Source of the DNA: Candidatus Contendobacter odensis Run_B_J11
GTDB taxonomy: Bacteria > Pseudomonadota > Gammaproteobacteria > Competibacterales > Competibacteraceae
Assembly (NCBI RefSeq): GCF_000531125.1
Contig: NZ_CBTK010000135.1
Span: 1-55,206 of the forward strand
Direction of reading: 5' to 3'
Length of the DNA stretch: 55,206 bases
Made by a program: the position numbers and the translations under genes. The notes beneath the pieces are model-generated. The model did no database searches. It was given only the letters and a program-made list of their open reading frames with translations, and was not told the DNA's origin. Shown here piece after piece: positions 1-55,206 of the stretch (positions are counted from its first letter, which is position 1; each line of letters starts with the position of its first letter).

Positions 1-46
1 AATTTTTCAGAAGGGTGTGTTGAAAAATTCCACAACCTGTAAATGA

Positions 47-193
47 TTGCTATATTATATTCTGTCGCCGGATCAGCGCTATTTGGTCGTATTGGATGAG
101 CGAGGAACGCGGATTACTATTATGGAACCGACCGTTAAAAAAATTCAGGCGCTAGGAGGTGTCAAATGGCTCGTTCAAGAGTTGCTCAGTTAA
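47..193 (+). CDS. possible small or truncated ORF upstream of the 114-residue gene
   Basis: An open frame of about 48 codons runs from just after a stop codon at 44-46 to a TAA at 191-193. It has no convincing ATG at its 5' end: TTG at 47 or the internal ATG at 122 are the only options. Its last 28 bases overlap the start of the next gene, whose ribosome binding site lies inside it, so the two would be translationally coupled. It may be the tail of a gene that was cut. I do not recognise the product. Confidence 0.3.
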   Translation: MLYYILSPDQRYLVVLDERGTRITIMEPTVKKIQALGGVKWLVQELLS

Positions 194-510
194 ATGATTA
201 CCGGGAACTGGTGGAATATGGATTGCCGACAGGTGAAGCGCCAGGCTTTGCCGAAGAGCGGGAAGCGTTGGCTGAGGTGGCGCTCGATAGCGAGGCACAA
301 CAGGAACTGGCGTTTCTTGATGAATGCGCGGTTGATTTGTTGCGAACGGTAGGATTTATTGATGCGTGTTGGTTGAAGGATGCTCAGGATCAGCCTCTAG
401 CTCACTGGTGGTGGCACTTTGGCAAGCTGCGCGCTGGAACCTACCCGGCGGACCGGTTGCCGCCGCACTTACGGGTCATCTACTGGCCTGCTTCCGCAAA
501 AGCCGCCTGA
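166..510 (+). CDS. hypothetical protein, 114 residues
   Basis: A soluble, acidic protein I do not recognise. The ATG at 166 follows a perfect AGGAGGT Shine-Dalgarno core with a short spacer, which is the best support that the frame is real. The N-terminal half is rich in Glu and Ala and probably helical; the C-terminal half has aromatic residues (a WWW run near residue 77). There is no signal peptide or membrane segment. It is convergent with the glutamate-synthase-like gene, with only about 20 bases between the two stops. Confidence 0.6.
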   Translation: MARSRVAQLNDYRELVEYGLPTGEAPGFAEEREALAEVALDSEAQQELAFLDECAVDLLRTVGFIDACWLKDAQDQPLAHWWWHFGKLRAGTYPADRLPPHLRVIYWPASAKAA

Positions 511-532
511 CCACGACCATTTTATCCGCTGT

Positions 533-2059
533 TCAGGCGGCGTTTCGATCCTGCACCAGCACCGCATCCCGGCGATAAAGTTCGCTTAACGGAACCGAGC
601 GTCCGGGGCCGACCACGATCCGGCAATGCTCGCGCCGCAATTGCCGGGGAGTCGCTGCGCCACAGGCATGAGCGATAATTTCCACTTCATGCCGCATATT
701 CTCCACATAATGCCGCACCCGCTCCGCCTTGTCTTCCGGGTCCAGACCCCGTTGCAACCGGGGATTATGGGTAGTGATTCCGGCTGGACAGGTATTTTTG
801 TCGCACTGCATGGACTGAACGCAGCCGAGCGCGAACAGAAAACCCCGCGCCGAATTGACGAAATCAGCCCCCACGCACAGCGCCCAGGCCACTTCGCCGG
901 GATTGATCAGTTTGCCAGACGCGATCACCCGAATCCGCTCGCGCAAGCCGTACTCCACCAGCTTATCCACCACCAGCGGCAGGCTTTCCTGTAATGGCAG
1001 GCCAACGTAATCCAGCAGACTCATCGGCGCGGCGCCAGTGCCGCCGTCGGCGCTGTCCACGGTGATGAAATCGGGGGCGCGGGCCAAACCTTGGCGGACG
1101 ACTTCCCGACATAAATCATCAAGCCAGCGCGGATCGCCGATGACCAGCTTAAAGCCGGTGGGTTTGCCGGTGAGGGTTCTCACCCGATGAATGAAATCCA
1201 GCAGCGCCGCCACATCAGCGATTTCAGGATGCCGATTCGGGCTGCGGGAATCCTGGCCAACGGGGATGCCGCGAATAGCGGCAATTTCCGGTGTCACCTT
1301 GGCTGCCGGCAGAATGCCGCCCTTGCCCGGTTTCGCGCCCTGACTGAGCTTGATTTCAAACAGCTTGACCTGGGGGTTTGCCGCTACTTCGCGCAAGCGG
1401 GCTTCATCCAGACCGCCTTGTCCATCGCAGACCCCATATTTCGCCGTGCCGATTTGAAAGATCAGATCGGCGCCGCCGGCCAGATGATATGGCGACAGGC
1501 CGCCCTCGCCGGTGTTCATCCAGCAACCGGCCAGCCGCGCCCCGTTGGAGAGCGCCAGCACCGCCGGCTTGGAGATCGCGCCGTAGCTCATCGCCGAGAT
1601 GTTGAAGAAACTGCCTGCAGCATAGGGCTGGGCGCACTCCGGGCCGATGACCAATGGCGGCGGCATCTTCGCCGTTGTGGTTTCCAGCGCCGGAAAAGTG
1701 GCGTTGGCAAACAGCAGTGTTCCCGGCGGGCGCAAATCGCGAGTCGATCCGAACGGCTGGGTGTTATCCAGATTCTTCGCCGCCCGATAGACCCAGGCGC
1801 GCTGGGCGCGGTTGAACGGCATCTCCTCCCGGTCCATGGCGTAGAAATACTGGCGAAAGAACACACCGAGATGTTCCATCCGGTAACGCAAGCGCCCGAT
1901 CACCGGGAAATTGCGGCGAATGGCGTGTTGGGTCTGGGTGATATCGATGAGGTAGAAAATAGCGATCAGCAGGACGCCAACGCCGACGGCAAAGACAAAC
2001 AACGCTGCCATTACCGCCAAAAAAGTCGTTATAAAACCCGGTAGATCGAGAGTCATCAT
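533..2059 (-). CDS. FMN-binding glutamate synthase family protein, membrane-anchored
   Basis: It resembles the central and FMN domains of the large subunit of glutamate synthase, as a stand-alone protein of 508 residues. Seen: a hydrophobic helix at about residues 9-37, then a soluble domain with the glycine-rich barrel stretches of the family (GEGGLSPYH, SADGGTGAAP) and Cys413, Cys419 and Cys424 in the spacing expected for the 3Fe-4S cluster. There is no N-terminal glutaminase domain, so it cannot use glutamine as glutamate synthase does; the physiological reaction of these short forms is not settled. The start at 2059 is supported by GGAGG six bases upstream. No partner subunit gene is adjacent. 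Confidence 0.9.
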   Translation of the reverse strand: MMTLDLPGFITTFLAVMAALFVFAVGVGVLLIAIFYLIDITQTQHAIRRNFPVIGRLRYRMEHLGVFFRQYFYAMDREEMPFNRAQRAWVYRAAKNLDNTQPFGSTRDLRPPGTLLFANATFPALETTTAKMPPPLVIGPECAQPYAAGSFFNISAMSYGAISKPAVLALSNGARLAGCWMNTGEGGLSPYHLAGGADLIFQIGTAKYGVCDGQGGLDEARLREVAANPQVKLFEIKLSQGAKPGKGGILPAAKVTPEIAAIRGIPVGQDSRSPNRHPEIADVAALLDFIHRVRTLTGKPTGFKLVIGDPRWLDDLCREVVRQGLARAPDFITVDSADGGTGAAPMSLLDYVGLPLQESLPLVVDKLVEYGLRERIRVIASGKLINPGEVAWALCVGADFVNSARGFLFALGCVQSMQCDKNTCPAGITTHNPRLQRGLDPEDKAERVRHYVENMRHEVEIIAHACGAATPRQLRREHCRIVVGPGRSVPLSELYRRDAVLVQDRNAA

Positions 2060-2137
2060 GGCAAGCCTCCAGTTGGGAAACCATGCACTGTGACCGCTAT
2101 TCTACTGCGTTCTCTGTTGAATGAGGGAAATGAAAAC

Positions 2138-2204
2138 GGGTATCCAATCTTTTCAGCAGGTTACTGGATTCCCGCTGACGCGAGAATGACGGAAAGCGAA
2201 CGTC
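2138..2204. repeat. dispersed palindromic repeat, copy 1 (degenerate)
   Basis: This 67-base unit matches a second copy at 2269-2335. It holds an imperfect palindrome at 2168-2187 (ATTCCC, eight bases, then GAGAAT) followed by the shared segment ATGACGGAAAGCGAACGTC. The symmetry has decayed relative to copy 2. It resembles the short dispersed repeats of many proteobacterial genomes that read ATTCCC-N8-GGGAAT. Confidence 0.7.
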
Positions 2205-2250
2205 CTGAATATCTATCCTCCTGTCAGGACTTTCGCTAAACCCGTAAATT

Positions 2251-2335
2251 CGTCATACCCGCGAAAGCGGGTATCCAAGCTTTTCAGCGACTTACTGGAT
2301 TCCCGCCTACGCGGGAATGACGGAAAGCGAACGTC
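2251..2335. repeat. dispersed palindromic repeat, copy 2 (intact)
   Basis: The intact copy contains two palindromes: ATACCCGC/GCGGGTAT (2255-2262 with 2267-2274) and a 20-base ATTCCC-N8-GGGAAT at 2299-2318. It ends with the same ATGACGGAAAGCGAACGTC segment as copy 1. The two units fill most of the roughly 375-base spacer between the glutamate-synthase-like gene and pntB; I see no gene in that spacer. Confidence 0.75.
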
Positions 2336-2375
2336 TTGTATCCATTAAGAAATGGTATCACGCATTTTCAATGCC

Positions 2376-2403
2376 AAATAAAAAAGGCGGCCCGAAGGCC
2401 GCC
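2376..2403 (-). terminator. intrinsic terminator of the pnt operon
   Basis: On the minus strand GGCGGCC (2403-2397), the tetraloop TTCG and GGCCGCC (2392-2386) form a perfect seven-pair GC stem, directly followed by a T run. It lies about 30 bases past the pntB stop and is the natural end of the transhydrogenase transcript. Confidence 0.9.
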
Positions 2404-2434
2404 TTGCTATTACTGCGATACCGCAATCAAAAAA

Positions 2435-3850
2435 CTAGCCGAGTTCCTTAATGCCCTGGATCAGCGCAGCGACCACTTTTTGCGCATCGCCGTAGACCAT
2501 GCGGGTGTTATCGGCGAAGAAAAGCGCATTCTCGATGCCGGCGAAACCGACACCCTTGCCGCGCTTGATCACCTGCACGTTCTTGGCGTAATCCACATTC
2601 AGGATCGGCATCCCGTAGATCGGGCTGGACTTGTCATTACGCGCCGCTGGGTTGACCACATCATTAGCGCCGATGACCAACGCCACATCCGCCGTTGCGA
2701 ACTCCTCATTGATCTCGTCAATATCGGTGATGTAGTCATAAGGCACACCCGCTTCGGCCAGCAGCACGTTCATGTGACCGGGCATCCGACCTGCGACCGG
2801 GTGAATGGCGAACTTGACGGTTGCGCCCCGCTCGATCAGCAGCTTGCACATTTCCCAAATCTTGTGCTGCGCCTGTGCCACCGCCATGCCGTAACCCGGC
2901 ACGATGATGACCTTGGAGGCATAGGCCATCTGAATCGCTGCATCCTGCGGCTCCATGGGTTTGAGGCTACCGGTCACCTCTTGCGCTTCGCCCGTCCCCA
3001 GCGCCGCCCAGTTGCTGAACAGCACATTGGACACTGAACGGTTCATCGCCTTGGCCATCATCAGGGTCAGCAGCGTACCCGACGAACCGACGATGATACC
3101 GGCAATGATCATCGCCGAATTACCGAGTACAAAGCCCTCCAGCGCCACCGCCAGGCCGGTGAAGGCGTTGAATAGCGAGATCACCACCGGCATATCGGCG
3201 CCACCAATGGGCAGCGCCATCATCGCGCCGAAGGCCAAGGCCAGCAGGAAGAACAGCGTGATCAGCGGGCCGCTGGTGCTGTGACTAACCGCGACGATCA
3301 AGCCCAGCAGCACCGCGCTGGCAAAGATCGCCAAATTGACCTTCTGCTGACCGGTGAAGCGGAACTTGGCGTCATCCTTGAAAAACTTCAGCTCCTGCAA
3401 CTTGCCAAAGGCCACCACCGAGCCGGAGAACGACACCGCGCCAATCAGCGCACCGGCTACCGCCATGATCAGGACCGAGGTTCCCGGTGCGGTCGCTTTG
3501 TCGCCGTGATCCTTCAACAGTTCCACCGCCGCAATCGCCGCCGCCGCGCCGCCGCCCATGCCGTTGTAGATCGCAATCATTTGCGGCATGGCGGTCATCG
3601 CCACCTTCTTGGCTCCATACCACGCAATTGCGCCGCCAATGGCAATGGCAATCAGCATCAGCGCATAGTTGGTGACGCTGACATGCGCGGTAATCTGCGG
3701 ATGAACGAAGCTGACCACCGTAGCCAGCACCATTCCGTAGCCCGCCCAGATGATACCGCTGCGGGCGGTGGTCGGGTGCGACATCCGTTTGAGGCCGAGG
3801 ATGAACAGCGCGGCCGTCAGAAAATAGACCGTTTCAATCAGATAACCCAT
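2435..3850 (-). CDS. pntB: NAD(P) transhydrogenase subunit beta
   Basis: This is the NADP(H)-binding and membrane subunit of the proton-translocating transhydrogenase, which uses the proton gradient to transfer hydride from NADH to NADP+. Seen: 471 residues, with membrane helices over about the first 270 residues and a C-terminal dIII domain that includes VPGYGMAVAQAQ and VIGANDVVNPAA, the classic NADP-binding segments. The length is normal for the family. It is the last gene of pntAA-pntAB-pntB, three bases after pntAB, and is followed by a strong terminator. Confidence 0.97.
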   Translation of the reverse strand: MGYLIETVYFLTAALFILGLKRMSHPTTARSGIIWAGYGMVLATVVSFVHPQITAHVSVTNYALMLIAIAIGGAIAWYGAKKVAMTAMPQMIAIYNGMGGGAAAAIAAVELLKDHGDKATAPGTSVLIMAVAGALIGAVSFSGSVVAFGKLQELKFFKDDAKFRFTGQQKVNLAIFASAVLLGLIVAVSHSTSGPLITLFFLLALAFGAMMALPIGGADMPVVISLFNAFTGLAVALEGFVLGNSAMIIAGIIVGSSGTLLTLMMAKAMNRSVSNVLFSNWAALGTGEAQEVTGSLKPMEPQDAAIQMAYASKVIIVPGYGMAVAQAQHKIWEMCKLLIERGATVKFAIHPVAGRMPGHMNVLLAEAGVPYDYITDIDEINEEFATADVALVIGANDVVNPAARNDKSSPIYGMPILNVDYAKNVQVIKRGKGVGFAGIENALFFADNTRMVYGDAQKVVAALIQGIKELG

Positions 3851-3853
3851 GAC

Positions 3854-4156
3854 TTACTTCTCCTGGCCCTTGCTGCTCTTGAACATTTCCAGCATCCGCT
3901 CGGTGACGAAGTAGCCACCGACCGCGTTGCCAGCGCCTAGCAACACGCCGAGAAAGCCAATCGCCTGCTCCAGCGGGGTCACAGCCTGGCCGAGCGCCAC
4001 CATCGCGCCGACCAGCACGATGCCATGGACGAAGTTGGTGCCGGACATCAGCGGGGTGTGCAGAATCACCGGCACCTTGCCGATAATTTCATAGCCGAGA
4101 ATACCGGCCAGCATCAGGATGTAGATGGGAGAGAAGAACGAGACTACTGCTTCCAT
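3854..4156 (-). CDS. pntAB: NAD(P) transhydrogenase subunit alpha, membrane part
   Basis: A 100-residue membrane protein with about three helices. It corresponds to the C-terminal (dII) part of E. coli PntA, encoded here as a separate gene. It helps form the proton channel with PntB. It lies between pntAA and pntB with gaps of 17 and 3 bases, so it is co-translated with its partners. The split three-gene arrangement is common outside the enterobacteria. Confidence 0.95.
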   Translation of the reverse strand: MEAVVSFFSPIYILMLAGILGYEIIGKVPVILHTPLMSGTNFVHGIVLVGAMVALGQAVTPLEQAIGFLGVLLGAGNAVGGYFVTERMLEMFKSSKGQEK

Positions 4157-4173
4157 AACGGTTCTCCAGGCGG

Positions 4174-5301
4174 CTATTGTGCGAGCAATTTGCGGGTCGG
4201 CTCGTGACAGATTTTTCCGTCACGGGTCAGCGCGCTCTTGGCGATCACTTCATCATCCCAGTCCAGGTTCAGAGCGCCGTCCTTGAGCATCGGCGACAGG
4301 AAGTTGTACAGGTTCTTGGCGTACATTTCGCTGGCCGGCACCGGGAAGCTGCTGGGAATGTTGAGCGGGCCGGCGATGAGGACCCCGTTGTGTTCATAGG
4401 TTTCGCCAGGGCGGGTCAATTCGCAGTTACCGCCGGATTCTGCCGCCAGATCCACAATGACCGCACCGCGCTTCATGGCCTCAACCATCGCAGTGGTGAT
4501 GATCTTTGGCGCATCCCGGCCCGGAATGGCGGCGGTGGTAATCACCGCATTGGCTGCCGCAATGTGCTTGGCCAGTACATCCGCCTGCTTCTGCTTTTCT
4601 TCAGCGGTCAGTTCACGGGCATAACCGCCCTCGGCGGCGGCATTGACCCCGGTATCAATCATCTTGGCACCGAGCGACTCAATTTCCTGCCGTGCTGCTG
4701 GGCGGATGTCATAGGCTTCGACCATTGCGCCCAACCGGCGACAGGTCGCAATCGCCTGTAACCCGGCTACACCCGCGCCGACGATAACCACCTTGGACGG
4801 CCGGATGGTGCCGGCGGCGGTGGTCAGCATCGGAAAGAAGCCGCTGCACAGATTCGCCGCCAACAGCGCGACTTTGTAACCGGACACCGCCGCCTGTGAA
4901 GACAGCACGTCCATGGACTGGGCGCGGGAAATGCGCGGGATCAGTTCCATGGCAAAGCTGGTGATGTTCTTGGCCAGCAGGCGCTTGACCAGCTCCGGGT
5001 TGCGATGTGGCTGCAAAATACCGAGCAGGATGGTGCCGTCCTTGAGCAACTCGACCTCTTCCAGAGTCGGTGGTTGCACCTTGAGTACCACGTCAGCCTC
5101 GGCGTACAGCGCCGCAGCGCCCTCCACCAGCCGACTGCTCTTGGCGTAGCTATCATCGGCGAAAAAGGCGCTCGATCCCGCGCTTTTCTCGATCAGTATT
5201 TCGGCGCCGAGCTTGGCGAAACGCTCGGCCATCGTCGGGTCTAGGGCGACCCGCCGTTCTCCCGAAACGAGTTCTTTCGGGACGGCCATACGAACAGGCA
5301 T
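4174..5301 (-). CDS. pntAA: NAD(P) transhydrogenase subunit alpha, NAD-binding part
   Basis: The peripheral dI subunit that binds NAD(H). Its 375 residues show the alanine dehydrogenase/PNT fold: an N-terminal PKELVSGERRVALDP segment, the nucleotide-binding motif VVIVGAGVAGLQA at about residues 171-183 and the mobile-loop region further on. It has no membrane helices, as expected when the membrane part is separate. The ATG at 5301 has an AGGAG sequence upstream. It is the first gene of the operon, and its leader (5302-5490) carries a terminator-like hairpin. Confidence 0.97.
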   Translation of the reverse strand: MPVRMAVPKELVSGERRVALDPTMAERFAKLGAEILIEKSAGSSAFFADDSYAKSSRLVEGAAALYAEADVVLKVQPPTLEEVELLKDGTILLGILQPHRNPELVKRLLAKNITSFAMELIPRISRAQSMDVLSSQAAVSGYKVALLAANLCSGFFPMLTTAAGTIRPSKVVIVGAGVAGLQAIATCRRLGAMVEAYDIRPAARQEIESLGAKMIDTGVNAAAEGGYARELTAEEKQKQADVLAKHIAAANAVITTAAIPGRDAPKIITTAMVEAMKRGAVIVDLAAESGGNCELTRPGETYEHNGVLIAGPLNIPSSFPVPASEMYAKNLYNFLSPMLKDGALNLDWDDEVIAKSALTRDGKICHEPTRKLLAQ

Positions 5302-5360
5302 GATGTGGTTCTCCTGAGGGTTGTTTTTACCGGACGCCCGCCCGCCCGGAAATTGGCACG

Positions 5361-5384
5361 AAAAAAGGCTTTCTTGAAGCCTTC
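5361..5384 (-). terminator. terminator hairpin inside the pnt leader (candidate attenuator)
   Basis: On the minus strand AAGGCTT (5383-5377), loop CAAGA and AAGCCTT (5371-5365) form a seven-pair stem running into a T run. It lies about 60 bases upstream of the pntAA start and downstream of the best promoter candidate. A segment at 5478-5487 reads AAAGGCTTTC on the minus strand and is perfectly complementary to GAAAGCCTTT (5373-5364), the 3' arm of this hairpin, so a ten-pair antiterminator could compete with it. The hairpin is seen directly; the switching is inference. The 362-base gap between pntAA and the HNH gene otherwise holds no gene. Confidence 0.65.
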
Positions 5385-5489
5385 TCAGTGATGCGAAGTG
5401 CTGCTAGGCATCCGCGCCGGCGGCGGGAAACGCACGATACTTTTGGTTTCAATCCGCACTCGCCAATGAAGGCGGGCGAAAGCCTTTAG

Positions 5490-5517
5490 AATATAGCCTA
5501 GACTTTGCGTATCACAA
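5490..5517 (-). promoter_or_regulatory. candidate sigma-70 promoter of pntAA-pntAB-pntB
   Basis: On the minus strand TTGTGA (5517-5512) and TATATT (5495-5490) are 16 bases apart, matching the consensus hexamers at four and five of six positions. Transcription would begin near 5483 and give a leader of about 180 bases before pntAA. Confidence 0.4.
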
Positions 5518-5663
5518 AGACTCAAGCCGTCAAAATACTATCGACCTCTTCCAAGCGCCTCGGCAAACTACCTCCTGCTTTGGCGTCTAACGGGTGTCAG
5601 TCTGAGGTCACATTGACATGCGACTCTAGAGCGCATCCTTGAGGAAAAGGTCACGGGTGAACT

Positions 5664-6275
5664 ATGTACGGATTGGAGCATGGGCTGGAGCAGCAAGTTC
5701 TGCACACCGACGTTACGGGAATGCCGCTGGAGTGGGTGGATTACCAGCAGGCGGTGCGGCTGTATTACACCGGACAGGTGGCCTATAACTGCGGCACCAT
5801 TCTGTATACGGTGTATGGGGGAATTAACGCCCGCAGTGGTCAGCGTAGCGTGATCGTGGTCAATTCCATTATTGCCACCCAAGGCGGCGCTTATGCTCAA
5901 ATGCGCGCCCACCGCGATTATGTGCCGCCCCTGTCCAACACCGCGCTGTTCCGGCGTGATTGCAACACCTGTTTGTATTGCGGAGCAATTTTTCCGTTGC
6001 GGGATTTGTCCCGTGATCATGTGAAGCCCATCGTTCAGGGCGGGCGTGATCGCTGGAACAACGTAGTCACGGCCTGCAAGTCCTGTAATCATTCCAAGGG
6101 CGGCAGAACCCCGGAACAGGCGGGGATGCAATTGCTGGCGATTCCGTTCACGCCCAATCATGCGGAATATGTCTATCTTCAGGGTCGGCGAGTGCTGGCC
6201 GACCAGATGGATTTCCTCCGCGCCCACTTTCCCCGCTCCAGTCCCCTGCACCGGCGGCTGGCTGGATTATGCTGA
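5664..6275 (+). CDS. HNH endonuclease
   Basis: A 203-residue protein whose C-terminal half carries a zinc-ribbon HNH nuclease: CxxC at 103-106, DHV with His119, GGRDRWNN with Asn133, CxxC at 138-141 and an adjacent NHSKGG. All expected metal and zinc ligands are present. The N-terminal 90 residues are family-specific and of unknown role. Stand-alone HNH proteins of this kind are widespread in bacteria, and their substrate is usually unknown. The frame ends inside the start of the next gene, which suggests the two products are made together. A GGGTG sequence before the ATG is a fair ribosome binding site. Confidence 0.85.
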   Translation: MYGLEHGLEQQVLHTDVTGMPLEWVDYQQAVRLYYTGQVAYNCGTILYTVYGGINARSGQRSVIVVNSIIATQGGAYAQMRAHRDYVPPLSNTALFRRDCNTCLYCGAIFPLRDLSRDHVKPIVQGGRDRWNNVVTACKSCNHSKGGRTPEQAGMQLLAIPFTPNHAEYVYLQGRRVLADQMDFLRAHFPRSSPLHRRLAGLC

Positions 6276-7300
6276 ACCGGCGTGGACACAAGCCGATGAG
6301 CAACGGTCAAGGCTTCCTGCATGAGGTATTCGGCGGTATTGCGGCCTTTGCCCAGCAGCATCTGGCTGAACACCGGTTGAATCAGGAACGGCTGGCGCTG
6401 ATGCGGGAGGCCATCGAGCAGGTGGTGGACGCCAGCGAGCCACGGATTCGGCTGGTCGGTAATTACACCGAGAAGTTGCTGGATGCGGTCGAAACTGCGT
6501 TGCGCTACAGCGAGGGTCTCTTGCGGCGCCTGCCACCGGCGCTGGCGCTCAGCAGTCGGGCTTGGATGGCCGATCCCCGGGTCAACGCCTTTTTCGCGAC
6601 AGCGGATGACCTGCGCTCCACGCTGAGCCTCGATCCGTGCATTCAGTCCTTTTTCAAGGACGGCAATCTTTCGGAATGTTTTGCCCTGATGCTGATGGTC
6701 AAGCGCGAAACCGCGACCTTCGGGATGGCGTTGCAAGGCGACATGCTGGTCCGCGAAGTCCCGCAAACCGTGGTCAGTTTCTCGCACCATCGGCTGTTTT
6801 TCCCGACCGCCAGCGAAACCGGATTGCGCCGGGAACTGCGGCAGCGGACGTTGATTTTTCTGGCGACCCGCGCCTTGGAGCATATCCACGAGCTGCGGAC
6901 CCGGCGCAGTGATCTGGAAGAGCAGCGGCGGCAATTGCAGGCACAGTTGCGGGCGTTGCGCGGTCATGCGCGGGGGTTACAACCGATGTTGTCGGGCGCG
7001 GATGCGGATGGGATTCGACAGGCAGCGCTGGATCAGCGGCTGACGCAAACCGAACAGGACTTAGTGGTCGCCCGCAAGCAGTTGGGTACGTTGGACGATT
7101 ATCTGGAACAGGTGCGGCAGGTACTGAGTCAACCGGAGACCTATTTGCAGATTCAGCCGTTGTCGCTGCGGCTTAACCGGCTCGGCGTCAAGCTCGATGC
7201 GAACTCGCCGGAGCCGGGCGAAACGATTGGGCTGTTTGAACTGACCTCGCTGGAAACGCAGCGGATCGGGGTGCTGGTACGGTTTGGCCGCGAGAGGTGA
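6269..7300 (+). CDS. hypothetical coiled-coil protein coupled to the HNH endonuclease
   Basis: 343 residues, rich in Leu, Arg, Gln and Glu. Two heptad-like stretches, at about residues 195-235 and 250-285, suggest coiled coils; there is no signal peptide or transmembrane helix. The ATG at 6269 overlaps the HNH stop codon (6273-6275); a second in-frame ATG at 6296 is an alternative start. I do not recognise a domain. The overlap with the HNH gene is the main clue to function, so a shared role in nucleic acid handling is only an inference. Downstream sequence becomes AT-rich and leads into a mobile-DNA scar. Confidence 0.7.
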   Translation: MLNRRGHKPMSNGQGFLHEVFGGIAAFAQQHLAEHRLNQERLALMREAIEQVVDASEPRIRLVGNYTEKLLDAVETALRYSEGLLRRLPPALALSSRAWMADPRVNAFFATADDLRSTLSLDPCIQSFFKDGNLSECFALMLMVKRETATFGMALQGDMLVREVPQTVVSFSHHRLFFPTASETGLRRELRQRTLIFLATRALEHIHELRTRRSDLEEQRRQLQAQLRALRGHARGLQPMLSGADADGIRQAALDQRLTQTEQDLVVARKQLGTLDDYLEQVRQVLSQPETYLQIQPLSLRLNRLGVKLDANSPEPGETIGLFELTSLETQRIGVLVRFGRER

Positions 7301-7396
7301 TCGCTGCCTGCTTGAGAGACTGCCTAAAAAATAAGACGTTGAATTTTAATATATTTTTTTGAAAAAATAGGGGGTGAAAGTAGAGCTGAACTCAAC

Positions 7397-7469
7397 AACC
7401 ACCGGCTGAAAGCCGGTGGGTTGAAGTAACGGACTGAAAGTCCATGTGCGCGTCGACTGAACGACGCGC
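7397..7469 (-). mobile_element. IS200/IS605-type end with two hairpins
   Basis: Two stem-loops stand in tandem just beyond the end of the transposase fragment: ACCGGCT/AGCCGGT (7401-7407 with 7411-7417) and GCGCGTCG/CGACGCGC (7448-7455 with 7462-7469). IS200/IS605 elements have subterminal imperfect palindromes that their transposase recognises, and the first hairpin is typical of these. The sequence between 7301 and 7396 is AT-rich and without a gene. Confidence 0.6.
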
Positions 7470-7634
7470 CTAAGGTTCAACCCGAAAGTCACGCGCGGGA
7501 TCCGGTTCAACGTGATGATCCAGGTACTCTTGAATCCTCTCTTCCGTCATATCGCCCACCGTCACGCAAAAATAGCCCCGTGCCCAAAAATGCCGTCCCC
7601 AGTAGCGCTTCTTCAATTCCGGGAATTCCTCTGG
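7470..7634 (-). pseudogene. tnpA: C-terminal fragment of an IS200/IS605 TnpA transposase
   Basis: About 54 codons on the minus strand end with a TAG at 7472-7470. The reading includes KKRYWGRHFWARGYF, VGDMTEE, EYLDHH and DFRVEP, which together match the C-terminal part of the Y1 transposase of IS200-like elements. An in-frame stop lies just upstream of the fragment and no N-terminal part is present, so it cannot be functional. This is a relic of a former insertion. Confidence 0.8.
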
Positions 7635-7790
7635 CTCCTATACCGATAGTCCATCTCGACTCCCCTGGCTAGTGGCTAACAGGTTTAGCAACTCTACCCG
7701 CGTTAGGGCTGGAGATGAAATCTACCTAAAGGCGGGGGTTTTAACCTTACATATTGAAATAAATCTATAGAGAAATGGTATGACATAGCA

Positions 7791-7818
7791 GTAGGTTCAA
7801 ATCCTACAGGGCCCACCA
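7791..7818 (+). tRNA. tRNA 3' fragment (T arm, acceptor strand and CCA only)
   Basis: GTAGG-TTCAAAT-CCTAC forms a perfect T arm (7791-7807), followed by the seven-base acceptor strand AGGGCCC, discriminator A and encoded CCA. The 60 bases upstream contain no matching GGGCCCT 5' acceptor strand and no anticodon arm, so this is not a complete tRNA gene. Integrative elements that use the 3' end of a tRNA gene as attachment site leave exactly such a segment at the far junction. The isoacceptor cannot be told from this piece. Confidence 0.7.
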
Positions 7819-7823
7819 CAAAA

Positions 7824-7990
7824 TCAACGCCTTGCCACGCTTTTCGGTAGGGCATTTTCTTTGGGTGTGCCGGAATTTGTGCAGATGATCCTTGGGTAGG
7901 AAATCCGCTCGGCATGTTCAGCAAGATGGTCTGCGCCTAAATGGGCATATTTCAGCACCATTTCCAACGTCGCCCATCCACCCAATTCTT
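7824..7990 (-). pseudogene. C-terminal fragment of a tyrosine recombinase (phage-type integrase)
   Basis: A minus-strand frame ending with TGA at 7826-7824 reads ELGGWATLEMVLKYAHL followed by a short HLAEHAERI segment. This is the conserved C-terminus of phage-type integrases and includes the catalytic Tyr of the (K/R)YAHL motif. Only about 54 codons remain: the frame runs into the end of recO on its 5' side, where the rest of the gene is missing. Its 3' end lies five bases from the CCA of the tRNA fragment, which fits an integrase bordering its attachment site. It is non-functional. Confidence 0.8.
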
Positions 7991-7998
7991 TGTCAGAA

Positions 7999-8703
7999 CT
8001 ACCTGCGTCCGCTCCGGTACAGCTCTCGCGTCTTCAATGCTCGCCCGTGCAACTGTACGGCCAGCGCGGCGCGGGTCAGCCGCTTGACTTCGCTTAGCAC
8101 CGTGGGATCGACCAGAATCCCGTCGCGCAACGCCAGCAATCCTTGACCAGAGATCGGGACGCCCAGCTCGGTTCGATGGACGGCCAGCGGTCCCCGGTCC
8201 AGAACATAACGGTAATGTTCCTCGGCGACGATAGGCATTCCGCTGATGGCTTCACAATCCAAAGTCAGGCCGTAGCCCAATTCTTCCAGCAGCCGTTTCT
8301 CGAACCGCCGCAGTGGCGGCTCTTCGCCGGGCACCGTGACCAGCTCCGCCAATAGAACTTCGTAAGCGGCGAACAGGCCGGGCAACGGGTCCAGACGCGG
8401 CAGCAGACGCACCAGCAGTTCATTGACGTACAGCCCAGCCAGCACCCGGTTCGGTGGCAAAGCGATGGGGAGTCCCGCTTCTTCGGCGGCAATGAGCGCC
8501 GCCAATTCGCCCACGCCACTCCAGGACAGCAGCAGCGGCGCGAACGGTTGCAACAGACCTTTCAACCGCGATTTGGGCGCTGCTGCGCCACGCGCCACTA
8601 GACCCAGCCGGCCTCGTTCCTGACTGAAAACTTCTAGCAGCACGCTGGTATTGCGGTAGGGACGGCGATGCAGGATAAAAGCGGATTGCAGCAGGGCGCG
8701 CAT
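7999..8703 (-). CDS. recO: DNA repair protein RecO
   Basis: RecO works with RecF and RecR to load RecA onto SSB-coated single-stranded DNA at gaps. The 234-residue protein has the N-terminal OB fold (AFILHRRPYRNTSVLLEVFS at the start) and a helical C-terminal domain, and is of normal length. The zinc-ligand cysteines seen in some bacterial RecO proteins are absent. It is the last gene of the lepA-lepB-DUF4845-rnc-era-recO run. Its stop lies about ten bases from an integrase remnant, so whatever used to follow it has been replaced. Confidence 0.95.
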   Translation of the reverse strand: MRALLQSAFILHRRPYRNTSVLLEVFSQERGRLGLVARGAAAPKSRLKGLLQPFAPLLLSWSGVGELAALIAAEEAGLPIALPPNRVLAGLYVNELLVRLLPRLDPLPGLFAAYEVLLAELVTVPGEEPPLRRFEKRLLEELGYGLTLDCEAISGMPIVAEEHYRYVLDRGPLAVHRTELGVPISGQGLLALRDGILVDPTVLSEVKRLTRAALAVQLHGRALKTRELYRSGRR

Positions 8704-8736
8704 GAAGCAGACAGGGCGATGCGACGCAGAATCAGA

Positions 8737-9660
8737 TCAAGATGCGCCAGGATCGGCGTAACCCAAACTGCGCAACGCCCGCTCGTCATCAGACCAACCC
8801 TCGCGCACCTTGACCCAGGTTTCCAGAAATACCTTGCGTCCGAGCAGCCGTTCCATATCCTCGCGAGCTTGGCGGCCTACTTCGCGCAGCGTCGTTCCGC
8901 CCTCGCCAATGACGATGCCCTTCTGGGTTTGGCGTTCGACCCAGATCACGGCATGGATGCGCACCAGTCGCCCTTCTTCAGCAAACTGCTCAATCTCCAC
9001 CGTCAGGGCGTAGGGGAGTTCTTCACGCAGCAATCGGGTCAGTTTCTCGCGGATCAATTCAGCCACCAGGAAGCGCTCGCTGACCGTGGTGATCTGGTCT
9101 TCCGGGAATAGAAACGGTCCGACCGGCAGCAAGCGAGCGATGACTCGCGCCAATGCCATCACGTTATCCCCCTTGATCGCGGCAAGAGGCACGACTTCGA
9201 CAAAATCCCGCTTGTCGGCCATCTCGCGCAGGAACGGTAGCAACCGCGCCTTGTCGGCAATCCGATCTACCTTATTGACCGCCAGCACCACCGGTCCCGC
9301 AAACCCGGTCAGTCGTTGCAATACATCCTCGTCTTCTTCAGTCCAGCGTAAAGCTTCAATCAGAAACACTACGACATCTACATAGCTCAGTACACTGGCC
9401 GCCGCCCGGTTCAAGTAGCGGTTCATCGCCCGCCGGGTTTGGCGGTGCAAGCCGGGGGTGTCCACATAGACGATTTGGGCTTCTGGCAGAGTCTGGATGC
9501 CGAGAATGACATGGCGGGTCGTTTGCGGCTTGGGCGCGGTGATGCTGATCTTCTGGCCGATGAGCCGGTTCAGCAGGGTGGACTTGCCGACGTTAGGGCG
9601 GCCCAGCAGGGCGGCGTAGCCGGCGTGCGTAGTCGCAATTTCAGTTTCTGTTTTGGTCAC
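8737..9660 (-). CDS. era: GTPase Era
   Basis: An essential GTPase that binds 16S rRNA and helps mature the small ribosomal subunit. Seen: G1 GRPNVGKS at residues 20-27, G3 DTPG at 67-70, G4 NKVD at 129-132, and a C-terminal KH domain with GEGG in its RNA-binding loop. Its length of 307 is typical. The start codon is GTG at 9660 and overlaps the rnc stop (GTGA), so it is translationally coupled to RNase III, a classic rnc-era arrangement. Confidence 0.97.
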   Translation of the reverse strand: MTKTETEIATTHAGYAALLGRPNVGKSTLLNRLIGQKISITAPKPQTTRHVILGIQTLPEAQIVYVDTPGLHRQTRRAMNRYLNRAAASVLSYVDVVVFLIEALRWTEEDEDVLQRLTGFAGPVVLAVNKVDRIADKARLLPFLREMADKRDFVEVVPLAAIKGDNVMALARVIARLLPVGPFLFPEDQITTVSERFLVAELIREKLTRLLREELPYALTVEIEQFAEEGRLVRIHAVIWVERQTQKGIVIGEGGTTLREVGRQAREDMERLLGRKVFLETWVKVREGWSDDERALRSLGYADPGAS

Positions 9661-10322
9661 TGCATCTGCTCCAGCACCAAGCGGGCGGCTTCCTGTTCGG
9701 CCTTGCGCCGGCTATTCCCCACCGCCACCGCACGGAACTCGGCCACTGCGCATTCCACCCTAAAGCTTTGCGCATGCGGCTCGCCATGGATTTCCAGTAC
9801 GTTGTACATCGGCAAGGGTTGTTGGCGGGCTTGCTGATACTCCTGCAAGCGGGTTTTGGGATCTTTCAACTCGCTGGCGCTGGCCAGTTCCTCAAGGCGC
9901 TCCCGGTACAAATGCAGAATCACGGTGCGACCGGCTGTCAATCCGCCATCCAGATACGCCGCTCCGAAAATCGCTTCCAGCGCATCCGACAGAATAGACT
10001 CACGCTGCGAACCGCCGCTCTTGAGTTCGCCCTGTCCCAACCGCAAGACCTTACCCAAATTCAGGCTGCGGGCCAGTTCCGCCAGCGCCTCACCTTTGAC
10101 CAAACTGGCTCGCAGCCGACTTAATTCACCCTCGCTGGCTTTGGGATAGCGTTGGAACAGGTATTCAGCGATCACCAGGCTCAACAAGGCATCGCCCAAA
10201 AACTCCAGCCGCTCGTTATTGTAGACTGAGGCACTGCGGTGGGTCAGCGCTTCTTCAAGCAATTCAGGCTGTTGGAAGGTATAATCCAGAGCAGTGCATA
10301 ACTGCGTAGCCAGTAAATTCAC
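9657..10322 (-). CDS. rnc: ribonuclease III
   Basis: A double-strand-specific endoribonuclease for rRNA processing and mRNA turnover. The signature NERLEFLGDALL is at residues 36-47, the second acidic cluster follows near residue 115, and a double-stranded RNA binding domain occupies about residues 155-221. It has 221 residues, normal for the family. The start is GTG at 10322, overlapping the stop of the DUF4845 gene by four bases, and its own stop overlaps era, so the three genes are coupled. Confidence 0.97.
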   Translation of the reverse strand: MNLLATQLCTALDYTFQQPELLEEALTHRSASVYNNERLEFLGDALLSLVIAEYLFQRYPKASEGELSRLRASLVKGEALAELARSLNLGKVLRLGQGELKSGGSQRESILSDALEAIFGAAYLDGGLTAGRTVILHLYRERLEELASASELKDPKTRLQEYQQARQQPLPMYNVLEIHGEPHAQSFRVECAVAEFRAVAVGNSRRKAEQEAARLVLEQMQ

Positions 10323-10714
10323 GGGGTTAAAGGAATCGCTTCGTTGACTTTCAGCACCACATGCAATCCATAGAACAGCGGTTGATCATCCTCATACACC
10401 AGATCGAGGACTCGCCCACTACGGTCATTGCGAAGTTTGAGATCCTTGGCGGTGATCTTGTCCACATAGCCAATATCAAACCGCTTTTGAATCGCGGTCT
10501 GAATCTCAGCCAAGCCCATCTGCGCCAGTTGCGGCTCTTTGCGGATGCTCTCGATGGTGGATTTAATAGTGAAATACTGGATATACATTGGAATGACCTT
10601 CATCGCGATCAACGCCATGAATCCGAGTACAACGATCAGCAGCAGCATCCCAATCACGGTCAGGCCGCGCTGCCGTTTACTCGATTCCCGCCTCATCAGT
10701 TTTGTTGCCCGCAT
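10319..10714 (-). CDS. DUF4845 domain-containing protein
   Basis: A small conserved protein of 131 residues that sits between lepB and rnc in many gamma- and betaproteobacteria. It has an arginine-rich N-terminus and one membrane helix at about residues 18-40 (LTVIGMLLLIVVLG), followed by a periplasmic-type domain of about 90 residues. The N-terminus somewhat resembles a type IV pilin-like segment but lacks the cleavage motif. Its function is unknown; context suggests a link with secretion or ribosome maturation only by position. Confidence 0.85.
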   Translation of the reverse strand: MRATKLMRRESSKRQRGLTVIGMLLLIVVLGFMALIAMKVIPMYIQYFTIKSTIESIRKEPQLAQMGLAEIQTAIQKRFDIGYVDKITAKDLKLRNDRSGRVLDLVYEDDQPLFYGLHVVLKVNEAIPLTP

Positions 10715-10735
10715 CGCTCGTGCCCCCCGGTTCGC

Positions 10736-11578
10736 TTATTTAATACTATTGCCAATTCGACCGCATTGACCGTTGAAGGTAATGCAGTCCCAATTCATCC
10801 AGATGAAGAAAGCTTTGCCGATCAGGTTTTCTTCGGGTACCGGCCCCCAGACCCGACCATCGCTGCTGTTATCGCGATTGTCACCCATCATGAAATAATG
10901 CCCCGGCGGCACCTGGTAATCCCAACCGACCGTGCCATCCGGATCGCGGCGGGGTTGGAGGCCGGACCAAAATCCCGCTAAACCCCAACGTCCATCGGCT
11001 AGAATCTGAATCCGATGTTTAGCTTCCCCCAACTGTTCTTCAAATTGAAGATAAGCGGGCATGGTCGGGTCATTAGGCAACGGCGTCAGCGCTACCGGCT
11101 GGCCGTTGATGGAGAGTTGCTTGCCGTGATAGGCCACCCGATCCCCGGGCAGACCGACCGCCCGCTTGATATAGGCCACCGCTGGATCAGGCGGGTAGCG
11201 GAACACCACCACATCGCCACGTCGTGGCAAGCTGTTGCTGATCACCTTGGTATTCAGCACCGGCAAACGCAGGCCATAGGTGAATTTATTGACCAGGATG
11301 AAATCGCCCTTGAGCAGCGTCGGCACCATGGATTCCGACGGGATGCGAAACGGCTCGACGATAAATGAACGCAGCACCAGCACTGCCAAAATCACCGGAA
11401 AGAATGACTTCGACAAATCCACATACCACGGCAGTTTGATCTCGGCGACTGACCTAATCTTGCCAGCGCTGCTGACCAGCGCGGCGCGGCGCGGGGCCAA
11501 AACCAGGGCGTCCAACAACCAGATACCGCCGGTCAACCCGGTTAGAACGACTAAAACAGCGGCAAAATCAATGTTCAT
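10736..11578 (-). CDS. lepB: signal peptidase I
   Basis: Removes signal peptides from exported proteins at the outer face of the inner membrane. Two membrane helices (about residues 6-27 and 61-77) precede the periplasmic catalytic domain. The catalytic serine is Ser83 in PSESMVPTL and the general base is Lys138 in VAYIKRAVGLPGD; the late box MGDNRDNSSDGR is also present. Its 280 residues lie between the E. coli form (324) and shorter ones. It follows lepA in the usual lepA-lepB order. Confidence 0.97.
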   Translation of the reverse strand: MNIDFAAVLVVLTGLTGGIWLLDALVLAPRRAALVSSAGKIRSVAEIKLPWYVDLSKSFFPVILAVLVLRSFIVEPFRIPSESMVPTLLKGDFILVNKFTYGLRLPVLNTKVISNSLPRRGDVVVFRYPPDPAVAYIKRAVGLPGDRVAYHGKQLSINGQPVALTPLPNDPTMPAYLQFEEQLGEAKHRIQILADGRWGLAGFWSGLQPRRDPDGTVGWDYQVPPGHYFMMGDNRDNSSDGRVWGPVPEENLIGKAFFIWMNWDCITFNGQCGRIGNSIK

Positions 11579-11611
11579 GGGTATGACGATCCAGCGGCGA
11601 CACCGCGCCTC

Positions 11612-13408
11612 TCATGGGTTTTTACCGACCTGCAACACCGCCAGGAACGCTTCCTGCGGGATTTCCACTTTACCGACCTGCTTCATCCGTTTCTTGCCGG
11701 CCTTCTGCTTTTCCAGCAGCTTGCGCTTGCGACTGACATCGCCCCCGTAACACTTGGCCAGCACATTCTTACGCAACGCCTTGACGGTAGTGCGGGCGAT
11801 AATTTGGCTGCCAATAGCGGCTTGAATGGCGACTTCAAACATCTGCTGATGAATCAGTTGCTTCAGCTTGACGGTCAGCTCGCGGCCCCGGTACTGCGCC
11901 TGATCACGATGGACGATAGCAGAGAGCGCATCCACCTTCTCGCCATTAATCAGCACGTCCAGCTTGACCAGCGGCGCGGCCTGGAACCGCTCCAGGCTGT
12001 ATTCAAACGAAGCAAAGCCACGACTCACCGATTTAAGGCGGTCGAAAAAATCCATCACCACTTCGCTCATCGGCAACTCAAAACTCAGTTGCACCTGCCC
12101 CCCCGCGTAATTCAAGCCCCGTTGCGCCCCACGTTTTTCAATGCACAGGGTAATGATGGCGCCCAGATAATCCTGCGGCGTCAGAATATGCGCCACGATA
12201 ATGGGTTCACGAATTTCGGCAATTTCATTGCTCGGCGGCAACTTGGCGGGATTGTCGATCTTCAGAACTTCATCGCTGGTGGTCAGCACTTCGTAAACCA
12301 CCGTCGGCGCAGTCGTTACCAGATCCAGGTTATATTCCCGCTCAAGCCGCTCCTGAACGATTTCCATGTGCAGCAAACCGAGGAAACCGCAGCGAAACCC
12401 GAAGCCCATCGCCTGCGAAGTTTCCGGCTCGAAATACAGCGAGGCATCATTGAGCCGCAGTTTCTGCAACGCCTCGCGCAAATTGCCAAAGTCGTCAGAA
12501 TTGACCGGAAACAATCCCGCGAACACCCGCGGTTGAATCTTCTGAAACCCCGGTAACGCTTCACTCCCCGGGCGATCCGCCCCAGTAAAGGTATCGCCCA
12601 CCGGTGCCCCGTCAATCTCCTTGATCCCAGCGATGATATAGCCGACATCACCCGCGTTCAGCACTGGTTGTTCACTGCGCTTGGGGGTGAAAATACCGAC
12701 CGATTCCACTTGAAAAACCCGTCCGGTGGACATCACCTGAATCTTTTGCTTGGGGGTAATCCGGCCGTCCACCACCCGTACCAGTGAGATCACGCCAACA
12801 AAGTTATCGAACCAGGAATCAATGATCAGCGCCTTGAGCGATCCCTCCGGCTGACCTTTCGGGGCCGGGATGCGGGCGATGATTTCCTCCAGCAGCTCCG
12901 CAATTCCAAGACCGGTTTTGGCGCTGACATGCAAAGCATGGCTGGCGTCCAAGCCGATGATATCGCCGATCTCTCGAGCAACCCGCTCCGGATCCGCCGA
13001 AGGCAGGTCAATCTTGTTGAGTACTGGCAAAACTTCCAGACCCTGCTCCATAGCGGTGTAGCAGTTGGCGACACTCTGCGCCTCGACGCCTTGGGCGGCG
13101 TCTACTATCAGCAACGCGCCTTCGCAGGCCGCCAGTGAGCGGGACACCTCGTAGGAAAAATCCACATGCCCCGGCGTATCAATGATATTGAGCCGATAGA
13201 TTTGGCCGTCGCGAGCCGGATAGCGCAACGATACACTTTGGGCTTTGATGGTGATGCCGCGCTCCCGCTCCAAGTCCATCGAATCGAGTACCTGATCGGC
13301 CATTTCCCGGGCGCTCAGTCCGCCACAGATTTGAATGAAGCGATCAGCGAGGGTGGACTTGCCGTGGTCGATGTGCGCGATGATCGAAAAATTGCGAATG
13401 TGATCCAT
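11612..13408 (-). CDS. lepA: elongation factor 4 (LepA)
   Basis: A ribosome-associated translational GTPase related to EF-G, implicated in translation initiation and ribosome assembly. G1 AHIDHGKST is at residues 11-19, with DTPGHVDF and NKID further on, and the LepA-specific C-terminal domain rich in basic residues ends the protein ([15 protein letters not shown]). Its 598 residues match the family. The 138 bases upstream, towards rseC, hold no gene; they may contain a promoter for the lepA-lepB operon, but I see no clear hexamers. Confidence 0.98.
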
Positions 13409-13546
13409 AATTCCATTACAGGCCGGTCGCCAGTCGCGTTCCCTGCCGTCAAGCGTCCGTGGTCAATAAGTAAAGCCCCCGTCGCCGTTCAGACTTGGAG
13501 GCTTGCGAGTACCCATACTTCAGAAAGGCGCCGGATTATAGCGTTA

Positions 13547-14020
13547 TCAAGGCGAAGAAAGCACACCGGTAGCCATGGCCGCCACCGCGAGCCGCCGCAG
13601 CACCACCGGTTGGAACCGTGCATCATCCTGCCAGCGACGAGACCAGGTACGCGCTACCAGAAACCCCAGCCCCAAGCCCACCGCGCCGGACAGCATCACC
13701 GGTTGATCACCCGCACCCGTAAACACGGTTTGTCCCAATATTGCACCCCCCAGTAGCAGCACCAGCGGCAACAGGTAAACCAGCAGCGATCCGCCGAGTA
13801 ATGCCCCCTCGGCCAGACCGACGATGACACTATCACCCGGTTGCAACGGCAAATTCGAGATGGCTCGCACTCGCGCCCGTCGGTCACCCCATGCCTTCGC
13901 CAGCACTGCGGTGCCACAACCCTCGCTGGTGGCGCAGGCGCTACAAGCGGACCGGCGCTGGGTTTCCACCCAAGCGTAACCGTCGCCCACTTCCACTACA
14001 ACGGCCTGTTCTTCAATCAT
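13547..14020 (-). CDS. rseC: SoxR-reducing system protein RseC family
   Basis: An inner-membrane protein of 157 residues encoded at the end of sigma-E operons. Seen: a Cys-rich N-terminal segment (CSACATSEGC at about residues 21-30) and two membrane helices near residues 73-96 and 100-122. RseC/MucC proteins have been linked to sigma-E modulation and to reduction of the SoxR iron-sulfur cluster together with the Rsx complex. Its start overlaps the rseB stop by four bases, so it is coupled. There is no mucD/degP gene after it. Confidence 0.9.
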   Translation of the reverse strand: MIEEQAVVVEVGDGYAWVETQRRSACSACATSEGCGTAVLAKAWGDRRARVRAISNLPLQPGDSVIVGLAEGALLGGSLLVYLLPLVLLLGGAILGQTVFTGAGDQPVMLSGAVGLGLGFLVARTWSRRWQDDARFQPVVLRRLAVAAMATGVLSSP

Positions 14021-15033
14021 GGCTTGCCGGCCTCGGAATCGGGTTGGATGGCTATAGCAATACGCTGCACCGTCGCCGCCGGCACTTCACCGACCACGAG
14101 AATTTGATGACCGCTCACTACAGTACCGAAGGCGTTCATTGAACCCATTTGGGAACTGCCCTGCAACAGCGGCGGTGTTCCGTCCAGTTTTTCCACGAAC
14201 ACTGAAATGGTCGCCAGCCCGTCGGAAAACACCAGGTGCTCGGTTGGAGGGTGACTGGGCGCTTTGGTAAAGCGGTTGTGCGAAACCTTAACAAAACCTT
14301 CCGGCAGTTGATCAATCCGCCAAGCCGACCGCGTCACCGGCTCGCCAATGGGAGAATCGGCGCCCTTGGGATTTGGACTCGCTTCCGCTGCTGTAGTCGC
14401 TGCCGGCAGGGCTGAAGAAGTGAAAGCGGCATCCTCAATCTGGGGCTTGACTTGCAAATCAGTGAACATCAATTGCTCGACTGGATAGCCTTTTTCATCC
14501 AGCAACGCCGAGCGCAGCACTATCCCATTGCGCCGATCCAGCCACAGCCGGTAACCGAACCGCCAAGCATCATGCGGTTTGATGGCGATTATTTGGGCAT
14601 CCAGCCCAGCAACGCGATCCTTGCCCACCATCTCCAGTGCGTAATGGCTTTCCAGCCGACCGAGTTCCCGGGGAATGGACAGCGGGAAGGGTGAACGTGG
14701 GTACTCACTGCCTACAAAAGTAGTGTGTTGCTTCGGTAATAAACAGATGACGCTGTTATTAGCCACCATAATTTCACGGGGCGGGCCGCTTAATGAGTAT
14801 AGCCTCCGCCGCTGCTGACCCTCGGTTCCACCGCCATTCACGATGCGCATGGCCTCGAGGTGCGGTCCCTGAACGTAAATGAAGGTGCCTTCGTAGCTCA
14901 GGGTCTGGGTGGATTGCAGCATCTGTTCCAGCCAGTGTCTGGCATCCTCGATAACCGGTTGCGTCCAACTGGTCGGCGGTAACGTGCTGGTGGCGAGCGC
15001 CAAGGTCGCACAATACAGGAGCTTGCGCTTCAT
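14017..15033 (-). CDS. rseB: sigma-E regulatory protein RseB (MucB)
   Basis: A periplasmic protein that binds the anti-sigma factor RseA and shields it from proteolysis until misfolded outer-membrane proteins or lipopolysaccharide are sensed. Seen: 338 residues with a signal peptide (ATLALATSTLPPTSW region, about the first 25 residues), the N-terminal MucB domain with the QTLSYEGTFIYV strand, and a smaller C-terminal domain. It follows rseA with a five-base gap and overlaps rseC. Confidence 0.93.
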   Translation of the reverse strand: MKRKLLYCATLALATSTLPPTSWTQPVIEDARHWLEQMLQSTQTLSYEGTFIYVQGPHLEAMRIVNGGGTEGQQRRRLYSLSGPPREIMVANNSVICLLPKQHTTFVGSEYPRSPFPLSIPRELGRLESHYALEMVGKDRVAGLDAQIIAIKPHDAWRFGYRLWLDRRNGIVLRSALLDEKGYPVEQLMFTDLQVKPQIEDAAFTSSALPAATTAAEASPNPKGADSPIGEPVTRSAWRIDQLPEGFVKVSHNRFTKAPSHPPTEHLVFSDGLATISVFVEKLDGTPPLLQGSSQMGSMNAFGTVVSGHQILVVGEVPAATVQRIAIAIQPDSEAGKP

Positions 15034-15038
15034 GCGCC

Positions 15039-15647
15039 TTAGCGTTCGGTTTGATAACCGACCATACGCACATAGGGCAACATGCCGTGCATGCTGTTCA
15101 TGGACGCATAGCCGTTATGATTAACCAGATAGCTGCCCAACCGGGCTTCGACCGGTTCGCTGGCAGGATCGCTGCGCTGGATAGAGGCCACGGTCTGGAT
15201 CGGGAGAGCAGTAGCAGAAATGGGAAGGGCGGGAGTAGCAGCGGCTAGCTGGGCAGTGGGCTGAATGTCGGTTTGGGTTAGCTTCAACCCGAATAGAGCC
15301 ATCAGCACCACCGACGCGGCCAGTGCAAACCCAGTGACTGGTTTGTACCAGGTCGGCAGCGGCTTGGCACCGGGTAGCGGCAACGGTTCGGCTGCGATGG
15401 CTTGGCGGATACGCGCAGCGAAATCGGTATCAATCATCGCTGGCAAATGATCCTGTAATGCATCACTGATGAGATGGTAGCGTTCCCATCGATCCCGTGC
15501 ATCGCGATCCCGACTGAGGCGCCGCAGCGCCAGATCGTTCTCAATATCTTGCAATTCACCGTCAACCATCGCCGAAAGCTGGCTTGCCACGACGCTCATA
15601 TCATTGGCGAATGGCACCGGTTGTTGTTCAGCCGTCTTATCTGCCAT
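15039..15647 (-). CDS. rseA: sigma-E factor negative regulatory protein RseA (MucA)
   Basis: The membrane-spanning anti-sigma factor for RpoE. The cytoplasmic N-terminal domain (QLSAMVDGELQDIENDLAL, then RDARDRWERYHLISDAL) is typical of RseA. One membrane helix follows at about residues 106-122 and then a periplasmic domain of about 80 residues, the substrate of regulated proteolysis. Of 202 residues, the first 16 may be surplus, because an internal Met (MSVVASQ) aligns better with known starts. It lies 15 bases after rpoE. Confidence 0.92.
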   Translation of the reverse strand: MADKTAEQQPVPFANDMSVVASQLSAMVDGELQDIENDLALRRLSRDRDARDRWERYHLISDALQDHLPAMIDTDFAARIRQAIAAEPLPLPGAKPLPTWYKPVTGFALAASVVLMALFGLKLTQTDIQPTAQLAAATPALPISATALPIQTVASIQRSDPASEPVEARLGSYLVNHNGYASMNSMHGMLPYVRMVGYQTER

Positions 15648-15662
15648 GACTCTATCCCGAAA

Positions 15663-16283
15663 CTAATTCAATAGTGGACGCAATTTGGTATCAATCGATT
15701 CCCGCGCCCGGAAAATCCGGGAACGCACTGTTCCGATTGGACACCCCATGGTTTGGGCAATTTCCTCATAACTCATTCCCTCAAGTTCCCGAAGGGTGAT
15801 TGCGGTGCGCAGATCCTCCGGCAACTCCTCGATAGCCCGAAACACAGTCGCCCCGATCTCATCCTTAAGCAGTAACCGTTCAGGCGTATCGTATTCTTTC
15901 AGAAGAGATTGACCTTCGTATTGCTCAGCCTCGTGGGCATCAATATCAGAACCCGGCGGACGCCGGCCTTGGGCAACCAGGTAGTTTTTGGCTGTGTTAA
16001 TAGCGATGCGATACAGCCAAGTGTAAAAGGCGCTATCCCCGCGAAACCCGGGTAGCGCACGGTAGGCCTTGATGAATGCCTCCTGGGAAACATCCTGGGC
16101 TTCGCTGGGATCATGCACATAGCGAGAGATCAGTTTGATGATCTTGTGTTGGTACTTGCGCACCAGCAGATCGAATGCACCCTTGTCGCCTTTCTGTACT
16201 CTGTGAACTAAATCACGATCCAGATGACCTTCGCCCATCCGGGCAGACCCCTTTAGACTCAATAGCAATTTCCCTGCAAGCAT
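15663..16283 (-). CDS. rpoE: RNA polymerase sigma factor RpoE (AlgU)
   Basis: An extracytoplasmic-function sigma factor for the envelope stress response. Region 2 includes FDLLVRKYQHKI and YVHDPSEAQDVSQEAF; region 4 includes LPEDLRTAITLRELEGMSYEEIA and the helix-turn-helix GCPIGTVRSRIFRAR, split here into shorter blocks. The frame opens at 16283, but the Met at 16238 (MGEGHLDRD) matches known AlgU starts and has AAGGGG upstream, so about 191 residues is the likelier length. It heads rpoE-rseA-rseB-rseC and is divergent from nadB. I found no clear sigma-E type autoregulatory promoter. Confidence 0.96.
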   Translation of the reverse strand: MLAGKLLLSLKGSARMGEGHLDRDLVHRVQKGDKGAFDLLVRKYQHKIIKLISRYVHDPSEAQDVSQEAFIKAYRALPGFRGDSAFYTWLYRIAINTAKNYLVAQGRRPPGSDIDAHEAEQYEGQSLLKEYDTPERLLLKDEIGATVFRAIEELPEDLRTAITLRELEGMSYEEIAQTMGCPIGTVRSRIFRARESIDTKLRPLLN

Positions 16284-16438
16284 GACGATAGACCAAGGAC
16301 TGCTCCGTTAGTTCGTGTGCTTACCGGGGTGTTATAGTGTGGACGTGCAGTAGTGGAATAACATCACGGTGGGCTAAACCGCACTGCGCGGCATTCTCGC
16401 CTGCAACCATACCCCATTCACAGAACCGCTCACAAGCC

Positions 16439-18091
16439 ATGACTATCTCTCATCTTTCCACCGATGTCCTGATTGTCGGGTGCGGTGCCGCCGGTCTCAG
16501 TCTGGCGCTGCGATTGGCTGAGACCGCTCAGGTTATGGCGCTCGCCAAGGGACCGTTGTATGAAGGCAGCACATACTACGCTCAAGGCGGAGTGTCAGCG
16601 GTACTGGATGCCGGAGATTCCATCGAGTCTCACCTGCAAGATACCTTGATCGCCGGAGCAGGTCTGTGCCATACCGACGCGGTGCGTTTCACGGTGGCGC
16701 ATGGCCGGGAAGTGATCGAATGGCTCAGCGCCCAAGGCGTACCGTTCACCAAGGAATCGACTGCTGATGGCAACGTGGACTACCACCTACACCGTGAAGG
16801 CGGTCACAGCCATCGGCGGGTCGCTCACGCTGCGGACGCCACTGGCCGCGCCATTCAGACCACGCTGGAGGAGCGCGCTCGCCAGCATCCCGGCATCACC
16901 TTATACGATCATTACAGCGCCGTGGATTTGATCGCCAGCCGCAAGCTGGGATTGAGCGGCAATCGCTGCCTGGGTGCTTATGTGCTGAATCGGCAAACAG
17001 GCCGGGTTGAAGCTATCGCGGCTCGTGTCGTGGTACTGGCCACCGGCGGAGCCAGCCGGGTCTACCTGTATTCCAGCAACCCGGACGGTTCCACCGGTGA
17101 CGGTATTGCCATGGCGTGGCGGGCCGGCTGCCGGGTCAGCAACATGGAATTCATGCAATTTCACCCGACCTGTCTTTATCACCCCAAAGCCAAGTCGTTC
17201 CTGATTTCCGAGGCGGTGCGCGGCGAGGGCGGCGTACTACGCCTGCCGGATGGCAGCCGCTTTATGCACCACTTCGATCCCCGGCTGGAACTGGCCCCAC
17301 GCGACATTGTTGCCCGCGCCATTGACCATGAAATGAAACGACTGGGTGCGGAGTGCCTCTATCTCGATATTAGCCACAAGCCGGCTGCTTTCATCCGCGA
17401 CCATTTCCCCAACATTGACGCCAAGTGTCGAGAATACGGCTTCGACATGACCCAGGAACCACTGCCCGTAGTGCCGGCGGCGCACTACACCTGTGGCGGG
17501 GTGATGACCGATTTGGCCGGACGTACCGATCTGGAAGGGCTGTACGCGATTGGCGAGGTCGCTTTTACTGGCCTGCACGGTGCAAACCGCATGGCGAGTA
17601 ACTCGCTGCTGGAGTGTCTGGTGTTTGCCGCCGCCGCCAGTGCCGATATTAAAACCTGTCTGCGTCAGGTCCCGGAGTTACCCGCCTTGCCGGCATGGGA
17701 CGAAAGTCGGGTGACCGACTCGGATGAAGATGTCGTGGTCACCCATAACTGGCAGGAATTGCGGCGGTTTATGTGGGATTACGTCGGCATTGTCCGCACC
17801 AACAAACGCCTGCAACGGGCCAAGAATCGGGTGGATTTACTGCTGCGGGAAATTGCGGAGTATTACGGCAATTTCCGCATCAGCGCCGATCTGATTGAGC
17901 TGCGCAATCTGGCGCTGGTGGCCGACTTGATCATCCGTTCGGCGCTGGAACGCAAGGAAAGCCGGGGCTTGCATTACACGCTGGACTATCCGGCGAGCAA
18001 CGATACGGCATCCCCACACGATACCATCCTGGTACCGGAGCATTTTGCCGGCAAAGAATGGGATCCCCGATGGTCGGACTCCACCAGTTGA
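16439..18091 (+). CDS. nadB: L-aspartate oxidase
   Basis: The first enzyme of de novo NAD synthesis, oxidising L-aspartate to iminoaspartate with FAD. The dinucleotide-binding motif [12 protein letters not shown] is near the N-terminus, followed by [14 protein letters not shown], the [11 protein letters not shown] active-site region and the [13 protein letters not shown] signature. I chose the ATG at 16439, giving 550 residues, because the frame upstream has no similarity to the family. It is divergent from rpoE, a conserved gammaproteobacterial arrangement, and convergent with ygfX (15 bases between stops). Confidence 0.97.
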
Positions 18092-18106
18092 TCCATGCCA
18101 ACGCCA

Positions 18107-18553
18107 TCAGGGCTGATCGGGTTCGTCAATCTTGGTCTGGGTTCGCAACCAGACCCGCAATCGTCGCAACGCTTCGGCGTCTGCAGCATCGGGTAATAGC
18201 GTCAGCGACCGGTGTTTGCCGGTTTCCAGCCGGAAATTCAAAATAACGATACTCGGATGGGCATAACCGCCACTAAGCCAAGCGTGATGGATCGTTCCAT
18301 CACCGGTTTCAAGCCGCCAGCGGCCATCCAGCAGTTCAATATGGGCGATAAAATCGCGCCCCCGCCCATCGCCGTATTGCCACCCGAACCTGAGCAGCGC
18401 CAGCGTGATACCAGCGATGAATCCGGCTTTGACCCAGAGCGGCACGGTGGAAATGACAACGGCGACGCCAGCTAACAGATGGCCGATACCGCCGCAAATC
18501 AGCAAAAGCCGCGAGGGACGCAGATCGAGAATTAAAGATACGCGGCTACGCAT
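18107..18553 (-). CDS. ygfX: YgfX family membrane protein
   Basis: 148 residues with two adjacent membrane helices (about residues 17-36 and 39-58) and a cytoplasmic C-terminal domain (HIELLDGRWRLETGDG, RLRVWLRTQTK). In E. coli ygfX is co-transcribed with sdhE and was reported as a membrane toxin (CptA) acting on cytoskeletal proteins, though that role is debated. Here it lies at the far end of a minus-strand run after sdhE, but a Uma2 nuclease gene and a small unknown gene stand between the two. Confidence 0.75.
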   Translation of the reverse strand: MRSRVSLILDLRPSRLLLICGGIGHLLAGVAVVISTVPLWVKAGFIAGITLALLRFGWQYGDGRGRDFIAHIELLDGRWRLETGDGTIHHAWLSGGYAHPSIVILNFRLETGKHRSLTLLPDAADAEALRRLRVWLRTQTKIDEPDQP

Positions 18554-18567
18554 TCCTGATACGGAGC

Positions 18568-19320
18568 TTAACGCGAATCCGGGTCTACACCCAACTGCCG
18601 CAACCGCTCGGCCAACCGTTCAGCGCGAAGTTGAGCAACCTCGGTTTGCTGTTGCGCAGTTTCGGTGTGCTGGCGGGCGACTTCGGCTGCGGTGGGCAAC
18701 AAAGCACCTTCTGGAGTGAACCAGCGCAGCCAAACCGTGGTGACGCCCCGGAAGGTTCCCGTCCAACGTCCCAAATCGAGATTCAGGGCCGGACTATGCA
18801 GGCGACCTTGGGGATCAGCGACCAGTGGGTAGTAGTCATTGCCATGCAGGGTGAAGCCCGCGAAATCTTCAGGGTTGAAGGGGTCGTACCCGTAGTATTC
18901 CGGGACATGCATCTGACGGGCGTAGAGGGTTTTCTTGTGGGTCTTATCGTGGTGGGCGGTGCTGGCCGACAGCAGTTCGACGACGACATCCGGTCCCTTG
19001 CCCTGCTCCCAGATCACCCAACTCTTGCGCTCGCCGCGTGATACGTCCAGCGCCACGAAGAAATCCGGGCCGATGAAGGTGTTGTGGCGCACCTGTTCCA
19101 GACTGTAGTAAAGGAACATGTTGCCACCAGCGAAACCGTCGCCCCGCGCTTCCAGCCAGAGATCGAGGACATCAATCAGCAAATCCATCTGCAAGTGGTG
19201 ACGCATAGTTTCCATGGGTATTCCGTCATCGCAGGGGAGATCGTCCTGGGTGGGAGGAATGGCCGGCAAATCCACTACTGCGAACAGCGGGGGCGGTGGG
19301 GAAATCAGCAGCGCTTCCAT
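18568..19320 (-). CDS. Uma2 family endonuclease
   Basis: 250 residues of the Uma2/DUF820 family, PD-(D/E)xK-fold nucleases that are abundant in cyanobacteria and some gammaproteobacteria and have unknown natural targets. Seen: PDFFVALDV, PDVVVELLSAST, the Lys-rich segment DKTHKKTLYARQ and EYYGYDP, in the family order. A C-terminal coiled coil of about 45 residues is rich in Gln, Glu and Arg. The start at 19320 is set by AGGAGG six bases upstream, although the frame is open further. It separates ygfX from sdhE and was probably acquired. Confidence 0.88.
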   Translation of the reverse strand: MEALLISPPPPLFAVVDLPAIPPTQDDLPCDDGIPMETMRHHLQMDLLIDVLDLWLEARGDGFAGGNMFLYYSLEQVRHNTFIGPDFFVALDVSRGERKSWVIWEQGKGPDVVVELLSASTAHHDKTHKKTLYARQMHVPEYYGYDPFNPEDFAGFTLHGNDYYPLVADPQGRLHSPALNLDLGRWTGTFRGVTTVWLRWFTPEGALLPTAAEVARQHTETAQQQTEVAQLRAERLAERLRQLGVDPDSR

Positions 19321-19554
19321 GGAGTCGCCTCCTGAACGGTGGGGATCGGCGCGGTGGATAACGCATTTGCAGTTTAATTCAATCAGACGCCGGGCAACAC
19401 TTCCTGTTTCAGCCAATCCGCCGGTATCGTTAGCTCAGCATACGGGATCAAGCTTCCTGATCCTCGGCCACGCGATCCCGGATTAAATCCCCTATCGGAT
19501 CAGCGCCGGAGGGTAACCAGCCCAGGATTCTTCAAAAAAGCTGGTACAAGCAAA

Positions 19555-19594
19555 GCGGAACCCATCACGGTTCGATGTTGTGGTGGGTTTCAGC
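19555..19594. repeat. imperfect inverted repeat in a gene-free spacer
   Basis: GCGGAACCCATCAC (19555-19568) faces GTGGTGGGTTTCAGC (19580-19594) with few mismatches and an 11-base loop. It lies in the stretch 19321-19745, in which I see no gene. The composition (GGTGGGTTTC, CCCGGCCTACGC) resembles the short intergenic repeats found scattered in many proteobacterial genomes. It does not end in a T run, so it is not a canonical terminator. Confidence 0.45.
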
Positions 19595-19745
19595 GTTTTG
19601 TGCCTTTGCCCGGCCTACGCAGTGAGCATTCAGCCTCACTACGATCCATCAGATTTGGATGAAGACATGTAGACGTGGGCGCAACTGGACAGGCATTAGT
19701 CGAATCAGGCGAGTGAGTATATGGCGACGGTCAAGCAGCGGGACG

Positions 19746-19970
19746 TCAATAAGCACCCGATTTCAGCAATGCTTTAATCTGTTGGGAAGCCTGCTGCATG
19801 TCGCGCCGCAAGGAGTCGATCTCGGATGGCGTTAGCAGTCTGGCCGGATTTGAGGAGATAGCGGGCTTCGGATTCGGTAAGGCAGTCGAATCCATACCCG
19901 AACCCGAAAACTTTGATCCACTGCGGGATTCAAGGTCGGCATAACGATTTCGCGCTGGCGCATTCAACAT
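19746..19970 (-). CDS. hypothetical protein, 74 residues
   Basis: A small protein starting six bases after the sdhE stop. The N-terminal 40 residues are polar and low in structure (Ser, Pro, Asn); the C-terminal 30 (TPSEIDSLRRDMQQASQQIK) look like one amphipathic helix. I recognise no family. The close spacing to sdhE supports co-transcription, but there is no clear ribosome binding site, so the frame may be chance. Confidence 0.45.
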   Translation of the reverse strand: MLNAPARNRYADLESRSGSKFSGSGMDSTALPNPKPAISSNPARLLTPSEIDSLRRDMQQASQQIKALLKSGAY

Positions 19971-19976
19971 CAGAAG

Positions 19977-20234
19977 TTATGCAGAGTATTTCACCAGAGT
20001 CCGCATGATGCCGACGACTCGCGCTGTCACCGCATCCGCCGGAGTTTCCCGCCCGACCATATAGCTCATCAGCAGCGGGTCTTGCAGTTCCAGCAAATCC
20101 GCAAACGCTTGCTGATCTTCCGCTGCCGCATCAGGGTAATACTGCTCCAGATAACCCAGCGTCAGCAGATCCAGTTCCTTCATGCCACGCCGGCAGCGCC
20201 AACGCAATTTGCCCATCTGTTCATCCACTGCCAA
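19977..20234 (-). CDS. sdhE: FAD assembly factor SdhE
   Basis: The bacterial homologue of SDHAF2, needed for covalent attachment of FAD to SdhA. 85 residues, all helical, with the conserved RGxxE motif at Arg16-Gly17-Met18-Lys19-Glu20, directly followed by LDLLTLGYLEQYY. The length is right for the family. It lies 62 bases after sdhB, past a strong hairpin, so its expression may be lower than that of the structural genes or may depend on readthrough. Family knowledge predicts a direct role in maturing the SdhA encoded at 21087. Confidence 0.95.
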   Translation of the reverse strand: MAVDEQMGKLRWRCRRGMKELDLLTLGYLEQYYPDAAAEDQQAFADLLELQDPLLMSYMVGRETPADAVTARVVGIMRTLVKYSA

Positions 20235-20252
20235 ATTCTCCTTAAATCAATA

Positions 20253-20287
20253 ACGCCCCTCTCCCACTATTGATGAGAGAGGGGCGT
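20253..20287 (-). terminator. hairpin between sdhB and sdhE
   Basis: A perfect 11-pair stem, ACGCCCCTCTC (20253-20263) with GAGAGGGGCGT (20277-20287), follows the sdhB stop. The minus-strand sequence after it is only moderately T-rich (TATTGATTT), so it could act as a partial terminator or as a 3' stabiliser separating sdhCDAB from sdhE. Confidence 0.6.
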
Positions 20288-20296
20288 CAGGGGGAA

Positions 20297-21073
20297 TTAA
20301 CGCCGCTCGACCATCATCTTCTTGATTTCCGCGATGGCCTTGGCGGGATTCAAACCCTTCGGGCAAGTCTTGGTGCAATTCATGATGGTGTGGCAACGAT
20401 AGAGCCGGAACGGGTCTTCCAGATCGTCCAGCCGCTCGCCAGTGAACTCGTCGCGGCTATCCACGATCCAGCGGTAGGCTTGCAGCAGTACCGATGGCCC
20501 TAGATAGCGTTCACCATTCCACCAGTAGCTCGGGCAACTGGTCGAGCAGCAGGCGCACAAAATACACTCATACAGACCGTCCAGCTTGGCGCGGTCTTCC
20601 TTGGATTGCAGGCGCTCCCGCTCCGGCGGCGGGGTAATGGACTGCAACCACGGTTTGATCGAGGCGTACTGCGCGTAGAAATGGGTCAGATCCGGCACCA
20701 GATCCTTGATCACCGGCATGTGCGGCAACGGATAGACCTTGACATCGCCCTTGATGTCGTCAATGGCGATAGTGCAGGCCAGAGTGTTGACGCCGTCGAT
20801 GTTCATCGCGCAGGAACCGCACACCCCTTCACGGCAGGAGCGGCGCAAGGTCAAGGTCGGATCCATCTCGTTCTTGATCTTGAGCAGGGCGTCCAGCACC
20901 ATCGGGGCGCAGGTATCCAAATCGACCTCGTAGGTGTCCAGACGCGGATTTTCGCCGCTGTCCGGGTCCCAACGATAGATCTGGAAGCGCTTGATGTTCT
21001 TGGCGCCAGCCCCGGCATAGTAGGTTTTGCCCTTGCCGACGACCGAATGGGCGGGAAGATTGAATTGAGCCAT
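20297..21073 (-). CDS. sdhB: succinate dehydrogenase iron-sulfur subunit
   Basis: Carries electrons from FAD to ubiquinone through three iron-sulfur clusters. The 2Fe-2S ligands lie in [16 protein letters not shown]; the 4Fe-4S and 3Fe-4S ligands in [16 protein letters not shown] and [18 protein letters not shown] placed the start at 21073 (MAQFNLPAH), giving 258 residues, because GAGAGGG precedes it and the upstream extension is not conserved. It is the last gene of sdhC-sdhD-sdhA-sdhB. Confidence 0.97.
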
Positions 21074-21086
21074 GAGTATCGCCCTC

Positions 21087-22880
21087 TCAGTAGACGCGCT
21101 TCTTGGGTGGAACGTATTCCACCTCATCGGTCAGGGTATAGGTATGAACCGGTCGGTACTCGAAAGTTACCTCACCCTTGGGATCCAGCGATGCCAAGGT
21201 GTGCTTCATCCAGTTCTCGTCGTCGCGATCCGGATAATCCTCGCGGGCGTGGGCGCCACGGCTTTCGGGACGGTTAATCGCCGATTTAATCGACACCATC
21301 GCGCAACCCAGCAGGTTATCGAGTTCCAGCGTCTCGACCAGATCGGAGTTCCAGACCATGCTGCGGTCAGTGACGCCCACATGCTCGAAGCCCGCGAAGA
21401 CGTCTTCCAGCTTGTGGATGCCTGCGGCCATGGACTCGCCGGTGCGGAATACGGCGGCGTGATTCTGCATGGTGCGCTGCATCCGCAGTCGCAGGCTGGC
21501 GGTTGAATTTTCCCCGCGGGCATGACGCAGACCGTCGAAACGAGCGACGATCCGATCCACGCTGGCTTGCGGCAGCGCCGGGTGCGGCGTGTCCAGCTTG
21601 ATCTTGTCGGCGCAGCGGTTGGCGGCGGCGCGCCCGAACACCACGATGTCGAGCAGCGAGTTGGAACCTAGCCGGTTAGCGCCATGCACCGACACGCAAG
21701 CTGCCTCACCAATCGCCATCAGGCCAGGAACCACATGATCCGGATCGCCGTCCTTGAGCCGCACCACTTCGCCATAGAAATTGGTCGGGATGCCGCCCAT
21801 GTTGTAATGCACCGTCGGCAGCACCGGCACCGGATCCTTGGTCACGTCCACCCCGGAGAAGATGCGGGCGGTCTCGGCAATACCGGGCAAGCGCTCGTTG
21901 ATGACTTCGGGACCGAGATGTTCGAGATGCAGGAAGATGTGATCCTTGTGTTCGCCGACGCCACGTCCTTCGCGAATTTCAACCGTCATCGAGCGACTTA
22001 CCACGTCACGGGACGCCAGATCCTTGGCATTTGGCGCATACCGCTCCATGAAGCGTTCGCCGTTGGAGTTGGTTAAATAGCCGCCCTCGCCGCGACAGCC
22101 TTCAGTCAGCAGACAGCCTGCGCCGTAGATGCCGGTGGGGTGGAACTGGGTGAACTCCATATCCTGCAACGGCAGGCCGGCGCGCAACACCATGCCGTTA
22201 CCGTCACCAGTGCAAGTGTGAGCCGAAGTGGCCGAAAAGTAGGAACGGCCATAACCGCCGGTTGCCAGCACCGTGGTGTGGGCGCGGAACACATGCAGCG
22301 TACCCTCGGCCAAATCCCAGGCCACCACGCCATGGCAGGCGCCGGCATCGTCCATAATCAAATCCAGCGCGAAGTATTCGATAAAAAACTCGGCGTCGTG
22401 CTTGAGCGCCTGCTGATAAAGGGTGTGCAGAATGGCATGGCCGGTGCGGTCGGCAGCGGCGCAGGTGCGCTGGGCAGTGCCCTCGCCGTAATTGGTGGTC
22501 ATGCCGCCAAACGGGCGCTGATAAATTTTGCCTTCTTCAGTGCGCGAGAACGGGACACCGTAATGTTCCAGCTCGATCACCGCCGGGATGGCCTCACGGC
22601 ACATATATTCAATGGCGTCCTGGTCACCCAGCCAGTCGGCGCCCTTGATGGTGTCATAGAAATGCCACTGCCATTTGTCGGTGCCCATGTTGCCGAGCGC
22701 CGCCGACATTCCGCCTTGCGCGGCTACGGTGTGACTGCGGGTGGGAAACACTTTGGTCAGGCAGGCGGTTTTCAGCCCTTTCTGCGCCATGCCAAAAGTG
22801 GCGCGCAATCCAGCGCCGCCAGCGCCGACCACGATCACGTCGTAATTATGATGAACCAGCTTATAGGTATCGGTGGACAT
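21087..22880 (-). CDS. sdhA: succinate dehydrogenase flavoprotein subunit
   Basis: Oxidises succinate to fumarate in the citric acid cycle and passes electrons to SdhB. The FAD motif VVGAGGAGL is at residues 17-25 and the flavinylated histidine is His50 in [24 protein letters not shown] and the C-terminal REDYPDRDD segment are also present. At 597 residues it is of normal length. Maturation should need SdhE (19977) and possibly the DUF1674 protein (23856), both encoded nearby. Confidence 0.98.
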
Positions 22881-22909
22881 GAAAAAACCTCAGCCTCTGA
22901 TAGTGGGCG

Positions 22910-23287
22910 TCAAGCCAGTGCAATCTTGAGCACGGCGACGACGGAAATGGCGCCCAGCAGGAACAACACGAATTGCGTCGCCAGCACCGCGACAACCTTG
23001 GCTCCCTCTGGCCGGACATAGTCCTCATAGATCACCTGCATCCCCAGATTGGCGTGATAGAACGCCGCGAGCAGCAGAGTCACCATCAGGCCGGCTCTAA
23101 CTGGATTGCTCAGCCAGTGCTGGAAGGTCTCATAGTCGGCGCGAGACACCGATAGCATGGAAATAACGAACCATAGCACCAGCGGCACCAGGGCGACCGA
23201 AGTGACGCGCTGCAACCACCAGTGGTGAGTGCCGTCTTTAGCGGTGCCCAGACCGCGAACGCGAGCGAGCGGGGTACGAATGCTCAT
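22910..23287 (-). CDS. sdhD: succinate dehydrogenase membrane anchor subunit
   Basis: 125 residues with three membrane helices. The segment AAFYHANLGMQVIYEDYVRP matches the haem and quinone-site region of SdhD proteins; the His is the likely haem ligand. I set the start at 23287 (MSIRTPLARVRGLG) because the frame upstream overlaps sdhC and has no similarity to the family. It lies between sdhC and sdhA with gaps of 14 and 29 bases. Confidence 0.93.
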   Translation of the reverse strand: MSIRTPLARVRGLGTAKDGTHHWWLQRVTSVALVPLVLWFVISMLSVSRADYETFQHWLSNPVRAGLMVTLLLAAFYHANLGMQVIYEDYVRPEGAKVVAVLATQFVLFLLGAISVVAVLKIALA

Positions 23288-23301
23288 TAGAGTTTCTCTC
23301 C

Positions 23302-23688
23302 TCAGGGCGCGGCGATCAGCCAGCACAGGAAGGTCAGAATGATGGAGGACCACACCACGGCCCAGCCGGATTGGGTGGCCTTCTCCATTTCGAAGCCGTG
23401 GCCGGCATCCCAGAACAGGTGGCGAATGCCGTTGGCCAGGTGGTAGAACAAAGCCCAAGTCCATAGGAACAGGAACAATTGTCCCAGCTTGGATCCCAGC
23501 ACCATCTGGGCATGTTCAAAGGCTTCGGGACCGCGAGCAGCGGCCACCAACCAGTACACCAGCAGCAGTGTACCCACCACCAGCCCAGCGCCGGTGGCGC
23601 GGTGAGTGATGGACAGGATTGAGGTCATTTGCGGTCTGTAATAGGGACCGATCATGAACGGCGACAACGGCCGTTGTTTGGCTGACAT
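23302..23688 (-). CDS. sdhC: succinate dehydrogenase cytochrome b556 subunit
   Basis: 128 residues with three membrane helices. The family signatures RPLSPFM..YRPQMTSILSITHRATG and FYHLANGIRHLFWD are present, including the likely haem-ligand His. The start at 23688 follows AAGGAGC, a strong ribosome binding site, so the longer frame is not used. First gene of sdhCDAB. The 167 bases upstream, up to the DUF1674 gene, probably hold the promoter; TATGAT on the minus strand is a fair -10, but I see no good -35. Confidence 0.95.
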   Translation of the reverse strand: MSAKQRPLSPFMIGPYYRPQMTSILSITHRATGAGLVVGTLLLVYWLVAAARGPEAFEHAQMVLGSKLGQLFLFLWTWALFYHLANGIRHLFWDAGHGFEMEKATQSGWAVVWSSIILTFLCWLIAAP

Positions 23689-23855
23689 ACGGTGCTCCTT
23701 GTGGCGCAGTGGTAAAAGAAGGGTTATCGTTGTTGTGCGATGCAACAATCATAATCGAAAGCGGACCGGATTTCCGAAAACCTGACTTGGGACCGAACGC
23801 TTACTTTGTAATCAGCGCGGCGCAGAGCCTCGCTGGTTGGGGCCAGGTCTGATGA

Positions 23856-24029
23856 TTAGAAGTCGATGCAGCGCCCGGCTTTTTCCCAATCGCCGTAGCG
23901 GGTGGGTTCGAGTCCTTTGGGACCGCCATATTCAGCGGGTTTTCCCGTTTTTTCAGTGGGTTGGGGCGGCGGGTCGGGAGTTACGGCGGACTGTGAAGGC
24001 AGCGTCGTCTGCGGGTCATTGTTATTCAT
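23856..24029 (-). CDS. DUF1674 domain protein (SDHAF4-like)
   Basis: About 57 residues. The N-terminal part is rich in Pro, Thr and Gln and likely disordered; the C-terminal 25 residues carry the DUF1674 signature EYGGPKGLEPTRYGDWEKA followed by GRCIDF. This is the bacterial counterpart of SDHAF4, which in eukaryotes binds FAD-loaded SdhA and promotes its assembly with SdhB. Placement immediately upstream of sdhC on the same strand fits that role. The start is uncertain: an in-frame ATG exists at 24191, but the upstream part looks non-conserved. Confidence 0.8.
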   Translation of the reverse strand: MNNNDPQTTLPSQSAVTPDPPPQPTEKTGKPAEYGGPKGLEPTRYGDWEKAGRCIDF

Positions 24030-24272
24030 GGCAACTCGCTGTGGGTTGAGGGATGGCGGAAGCTGAACCATCCTTGTCACATCCACCGCCGGGATCGCCG
24101 GAGGCTCCAGGCTTCGTGCCTTTGCAGCAACGGGAGCATCCCGGTCTACATTTTGTGGGGCTATTATGCCGATCACGTCTCTTGAACGCAATGAACCGGC
24201 GGTTAGCCAACACTCGTGACCTTCGAGCGTTTAATGTCTTTAATTGACATAAATATCAAAGGATTCTCTCTT

Positions 24273-25322
24273 ATGAACGTGGAATGGCGTGATTTTCTTG
24301 AACGGGCTGGCGCTCATTGGGATAGTGACTCCGTGATCCATTTTGGCCAGCTGGATGCGGAGTCAAACGCGGCGCTGAGGGGCGATGTGTGCTGTGATTT
24401 ATCCCACTTGGGCCTGATCGCTGTACACGGGCCAGATGCCGAGCGCTTCCTGCAAGGCCAACTGACCTGCGATGTTCGCCAGGTTACGCCAGAACACAGC
24501 CTGATCGGCGCACATTGCAACCCCAAGGGCCGTGCTGTAGCCGACTTTCGGCTGTTCCAGCGCGAGGATGCTTACTTTCTGGAACTGCCGCGCACGATGG
24601 TGGATCCCCTGTTGCTTCGGCTGTGCAAGTATTTATTGAGAGCCAAGGCCGTATTGGAAAATGCCAGCGATGCGTTGGCGCGGATCGGAGTCGCGGGGCC
24701 GAACGCGGCAAGTTTGCTTGAATCCGCGATGGGCGCGGTTCCAGCAACGGTGAACAGCGTTATCGCAGCCGACAACATGATCGTAATTCGCCTGCCTGGA
24801 CTCCAGCCGCGTTTCGAGCTGCACGGCGCGGCACGGGAATTGGGCGCGATCTGGAATGCGCTGGCACGCGACTTGGTGCCGGTTGGGACTGAATCGTGGC
24901 GGCTGCTCGATATTTTGGCCGGGATACCGACCATTTACCCCGCAACGATGGAAGCCTTTGTGCCACAGATGATCAATTTGCAGCAGTTGGATGGGATCAG
25001 CTTCCAGAAGGGTTGCTACACCGGGCAGGAAATCGTGGCGCGCACCCATCATCTGGGCAAGCTCAAGCGGCGAATGTATCTGGCTCGGGTGGACAGCGCT
25101 ACCCCGCCGCGCCCCGGCGATCCGCTGTTTTCGCCGCAGGCCGATGCAAGTCAAAGCGCCGGGCAACTGGCCGACGCCTGTCGTCATCCCAATGGCGGTT
25201 ATGCGGTGCTGGCGGTGGCGCTGATCGAGTGCGCGGAACAGGGCGAGTTGCGCTTGGGCGACGCCGGCGGACCGGTGTTGCAGTTGGAACCGTTGCCTTA
25301 TGAATTTGATGGAGCGGCTTAG
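24273..25322 (+). CDS. ygfZ: folate-binding protein YgfZ
   Basis: A folate-dependent protein related to the glycine cleavage T-protein, important for maintaining certain iron-sulfur enzymes such as MiaB. The diagnostic motif KGCYTGQEIVARTHHLGK contains the family's conserved Cys. 349 residues from the ATG at 24273, which follows AAGGA; the frame is open 19 codons further upstream. It is divergent from the DUF1674/sdh genes. In E. coli ygfZ is likewise adjacent to sdhE and ygfX. Confidence 0.94.
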   Translation: MNVEWRDFLERAGAHWDSDSVIHFGQLDAESNAALRGDVCCDLSHLGLIAVHGPDAERFLQGQLTCDVRQVTPEHSLIGAHCNPKGRAVADFRLFQREDAYFLELPRTMVDPLLLRLCKYLLRAKAVLENASDALARIGVAGPNAASLLESAMGAVPATVNSVIAADNMIVIRLPGLQPRFELHGAARELGAIWNALARDLVPVGTESWRLLDILAGIPTIYPATMEAFVPQMINLQQLDGISFQKGCYTGQEIVARTHHLGKLKRRMYLARVDSATPPRPGDPLFSPQADASQSAGQLADACRHPNGGYAVLAVALIECAEQGELRLGDAGGPVLQLEPLPYEFDGAA

Positions 25323-25347
25323 GCCATCGACGCTCAGCGGGAGCCGC

Positions 25348-25986
25348 TCAGTCTTCCGAGGGCATCCAGCCACCCATGTCCTTCCAGCAATTGACAATTT
25401 GGCAGAATAGTTCGGCGGTGCGTTCCACATCGTAAATCGCCGAGTGCGCCTCGCGCTCGTCCCAGCGAATGCCCGCCGCTTGCAGCGCCCGCGCCAGCAC
25501 CGTCTGTCCATACGCCAATCCGGCCAGAGATACGGTGTCGAAGCTGCTGAAAGGATGAAAGGGATTACGCTTGATTCGGGTGCGGGCGACCGCCGCGTTC
25601 AGGAACCCCAAGTCAAAAAAGGAGTTGTGACCGACCAGAATGGCGCGGGTACAACCCGTGTCGCGCATTTCCCGGCGCACTTCTCGAAAAATAGCGCTCA
25701 ACGCTTCGTTTTCTGGCACCGCAAAGCGAAAGGGATGATAGGGGTCAATACCATTAACCACCATCGAGGCGGGATCCATCCGCGCATCGGGAAATGGCTC
25801 TACATGGTGAGACAGGGTTCCGGCAGGACGCAGAACCCCTTGCCAGTCCATCCGCACGATAACCACAGCGATTTCCAGCAGGGCGTCGGTCTGGGCATTG
25901 AGGCCGCCGGTTTCAACATCCACGATGACCGGCAGAAAGCCCCGGAAACGGCGAGCAATAAGAGATTTGGAGGACGATTCGTTCAT
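25348..25986 (-). CDS. rnt: ribonuclease T
   Basis: A 3'-5' exoribonuclease of the DEDD family that trims tRNA and other stable RNA ends. Seen: VIVDVETGG (Exo I), [16 protein letters not shown] (Exo II) and [14 protein letters not shown] (Exo III, DEDDh type). 212 residues, normal length. It is convergent with ygfZ with only 25 bases between stops, and stands apart from the moaE operon upstream by about 50 bases. Confidence 0.95.
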
Positions 25987-26034
25987 CCATGCAGCATAGC
26001 GAATCAGAGGCCGGATCGCACCCGCACCCGCTAC

Positions 26035-26472
26035 TCAACTCGGCGTGTTGTGCGCCACCCAACGTGGGCCAGCGGCGGTTTCTTCACGCTTCCAGAACGG
26101 CGCTTTGGCCTTGAGTTCTTCCATGATCAAGCGGCAAGCCGCAAACGCTGCCGCTCGCTGCGCTGACCACACCGCCACCAGCACGATGGGATCGTTGGGC
26201 TGCAATGCGCCGACCCGGTGAATCACCAGCGCGTCCAGTAGCGGCCATTCCCGCGCTGCTGCTTCGACGATCCGCTGCAAGTGGCGCTCGGTCATGCCGG
26301 GATAGTGTTCCAGCGTCATCTCCTGCACCGTGGCGCCATCGTTGAAGTCGCGCATCGTGCCAATAAAGATCGCGGTGGCGCCGTATTGACCGTGCAACCC
26401 AGTCAGTGTGTTTTGATAACGCCCCAGTTCTACTAAGGGATCGAAAGGCGCGTCCCGCAGTTCGATCTTCAC
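26035..26472 (-). CDS. moaE: molybdopterin synthase catalytic subunit
   Basis: Transfers sulfur from thiocarboxylated MoaD to precursor Z to form the molybdopterin dithiolene. 145 residues; the family's conserved core is visible, including GAVVIFIGTMR-like IFIGTMRDFNDG, LTLEHYPGMTE-like MTLEHYPGM, HRVGALQPNDPIVLV and the Lys-rich LKAKAPFWKRE with the catalytic lysine. The start is GTG at 26472, three bases after the moaD stop. Last gene of a four-gene operon. Confidence 0.96.
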   Translation of the reverse strand: MKIELRDAPFDPLVELGRYQNTLTGLHGQYGATAIFIGTMRDFNDGATVQEMTLEHYPGMTERHLQRIVEAAAREWPLLDALVIHRVGALQPNDPIVLVAVWSAQRAAAFAACRLIMEELKAKAPFWKREETAAGPRWVAHNTPS

Positions 26473-26475
26473 GCC

Positions 26476-26709
26476 CTAACCCCCCGTCACCGGCGGAAAA
26501 AATGCCACTTCATCGCCATCCCGCACCCTTTGCGTGAGTTCGGCGTATTCCATGTTTACCGCCGTCAGCGTATTCGGCGGCAAGGGTCTATCCAGCCACA
26601 GCGCGGCCCACACCTCCGCAACGGTCAACTCGGTAGCAGCGTCCAGCCGATCTTCAGCGCGGCCCAAACGGTCGCGCAAGCTGGCGAAGTATTTGATATC
26701 AATGCTCAT
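26476..26709 (-). CDS. moaD: molybdopterin synthase sulfur carrier subunit
   Basis: A ubiquitin-fold sulfur carrier of 77 residues. It ends in the required Gly-Gly (PPVTGG), which is adenylated and thiocarboxylated by MoeB. The N-terminal strand IKYFASLRDRLGRAED is typical. Its ATG overlaps the stop of the HExxH gene by four bases, so it is translationally coupled to it. Confidence 0.95.
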   Translation of the reverse strand: MSIDIKYFASLRDRLGRAEDRLDAATELTVAEVWAALWLDRPLPPNTLTAVNMEYAELTQRVRDGDEVAFFPPVTGG

Positions 26710-27230
26710 CGGTTTTGCTTCCAGTCCCGCACTTGTCCAAGCGGTTGCTCATTCGAGCCGATCAAGCCGTGATCCAGCAGCCACTGCCGGGCGTCATCGG
26801 CATCCTGCTCGAACCAGGCACGGGCTGAACCCAGACGGAAGGTATAGCCCCAGGCATCCATATCGGCGCACATCCGCGCCTGACCGACACCGGGCAACGC
26901 ATCCGCCAGCAGGATTTGTAAATAGCAGACCCCATCTTCCTCGATGCACTCGCCACCCGCGTCGGTATGCAGTTGAGCGCGGCGTTCGGCGTCCATGCAA
27001 AGGTAATGACCCGCCTCATGCAACGCCGAATGCAGCGGTGTGTCATCCCGCACGAACAAATGATCACCGATCAATCCCGCCTCGCTTTCGCCCCAGTAGC
27101 TACCGGGAATCTCCGCATCGGGCAGTATCCAAATTACGGTGAGGCCATAACCGGCCAGCAGCACGCTCAGCGGCTCACACCCCAACTCAGCGCAGGTCAA
27201 TACTGATGAAGCAGCCAACCGTGCGCTCAT
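26706..27230 (-). CDS. uncharacterised HExxH-motif protein in the moaDE operon
   Basis: 174 residues. The motif SALHEAGHYLCMDAERR at about residues 68-84 contains HExxH, the zinc-metalloprotease signature; further acidic residues (a DAGGECIEEDGVC stretch) follow and could supply a third ligand. There is no signal peptide, so it is cytoplasmic. It overlaps both neighbours by four bases (ATGA), the GNAT gene upstream and moaD downstream. Protease activity is inference from the motif alone; I know no characterised member. Peptidases that open GG-tails of sulfur carriers are known (JAMM family), but this one is of a different type. Confidence 0.75.
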   Translation of the reverse strand: MSARLAASSVLTCAELGCEPLSVLLAGYGLTVIWILPDAEIPGSYWGESEAGLIGDHLFVRDDTPLHSALHEAGHYLCMDAERRAQLHTDAGGECIEEDGVCYLQILLADALPGVGQARMCADMDAWGYTFRLGSARAWFEQDADDARQWLLDHGLIGSNEQPLGQVRDWKQNR

Positions 27231-27736
27231 GCCTTGCCCTTATCCGTCGTCACTCGCCGCCCCATGATCAGCACGTCGTATTCCCGACCATCCATTTCCG
27301 CGACCGCTGGTAACAGGCCCCATTGGGTGAAACCGAATTCGGCCAGCAAGCGCACACTCGGTTCGTTATGCCTAAATACGAACGCTAACAGGGTTCGTAC
27401 TTCCCAATCGGGCGCACGGGCAAGCGCTTCGGCCAACAACATTCGGCCCACGCCCTGGCGCTGGCGGTCTGGTGCCACGTAGTAACCCAGTTCCACCGTG
27501 GCGTGATAGGCCGGACGTCCGTAAAACGACCGGACGCTCAACCAGCCAGCGATCCCGTGTTCATCCTCCGCTACCCACAACGGCCGCTGCTCTGGGCGGT
27601 GATCATGAAACCACGCCTCGCGCTGCTCGACCGTCACCGGTTCGGTATCAGCCGTTGCCAGCCGACCGGGAATACTGGCGTTGTAGATGTCCACGATGGC
27701 GGGCAGGTCTTGATAACGTGCGGAGCGAATATGCAT
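27227..27736 (-). CDS. GNAT family N-acetyltransferase, phosphinothricin acetyltransferase-like
   Basis: About 169 residues of the Pat/MddA group, which acetylates small amino acid analogues such as methionine sulfone or phosphinothricin. The acetyl-CoA site reads VAPDRQRQGVGRMLL; IVDIYNASI near the start and VFRHNEPSVRLLAEFGF near the end are typical of the group. The start at 27736 (MHIRSARYQD) fits family alignments better than the ATG six codons upstream. It heads the operon with the HExxH gene, moaD and moaE. Its true substrate is unknown. Confidence 0.9.
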   Translation of the reverse strand: MHIRSARYQDLPAIVDIYNASIPGRLATADTEPVTVEQREAWFHDHRPEQRPLWVAEDEHGIAGWLSVRSFYGRPAYHATVELGYYVAPDRQRQGVGRMLLAEALARAPDWEVRTLLAFVFRHNEPSVRLLAEFGFTQWGLLPAVAEMDGREYDVLIMGRRVTTDKGKA

Positions 27737-27896
27737 GAGTCTGAACTCAATCAAGGGGTTTAATAACTAAATAGCATAAATAAGCAAGATGCAAATACAG
27801 TATTTTCCAGATAGACTTACCATTTCCAAGTCACCGCCGCCGCTTCGGCGCACGGAATCCTGCCTGTTGCAACCGTCGTTGAGGATACGTCATCCC

Positions 27897-29057
27897 ATGA
27901 GCCGTACCTATCTGTTCACCTCTGAATCCGTCTCCGAAGGGCATCCCGATAAAATTGCCGACCAGATTTCCGATGCGGTGCTGGACGCCATCCTCGTTGA
28001 GGATTCCAAAGCGCGGGTCGCCTGCGAAACTCTGATCAAAACCGGCGTTGTGGTCCTGGCCGGTGAAATCACCACCACGGCATGGGTAGATTTCGATCAG
28101 ATCGTGCGGGATACCGTGATCGGCATCGGCTACGACAATTCCAACGTCGGTTTCGACGGTGCCACCTGCGCGGTGCTGTCCTGCATCGGCAAACAATCCT
28201 CCGATATTGCCCAAGGCGTCAATCGCGATAAGCCAGAGGAACAGGGCGCCGGCGATCAGGGCTTGATGTTCGGTTATGCCTGCAATGAAACCGAGGTGCT
28301 GATGCCGGCCCCCATCACCTATGCCCATCGGCTGGTGCAGCGGCAAGCGGATATACGCAAGAGCGGCATCCTGCCGTGGCTGCGACCCGACGCCAAGAGT
28401 CAGGTCACTTTCCGCTACGAAAATAACCAGGTGGTCGGCGTCGAGGCGGTGGTGTTGTCTACCCAGCACGATCCTGACATTAACTACAAACTGCTGTGCG
28501 AAGCGGTGATGGAGAACATCATCCTGCCGGTGCTACCCGCCGAGTGGCTGGACAAACACACCAAATATCACATTAACCCAACCGGCAGTTTCGTCATCGG
28601 CGGGCCAGTGGGCGATTGCGGTCTGACCGGGCGCAAGATCATCGTGGATACCTACGGCGGCGCAGCGCATCACGGCGGCGGCGCCTTCTCCGGCAAAGAC
28701 CCGTCCAAGGTGGATCGTTCCGCCGCCTACGCCGGCCGCTACGTCGCCAAGAACATTGTTGCCGCCGGCTTGGCGGAACGCTGCGAAATCCAGGTGTCTT
28801 ATGCGATTGGCGTCGCCGAACCGACCTCGATCAGCATCAACACCTTTGGCACCGGCAAAATTGACGAAGATCGGTTGGTGGAGATCGTGCGCGGTCACTT
28901 CGATCTGCGGCCGTACAACCTGGTTAAAATGCTGGATCTGATTCGTCCGATCTACCGCAAGACTGCCGCCTACGGCCACTTCGGTCGCGAAGAACCGGAA
29001 TTTACCTGGGAACGCACCGACAAGGCCGATGCGCTGCGGGATGCCGCCGGGCTGTAA
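27897..29057 (+). CDS. metK: S-adenosylmethionine synthase
   Basis: Makes S-adenosylmethionine from methionine and ATP. Seen: [16 protein letters not shown] near the N-terminus, [12 protein letters not shown], and the P-loop-like [18 protein letters not shown]. 386 residues from the ATG at 27897; the frame upstream (from 27789) has no similarity to the family. The 160-base leader shows no recognisable SAM riboswitch. It is followed 120 bases later by ahcY, with an SAH riboswitch between them. Confidence 0.98.
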
Positions 29058-29083
29058 GAGAATTTACCAATTTTTGCCCCCAT

Positions 29084-29156
29084 GCTGAGGGGCGCTGCAA
29101 CGGTATTCACCGTCAGGCTCGGCATGGCACGGCTTTCACAAGCCAACGGCGCCCGT
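29084..29156 (+). promoter_or_regulatory. S-adenosylhomocysteine (SAH) riboswitch
   Basis: Located 22 bases before the ahcY start. The conserved core GAGGGGCGCTGCAACGG is at 29087-29103, CAGGCTCGGC follows at 29114-29123 and CAACGGCGCCC closes at 29144-29154. GGGCGC pairs with GCGCCC (closing helix), CGG-TATTCA-CCG forms a small hairpin, GCTGAG can pair with CTCGGC, and GGCTT-TCAC-AAGCC forms another hairpin. This is the layout of the SAH riboswitch class found upstream of ahcY, an ON switch that raises expression when SAH accumulates. Confidence 0.88.
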
Positions 29157-29177
29157 TCAACCGTATCGGAGTACGTT

Positions 29178-30596
<1,419 letters not shown>

Positions 30597-30610
30597 GGTA
30601 AACTTCATTG

Positions 30611-30640
30611 TAGCCTCCTTGTTTTTTGGAGAGGAGGCTA
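30611..30640. terminator. hairpin between convergent ahcY and the 175-residue gene
   Basis: TAGCCTCCT (30611-30619) pairs with AGGAGGCTA (30632-30640) around a 12-base loop. It sits just past the ahcY stop and ahead of the convergent gene's stop. It lacks a following T run on either strand, so it is a weak or Rho-assisted terminator at best. Confidence 0.5.
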
Positions 30641-30678
30641 TAACGTCGGTTTCAGTAGTGATGCGGAAGATAAAAATC

Positions 30679-31206
30679 TCAATCCAGAATGGCTTGAACC
30701 TTCTGCAAGTAATAACCAGCGACAGGCTTAGCCAGTTTGCTCTCGCGCATGGCTAGATTCCATCTTGCAATACAGTTAATGATCGAGTTGAAATCATTTG
30801 ATGCTTCGACTCGCCGCCGGATATCCGCGCCTAGCAAACCTAAATATTCATCTATCGTGTCCAGGATGATTTTTTTGACCAGCGCAATGTCTTCGGGCGG
30901 GTACTCCGTTCGCTTCGGTCTTGGCATAAATGGGGAGGGTGATGCAGATTCAGCCACGACGGGAGCGGGCGCTTTCGAAGCCTGGGTAGTCTGTGCATCG
31001 CGTGGCGCGATAAAGCCGCCGTCGAGCAGCAACTTCAACAACGGTTGGATTTCCTTGCCAACACCCGCCGCCACCGACAGATCGACCTCCGTTTTCTGGG
31101 CATCAACCAGGATCAGAACCCTGCGCCCCTTTGCGGACAGACCGTATACGCGACCTTCAATCTCTTTCCGACCCTTGTCGGTTTTTTCATAGATGGGTAT
31201 GAGCAT
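30679..31206 (-). CDS. hypothetical protein with a winged-helix-like N-terminus
   Basis: 175 residues. The first 65 (YEKTDKGRKEIEGRVYGLSA, then RRVLILVDAQKTEVDL) resemble a small family of proteobacterial proteins in which such a segment is predicted to fold like a winged helix. A Pro/Ala/Ser linker follows, then an acidic helical C-terminal domain. There is no membrane segment. It stands alone on the minus strand between ahcY and the protease-like gene, with a divergent spacer of about 160 bases upstream. A regulatory role is plausible but unproven. Confidence 0.65.
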   Translation of the reverse strand: MLIPIYEKTDKGRKEIEGRVYGLSAKGRRVLILVDAQKTEVDLSVAAGVGKEIQPLLKLLLDGGFIAPRDAQTTQASKAPAPVVAESASPSPFMPRPKRTEYPPEDIALVKKIILDTIDEYLGLLGADIRRRVEASNDFNSIINCIARWNLAMRESKLAKPVAGYYLQKVQAILD

Positions 31207-31367
31207 TTTGCATCAAGGCATTGAATAAAATTTCATACTACACTGAGCTGATTACATCAGCATGACACCTTAATTGCTCAACAGAGTCAGGCGATCCACA
31301 TATTGCCATCTTATAGAAAATACCGGATATTCAAGCTGGTGAATATTTCAATCGTAATGAGGGTGCC

Positions 31368-31787
31368 ATGGGTTTGATTTATGCTGATCTTGAATTATTC
31401 AACAGCGATGATCTTGCTCTGCAACGGCGGGGCTATCTGCAATCCGATCAGGTTCGACATATTACGATCAAAGCCTTGGTCGATAGCGGTGCTTACATGC
31501 TGGCGATCAACGAAGATATTGCAACTCAACTGGATCTACCCAAACTAGACGAGCAATTGGCGGAGATGGCTGATGGCAGACGGATCAAACTGGACATTGT
31601 AGGCCCCGTGGATGTCCGCTTCGCCAACCGCGCCACGACGGTGCGAGCGATGGTGTTACCGGGTAATACCGAACCACTGCTGGGGGTTATTCCTCTGGAA
31701 GACATGGATGTGGTCATCAATCCTCGTCAACAGACCTTGGTCGTCAATCCACAGACGCCCTACATCCCCAAAAAGCCGCTTAAATAA
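31368..31787 (+). CDS. retropepsin-like aspartic protease family protein
   Basis: 139 residues of the clan AA aspartic protease fold. The catalytic motif is LVDSGA (Asp-Ser-Gly), followed by IATQLDLP and by the second conserved strand LLGVIPLEDMDVVI. Bacterial proteins of this kind probably work as dimers; targets are unknown. The stop overlaps the metF start by one base (TAATG), so it is coupled to metF although the two have no known functional link. It is likely an acquired gene placed inside the metK-ahcY-metF group. Confidence 0.85.
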   Translation: MGLIYADLELFNSDDLALQRRGYLQSDQVRHITIKALVDSGAYMLAINEDIATQLDLPKLDEQLAEMADGRRIKLDIVGPVDVRFANRATTVRAMVLPGNTEPLLGVIPLEDMDVVINPRQQTLVVNPQTPYIPKKPLK

Positions 31788-32641
31788 TGCCTCAGTCAAA
31801 CTGGCCCCAAACCTTCAGTTGCGAATTCTTCCCTCCCAACACCGATGAAGGGATGCGCAAGCTGTTCGCCGCCCGCGAAGAACTGATGCGAATGCAGCCC
31901 GCGTTCTTCTCGGTCACTTACGGCGCGGGTGGTTCCACCCGGGAACGCACCTTTGAAGCGATCCAGGCGATCCAGACGCATAGCGGGGTGGATGCCGCCC
32001 CGCATCTGACCTGCGTCGCGTCCACCCGCAGCGGAATTCGGGAGATTCTGGATCACTACCGCGCTCAGGGTATCCACCGCATCGTCGCCTTGCGCGGCGA
32101 TTTGCCATCCGGGATGCGCGAATTCGGTGAATTCCGTTACGCCAATGAACTGGTGGAGTTCATCCGCGCCGAGACCGGCGACTACTTTCACATTGAAGTA
32201 GCCGCCTATCCCGAATTTCACCCCCAGGCCCTGAGTCCCGAACGCGACCTGCTCAACTTCCAGCGCAAGGTCGAGGCCGGTGCCAACAGCGCTATCACCC
32301 AGTATTTCTACAACCCGGAATCGTATTTTCGCCTTGTGGATGATTGCCAGCGCCTGGGGCTGGATTTGCCCATCGTGCCCGGCATTATGCCGATCACGAA
32401 TTACACCCAACTGGCGCGGTTCTCGGACGCCTGCGGGGCGGAAATTCCACGCTGGATTCGCAGGCGGCTGGAAGGTTTTGGCGAAGATCGCGATGCCATT
32501 CGCGCCTTTGGGCTGGATGTCGTGACCGATCTTTGCCAGCGCCTGCTGGCGGGAGGTGCGCCAGGGCTGCATTTCTACACCATGAATCAGGCCGGAACGA
32601 CGCTGGCTATCGGCGAACGACTGGGCTTGACCACTGATTAG
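31787..32641 (+). CDS. metF: methylenetetrahydrofolate reductase
   Basis: Reduces 5,10-methylene-THF to 5-methyl-THF for methionine synthesis, with FAD. 284 residues, with the barrel landmarks CEFFPPNTDEG near the start, FFSVTYGAGGSTRERT, HLTCVASTR, IVALRGDLP and GITQYFYN-like AITQYFYNPE. It completes the one-carbon/methyl cycle with metK and ahcY. The start codon overlaps the preceding stop. Confidence 0.97.
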   Translation: MPQSNWPQTFSCEFFPPNTDEGMRKLFAAREELMRMQPAFFSVTYGAGGSTRERTFEAIQAIQTHSGVDAAPHLTCVASTRSGIREILDHYRAQGIHRIVALRGDLPSGMREFGEFRYANELVEFIRAETGDYFHIEVAAYPEFHPQALSPERDLLNFQRKVEAGANSAITQYFYNPESYFRLVDDCQRLGLDLPIVPGIMPITNYTQLARFSDACGAEIPRWIRRRLEGFGEDRDAIRAFGLDVVTDLCQRLLAGGAPGLHFYTMNQAGTTLAIGERLGLTTD

Positions 32642-32660
32642 CGGTATTCCCACCAAAAAG

Positions 32661-32697
32661 ATAACGCCCTTCCCCCATTCAAGGGAAAGGGCGTTAC
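32661..32697 (-). terminator. intrinsic terminator of the lipoprotein gene pair
   Basis: TAACGCCCTT and AAGGGCGTTA form the outer stem, continued by CCC/GGG, around a short loop. On the minus strand the hairpin is followed by CTTTTT, so it terminates transcription coming from the two lipoprotein genes; it also sits just past the metF stop and may serve both directions. Confidence 0.75.
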
Positions 32698-32719
32698 ATG
32701 GAGAGGTTAAGGCAGGCGG

Positions 32720-33280
32720 TTATTGCGCAGCTACCAAGGCTTTGGCATCTGGTCCAAGCGGGATCACATAATCATAGGACGCCAATATCAGATTATCGGT
32801 CGCACGAATCAGCCGGGCGGTAACGTAAACCGATTGCCGCGCAACCGCATAGGTTCCAGCAATCACCGCTGCCGCATTATGCGACTGACTGATTTCCTTG
32901 ACCGAGCGCGACAAGGTCAATTCGCCAGTGCCTTCAGCAACAAAAATGTTATTGCGCATCTTGATCTCGATCACCGTGAAGCTCTGCTGCGCAAACCGGG
33001 AACCAATCTGCTCGCCGATGACGCGCCCCAGCCCGGATGATGCTTCGAGATTGTTGATATCTACAAAAGTGGCTGCCAGCAGGGGATCGCGCCGTTCCTT
33101 GAGCCAAGGCGCCCGCGCCAGCAACGCATCAGCCGCCGCGTAGTTCTTGTCAACCAGGTTCGCATCCTGAATGACCTGGCGAACTGGCACATCGTCTGCC
33201 GAGGAAGCGCACCCCAAGATGCCCAAGTTCAGCGTTATCAACAGAACTGTTGCTCCGCGTACCATCACATTCCCATTCAT
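32720..33280 (-). CDS. FlgO family lipoprotein
   Basis: 186 residues with a lipoprotein signal peptide; the lipobox is LGILGC with the modified Cys at about residue 24. The mature part resembles FlgO-domain proteins (ASSGLGRVIGEQIGSRFAQQ; later AVIAGTYAVARQSVYVTARL), named after an outer-membrane lipoprotein of Vibrio flagella. No flagellar gene is nearby, and such domains also occur in non-flagellar lipoproteins. Its start overlaps the stop of the gene before it by four bases. Confidence 0.8.
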   Translation of the reverse strand: MNGNVMVRGATVLLITLNLGILGCASSADDVPVRQVIQDANLVDKNYAAADALLARAPWLKERRDPLLAATFVDINNLEASSGLGRVIGEQIGSRFAQQSFTVIEIKMRNNIFVAEGTGELTLSRSVKEISQSHNAAAVIAGTYAVARQSVYVTARLIRATDNLILASYDYVIPLGPDAKALVAAQ

Positions 33281-33963
33281 GGCCCAACGACCTCCACGAT
33301 GCGGGTGGTAACCGGCGGCGGCGACACAGGCCCCTTGGCGATGTACTGGTCAACGTTGTTATCGCTGACATAGTAAATATCACGCAAACGCGCCGCATAG
33401 CGATCACCACTCATGACTGAGGTCGTCACGATCACTTCGGTATTCGGATTGTCGGTGATAAAACCAGTCGCTACATCCAGGGCAACGGCTCCTACTCCAA
33501 CTGCCGCCGCTGCCGTATGATGGCTCGCCACATCGCGTATCACCAGCACGGTGCCGGTTAATGCGGTGAACAACCCTGGAGTCGGTCGGATAAACCCGCG
33601 ATCCTTGTGGGATACCACTTGAATATTGTAAGTCACCGGCAAACCCACTGCCGGATTCTCACTCATGCTAAACCCACGATCCAGCAGATGCGTGATCAGC
33701 AAGTTGTGAAAGGCTTCCCCAAAGTCACTATCGTACCTCGGCTGCTTAACGTACAGGGTGGTAGAACGTCCCTGCTGCTCGCCAGAGCCGATCAGCGTAC
33801 CTTGCAACCTAGTCGCCACATCCGCTGCAAGAATGTCCCAGTGCTGGGCAGCCTGCATCTTTTTTTGGAAAGTGACTGGATAAGTTGTTGCAACGGGCAC
33901 TTGGGACATACAAGCCCCCAGCCCAAGACAGAGCATTACAAGAGGGGCATGCAAGAGCTTCAT
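33277..33963 (-). CDS. putative outer-membrane lipoprotein
   Basis: 228 residues with a signal peptide ending in the lipobox LGLGAC (Cys at about residue 18). The mature part begins with a polar stretch, then a domain with GFSMSENPAVGLPVTYNIQV and a small hydrophobic, Ala/Gly-rich segment (TAAAAVGVGAVALDVATGF) in its second half. I do not recognise a named family. It is coupled to the FlgO-like gene by a four-base overlap, so the two lipoproteins probably act together at the cell envelope. Confidence 0.75.
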   Translation of the reverse strand: MKLLHAPLVMLCLGLGACMSQVPVATTYPVTFQKKMQAAQHWDILAADVATRLQGTLIGSGEQQGRSTTLYVKQPRYDSDFGEAFHNLLITHLLDRGFSMSENPAVGLPVTYNIQVVSHKDRGFIRPTPGLFTALTGTVLVIRDVASHHTAAAAVGVGAVALDVATGFITDNPNTEVIVTTSVMSGDRYAARLRDIYYVSDNNVDQYIAKGPVSPPPVTTRIVEVVGP

Positions 33964-34142
33964 TCAGATTCTCCCTCGGTTTTTGTGTCGGTTATTGACG
34001 ATACCCAACAAAGTTTAGCCGGTTATACCACCGCCGCCACCCCTTGACAACAAGGTTTACCCCCTACAGCGCATATGACTGTGATCACTCTTCTTGATAA
34101 AGCCGATTGTTAACGGAAACAACGTGTTAATCTCACGCTTCA

Positions 34143-34189
34143 ACACATTATATTGTGTTTATTTTTTTTATATCCACATCATATAGGAA
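34143..34189 (+). promoter_or_regulatory. pair of NrdR boxes upstream of nrdJa
   Basis: ACACATTATATTGTGT (34143-34158) matches the NrdR consensus acaCwAtATaTwGtgt at 15 of 16 positions. A weaker second box, CCACATCATATAGGAA (34174-34189), lies exactly 31 bases on, the helical spacing typical for paired NrdR sites. NrdR represses ribonucleotide reductase genes in response to ATP/dATP levels. The rest of the spacer 33964-34328 holds no gene I can support; a TTGAT half-site at 34094-34098 could be part of an Fnr-like site, but that is weak. Confidence 0.8.
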
Positions 34190-34328
34190 TTGCGTCTGAA
34201 ATTTTCTCCTCTAGAATTGGGTGATTGGCGCTACCAAGTAGAGCTTGCACGATATCCACGACATTGGAACCATGGCCCTTGCCGCTCATCCTCCATGCTC
34301 CCCCCTGTTTCCTTGAGAACACCGGCTT

Positions 34329-37300
34329 ATGAAAACCGCGCACTTGCAACCCATCAGCTGTTCGACCATAGCCGCCTCCGTACCGATGCAACCCGCATCC
34401 TGGGATATTTGGGATCAGAAATATCGCTTGAAAGCCAAAGATGGGCAGGTGCTGGATGAAACCATTGACGGTACTTATCAACGAGTCGCTAAAGCGCTGG
34501 CGGACGTAGAAATCACCCCGGAACTGCGTGAACACTGGGGCGATAAATTTTTGTGGGCGCTGCGGCATGGCGCCATCCCGGCGGGGCGCATCATCTCCAA
34601 CGCGGGAGCCTGGGATCATAAGCCGGCCACCTCGACCATCAACTGCACCGTGTCCGGCACAATTACGGATTCGATGGACGACATTCTGCGCAAGGTGCAT
34701 GAAGCTGGATTGACGCTGAAGGCGGGATGCGGCATCGGCTATGAGTTTTCCACGCTCCGCCCTCGCGGGGCCTATGTGTCGGGAGCCGGTGCGTACACGT
34801 CAGGGCCGCTGTCGTTCATGGACATCTACGACAAGATGTGCTTTACCGTCTCGTCGGCGGGCGGACGCCGGGGCGCCCAGATGGGCACTTTCGACATCGG
34901 ACACCCGGATGTCATGGAATTTATCCGCGCCAAACGTGAAGCGGGTCGGTTACGACAATTCAACCTGTCGTTGTTGATCACCCGCGAATTCATGGAAGCG
35001 GTCAAACAGGACCAGGATTGGACGCTGGCTTTTCCGCTGTTGGCTAAGGAAGCGGCGCAGGATCAGATTGATCTCAACAATGCTGATCTCATTATTTGGC
35101 GCCAGTGGCCAACTCACGATGGCTTGATTAGTAATGAAGCTGGGCAAGTCGCATGCAAGGTTTATCGGAAAATCCGCGCCCGGCGGCTTTGGGATGCCAT
35201 CATGGCGTCCACTTATGACTACGCAGAACCGGGATTTATTCTCATTGATGAAGTGAATGAGATGAATAACAACTGGTTTTGTGAAAATATCCGTGCCACG
35301 AATCCCTGCGTCACCGCCGACACTTGGGTTCAAACCGCACAAGGGCCACGACAAGTGAGTACGATTCTCGGAAAACCATTGGATTTACTCGTCGATGGGC
35401 GGATTTATCATTCCGGCGAAGAAGGTTTTTTTAAAACCGCAACCAAAGCGGTGCTGAAATTAACTACCGAAGAAGGCTTTAGTTTGCGCTTAACGAACGA
35501 CCATCGAGTGCGCAAGGTCGTTCGTCATAACCGTTATCACTTGGAAACCCAGTGGTGTGAAGCGGCTCATTTGGCGCCCGGCGACTGGGTATTATTGCAC
35601 AACCACCGTGAGCACTCTAGTTGGCAAGGTCAATACACCGAACAGCAAGGTTATTTGTTGGGGCTATTGGTCGGCGACGGCACTCTAAAAGACGATAAGG
35701 CGGTATTGTCGGTATGGAAATCGGCCGCTGTTAGTAATGGTGAAACTATTAATTCAGGCGTTGAGGCGATCATGGCGAAAGTGCTGTGCGCCACTCAAGC
35801 ATTTAACAAGCGGGCGGATTTTAAAGGCTGGACTGAAATAGCGGGACGCAATGAGTTTCGACTCAGTTTTGCCGGCTTAAAAGACTTGGCGCAAGAAATC
35901 GGCATGTCTCCAAATCATAAAGTCATTACACCGGTCATGGAAAGTGCTTCCAGCAAATTTTACCGAGGTTTTCTACAAGGTTTTTTTGATGCCGACGGTT
36001 CTGTGCAAGGCAGCCAGGAAAATGGCGTCAGCGTGCGTTTGGCGCAATCTGATCTAACGCGCCTTGAAGCGGTGCAACGCATGCTGCTCCGCTTAGGCAT
36101 TGTGGCGAAGATTTACCGTAATCGTAGACCGGCGGGTATTGCCCGGTTACCGAACAGCCATAGAGAGCTTGCCGATTATGCAATCTCGGCGCAACACGAA
36201 TTGGTCATCAGTGGTGATAATTTACCGATCTTTGAACAATTAATCGGTTTTACCGACAGTAACAAAGCGTTTCAACTCAAATTCGCCTTAAAAAATTACC
36301 AACGCGCGTTAAACCGCGAGCGTTTCGTAGCGACCGTTGCCGCCGTGATTCCGGATGCTTATGAAGATGTCTACGACGTTCAAGTACCTGGAATCAATAC
36401 CTTTGATGCGAATGGTCTACATGCGCATAATTGCGGCGAACAGCCGCTGCCCCCCTACGGTAGTTGCTTGCTCGGCTCGATCAACCTGACCCTATTTGTT
36501 CAAAATCCGTTCACCGATCACGCCCGCTTCGATTGGGACACTTATCGCGACGTGGTGGCGGTTTTTACCCGCATGCTGGACAACGTGGTGGAAATTAACG
36601 GTCTACCCTTAAGCGAACAACGCCAGGAAATCGTCAGCAAGCGCCGTCACGGCATGGGTTATCTGGGTCTGGGTTCCACGTTGACGCTATTGAATATGGA
36701 GTACGGTTCTCCCGAGTCATTGGCATTTACCGAGCAAGTCACTCGTGAAATGGCCTTGGCGGGTTGGCGGGTTGCCTTGGAACTGGCCAAGGAAAAAGGA
36801 CCTGCGCCGATCCTCGAACAAGAATTCACCATCACCACCCAGATGCTGCATCAACGCCCGGAAATGGTTCGGGATGGCTACCAGAAAGGCGACCCCATTC
36901 AAGGCAAGGTGCTTCATGCACGCTATAGTCGCTATATGCAGCGGATCGCTGAGATCGCCCCGCAACTGGTCGAGGAACTGGCCCAGGTTGGGGCGCGTTT
37001 TACTCACCACACCTCGATTGCTCCGACCGGAACGATTGCCCTGTCTTTAGCCAACAACGCCAGCAACGGTATCGAACCCAGTTTTGCTCATCATTACGCC
37101 CGCAACATTATCCGTCCCGGTAAAAAATCCAAGGAAAAGGTGGATGTGTTTTCATTCGAGTTGCTGGCTTACCGACACCTAATCAATCCCACGGCCATGC
37201 CTGATGCCGAAGGGGTTGAAAACCGACTGCCCCCGATCTTCATCACCGCAGATGACGTGACCCCGAAGCAGCATGTGGATATTCAGGCCGCCGCCCAGAA

Positions 37301-37613
37301 GTGGATTGATTCCTCGATTTCCAAGACGGCCAACGTCCCAACGGATTTTCCTTATGAAGCGTTCAAGGACATTTACCTGTACGCCTATGAGCAAGGTCTC
37401 AAGGGTTGCACGACCTTCCGCTTTAATCCGGCGGCATTTCAGGGCGTGCTGGTCAAGGAACAGGATTTAGCCAATACCCGCTACCGTTTCGTGCTGGAAG
37501 ATGGATCGGAGATCGAGGCCAAGGGCAACGAGGAAATTGAGTATGACGGCGAGATTCACTCGGCGGCGAATTTGTTTGATGCCATCAAGGAGGGGTATTA
37601 CGGGAAATGGTGA
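34329..37613 (+). CDS. nrdJa: class II (adenosylcobalamin-dependent) ribonucleotide reductase, catalytic part, with intein
   Basis: Reduces ribonucleotides to deoxyribonucleotides with a cobalamin-generated thiyl radical, independent of oxygen. The 1094-residue precursor contains a 375-residue intein (residues 327-701); the exteins join to about 719 residues, close to Pseudomonas NrdJa. Seen: INCTVSG (redox Cys), SAGGRRGAQMG, and across the intein the motif NP-[intein]-CGEQPLPPYGSC, equal to the radical-site N-x-C-x-E motif; then HHTSIAPTGTIALSLAN. The tail that finishes the reaction is encoded by the next gene, nrdJb. Two NrdR boxes lie 140-190 bases upstream. The start could also be the Met at 34386. 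Confidence 0.95.
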   Translation: MKTAHLQPISCSTIAASVPMQPASWDIWDQKYRLKAKDGQVLDETIDGTYQRVAKALADVEITPELREHWGDKFLWALRHGAIPAGRIISNAGAWDHKPATSTINCTVSGTITDSMDDILRKVHEAGLTLKAGCGIGYEFSTLRPRGAYVSGAGAYTSGPLSFMDIYDKMCFTVSSAGGRRGAQMGTFDIGHPDVMEFIRAKREAGRLRQFNLSLLITREFMEAVKQDQDWTLAFPLLAKEAAQDQIDLNNADLIIWRQWPTHDGLISNEAGQVACKVYRKIRARRLWDAIMASTYDYAEPGFILIDEVNEMNNNWFCENIRATNPCVTADTWVQTAQGPRQVSTILGKPLDLLVDGRIYHSGEEGFFKTATKAVLKLTTEEGFSLRLTNDHRVRKVVRHNRYHLETQWCEAAHLAPGDWVLLHNHREHSSWQGQYTEQQGYLLGLLVGDGTLKDDKAVLSVWKSAAVSNGETINSGVEAIMAKVLCATQAFNKRADFKGWTEIAGRNEFRLSFAGLKDLAQEIGMSPNHKVITPVMESASSKFYRGFLQGFFDADGSVQGSQENGVSVRLAQSDLTRLEAVQRMLLRLGIVAKIYRNRRPAGIARLPNSHRELADYAISAQHELVISGDNLPIFEQLIGFTDSNKAFQLKFALKNYQRALNRERFVATVAAVIPDAYEDVYDVQVPGINTFDANGLHAHNCGEQPLPPYGSCLLGSINLTLFVQNPFTDHARFDWDTYRDVVAVFTRMLDNVVEINGLPLSEQRQEIVSKRRHGMGYLGLGSTLTLLNMEYGSPESLAFTEQVTREMALAGWRVALELAKEKGPAPILEQEFTITTQMLHQRPEMVRDGYQKGDPIQGKVLHARYSRYMQRIAEIAPQLVEELAQVGARFTHHTSIAPTGTIALSLANNASNGIEPSFAHHYARNIIRPGKKSKEKVDVFSFELLAYRHLINPTAMPDAEGVENRLPPIFITADDVTPKQHVDIQAAAQKWIDSSISKTANVPTDFPYEAFKDIYLYAYEQGLKGCTTFRFNPAAFQGVLVKEQDLANTRYRFVLEDGSEIEAKGNEEIEYDGEIHSAANLFDAIKEGYYGKW
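35307..36431 (+). mobile_element. LAGLIDADG homing-endonuclease intein in NrdJa
   Basis: A 375-residue in-frame intein. It starts with Cys1 (CVTADTWVQT) after the extein Asn-Pro and ends with His-Asn (GLHAHN) before the extein Cys. Splicing block B is LTNDHRV, block F is VYDVQVPGINTFDANG, and the two LAGLIDADG helices are YLLGLLVGDGTL and FLQGFFDADGSV, both with their catalytic acidic residue. All residues needed for splicing are present, so it should be active. Codons here are visibly richer in A and T than in the exteins, a sign of separate origin. Confidence 0.95.
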
Positions 37614-37648
37614 GTTTACACAGCGATGTCTTGCTTTAGAGGAATGAG

Positions 37649-38335
37649 ATGCCTATCAAAATAGATAAAAAAATCGTCGGCTACAGCGTCGTCAAACCCG
37701 ACGACGTTTCACCCACACCGGCAAGCAACCCCAATCCAGCCGTGCAGCACATGCACGAAAGCGTAGCTCGACCGGATGTTTTGAAGGGCGCGACCTACAA
37801 GGTCAAAACTCCGCTATCGGATCATGCGCTGTACATCACCATCAACGACATCGTGCTGAATCCAGACACTGAACACGAAGTGCGACGACCGTTCGAGATT
37901 TTCATTAATTCCAAGGCGATGGATCACTTTCAATGGATCGTCGCCCTGACTCGCATCCTTTCAGCCGTCTTCCGCAAGGGCGGCGATGTCACCTTCCTGG
38001 TCGAGGAAATGCGCTCAGTGTTTGATCCAAAAGGCGGCTACTTTAAGAAGGGTGGCAAATACATGCCTTCGCTGGTCGCGGAAATTGGCGACGTCATCGA
38101 ATCGCACATGCGATCCATGGGGCTATTTAAGGAAGACGGCTTGGATGGGTATCAGCGCGAGTTCATCGAAAAGCAGCGCAATAAATACGAGATCGGGATG
38201 AAAGCTGTCGAGGATGCCGGTGAAAGCACCTTCCCGCCAGAAGCAACCCTGTGCGGCAAGTGCCACACCAAAGCCGTGATCGTGATGGACGGCTGCCTGA
38301 CTTGCCTGAATTGCGGCGATTCCAAGTGTTCCTGA
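37649..38335 (+). CDS. nrdJb: class II ribonucleotide reductase, C-terminal part
   Basis: 228 residues that correspond to Pseudomonas NrdJb: a domain of the TSCPD type (HALYITINDIVL, RPFEIFINSKAMDHFQW) and a C-terminal zinc/redox tail with CGKCHTK, CLTCLNCG and a final SKC. In single-chain NrdJ the same parts form the C-terminus that re-reduces the active-site disulfide. It follows nrdJa by 35 bases with GAGG-like sequence before its ATG, so the two are co-expressed. Confidence 0.92.
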   Translation: MPIKIDKKIVGYSVVKPDDVSPTPASNPNPAVQHMHESVARPDVLKGATYKVKTPLSDHALYITINDIVLNPDTEHEVRRPFEIFINSKAMDHFQWIVALTRILSAVFRKGGDVTFLVEEMRSVFDPKGGYFKKGGKYMPSLVAEIGDVIESHMRSMGLFKEDGLDGYQREFIEKQRNKYEIGMKAVEDAGESTFPPEATLCGKCHTKAVIVMDGCLTCLNCGDSKCS

Positions 38336-38390
38336 ACCACCCAACTCACACCCACGCTACCCAGTCACCGCTTGCCTTTGAGACCGTACT

Positions 38391-39395
38391 ATGCACCCGA
38401 CTCTGCCCGACTTGATGACCGCTATTGAAATCACTGAACCCGGTGGCCCGGAAAAGCTGGTTCCCACTCGCCGTCCACTGCCGCAACCTACGCTCGGCGA
38501 AGTCTTAATCAAGGTTGCCGCTGCCGGGGTCAATCGTCCCGACTGTTTACAGCGTCAAGGCAGCTATCCACCGCCCCCCGGCGCTTCCGATCTTCCAGGG
38601 TTGGAAGTCGCCGGCAGCATCGTTGCGCTTGGTGAGGGCGTGGATACCTGGCGGGTCGGTGATGAGGTTTGCGCACTGCTCACCGGCGGCGGCTACGCCG
38701 AATACTGTACCGCTCCCGCGCAGCAATGCCTGCCCATTCCAGCGGGACTGACCGTGCAGCAGGCCGCTGCCTTGCCTGAGACTTTTTTCACGGTCTGGAG
38801 CAATGTTTTTGATCGGGCGCGGCTGCAACCCGGAGAAAGTCTGCTAGTTCACGGTGGGGCCAGTGGTATCGGCACGACCGCCATCCAACTGGCTAAAACG
38901 CTCGGTTCGCGGGTGTTCGCCACCGTTGGCGGCAGTGAGAAAATTCAGCCCTGTCTCGATCTAGGCGCTGAACGGGTCATCAATTATCGTGAGGAAGATT
39001 TCGTCCAGGCGATCAAAGCAGCCACTAACGGTCAGGGCGTAAACGTAATCCTGGATATGGTCGGCGGCGATTACATGCAACGAAATCTCAGCACACTCGC
39101 TGTCGAAGGTCGGCTCGTTTTCATCGCCTTTCTGCGCGGGGCCACAGTGGAATTGAATCTGGCGCCGGTCATGATGAAGCGGCTGACGATTACCGGATCG
39201 ACCCTGCGCGCCCGTCCCGTTGCTCACAAGGCACCCATTACCCGGGCGCTGCGCGAAATTGTCTGGCCATTGCTGGCCAGCGGCGCGATCCGACCGCTTA
39301 TTGACCGGGTTTTCCCGCTAACCGAGGCGGCGGCAGCTCATGCTCTGATGGAATCCAACAGCCATATTGGCAAGATACTCCTTCAGGCCAACTGA
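38391..39395 (+). CDS. NAD(P)H-quinone oxidoreductase, PIG3 family
   Basis: A medium-chain dehydrogenase of the zinc-free quinone oxidoreductase type. 334 residues, with the N-terminal GroES-like domain (VAAAGVNRPDCLQRQGSYPP) and the nucleotide-binding loop LVHGGASGIGTTAIQLAK. The zinc-ligand cysteines of alcohol dehydrogenases are absent. An internal Met at 38415 is an alternative start. It follows nrdJb by 55 bases and may be in the same transcript, with no clear functional link. A terminator-like hairpin follows. Confidence 0.93.
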   Translation: MHPTLPDLMTAIEITEPGGPEKLVPTRRPLPQPTLGEVLIKVAAAGVNRPDCLQRQGSYPPPPGASDLPGLEVAGSIVALGEGVDTWRVGDEVCALLTGGGYAEYCTAPAQQCLPIPAGLTVQQAAALPETFFTVWSNVFDRARLQPGESLLVHGGASGIGTTAIQLAKTLGSRVFATVGGSEKIQPCLDLGAERVINYREEDFVQAIKAATNGQGVNVILDMVGGDYMQRNLSTLAVEGRLVFIAFLRGATVELNLAPVMMKRLTITGSTLRARPVAHKAPITRALREIVWPLLASGAIRPLIDRVFPLTEAAAAHALMESNSHIGKILLQAN

Positions 39396-39460
39396 TTTTA
39401 CTTGGCCTCGCGCCTTTCTGAGCTTTCAGCACCTAATCGCTGTATTCCACAACATCAAAC

Positions 39461-39500
39461 GGCGTGGGCACCGCTTCAAGCCACCCACGCCCGGTATTTT
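39461..39500 (+). terminator. terminator after the quinone oxidoreductase gene
   Basis: GGCGTGGG (39461-39468) pairs with CCCACGCC (39484-39491) and is followed by CGGTATTTTATT, a T-rich tail. The stretch 39396-39729 holds no gene I can support apart from this hairpin. Confidence 0.65.
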
Positions 39501-39729
39501 ATTCTGCATTGCAACAAAAATTCATTTATGGTGTCATTATTATGTAGTAGGCGAGGCGTCGCCATCGGTCAAAAGTAACGGCTTATCAACTAAGATTCAG
39601 TCTGACGCTGTACGATCATTGATGGTTCGAACGCAACGCCAACGCGATAAAGAACAATATTGAAAACTAAAGTTTCGTCCGGTAAATCCGACCGGCAGGC
39701 GTAACCGATACAGGTGAGAGGTTAAAACC

Positions 39730-39903
39730 ATGCGTGGCAGCTACAGAATCAATCATCCCTTCATCTGGTTTGAAACCGATGGATGGTGGTTCAAAGCATT
39801 CGGTGAGTGTTTCGGGCCTTACAAAAATCTGCTCGAAGCGCGTTATAGCCTGCTGGTGATGCGTGGACTGAGCCAACAACTCCGTGAAGCCATTACCCAG
39901 TAG
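39730..39903 (+). CDS. hypothetical small protein, 57 residues
   Basis: A short frame from the ATG at 39730 to the TAG at 39901-39903. AGAGG lies eight bases before the ATG, a good ribosome binding site. The sequence is unusually rich in aromatic residues at its N-terminus (HPFIWFETDGWWFKAFGECF) and helical at its C-terminus (SLLVMRGLSQQLREAI). I recognise no family. It precedes a putative membrane protein gene on the same strand by about 115 bases. Confidence 0.55.
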   Translation: MRGSYRINHPFIWFETDGWWFKAFGECFGPYKNLLEARYSLLVMRGLSQQLREAITQ

Positions 39904-40017
39904 GATTGACTCATCCGCAGACCACCGCCTCCATGCCCGCTGCCAATCCTCCAACCCTAACGTCCGCTTCACCCATGAGCAATTGGCATGGGCGAAGCGC
40001 GGGGAGCGGTTTTCATC

Positions 40018-40989
40018 ATGTCTGACGAAGTGGTGGTCGCGCAGATCCGTGCGGCCGTCAACGATGCCACGCGCTGTTACCTAGCCGAGCGCCGCGCACG
40101 GGTCGCGCCATTCACTCGCAGACACTTTTCGTTTAGGGGCGCATTGCGCATCAACCGCTGGGCACTGGGCAAAGACCTGCTTCGTACCCCTACCAACGTA
40201 CTCTGGTCTATCCCATACCTGTTAGCACGCGGGGGGGCGGCGCTGAGCCGCAAACTCCGACTGGATACCTTTGCCCAACAGCTTGACCGCTTGCCACCTG
40301 GCTTTAAAACTGATGTCGAACGCGAAATCGAATGGCTGATCTATAGCGAACTGCTGGAGTTGCCTTTCAACCGGGAAGGTCGATGCTGTGCCCGGGATGC
40401 ACTGCTAGAGACCATTTTGGCGCATCCAACCATAAGTCAGTTGCTGATTCCCGAACTGATCCGACTTGATGATCTCGCACATCACCAGAATTTCCGCCAG
40501 CGGCTCGAAAAATATCTGTCCACCTACGCCAGCAGCCGCACAGCAGTGGCTGATTTATCCGGATCCTTGCTCGGTCTAGCCGCAGGTATCGCCACCTTCC
40601 AGCAATTTACGCCCGGTGCCGTAGCCATCGGCGGCGCTACTGCAACGGTCCTCGCTAACCATTTGGCTATTGCCAACTTTATGCTCGGACCGACGCTAGG
40701 ATCAATGTACTACGGACTCTTTCCAGCCACGGTCTCCGCTGGACTGCTGGTCACGACCACGGGCGGTTTGATTGTAGCGTTGGGGGTACTGACTGCTGGC
40801 GCTGGCGTGATCGCTGATCCTCTCCAGCAAGCGATGGGGCTGCATGAACGCAAGCTGCTAAAACTGCTGGATGCGCTCGAAGATGAGTTAACCTGCCAAG
40901 GTAACGGCTACCGGCTGCACGATGCTTACGTTGCCCGCATTTTCGATTTGTGGGATTTGTTGCAGGTGGTGACCCGAACACTGAGTTAA
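40018..40989 (+). CDS. hypothetical membrane-associated protein
   Basis: 323 residues from the Met at 40018 (an ATG ten codons upstream is possible). The first 180 residues are soluble, basic and helical. Residues 180-275 form two or three hydrophobic, Gly/Ala-rich segments (SGSLLGLAAGIATFQQF; then SAGLLVTTTGGLIVALGVL), and the last 50 are polar. I do not recognise the family; the hydrophobic stretches could be hairpin-like membrane insertions. It is convergent with rplQ, with about 115 gene-free bases between them. Confidence 0.65.
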   Translation: MSDEVVVAQIRAAVNDATRCYLAERRARVAPFTRRHFSFRGALRINRWALGKDLLRTPTNVLWSIPYLLARGGAALSRKLRLDTFAQQLDRLPPGFKTDVEREIEWLIYSELLELPFNREGRCCARDALLETILAHPTISQLLIPELIRLDDLAHHQNFRQRLEKYLSTYASSRTAVADLSGSLLGLAAGIATFQQFTPGAVAIGGATATVLANHLAIANFMLGPTLGSMYYGLFPATVSAGLLVTTTGGLIVALGVLTAGAGVIADPLQQAMGLHERKLLKLLDALEDELTCQGNGYRLHDAYVARIFDLWDLLQVVTRTLS

Positions 40990-41103
40990 TGCAACGCAGC
41001 GAAGGGTCATTCATCACAGTGCTACGTTGCTCTTGCGCTGTGCAAAGAAACTAGAGTAAGTCCACACACTATGCCGCACGGCGATACTGTCGAACCAGCA
41101 TTG

Positions 41104-41481
41104 CTATTCAACGGTCGCCAATTCCGCACGATCCACCAACTCAACATAAGCCATGGGTGCGTTGTCGCCACTACGAAACCCACACTTCAAAATACGCAGA
41201 TAACCACCCGGACGCTGTTGATAGCGAGGCCCCAGCTCGTTGAACAGCTTGGTGACGACATCCCGGTCGCGCAATCGAGCAAACGCCAGCCGCCGCCGGG
41301 CTACACTGTCTTCTTTCGACAGCGTGATCAATGGCTCGGCGACTTGGCGCAGTTCCTTGGCCTTGGGCAACGTGGTACGGATAATCTCATGAGCGAACAG
41401 TGAAGCCGCCATATTACGAAACATGGCCTTACGATGGCTACTGGTTCGGTTCAGTTTGCGACCAGCCTTGCGATGACGCAT
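41104..41481 (-). CDS. rplQ: 50S ribosomal protein L17
   Basis: 125 residues, starting [20 protein letters not shown], the diagnostic L17 N-terminus. It binds the 23S rRNA near the exit tunnel. Last gene of the alpha operon (rpsM-rpsK-rpsD-rpoA-rplQ), about 50 bases after rpoA. I see no strong terminator between it and the convergent membrane protein gene. Confidence 0.97.
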
Positions 41482-41534
41482 AACAGTTATTCCTTTAAAT
41501 TATTGGGCAAACGAAAACTTACCAAGGTCTTGCG

Positions 41535-42650
41535 TTACTCGGCATCGGCGTCCGTATCAGTAGCATCGCCTACTACAGTTCGAGACCCCGATAGGGATGG
41601 CTTATCCATATCCATTGCATCAATATCCATGCTGGCACGCCGCGCCGCCGCTCGCTCTTCGGACTGCTCTATGCTGAGTCCAGGCGGGGGCCAATTCTCG
41701 ATCTTCATGCCTAAAGATAGCTTGAACTTAGCGAGTACATCCTTAATCTCGGTCAGCGATTTCTTGCCAAGGTTCGGTGTCTTAAGCAACTCCGCCTCGG
41801 TGCGCTGCACCAGATCGCCAATATAGTAGATATTTTCTGCCTTCAGGCAGTTCGCCGAGCGTACCGTCAGCTCTAAATCATCCACCGACTGCATCAATGC
41901 GGGATCGACATCCACTAGGTCAGGCTGAGGCCGTTCTTCTTTCTTGCCCTTGAGCGCCACGAATACTTCTAATTGGTCTTGCAAAATCCGGGAAGCAGTC
42001 CGAATTGCTTCTTCAGGCTCGATCGTGCCGTTGGTTTCCAGCGTCAGAACCAGTTTATCCAGATTGGTTCTTTGTTCGACGCGGGCATTCTCAACCCGGT
42101 AGCTGATCCGTGCGACGGGACTGAAGGAAGCATCCAGCCGCAACCGACCTATCGAGCGGGTTTCACCCTCGACGCCTTCGCGCTGGGTGGCCGGCCAGTA
42201 ACCACAGCCACGCTCGATTTTGAGCCTCATGCTTAACTCACCGCTCTTGGTCAGATGGGCGATGATATGATCCGGATTAATGATCTCGACGGTATGACTG
42301 GTCTCGATATCTCCAGCCAGCACTGGACCAGGTCCGCGCTTGGTCAATGTCAGAGCCGCCTCGCCAACTCCTTCCTGCAGAGTGATAGCCACACCCTTCA
42401 GATTGAGCAGGATATCAATCACATCTTCCTGCACACCCTCAATCGTGGAGTATTCGTGCAGAACACCCTCAATCTCGCACTCGACAATCGCCGCACCCGG
42501 TATGGATGAGAGCAGGATCCGCCGCAGGGCATTGCCAAGGGTATAACCAAACCCACGCTCCAACGGTTCCACCGTCACCTGCGCCAATCTCGGCGTGAGT
42601 TTATCCACCTCGACTCGCGTCGGTTTCAGCAAATCAAATGCGCCCACCAT
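41535..42650 (-). CDS. rpoA: RNA polymerase subunit alpha, with an acidic C-terminal tail
   Basis: Scaffold subunit of RNA polymerase; its N-terminal domain dimerises and its C-terminal domain binds UP elements and activators. The core is normal: [20 protein letters not shown] near the N-terminus and [20 protein letters not shown] in the C-terminal domain. The start at 42650 ([12 protein letters not shown]) has GAGGG upstream and aligns with E. coli, giving 371 residues. E. coli alpha ends about six residues after its ENWPP motif (329 residues); here about 45 more follow, rich in Asp, Ala, Ser and Met. The longer GTG start at 42674 overlaps rpsD. Confidence 0.97.
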
Positions 42651-42670
42651 CCGTTTTCCCTCGGAATCGG

Positions 42671-43291
42671 TCACTTTGAGTACAACTCCACCACTAGGGA
42701 TTCGTTGATATCGGACGGCAAATCACCACGATCAGGAACCCGCTTGAACACTCCAGCCATCTTGCCGGCATCCACATCCACCCAGTCCACGAAACCATGG
42801 CTCTGAGCCAATTGCAGGGAATACTGGACACGGGTCTGGGTCCTGCTCTTCTCATGGATCGCGACCACGTCATCTGGCTTGATCTGGTAAGACGCAATGT
42901 TGACGCGCTGACCATTGACGATAATAGCGCGGTGCGATACCAACTGCCGGGCTTCAGCTCGGGTACTACCGAAACCCATCCGGTAAACCACGTTATCCAA
43001 CCGGCATTCCAGCAGCCTCAACAAGTTCTCACCGGTAGCACCCTTGCGACGGGCGGCTTCCTTGTAATAATTGACAAACTGCCGCTCAAGCACACCATAA
43101 ATACGGCGTAACTTCTGCTTTTCACGCAGTTGTAAACCATAGTCGGACAACCGGGGGCGTCGGGCACCGTGCTGGCCCGGTGGTTTCTCCAGATTGCATT
43201 TGGACTCCAACGCCCGGGCAGTAGATTTCAGGAACAAATCCATGCCTTCCCTGCGACTCAGTTTACACTTGGGACCGAGATATCTCGCCAT
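42671..43291 (-). CDS. rpsD: 30S ribosomal protein S4
   Basis: 206 residues. It begins [20 protein letters not shown] and has the S4 RNA-binding domain [21 protein letters not shown]4 nucleates 30S assembly and, in E. coli, represses translation of the alpha operon by binding its mRNA. Followed by rpoA within about 20 bases. Confidence 0.98.
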
Positions 43292-43307
43292 GGTTATGAC
43301 TCCTAGA

Positions 43308-43697
43308 CTAGACGCGACGGCGTTTCGGGGGACGACAGCCGTTATGCGGAATCGGTGTCACGTCCATAATACTCATGATCTTAAAGCCAGAAGCGTTGAG
43401 CGCACGCACGGCAGATTCCCGACCTGGCCCTGGCCCCTTGACGTTAACTTCGAGATTTTTGAGGCCGTACTCTTTGACCGCATTACCTACCCGCTCTGCA
43501 GCGACCTGCGCCGCAAACGGTGTACTTTTGCGAGAGCCACGAAACCCGGAACCCCCTGAAGTAGCCCATCCCAACGTATTGCCTTGGCGATCCGTGATGG
43601 TAATGATGGTGTTGTTGAACGAGGCGTGGATATGAGCGATACCATCCACAACATTCTTTTTGACACGCTTTCGCGTCTTAGTAACCGGTTTTGCCAT
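43308..43697 (-). CDS. rpsK: 30S ribosomal protein S11
   Basis: 129 residues with the family core [18 protein letters not shown] and the C-terminal [15 protein letters not shown]. It lies on the platform of the 30S subunit near the mRNA exit. Alpha operon, 48 bases after rpsM. Confidence 0.98.
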
Positions 43698-43745
43698 GCT
43701 CCGACCTATGCCAACGGAATTCCAAAAAATTGTGGTGACTTGTTG

Positions 43746-44102
43746 TTACTTGCGAACTGCACGACGCGGACCCTTACGTGTCCGGGCGTTAGTGCGGGTG
43801 CGTTGACCACGCACCGGCAATCCCCGGCGATGGCGCAAACCACGGTAACAACCCAGATCCATCAATCGCTTGATGCTCATGGATACTTCACGACGCAAAT
43901 CGCCTTCCACGGTGTACTTAGTCACCTCAGCGCGCAATGCGTCCACTTGCGCTTCATTCAGATCACGAACTTTGAGATCTGGGGCAATTTTAGCCTCCTC
44001 ACAAATCTGTTGGGCGCGGGTCCGACCAATTCCGTAAATAGCCTGCAGTGAAATCACTGCATGCTTATTGACTGGAATATTGATACCTGCAATACGGGCC
44101 AT
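43746..44102 (-). CDS. rpsM: 30S ribosomal protein S13
   Basis: 118 residues starting [19 protein letters not shown]; the frame is open three codons upstream but the second Met matches the family. It ends with the basic GPRRAVRK tail that reaches the P site. First gene of the alpha operon, about 100 bases after rpmJ. Confidence 0.98.
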
Positions 44103-44199
44103 ACCTTGCAACTCCTTCCATCACACTGAGCGAACGCCACGCAAAGAAGCGAGAATCTAATCTACCCGGCGATGCAAATCAATATTGACTGCGATTTTT

Positions 44200-44313
44200 T
44201 TATCCCTGCCGTTGCTTATGACGAGCATCCGTACAAATCACTCGAACCACCCGATCACGACGGATGATTTTACAATTACGGCAAATTTTCTTTACCGAAG
44301 CACGCACTTTCAT
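44200..44313 (-). CDS. rpmJ: 50S ribosomal protein L36
   Basis: A 37-residue zinc-ribbon protein, [15 protein letters not shown] followed by [11 protein letters not shown]. The metal ligands are Cys11, Cys14, Cys27 and His32, so it is the zinc-binding (C+) form. It lies between secY and rpsM as usual. Confidence 0.97.
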
Positions 44314-44373
44314 GGCTAATCTCCAGGATTTGGCGGGGCGGTCGCACGGCGACACGCCACGAATAGTTTGCGA

Positions 44374-45702
44374 TCAACGCAACAGACTCTGCCCCTTGAA
44401 ACTACTTTTCTTCAGCAGACTCTCGTACTGATGCGACATCAGATGCGCCTGCACTTGGGCCATGAAATCCATAACCACCACCACAATGATCAGCAGTGAT
44501 GTGCCGCCAAAATAGAACGGCACCCGCCAATACAGGATTAGGAATTCAGGCAACAAGCAGACACCTGTGATGTAAATGGCTCCCAACAAAGTCAGCCGGG
44601 TCAGCACCTTGTCAATATAGGCTGCCGTCTGTACTCCCGGACGAATTCCGGGAATAAACGCCCCGGATTTCTTCAAATTGTCAGCCGTTTCCTTGGAATT
44701 AAATACCAGCGCTGTATAGAAGAAGCAAAAAAAGACAATTAAGCTGGCGTAGAACAGCACATACAGTGGCTGACCTGGTGACAGGGTCGAACTTAGATCG
44801 CGCAGCCACTCCATGTGTGGCACATTGCCGAACCAGCTTCCCAGCGTGGCCGGAAACAGAATCAGGCTTGAAGCGAATATCGGTGGAATCACCCCCGACA
44901 TGTTCAGCTTCAACGGCAGATGGGTCGTCTGGGCAGCGTATACCCGCCGACCCTGCTGGCGCTTGGCGTAATTCACCGTAATTCGCCGCTGACCGCGCTC
45001 AACGAACACCACGAAACCAGTGACCAGAACCGTCAGCGCCAACAGGAACAACACCAGCATCAGATGGATTTCGCCGGTCCGGGCTAACTCCAAGGTGCCA
45101 CCCACTGCATGCGGCAGGCCAGCGACGATGCCCGCGAAGATCAACATGGAAATGCCGTTGCCGATCCCGCGTTCCGTCACCTGCTCGCCTAGCCACATCA
45201 GAAACAGGGTACCGGTCACCAGGGTAATCGTCGCGGTCATGATAAAGCCAACGCCGGGCGTGATGACCACTGAAGTGCCACTCGCCATCTGGTTTTGTAG
45301 CGCAATGCTGACCCCTATCGCCTGGAATGCCGCCAGCACCACAGTCAGATAACGAGTGTAGCGGGTCAGGGCGTGGCGGCCGGCGGCCCCACCTTCCTTG
45401 CGCAATTGCTCCAGCGACGGCACCACCATAGACATCAGTTGCAGAATGATCGATGCCGAAATATACGGCATCACCCCGAGCGCAAAAATGCTCAACCGCT
45501 GTAGCGCCCCTCCTGAAAACATATTGAACATATCCAGAATGGTACCGCGCTGCTGGTTAAACAACTGCGCCATGGCTTCTGAATCGATGCCGGGCACCGG
45601 GATGTGGGTGCCGACGCGGAACACGACCAGCGCCCCCAACAAAAACAGCAGGCGCTGACGCAGTTCAGTCATTTTGCCGAGATCCGGCAGGGCAGTAGCC
45701 AT
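44374..45702 (-). CDS. secY: preprotein translocase subunit SecY
   Basis: The channel subunit of the SecYEG translocon in the inner membrane. About 442 residues with ten membrane helices; [20 protein letters not shown] near the start and [19 protein letters not shown] are characteristic. I set the start at 45702 ([11 protein letters not shown]); the upstream in-frame extension would lie in rplO. It follows rplO by four bases. Confidence 0.97.
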
Positions 45703-45706
45703 ACGC

Positions 45707-46141
45707 TTACTCGTGGATCGTTCCGCCGACCGCCAGCACTGCGGCCCGCGCACCTTGCGTCAACGCCAGACCACGCAAAGTCACCGGTTGATTCAGCTTT
45801 CCGGAGAGGATTACCTTGGCTTGTCTGGCAAAGATGGGCACGATATTGGCCGCCTTCAGCGCTGCTAGGTCGATCACCTCAGCTCCAACCTTTGCCAACT
45901 CGTGTAAACGCACTTCAGCCGTGTCCTTGGCGGTCATTGACCGGAAGCCACGTTTGGGCAAGCGCCGCTGCAAGGGCATCTGACCGCCTTCGAAACCGAC
46001 CTTGTGATAGCCGCCCGCTCGGGCATGCTGACCTTTATGACCACGCCCTGCGGTCTTACCAAGGCCGGAACCGATACCGCGCCCGACCCGTTGCTGCTCA
46101 GGCCGGCTGCCAGGGGCTGGCTTGAGGGTATTAAGACGCAT
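45707..46141 (-). CDS. rplO: 50S ribosomal protein L15
   Basis: 144 residues starting [20 protein letters not shown] with the glycine-rich [18 protein letters not shown]. Its start overlaps the end of rpmD by about ten bases, so it is coupled. spc operon. Confidence 0.97.
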
Positions 46142-46328
46142 GGTTGCTGGTCTCCTCAACTTTCAGCAAATACGAGACTTTACGAATCATTCCCCGGTTT
46201 TCCGGAGTGTCTATAACCATTGCGCTGCTCTGCGTCCGTCGCAGCCCCAGCCCACGCACACAGGCCTTATGTGCGGCTAGACGGCCATGCGCGCTTTTAA
46301 CGAGAGTGACTTTCAGCTTGTCCACCAT
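46131..46328 (-). CDS. rpmD: 50S ribosomal protein L30
   Basis: 65 residues ([20 protein letters not shown]), with the core [20 protein letters not shown]. The frame is open three codons upstream of this Met. spc operon, between rpsE and rplO. Confidence 0.96.
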
Positions 46329-46333
46329 GGTAC

Positions 46334-46843
46334 TCAACTCCGAATCTCGTCCACGCTTTTGCCGCGTTTGGTTGCTTGATAGTCAGGCGATTTCATGGCG
46401 CTCAGGCCGTGGATAGTGGCCCGTACTACGTTGATGGGATTGCGCGAACCGATGCATTTAGCCAACACATCCTTGACCCCCACGACCTCGAACACCGCAC
46501 GCATGGCGCCACCGGCGATAATGCCGGTACCTTCGGACGCCGGTTGCATGAACACCTGCGCTGCACCGTGTTCGGCAGTTACCGGATACTGCAAAGTCGT
46601 GCCGTTCAGCGGTACGCTGCACATGTTTTTGCGCGCTTTATCCATCGCCTTCTGGATCGCCATGGGTACTTCACGAGCCTTACCATAGCCCAAGCCGACC
46701 CTGCCATTACCGTCGCCTACTACGGTCAGCGCCGTAAAGCCAAACTGCCGACCTCCCTTAACTACCTTGGCCACACGATTGACAGTAATCAGCTTCTCTT
46801 GCAAGCCGTCGCTACTCTGGGAACTTTCCACGTTCGTCGCCAT
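46334..46843 (-). CDS. rpsE: 30S ribosomal protein S5
   Basis: 169 residues with the S5 motif [20 protein letters not shown] and the C-terminal domain [20 protein letters not shown]. It takes part in translational fidelity and mRNA unwinding. spc operon. Confidence 0.98.
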
Positions 46844-46851
46844 ATCTGCTC

Positions 46852-47226
46852 CTAAAACTCCAAACCGTTCTCGCGGGCGGCATCGGCCAGCGCCTTGACC
46901 CGACCGTGATACTTGAAGCCGGAGCGGTCGAACGCAACCTGGGTCACGCCCATAGCCTTGGCTTTATCAGCGATGGCCTTGCCTACCGCCTGTGCCGCTT
47001 CGACATTACCCGTACTTTTGAGCGTCTGGCGCAACCCCGGCTCCAACGTGGAAGCAGCGACCAAGGTTCGGTCACCTGCCGGGGCCGGCGCGATGAGCTG
47101 AGCGTAAATGTGGTTGGGAGTGCGATGTACACACAACCGGCAAACACCCAACTCGCGAATCTTGAACCGGGTCCGTAATCCACGCCGTAGACGTGCGACC
47201 TTCTTATCGGCTGCTTTCTTGTCCAT
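46852..47226 (-). CDS. rplR: 50S ribosomal protein L18
   Basis: 124 residues; the family core [20 protein letters not shown] and the C-terminal [20 protein letters not shown] are present. It binds 5S rRNA with L5 and L25. spc operon, eight bases before rpsE. Confidence 0.97.
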
Positions 47227-47235
47227 GGCAGATCC

Positions 47236-47808
47236 TTACTTCTTTTTGGCTTCTTTCAAGATGATAGTCTCATCCGTATAACGCACACCTTTGCCCTTGT
47301 AGGGTTCTGGCGGTCGGTAGGCACGAATTTTAGCAGCGACTTCGCCGACCTGCTGCTTGTCTACACCCCGGATGATGATTTCAGTCTGAACCGGCGTCTC
47401 AATGACAATCCCTTCCGGCACTTTGAATTCAACCGGATGGGAGAAACCAAGCGTCAGGTTCAATACCTTGCCTTGCGCCTGCGCCTTATAACCCACACCG
47501 ACCAGCTGCAACTTACGCTCGAAGCCCTGAGTGACGCCGATCACCATATTGTTCAGCAGGGCACGCATGGTGCCCGTCATTGCCCGGTGCTTGCCGTCAT
47601 TAGTTATCTCGTGCGCACTGATCTTCAGTTCAGTGCCATCGCGCTGAACGGCTACCCATGGATGGACATGCAGTTCTGCTACCCCTTTTTTACCTTTGAG
47701 GGCAATACGCTGGCCTTCGATGGTTACATCCACGCCAACAGGTACCGGGATCGGTTTCTTCCCGACCCGGGATGTGCGGATTTTCTGTTCCTTGACAAGG
47801 CTCGTCAT
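47236..47808 (-). CDS. rplF: 50S ribosomal protein L6
   Basis: 190 residues. The ATG at 47808 has AGGAG upstream and gives MTSLVKEQKIRTSRVGKKPI, an N-terminus about 12 residues longer than in E. coli, where L6 starts at the SRV residues; no nearer start codon exists. The C-terminal RPPEPYKGKGVRYTDE is conserved. spc operon. Confidence 0.97.
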   Translation of the reverse strand: MTSLVKEQKIRTSRVGKKPIPVPVGVDVTIEGQRIALKGKKGVAELHVHPWVAVQRDGTELKISAHEITNDGKHRAMTGTMRALLNNMVIGVTQGFERKLQLVGVGYKAQAQGKVLNLTLGFSHPVEFKVPEGIVIETPVQTEIIIRGVDKQQVGEVAAKIRAYRPPEPYKGKGVRYTDETIILKEAKKK

Positions 47809-47822
47809 GAGATCACTCCTTT

Positions 47823-48221
47823 TTAGGCCACAGCGCACAACACTTCGCCGCCATGACCCGCAGCGCGAGCGGCACGATCACTCATCAAGCCCTTGGGAGT
47901 GGACACGATGGCTACCCCCAAGCCGCCCATCACTTTCGGCAGTTCATTCTTACCACGAAACACTCGCCGGCCAGGACGGCTGATCCGTTCGATCCGCTCG
48001 ATCACCGGCTGGCCTTCAAAGTACTTGAGCGCAATGGTCAACTCAGACTTGCTGGGAGCGGTTTGTGCAACCGTGAAATCAGCGATATAGCCTTCGTCAT
48101 GCAAAACTTGGGCGATAGCCATTTTTAGCTTGGAAGCCGGCATTGTTACCCGGGTCTTAGCGGCATTTTGGGCATTGCGAATGCGCGTCAGCATATCCGC
48201 GACGGGATCCGTCATACTCAT
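47823..48221 (-). CDS. rpsH: 30S ribosomal protein S8
   Basis: 132 residues starting [19 protein letters not shown]8 binds the central domain of 16S rRNA; in E. coli it also represses the spc operon by binding mRNA near rplE. The approximately 100-base gap to rpsN upstream holds GC-rich inverted repeats but no gene. Confidence 0.98.
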
Positions 48222-48322
48222 GGTTCAAAAACTCCATGTGGTCAGTCTTGGGGCCACCGCCGGCGGCGGGGTAAACCCTGAACTTAAAAGTGGTTTCGTC
48301 CCACCACCAGTGGTAGGACTGC

Positions 48323-48628
48323 TTACCAACTCGCCTTGTGCAGGCCAGGGACATCACCACGCATGGTGGCTTCCCGCAACTTGTTACGCCCCAGCCCAAA
48401 CTTGCGATAAAAACCATGCGACCGCCCGGTCAGCCGACAACGGTTGCGCTGCCGGCTCGGACTGGCGTCGCGTGGCAACGCCTGCAACCGTTTTTGTGCG
48501 TCGCGCCGTTGCTCGTCGCCATTCGTCAGATCGCGGATGGTTTCCTTCAGCTCGGCCCGTTTGGCGGCATACTGCGCAACGATGCGCGTCCGCTTGGCTT
48601 CACGATTGATCATGCTCAATTTAGCCAC
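48323..48628 (-). CDS. rpsN: 30S ribosomal protein S14
   Basis: 101 residues, equal in length to E. coli S14. The best start is GTG at 48628 (reading [16 protein letters not shown] after the first residue) with GAGG eight bases upstream; longer frames run into rplE. The C-terminal [19 protein letters not shown] is diagnostic. It lacks the CxxC zinc motifs of the short S14 form. Confidence 0.96.
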
Positions 48629-48638
48629 AGCTTCATCC

Positions 48639-49178
48639 TCAATTCCGAAACGGGAAATTGAATGCCGCCAGCAGCGCACGGCCTTCTTCATCGGTGCGCG
48701 CCGTGGTGGTGATAGTGATGTCGAGGCCACGAATAGCGTCGATCTTGTCGTAGTCAATTTCCGGAAAAATAATCTGTTCGCGCACACCCAAGCTGTAATT
48801 ACCGCGACCATCGAAGGCACGGGCGCTAAAACCGCGAAAATCACGGATGCGCGGGATCGCTACATTGACCAGTCGATCCAGGAACTCGTACATCTGGGCG
48901 CGGCGCAGCGTGACCTTGCAGCCAATCGGCCAGTCCGCACGGATTTTGAAACCCGCGATGGACTTGCGCGACAGTGTCACCACTGGTTTTTGCCCAGCGA
49001 TCTGAGTCAGGTTGCTGACGGCATGATCCATGATCTTCTTATCAGCAACCGCCTCGCCCACTCCCATGTTCAGAGTGATCTTGGTGATACGCGGTACTTC
49101 CATGACGTTACGATAGCTGAACTGTTCGAGCAGCTTTGGCGTCACGGTCTCGCGGTAATACTGTTGCAGTCGGGCCAT
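48639..49178 (-). CDS. rplE: 50S ribosomal protein L5
   Basis: 179 residues from the second Met ([20 protein letters not shown]). [20 protein letters not shown] and [12 protein letters not shown] are conserved. It carries 5S rRNA and contacts the P-site tRNA. In E. coli the S8 repressor site for the spc operon is at this gene. Confidence 0.98.
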
Positions 49179-49188
49179 GATCGCCTCC

Positions 49189-49506
49189 TCAAACATCTAC
49201 AACTTCATTGTTGGATTTGAAGTAACGCACCTTGCGTCCGTCCTCCAACACGCGAAAACCCACTCGGTCGCCTTTCTTGGTGAGTGGATTAAACAGCATC
49301 ACGTTGGAAACGTGAATCGCCGCTTCGCGCTCGACAATGCCACCGGCTATCCCACGAGCCGGATTAGGCTTGGTATGGCGTTTAGCCATATTAATGCCAG
49401 CCACGATCACTCGCTCATCACCCATCATCTGCGTGATCTTGCCACGCCGACTCTTGTCTTTACCGGTGATGACGATCACTTCATCACCTTTTCGAATTCT
49501 GCGCAT
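49189..49506 (-). CDS. rplX: 50S ribosomal protein L24
   Basis: 105 residues, starting with the KOW motif region [21 protein letters not shown]24 is an early assembly initiator of the 50S subunit. spc operon, between rplN and rplE. Confidence 0.97.
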
Positions 49507-49524
49507 AACCGTCTTCCTTCCGCC

Positions 49525-49893
49525 TCACAGCACTTCCGGTGCCAGGGAAATAATTTTCATGAACCGTTCACCGCGCAATTCGCGGGTGACCGGTCCGAAG
49601 ATGCGGGTACCAATCGGCTCCAGCTTGTTATTGAGCAGCACCGCCGCATTGCCGTCGAAGCGAATCAGCGAACCATCCGGCCGACGCACCCCTTTACGGG
49701 TACGCACTACCACCGCGTTGTAGACTTCACCCTTGCTGACTTTGCCACGGGGAATCGCATCCTTAACACTGACTTTAATCACGTCGCCAATCAGTGCGTA
49801 GCGGCGGTGGGAACCACCCAGCACCTTGATGCACATCAGCCGGCGGGCGCCGCTGTTGTCGGCGACTTCCAACATTGTTTGCATCTGAATCAT
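49525..49893 (-). CDS. rplN: 50S ribosomal protein L14
   Basis: 122 residues starting [20 protein letters not shown], a near-universal L14 beginning, and ending with [17 protein letters not shown]. First gene of the spc operon; the 71-base spacer to rpsQ is where that operon's promoter would lie, though I see no clear hexamers. Confidence 0.98.
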
Positions 49894-49964
49894 GGTTTTA
49901 CATCCCGTTCACAGATTCTGGAAAATGCCGAACCGTCCGGGCAAGCCCGGCTTATACAAGGCGA

Positions 49965-50228
49965 TTATTGCGCTCGTTCGACCACCGCGACCAAAGCCCA
50001 TGCCTTGGTTTTGGATCGGGGTCGGCTCTGCTGGATAGTCACCAGATCGCCCGCATGGCATTCGTTACGCTCATCGTGAGCGTGTAGCTTGGTGGTGCGG
50101 CGGATGTACTTGCCGTAAACGGGATGCTTGACCAGCCGCTCGATAGCCACCGTGATGGTTTTATCCATTTTGTTGCTGGTGACACGCCCGGTCAAAGTGC
50201 GCTCCACTTGGGTTTCCATTGTTGTCAT
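49965..50228 (-). CDS. rpsQ: 30S ribosomal protein S17
   Basis: 87 residues with the OB-fold core [20 protein letters not shown] and [14 protein letters not shown]. It overlaps the rpmC stop by four bases. Last gene of the S10 operon. Confidence 0.97.
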
Positions 50229-50419
50229 ACCGCGCCCGCCTTCTCACTCAACACCATCTTGACCCGTGCAATGTTACGCCGCGCCCGTTCAAACAAGTGG
50301 GGCTTACTGGCTTGGCTGGTGGCTCGTTGCATCCGTAGGTTGAACTGCTCACGCCGCAGCGCTAACAGTTCCTGCTTCAGTTCATCCACACTCTTCTGCC
50401 GCAATTCGCTTGCATTCAT
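50225..50419 (-). CDS. rpmC: 50S ribosomal protein L29
   Basis: 64 residues ([20 protein letters not shown]), all helical, located at the tunnel exit. The ATG at 50419 overlaps the rplP stop (TGATG). S10 operon. Confidence 0.97.
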
Positions 50420-50832
50420 CACATCACCGTCCGGGTCACAAAGATCGTCCGCACCGGGAGCTTGGCCGCCGCCAAGCGGAAGGCCTCGCGGGCGATGGCT
50501 TCAGTCACTCCTTCCACCTCGTACAACACTCGCCCAGGTTTGATTCTGGCGACCCAGAATTCGACATTACCCTTACCGCTGCCCATACGCACTTCCAGCG
50601 GTTTCTTGGTAATCGGCTTGTCCGGGAAAATGCGAATCCACACCTTACCACCACGCTTGATATAGCGATTGATCGCACGGCGGGCAGCTTCGATCTGGCG
50701 GGCGGTTAACATCCCGCGAGTGGTGCATTTCAACCCGTACTCGCCGAAACTCACCTGGGTGCCACTGGTAGCAACCCCAGTGTTGCGCCCCTTGCGCTGC
50801 TTGCGGAATTTCGTTCTTTTCGGCTGTAACAT
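50419..50832 (-). CDS. rplP: 50S ribosomal protein L16
   Basis: 137 residues starting [19 protein letters not shown]. It contains the arginine-rich [20 protein letters not shown] segment and contributes to the A-site tRNA environment. S10 operon, 69 bases after rpsC. Confidence 0.98.
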
Positions 50833-50901
50833 GTTCCGTCTCGTCTATAAAACTAAGGAGATCCGCGCTGGGGCACAGAACTCCGCAACAATTCTAGGCA
50901 C

Positions 50902-51585
50902 TCAGCTACCGGTCGCCTTGTCGGACTTGGTTTCACCCTGCCGGTCTAAGCCAAACACTTCGCCCTTGAAAATCCAGGTCTTAATACCGATTACGCCATA
51001 GGTAGTGCGAGCTTCAGCAAAGCCATAATCGACATTAGCACGCAGGGTATGCAGCGGCACTCGCCCTTCGCGGGTCCACTCGCTGCGGGCGATTTCAGCG
51101 CCGTTCAAGCGACCGGAAACCTGTATTTTAATCCCGAGCGCACCCAACCGCATCGCGTTAGTCACCGATCGCTTCATCGCACGCCGGAACATGATACGTC
51201 GTTCCAACTGCTGAGCCACGCCTTCGGCAACCAACTGGGCATCCAGTTCCGGCTTGCGGATCTCTTCGATGTTAATCTGAAGATCTTTAACCTCCAGTCC
51301 CATCATCCGCGAGACCGCCTTACGCAGTGCCTCAATATCCTCGCCCTTTTTACCAATGACTACCCCGGGTCGGGCCGTATGGATAGTGATACGCGCCAGT
51401 CGAGCCGGGCGCTCAATCTGAATTCGGCTCACCGAAGCATTAATCAATTTCTTTTTCAGAAACTGACGCACCCGCAGGTCGGTTTCCAGCAAATCAGGGA
51501 AATTCTTGCTGCTGGCGTACCATTTCGACGTCCAGTCGGACGAGATACCCAACCGTATCCCCGTGGGGTTGACTTTCTGACCCAT
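50902..51585 (-). CDS. rpsC: 30S ribosomal protein S3
   Basis: 227 residues with an N-terminal KH domain ([20 protein letters not shown]) and the C-terminal domain [20 protein letters not shown]. It is part of the mRNA entry channel. S10 operon. Confidence 0.98.
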
Positions 51586-51598
51586 GTCGTTCTCGCTC

Positions 51599-51931
51599 CT
51601 AGTTTTCAGCCACGGTCACGGTAATGTGACTGGTACGCTTGACAATGCGGTTACCACGCCCTTTAGCGCGGGCGTGCATCCGTTTCAGCAGTGGGCCACA
51701 GTCCACGCAAATAGTAGCTACCTTCAGCTCATCAATGTCGGCACCCTCATTGTGCTCGGCATTGGCAATGGCCGATTCAAGTACCTTCTTAATCAGTACA
51801 GCAGCTTTCTTGTCGCTGAAGGTCAGCAACTGCAAAGCGCGACCCACCGGCAAGCTGCGAACTTGGTCAGCTACCAATCGGGCTTTCTGCGGCGAGATAC
51901 GGGCATGTTTCAAAATCGCAACGGATTGCAT
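51599..51931 (-). CDS. rplV: 50S ribosomal protein L22
   Basis: 110 residues with the conserved [20 protein letters not shown] and the C-terminal [18 protein letters not shown], whose hairpin loop lines the exit tunnel. S10 operon. Confidence 0.98.
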
Positions 51932-51941
51932 GGTCGCCCCC

Positions 51942-52214
51942 TTATTTGGACTTCTTGTCCGCTGAATGCCCGCGATAGGTACGGGTGGCAGCGAACTCGC
52001 CCAGTTTATGACCCACCATATTCTCGGTGATCAGAATCGGCACATGCTGGCGACCGTTATGCACAGCGATGGTCAACCCGATCATGTCAGGCAGAATCAT
52101 CGAACGCCGTGACCAGGTCTTGATCGGTCGCCGGGTATGAGTAGCAACCGCCTGCTCCACCTTTTTGATCAGGTGAAGGTCTACAAACGGCCCTTTTTTA
52201 ATCGAACGTGGCAC
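51942..52214 (-). CDS. rpsS: 30S ribosomal protein S19
   Basis: 90 residues. The start is GTG at 52214 (reading [17 protein letters not shown] after the first residue). The C-terminal [20 protein letters not shown] is typical. S10 operon. Confidence 0.97.
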
Positions 52215-52255
52215 CTTACTTATCCTCTCGGTTGCATATCCCCGGTTCGGCGGGG

Positions 52256-52283
52256 GGCCGTCCGGTCATCAGGCCAGACGGCC
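52256..52283. other. GC-rich hairpin between rplB and rpsS
   Basis: GGCCGTC (52256-52262) pairs perfectly with GACGGCC (52277-52283). It fills much of the 75-base rplB-rpsS spacer, the longest gap inside the S10 operon here. There is no T run, so it is not a typical terminator; it may set mRNA stability or limit readthrough. Confidence 0.5.
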
Positions 52284-52289
52284 TTTGCA

Positions 52290-53117
52290 TCATTTCGCTT
52301 TACGCCGACGCACGATAAATTTATCGGTACGCTTGTTCGAACGGGTTTTGTAGCCCTTGGTCGGCACACCCCACGGAGATACCGGGTGACGACCACCCGA
52401 GGTACGCCCTTCACCACCTCCGTGCGGGTGATCCACCGGGTTCATGGCCACACCCCGCACGGTAGGCCGGACGCCGCGCCAACGCTTAGCCCCCGCTTTA
52501 CCCAGTGAGCGCAGGCTATGTTCTTCATTACCGACACTGCCAATAGTGGCTTTACAGTCCACATGGACCTTGCGGATTTCGCCGGAACGCAGTCGCAAGG
52601 TAGCATAGCTGCCTTCACGAGCAACCAGCTGCACCGAAGCGCCGGCACTACGCGCCAGTTGCGCACCCTTGCCGGGACGAAGCTCCACGCAATGCACCTG
52701 GCTACCGACGGGCACATTGCGCAACGGCAGGGCATTACCCGGCTTGATGGGTGCCGCTGGACCAGACATTAGCGCTGCACCCGCGTTCACCTCACGCGGA
52801 GCGATGATGTAGCGACGCTCACCGTCCGCGTAAAGCAGCAGCGCGATATGGGCGGTGCGATTAGGATCGTATTCCAGCCGCTCGACCTTAGCTGGAATGT
52901 TATCCTTATCCCGCTTGAAATCAACCAGCCGGTAATGTTGCTTATGGCCACCACCCTGATGCCGGGTGGTGATGCGACCCAAGTTGTTGCGGCCACCATT
53001 GCGGGTCTGCTTTTCGAGCAGTGGTGCGTGAGGCTTGCCTTTGTGCAGGGCCGGGTTAACCACTCTGACTACGAAACGCCGACCCGGCGAAGTCGGTTTA
53101 GTCTTGACGATGGACAT
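52290..53117 (-). CDS. rplB: 50S ribosomal protein L2
   Basis: 275 residues with [20 protein letters not shown] near the C-terminus, containing the His residue important for peptidyl transfer region structure. Near the N-terminus it reads [21 protein letters not shown]10 operon. Confidence 0.98.
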
Positions 53118-53160
53118 GGGGTTTACCTTTTGCTCTTATGCTGAGGCGATAACCGCCCAC

Positions 53161-53457
53161 TCACTCTGCCACCACGAAATCGATCTCGTGGCCAGCTTCC
53201 AAGGAAACGTAGGCTTTCCGCCAATCCGAACGCCGCCCGTTCATCGATCCGAAGCGCTTGCGTTTACCCTTGACGTTGAGTACGGCAACGCCCTTGACTT
53301 TGACCTTGAACATCAACTCCACGGCATCTTTGATTTCTGGTTTAGTGGCATCACGAGCTACCTTGAACACTACCTGGTTATAGCGCTCAGCGACCCGGTT
53401 GCTCTTCTCGGAGATATGCGGAGCCAATAAAATCTGAATCAAGCGTTCCTGGTTCAT
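53161..53457 (-). CDS. rplW: 50S ribosomal protein L23
   Basis: 98 residues from the Met at 53457 ([20 protein letters not shown]). It lies at the tunnel exit and docks signal recognition particle and trigger factor. Its first bases overlap the rplD stop by four bases. S10 operon. Confidence 0.97.
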
Positions 53458-54080
53458 GCCAACCACTCCCCAACACGCTGCATCGCGCCGACCGTCATCA
53501 CCACCGTATCGGATCCCACTAAGCTGACCGGATCAAGGCTCACTACATCGCTGATCGCCACTCCCCGCAGATTACGAGCCGACAGGAACAGATTCAGATC
53601 CACGTTCTCCGTCACCAGCAACACCCGGTGCTGATCGGCTAAACCGAGGGTTTGTAACTGAACAATCATGTGCTTGGTCTTGATCTCGGGCAGTTCAAGT
53701 GCGTCTACTACCAGTAGCCGATCCTGGCGGAGCAGTTCGGAAAAGATAGAGCGCATCGCAGCGCGGTACATTTTTCGATTGACTTTCTGCGAGTGATCCT
53801 GCGGTTTAGCCGCAAAAGTCACACCGCCGCTCCGCCAGATCGGGCCACGAGTACTACCCGCACGGGCACGACCGGTGCCTTTCTGCCGCCAAGGCTTAAT
53901 GCCGCCACCGCTGACCTCAGCACGGGTTTTCTGCGACCGGGTACCCGCACGAGCGCCCGCCAGATAGGCCACGACCACTTGATGCACCAGCGTTTCATTG
54001 AACGGGTAGGCAAAAGTCTCATCGGCGACCGTGATCTGACCGGATAATGCGCCGCTCGCGTTCTTAGTCTGAAGTTCCAT
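53454..54080 (-). CDS. rplD: 50S ribosomal protein L4
   Basis: 208 residues with the diagnostic basic loop [19 protein letters not shown] that reaches the exit tunnel. In E. coli L4 also represses its own S10 operon through the leader; that leader would lie outside this window here if tuf is co-transcribed. S10 operon. Confidence 0.98.
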
Positions 54081-54090
54081 ATCGCCTCCC

Positions 54091-54735
54091 TTAGCGGCGC
54101 ACTTTCACGGCGGGCCGAATCATCACGTCGCCGCCTTTGGCACCAGGCACTGCGCCCTTGATCGCCAGCAGATTGCGCGATCCGTCCACCCGGATCACCT
54201 CCAGGTTCTGGGTACAGCGCTGCGCCGCACCGAGATGCCCCGCCATTTTTTTACCCTTGAATACCCGGCCCGGACTTTGATTCTGGCCAATGGAACCGGG
54301 GGCACGATGGGAAAGCGAGTTACCGTGGGTAGCACGCTGACCGCTAAAATGGTGACGCTTGATAGCGCCTGCAAAGCCTTTACCGATGGTTGTACCGGTC
54401 ACATCTACCTTCTGACCGGCCTGGAATAAGTCTACTGTTAACTCAGCACCGACCCCGATCTCTGCTCCTTCGCCCTCTACCAAGCGGAATTCCCACAAGT
54501 TCCGACCCGGAGCAACTCCCGCTTTGGCGAAATGCCCCACCATGGGTTTGGTAACCCGACTGGCACGGCGGGTGCCGACGGTCACTTGCAGAGCACGATA
54601 ACCGTCGATCTCCTCAGTCTTAACCTGAGTCACACGGTTAGGTTCGACCTCAATGAGAGTCACAGGAATTGAAACACCGTCTTCCGTAAACAAACGAGTC
54701 ATACCAGCCTTGCGACCGATGAGTCCTATTGCCAT
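54091..54735 (-). CDS. rplC: 50S ribosomal protein L3
   Basis: 214 residues starting [20 protein letters not shown], with the central [20 protein letters not shown]. Gln in the [20 protein letters not shown] loop is the site methylated by PrmB in E. coli. S10 operon. Confidence 0.98.
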
Positions 54736-54812
54736 TTTAATAACCTCTAATCTCGGGAATTTCGAGCCAGAGGAGGGGAAGGCTGCCCCTCGTGGCTCAT
54801 GATTTCGAGTGC

Positions 54813-55130
54813 CTAGTTCAGCTTGATCTGCACGTCCACACCAGCGGCAAGATCGAGTCGCATGAGCGCATCAACCGTTTTATCAGTAGGATCCACAATA
54901 TCCATCAGTCGCTTATGAGTACGCAGCTCATACTGGTCACGGGCATCCTTGTTAACATGCGGCGAAATCAAAATGGTAAACCGTTCAATCTTGGTCGGCA
55001 GCGGAATAGGGCCGCGAACCTGCGCGCCGGTGCGTTTGGCGGTCTCAACAATTTCCCGCGCTGACTGGTCGATCAAGCGATGATCGAAGGCTTTCAGGCG
55101 GATACGAATGCGCTGGCTGGTGGTGGTCAT
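54813..55130 (-). CDS. rpsJ: 30S ribosomal protein S10
   Basis: 105 residues ([20 protein letters not shown]); the frame is open three codons upstream. It also serves as NusE in transcription antitermination. It is the first ribosomal gene of the S10 operon and follows tuf by only five bases, so the two are probably co-transcribed. Confidence 0.98.
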
Positions 55131-55135
55131 GGCGC

Positions 55136-55206
55136 TCACTTAATGATTTTAGCGACGACGCCGGCGCCGACGGTACGACCGCCCTCGCGGATGGCGAAGC
55201 GCAGAC
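55136..55206 (-). CDS. tuf: elongation factor Tu, C-terminal end (partial, cut by the window edge)
   Basis: The last 22 codons of EF-Tu, reading [20 protein letters not shown] and a final Lys before TGA. EF-Tu delivers aminoacyl-tRNA to the ribosome. Position directly before rpsJ matches the str-S10 gene order of bacteria. Confidence 0.95.

Follow-up and report, generated by a model that had tools for sequence, protein, structure and literature searches.

The window, the 55,206-nucleotide stretch of Candidatus Contendobacter odensis Run_B_J11 DNA that was analysed, carries on its forward strand the gene nrdJ (nrdJa; 34329..37613), which encodes a precursor of 1094 residues, intein included. 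The open reading frame scores 552.6 bits against TIGR02504 (cut-off 399.95) and 409.3 bits against PF02867, and it also matches the structure of Thermotoga maritima NrdJ (PDB entry 1xje). By these matches it is assigned as a class II ribonucleotide reductase (RNR), NrdJ, and as a member of the adenosylcobalamin-type family the enzyme would depend on that cofactor. Alignment with intein-free relatives, which covers residues 1–327 on the N-terminal side, delimits an N-extein of residues 1–326 (34329..35306, forward strand), ending in Ala-Thr-Asn325-Pro326, and a C-extein of residues 702–1094 (36432..37613, forward strand), starting with Cys-Gly-Glu-Gln-Pro-Leu. The C-terminal part of the enzyme is encoded separately downstream by an nrdJb-like gene (37649..38335, forward strand) with a TSCPD domain (PF12637) and a cysteine-rich tail, which matches NF006417 at positions 588–759 and the C-terminal part of PRK08665.

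Between the exteins lies an intein of 375 residues (Cys327–Asn701; 35307..36431, forward strand), beginning with Cys1 and ending in His374-Asn375, as supported by the codons, the relatives and a structure model. The codons read AAT CCC / TGC GTC at its start and AAT / TGC GGC GAA at its end, and together with the alignment of relatives and the in-frame insert of 375 residues they confirm the position between Pro326 and the extein cysteine, Cys702, given in an earlier note on this DNA. The interval proposed there, 35301-36437, does hold the intein but is two codons too long on either side, as it spans the Asn325 codon through the Gly703 codon. The splicing domain contains the block B motif TxxH (intein residues T63-N-D-H66; 35493..35504, forward strand), of which T63 and H66 are conserved in all 77 parsed genomic loci. 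The two LAGLIDADG motifs, both within the PF14528 match and on the forward strand, are LLGLLVGDGTL with Asp124 (intein residues 117–127; 35655..35687) and FLQGFFDADGSV (intein residues 222–233; 35970..36005); both acidic residues are kept, in GLLVGDG and GFFDADG. The intein scores 79.8 bits against LAGLIDADG_3 (PF14528; cut-off 22.5), while the match to Intein_splicing (PF14890), which extends to residue 701, reaches 27.9 bits (E 2.4e-6) and lies below the curated cut-off of 35.8. A sequence search of solved structures with the intein gave no convincing match (best E 0.18). An AlphaFold2 model built from 36 sequences has a pLDDT of 91.0 and a pTM of 0.91, and the 16 best PDB matches found for it with Foldseek are all intein endonucleases, the best folds being TliVMA, PI-SceI and PI-PfuI at TM-scores of about 0.5–0.6. 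The Cys at position 1, the TxxH motif, the terminal His-Asn and the Cys at +1 are class 1 features. Judged from sequence, the insert is a class 1 intein with an apparently intact LAGLIDADG homing endonuclease, and splicing is predicted.

The thiyl radical of RNRs sits on Cys439 in Escherichia coli NrdA and on Cys322 in T. maritima NrdJ. In the phmmer comparison with the latter, the end of the N-extein falls on residues 320–322 and the start of the C-extein on residue 320 onward, so that both Cys327 and Cys702 are placed on Cys322 of the NPCGE motif (1xje). When the exteins are joined and aligned with residues 1–612 of E. coli K-12 NrdA, N325, C327 and E329 fall on N437, C439 and E441, that is, Asn325, Cys702 and Glu704 of the precursor correspond to Asn437, Cys439 and Glu441. 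Cys702 (36432..36434, forward strand) hence serves twice, as the +1 nucleophile in splicing and as the residue that bears the thiyl radical in the mature enzyme, as the earlier note had proposed, and the alignment with the Thermotoga protein puts the catalytic cysteine nowhere else. The same NrdA alignment places C106 of the joined extein on C225; owing to gap placement, Cys462 of the E. coli protein does not fall on any extein cysteine. The C-extein cysteine of YGSC falls on a T. maritima NrdJ cysteine in the phmmer alignment, which we take, in number and role, to be residue 333. The splitting of the Asn-x-Cys-x-Glu motif by the intein is borne out by the codons and by both alignments, and the separation of Asn325 and Glu704 before splicing is indeed 379 residues. 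Since splicing is needed to bring the active-site Asn, Cys and Glu together, the precursor should very probably be inactive. In the literature passages on RNR inteins that were covered, which come from neither Dassa 2009 nor the SPbeta papers of 1998, no statement was seen that the +1 residue coincides with the thiyl-radical cysteine.

Among GTDB species genomes, 484 relatives were confirmed, the best 80 of which were kept; with 16 relatives from IMG/VR and seven loci of the window's family (window included), 103 loci were compared. The collecting patterns included CVTADTWV, FDANG[FL]H and shorter forms, and because they cover the intein's own termini, conservation there is biased, partly by construction; the extein flanks lie outside them. 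A first parse retrieved 98 of the 103 loci, with a pattern that itself required NP|C and C[GAS]E, and left out L040, L075, L091, L124 and L125, in which it failed to locate both ends. As this parse demanded the site, the flanks were checked again by tblastn alignment alone in all 103 loci. In this pattern-free check the N-flank reads xNP in 102 of 102 readable loci and the C-flank C[GAS]E likewise in 102 of 102, L040 and L124 each being short of one end in the stored DNA. Among the parsed loci Cys occupies intein position 1 in 98/98, the collecting and the parsing patterns both containing that Cys; the terminus is His-Asn in 96/98 and Gly-Gln in 2/98, and both LAGLIDADG motifs with [DE]G are found in 88/98. 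Eight interrupted proteins from the survey were classified with NCBIfam: TIGR02504 is the best match for L112 and L126, PRK06948 comes first and TIGR02504 second for L090 and L118, and four viral proteins (L113, L117, L119 and L121) match the RTPR family TIGR02505. The intein copy of L126, on a viral contig, has only 268 residues and lacks both LAGLIDADG motifs in their usual form; it is probably a mini-intein at the same NP/C bond.

The insertion site is shared with inteins that are already known. Arhodomonas aquaeolei, which is listed among the hosts of the rir1-b intein allele (available text of PMC4071816), possesses two PF02867 genes: the domain is continuous in one, while the other encodes an NrdJ with an intein at the same NP/C bond that is 62% identical to that of the window. 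The allele name would accordingly denote the NP/C site, and the window intein fits rir1-b in its place within NPCGE, directly after Pro and ahead of the radical Cys, and in its kinship to the Arhodomonas member, from which it differs in its new host lineage. The BnrdE intein of the Bacillus phage SPbeta (NC_001884) interrupts the same bond (SNL/CVTGET...VTGN/CSEV), but is only 21% identical in the alignment, lacks the penultimate His, and resides in a protein annotated as a class I-type RNR (bnrdE), whereas the host of the window intein is of class II. By the account given in the accessible part of one report, Azotobacter chroococcum nrdJa contains an intein with LAGLIDADG-3 at amino acids 321–690 (PMC4465626). 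These three cases, that of Azotobacter as reported, rule out a novel insertion site. The window intein is thus a widely travelled mobile element in a new host lineage, at a site where inteins have long been known to insert, and is a neat but ordinary example. The split NrdJ-1 intein, whose name we take to place its host among the NrdJ proteins, presumably sits one residue downstream of the radical cysteine. Unlike the window intein, it is split and has Ser at +1 (as far as described in the available text of PMC13123727). The DnaBi1 intein of Mycobacterium smegmatis resembles that of the window in that its +1 residue belongs to the active site of the host protein as well: it lies in the P-loop, the serine of which doubles as a splicing residue. 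It differs in being a mini-intein of class 3, in having a helicase as its host and in its measured sensitivity to H2O2, which blocks splicing through a disulphide (available text of PMC6195587). The R2 intein of Aquifex aeolicus also parts RNR catalytic residues, but occupies another site, in the class I radical-generating subunit, where splicing joins Leu229 to Cys230 (PMC8772380, in the part available).

In the family of the window organism the site could be assessed in 33 of 37 genomes, window included (G001, G002, G006 and G034 were not judged). Seven of them carry an intein at this site, namely G000, G008, G013, G019, G023, G016 (whose contig stops within the element) and G028 (in one copy of two); the other 26 lack it. 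The G028 assembly contains an uninterrupted NrdJ alongside a fragment of an interrupted one (G028:C53, G028:C137), reflecting a strain mixture or two genes. Within the genus the window organism is the sole carrier (1/5), the site being empty in all four other assessable members. The host protein is closest to these intein-free members (88.6% identity with L010). Compared with Methylobacter marinus (L037), the intein is 70% and the exteins are 74% identical; compared with the family members L003 and L004, the values are 58–59% and 84–87%. In the intein tree the window falls with Methylococcales and L049 in a clade of 14 rows (SH-aLRT 100), whereas in the extein tree its protein groups with its own genus. 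AU tests reject the grouping of the window with Methylococcales on extein data (p 2.9e-81) and that of the window with L003 and L004 on intein data (p 0.001), for groups that were named after the identities had been seen. Because the intein groups with Methylococcales and the host protein with intein-free members of the genus, these comparisons point to a horizontal arrival of the intein, most likely from close kin of the lineage that Methylococcales carry today, the direction of transfer being unrooted. The GC3 of the intein (0.48) is below that of all 26 chosen open reading frames of the window (0.55–0.79), but the intein also has a lower GC3 than its own extein in 15 other loci compared, which makes GC3 weak evidence of origin. 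No clear tract of co-conversion with Methylococcales is seen in the flanking DNA. Among annotated phages, 17 records match the intein, all below 60% identity and thus without a close donor, and the plasmids searched gave two distant matches.

In the window genome, which is 99.53% complete, a single PF02867 gene is found, and there is no match to PF00268 (NrdB) or PF13597 (NrdD); in 14 control genomes PF02867, PF00268 and PF13597 match in 11, 7 and 6, respectively. On these results a backup RNR is rejected for this genome. Since NrdJ is the only RNR found, splicing is probably essential for growth of the bacterium. PF00268 was also searched in 49 intein genomes, comprising 41 selected by eye among the 80 named loci and eight from the family search, including that of the window. 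NrdB is present in 22 and absent from 27. Among the latter, window included, none has NrdD, and PF02867 is represented by one gene in 24 and by two in G028, G086 and G094; the set includes incomplete genomes (G042, 62%; G023, 88%). With a single PF02867 gene and neither NrdB nor NrdD in 24 genomes, it appears that many bacteria rely entirely on the splicing of nrdJ. In such bacteria, where the only RNR detected carries the intein, growth itself offers a natural readout of splicing.

Taken together, the data are best explained by a homing parasite at a long-occupied site, acquired horizontally and probably spliced constitutively, rather than by a demonstrated regulator, a reading to which we give a probability of roughly 0.9. 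A class 1 intein with a LAGLIDADG endonuclease would have entered nrdJ at the peptide bond that precedes the invariant radical cysteine, the endonuclease presumably targeting the stretch of DNA that encodes unchangeable residues. By analogy with class 1 inteins, Cys1 would attack the carbonyl of Pro326, Cys702 would then take over the N-extein, and cyclisation of intein Asn375 would be followed by a Pro326-Cys702 peptide bond that restores NPCGE. An imprecise deletion of the intein, or a mutation of the +1 residue, would cost the host its only detected RNR. In our reading the intein persists because its +1 nucleophile coincides with the radical cysteine, and not as a regulatory device; it offers a clean case of intein persistence, with a +1 cysteine that the host cannot change in an indispensable gene.

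The earlier note had also considered splicing as a control point for DNA precursor supply. Such conditional splicing would make the intein a switch, in which oxidation of the Cys1-Cys+1 or Cys1-Cys84 pair pauses the only RNR and dNTP levels track the redox state. This has a precedent in the disulphide-blocked DnaBi1 intein, and a catalytic-cysteine disulphide in an intein precursor figures in a title cited by PMC4031507. That NrdJ is the sole RNR of the genome also agrees with it, as does the retention of Cys84 in 75 of 77 parsed genomic loci; however, Cys84 is Cys in only one of 14 viral loci. Patchy, horizontally acquired inteins, with the gene uninterrupted in most assessable family members, and an intact homing endonuclease speak against a switch. 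In the redox trap, a Cys at −3 is able to pair with Cys1. Residue −3 is Thr in the window and in 86 of 102 readable N-flanks, and Cys in only four of 102, so that a Cys-3/Cys1 trap is absent here. The proposal of a control point consequently finds no support, and we consider conditional splicing very unlikely. A more specific form, which is slightly less likely again, builds on the double role of one cysteine in the only RNR detected: if true, Cys1/Cys702 (or Cys84) of the precursor would be oxidised reversibly, and the intein would thereby tie the appearance of active RNR to the redox state, as a beneficial checkpoint on DNA precursor supply.

Nor does the intein of the window resemble a domesticated or dead element, inherited vertically with an inactive endonuclease and merely tolerated by its host. 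A decayed case does occur at the same site: the copy in G023 (L009), of 321 residues, has decayed endonuclease motifs with preserved splicing residues, keeping 31 of 74 conserved endonuclease columns and 56 of 60 splicing columns, so that its endonuclease seems to be dead while the splicing domain survives. Homing elements are expected to behave in this way: they arrive with an endonuclease, which may later decay, whereas splicing has to be maintained. The window intein, in contrast, retains both motifs with 71 of 74 endonuclease and 59 of 60 splicing columns, and its tree conflicts with that of the exteins; we consider domestication very unlikely. A chaperone-like benefit, by which the intein would hold the active site open while the protein folds and so improve the mature NrdJ, as proposed for the R2 intein of A. 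aeolicus, is scarcely credible: A. aeolicus R2 produced from the intein-bearing gene contains more iron and has twice the activity, its intein likewise parting active-site residues (available part of PMC8772380), but in NrdJ the loop concerned is not a place of metal-centre assembly, and most close relatives lack the intein.

A sister intein lineage at the identical NP/C bond ends in Gly-Gln instead of His-Asn, and comprises L006 (G013), L137–L142 (G042, G201, G114, G118, G184 and G227) and L143 (G203). The inteins of G013 and G042 are related to the His-Asn lineage over their whole length (hhalign probability 99.8), with 25–35% identity to the members compared. A class-wide search of 185 genomes found six full-length members (G042, G114, G118, G184, G201 and G227), with C-flanks that read GQ/CGEQ or are GQ/CGEQ-like, as in the incomplete G203 copy. 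The Gly-Gln terminus is present in 7/7 complete copies (G013 included) and 8/8 C-termini, and all seven complete copies have both LAGLIDADG-type motifs. The nearest outsider among the inteins compared is that of SPbeta, which ends in Gly-Asn (36–39% identity). Inteins with a C-terminal Gln are already known from CIV RNR and PolII (available text of PMC4031507). At the same bond, the Gly-Gln and His-Asn lineages offer a matched pair for studying splicing without a terminal Asn and a penultimate His.

Further inserts were observed elsewhere. In the genus of the window organism, an intein-like insert of NrdJ in G007 (L013) ends in His-Asn before CGIGYEF, at a different site, and a large insert lies at about the same place in G002 (G002:C232:2403-4424). 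A class I-type RNR large chain (G020:C1:52152-54875) has an in-frame insert of ~1.1 kb after PF02867 position 72, which matches the window intein weakly. The NrdJ frames of L032, L059, G114:C38, G118:C32 and G227:C1 exceed 1500 residues, leaving room for a second intein. Finally, G011:C10:31226-31924, elsewhere in the G011 genome, shows a weak intein match (precursor query residues 362–598) within a frame of 1332 residues.
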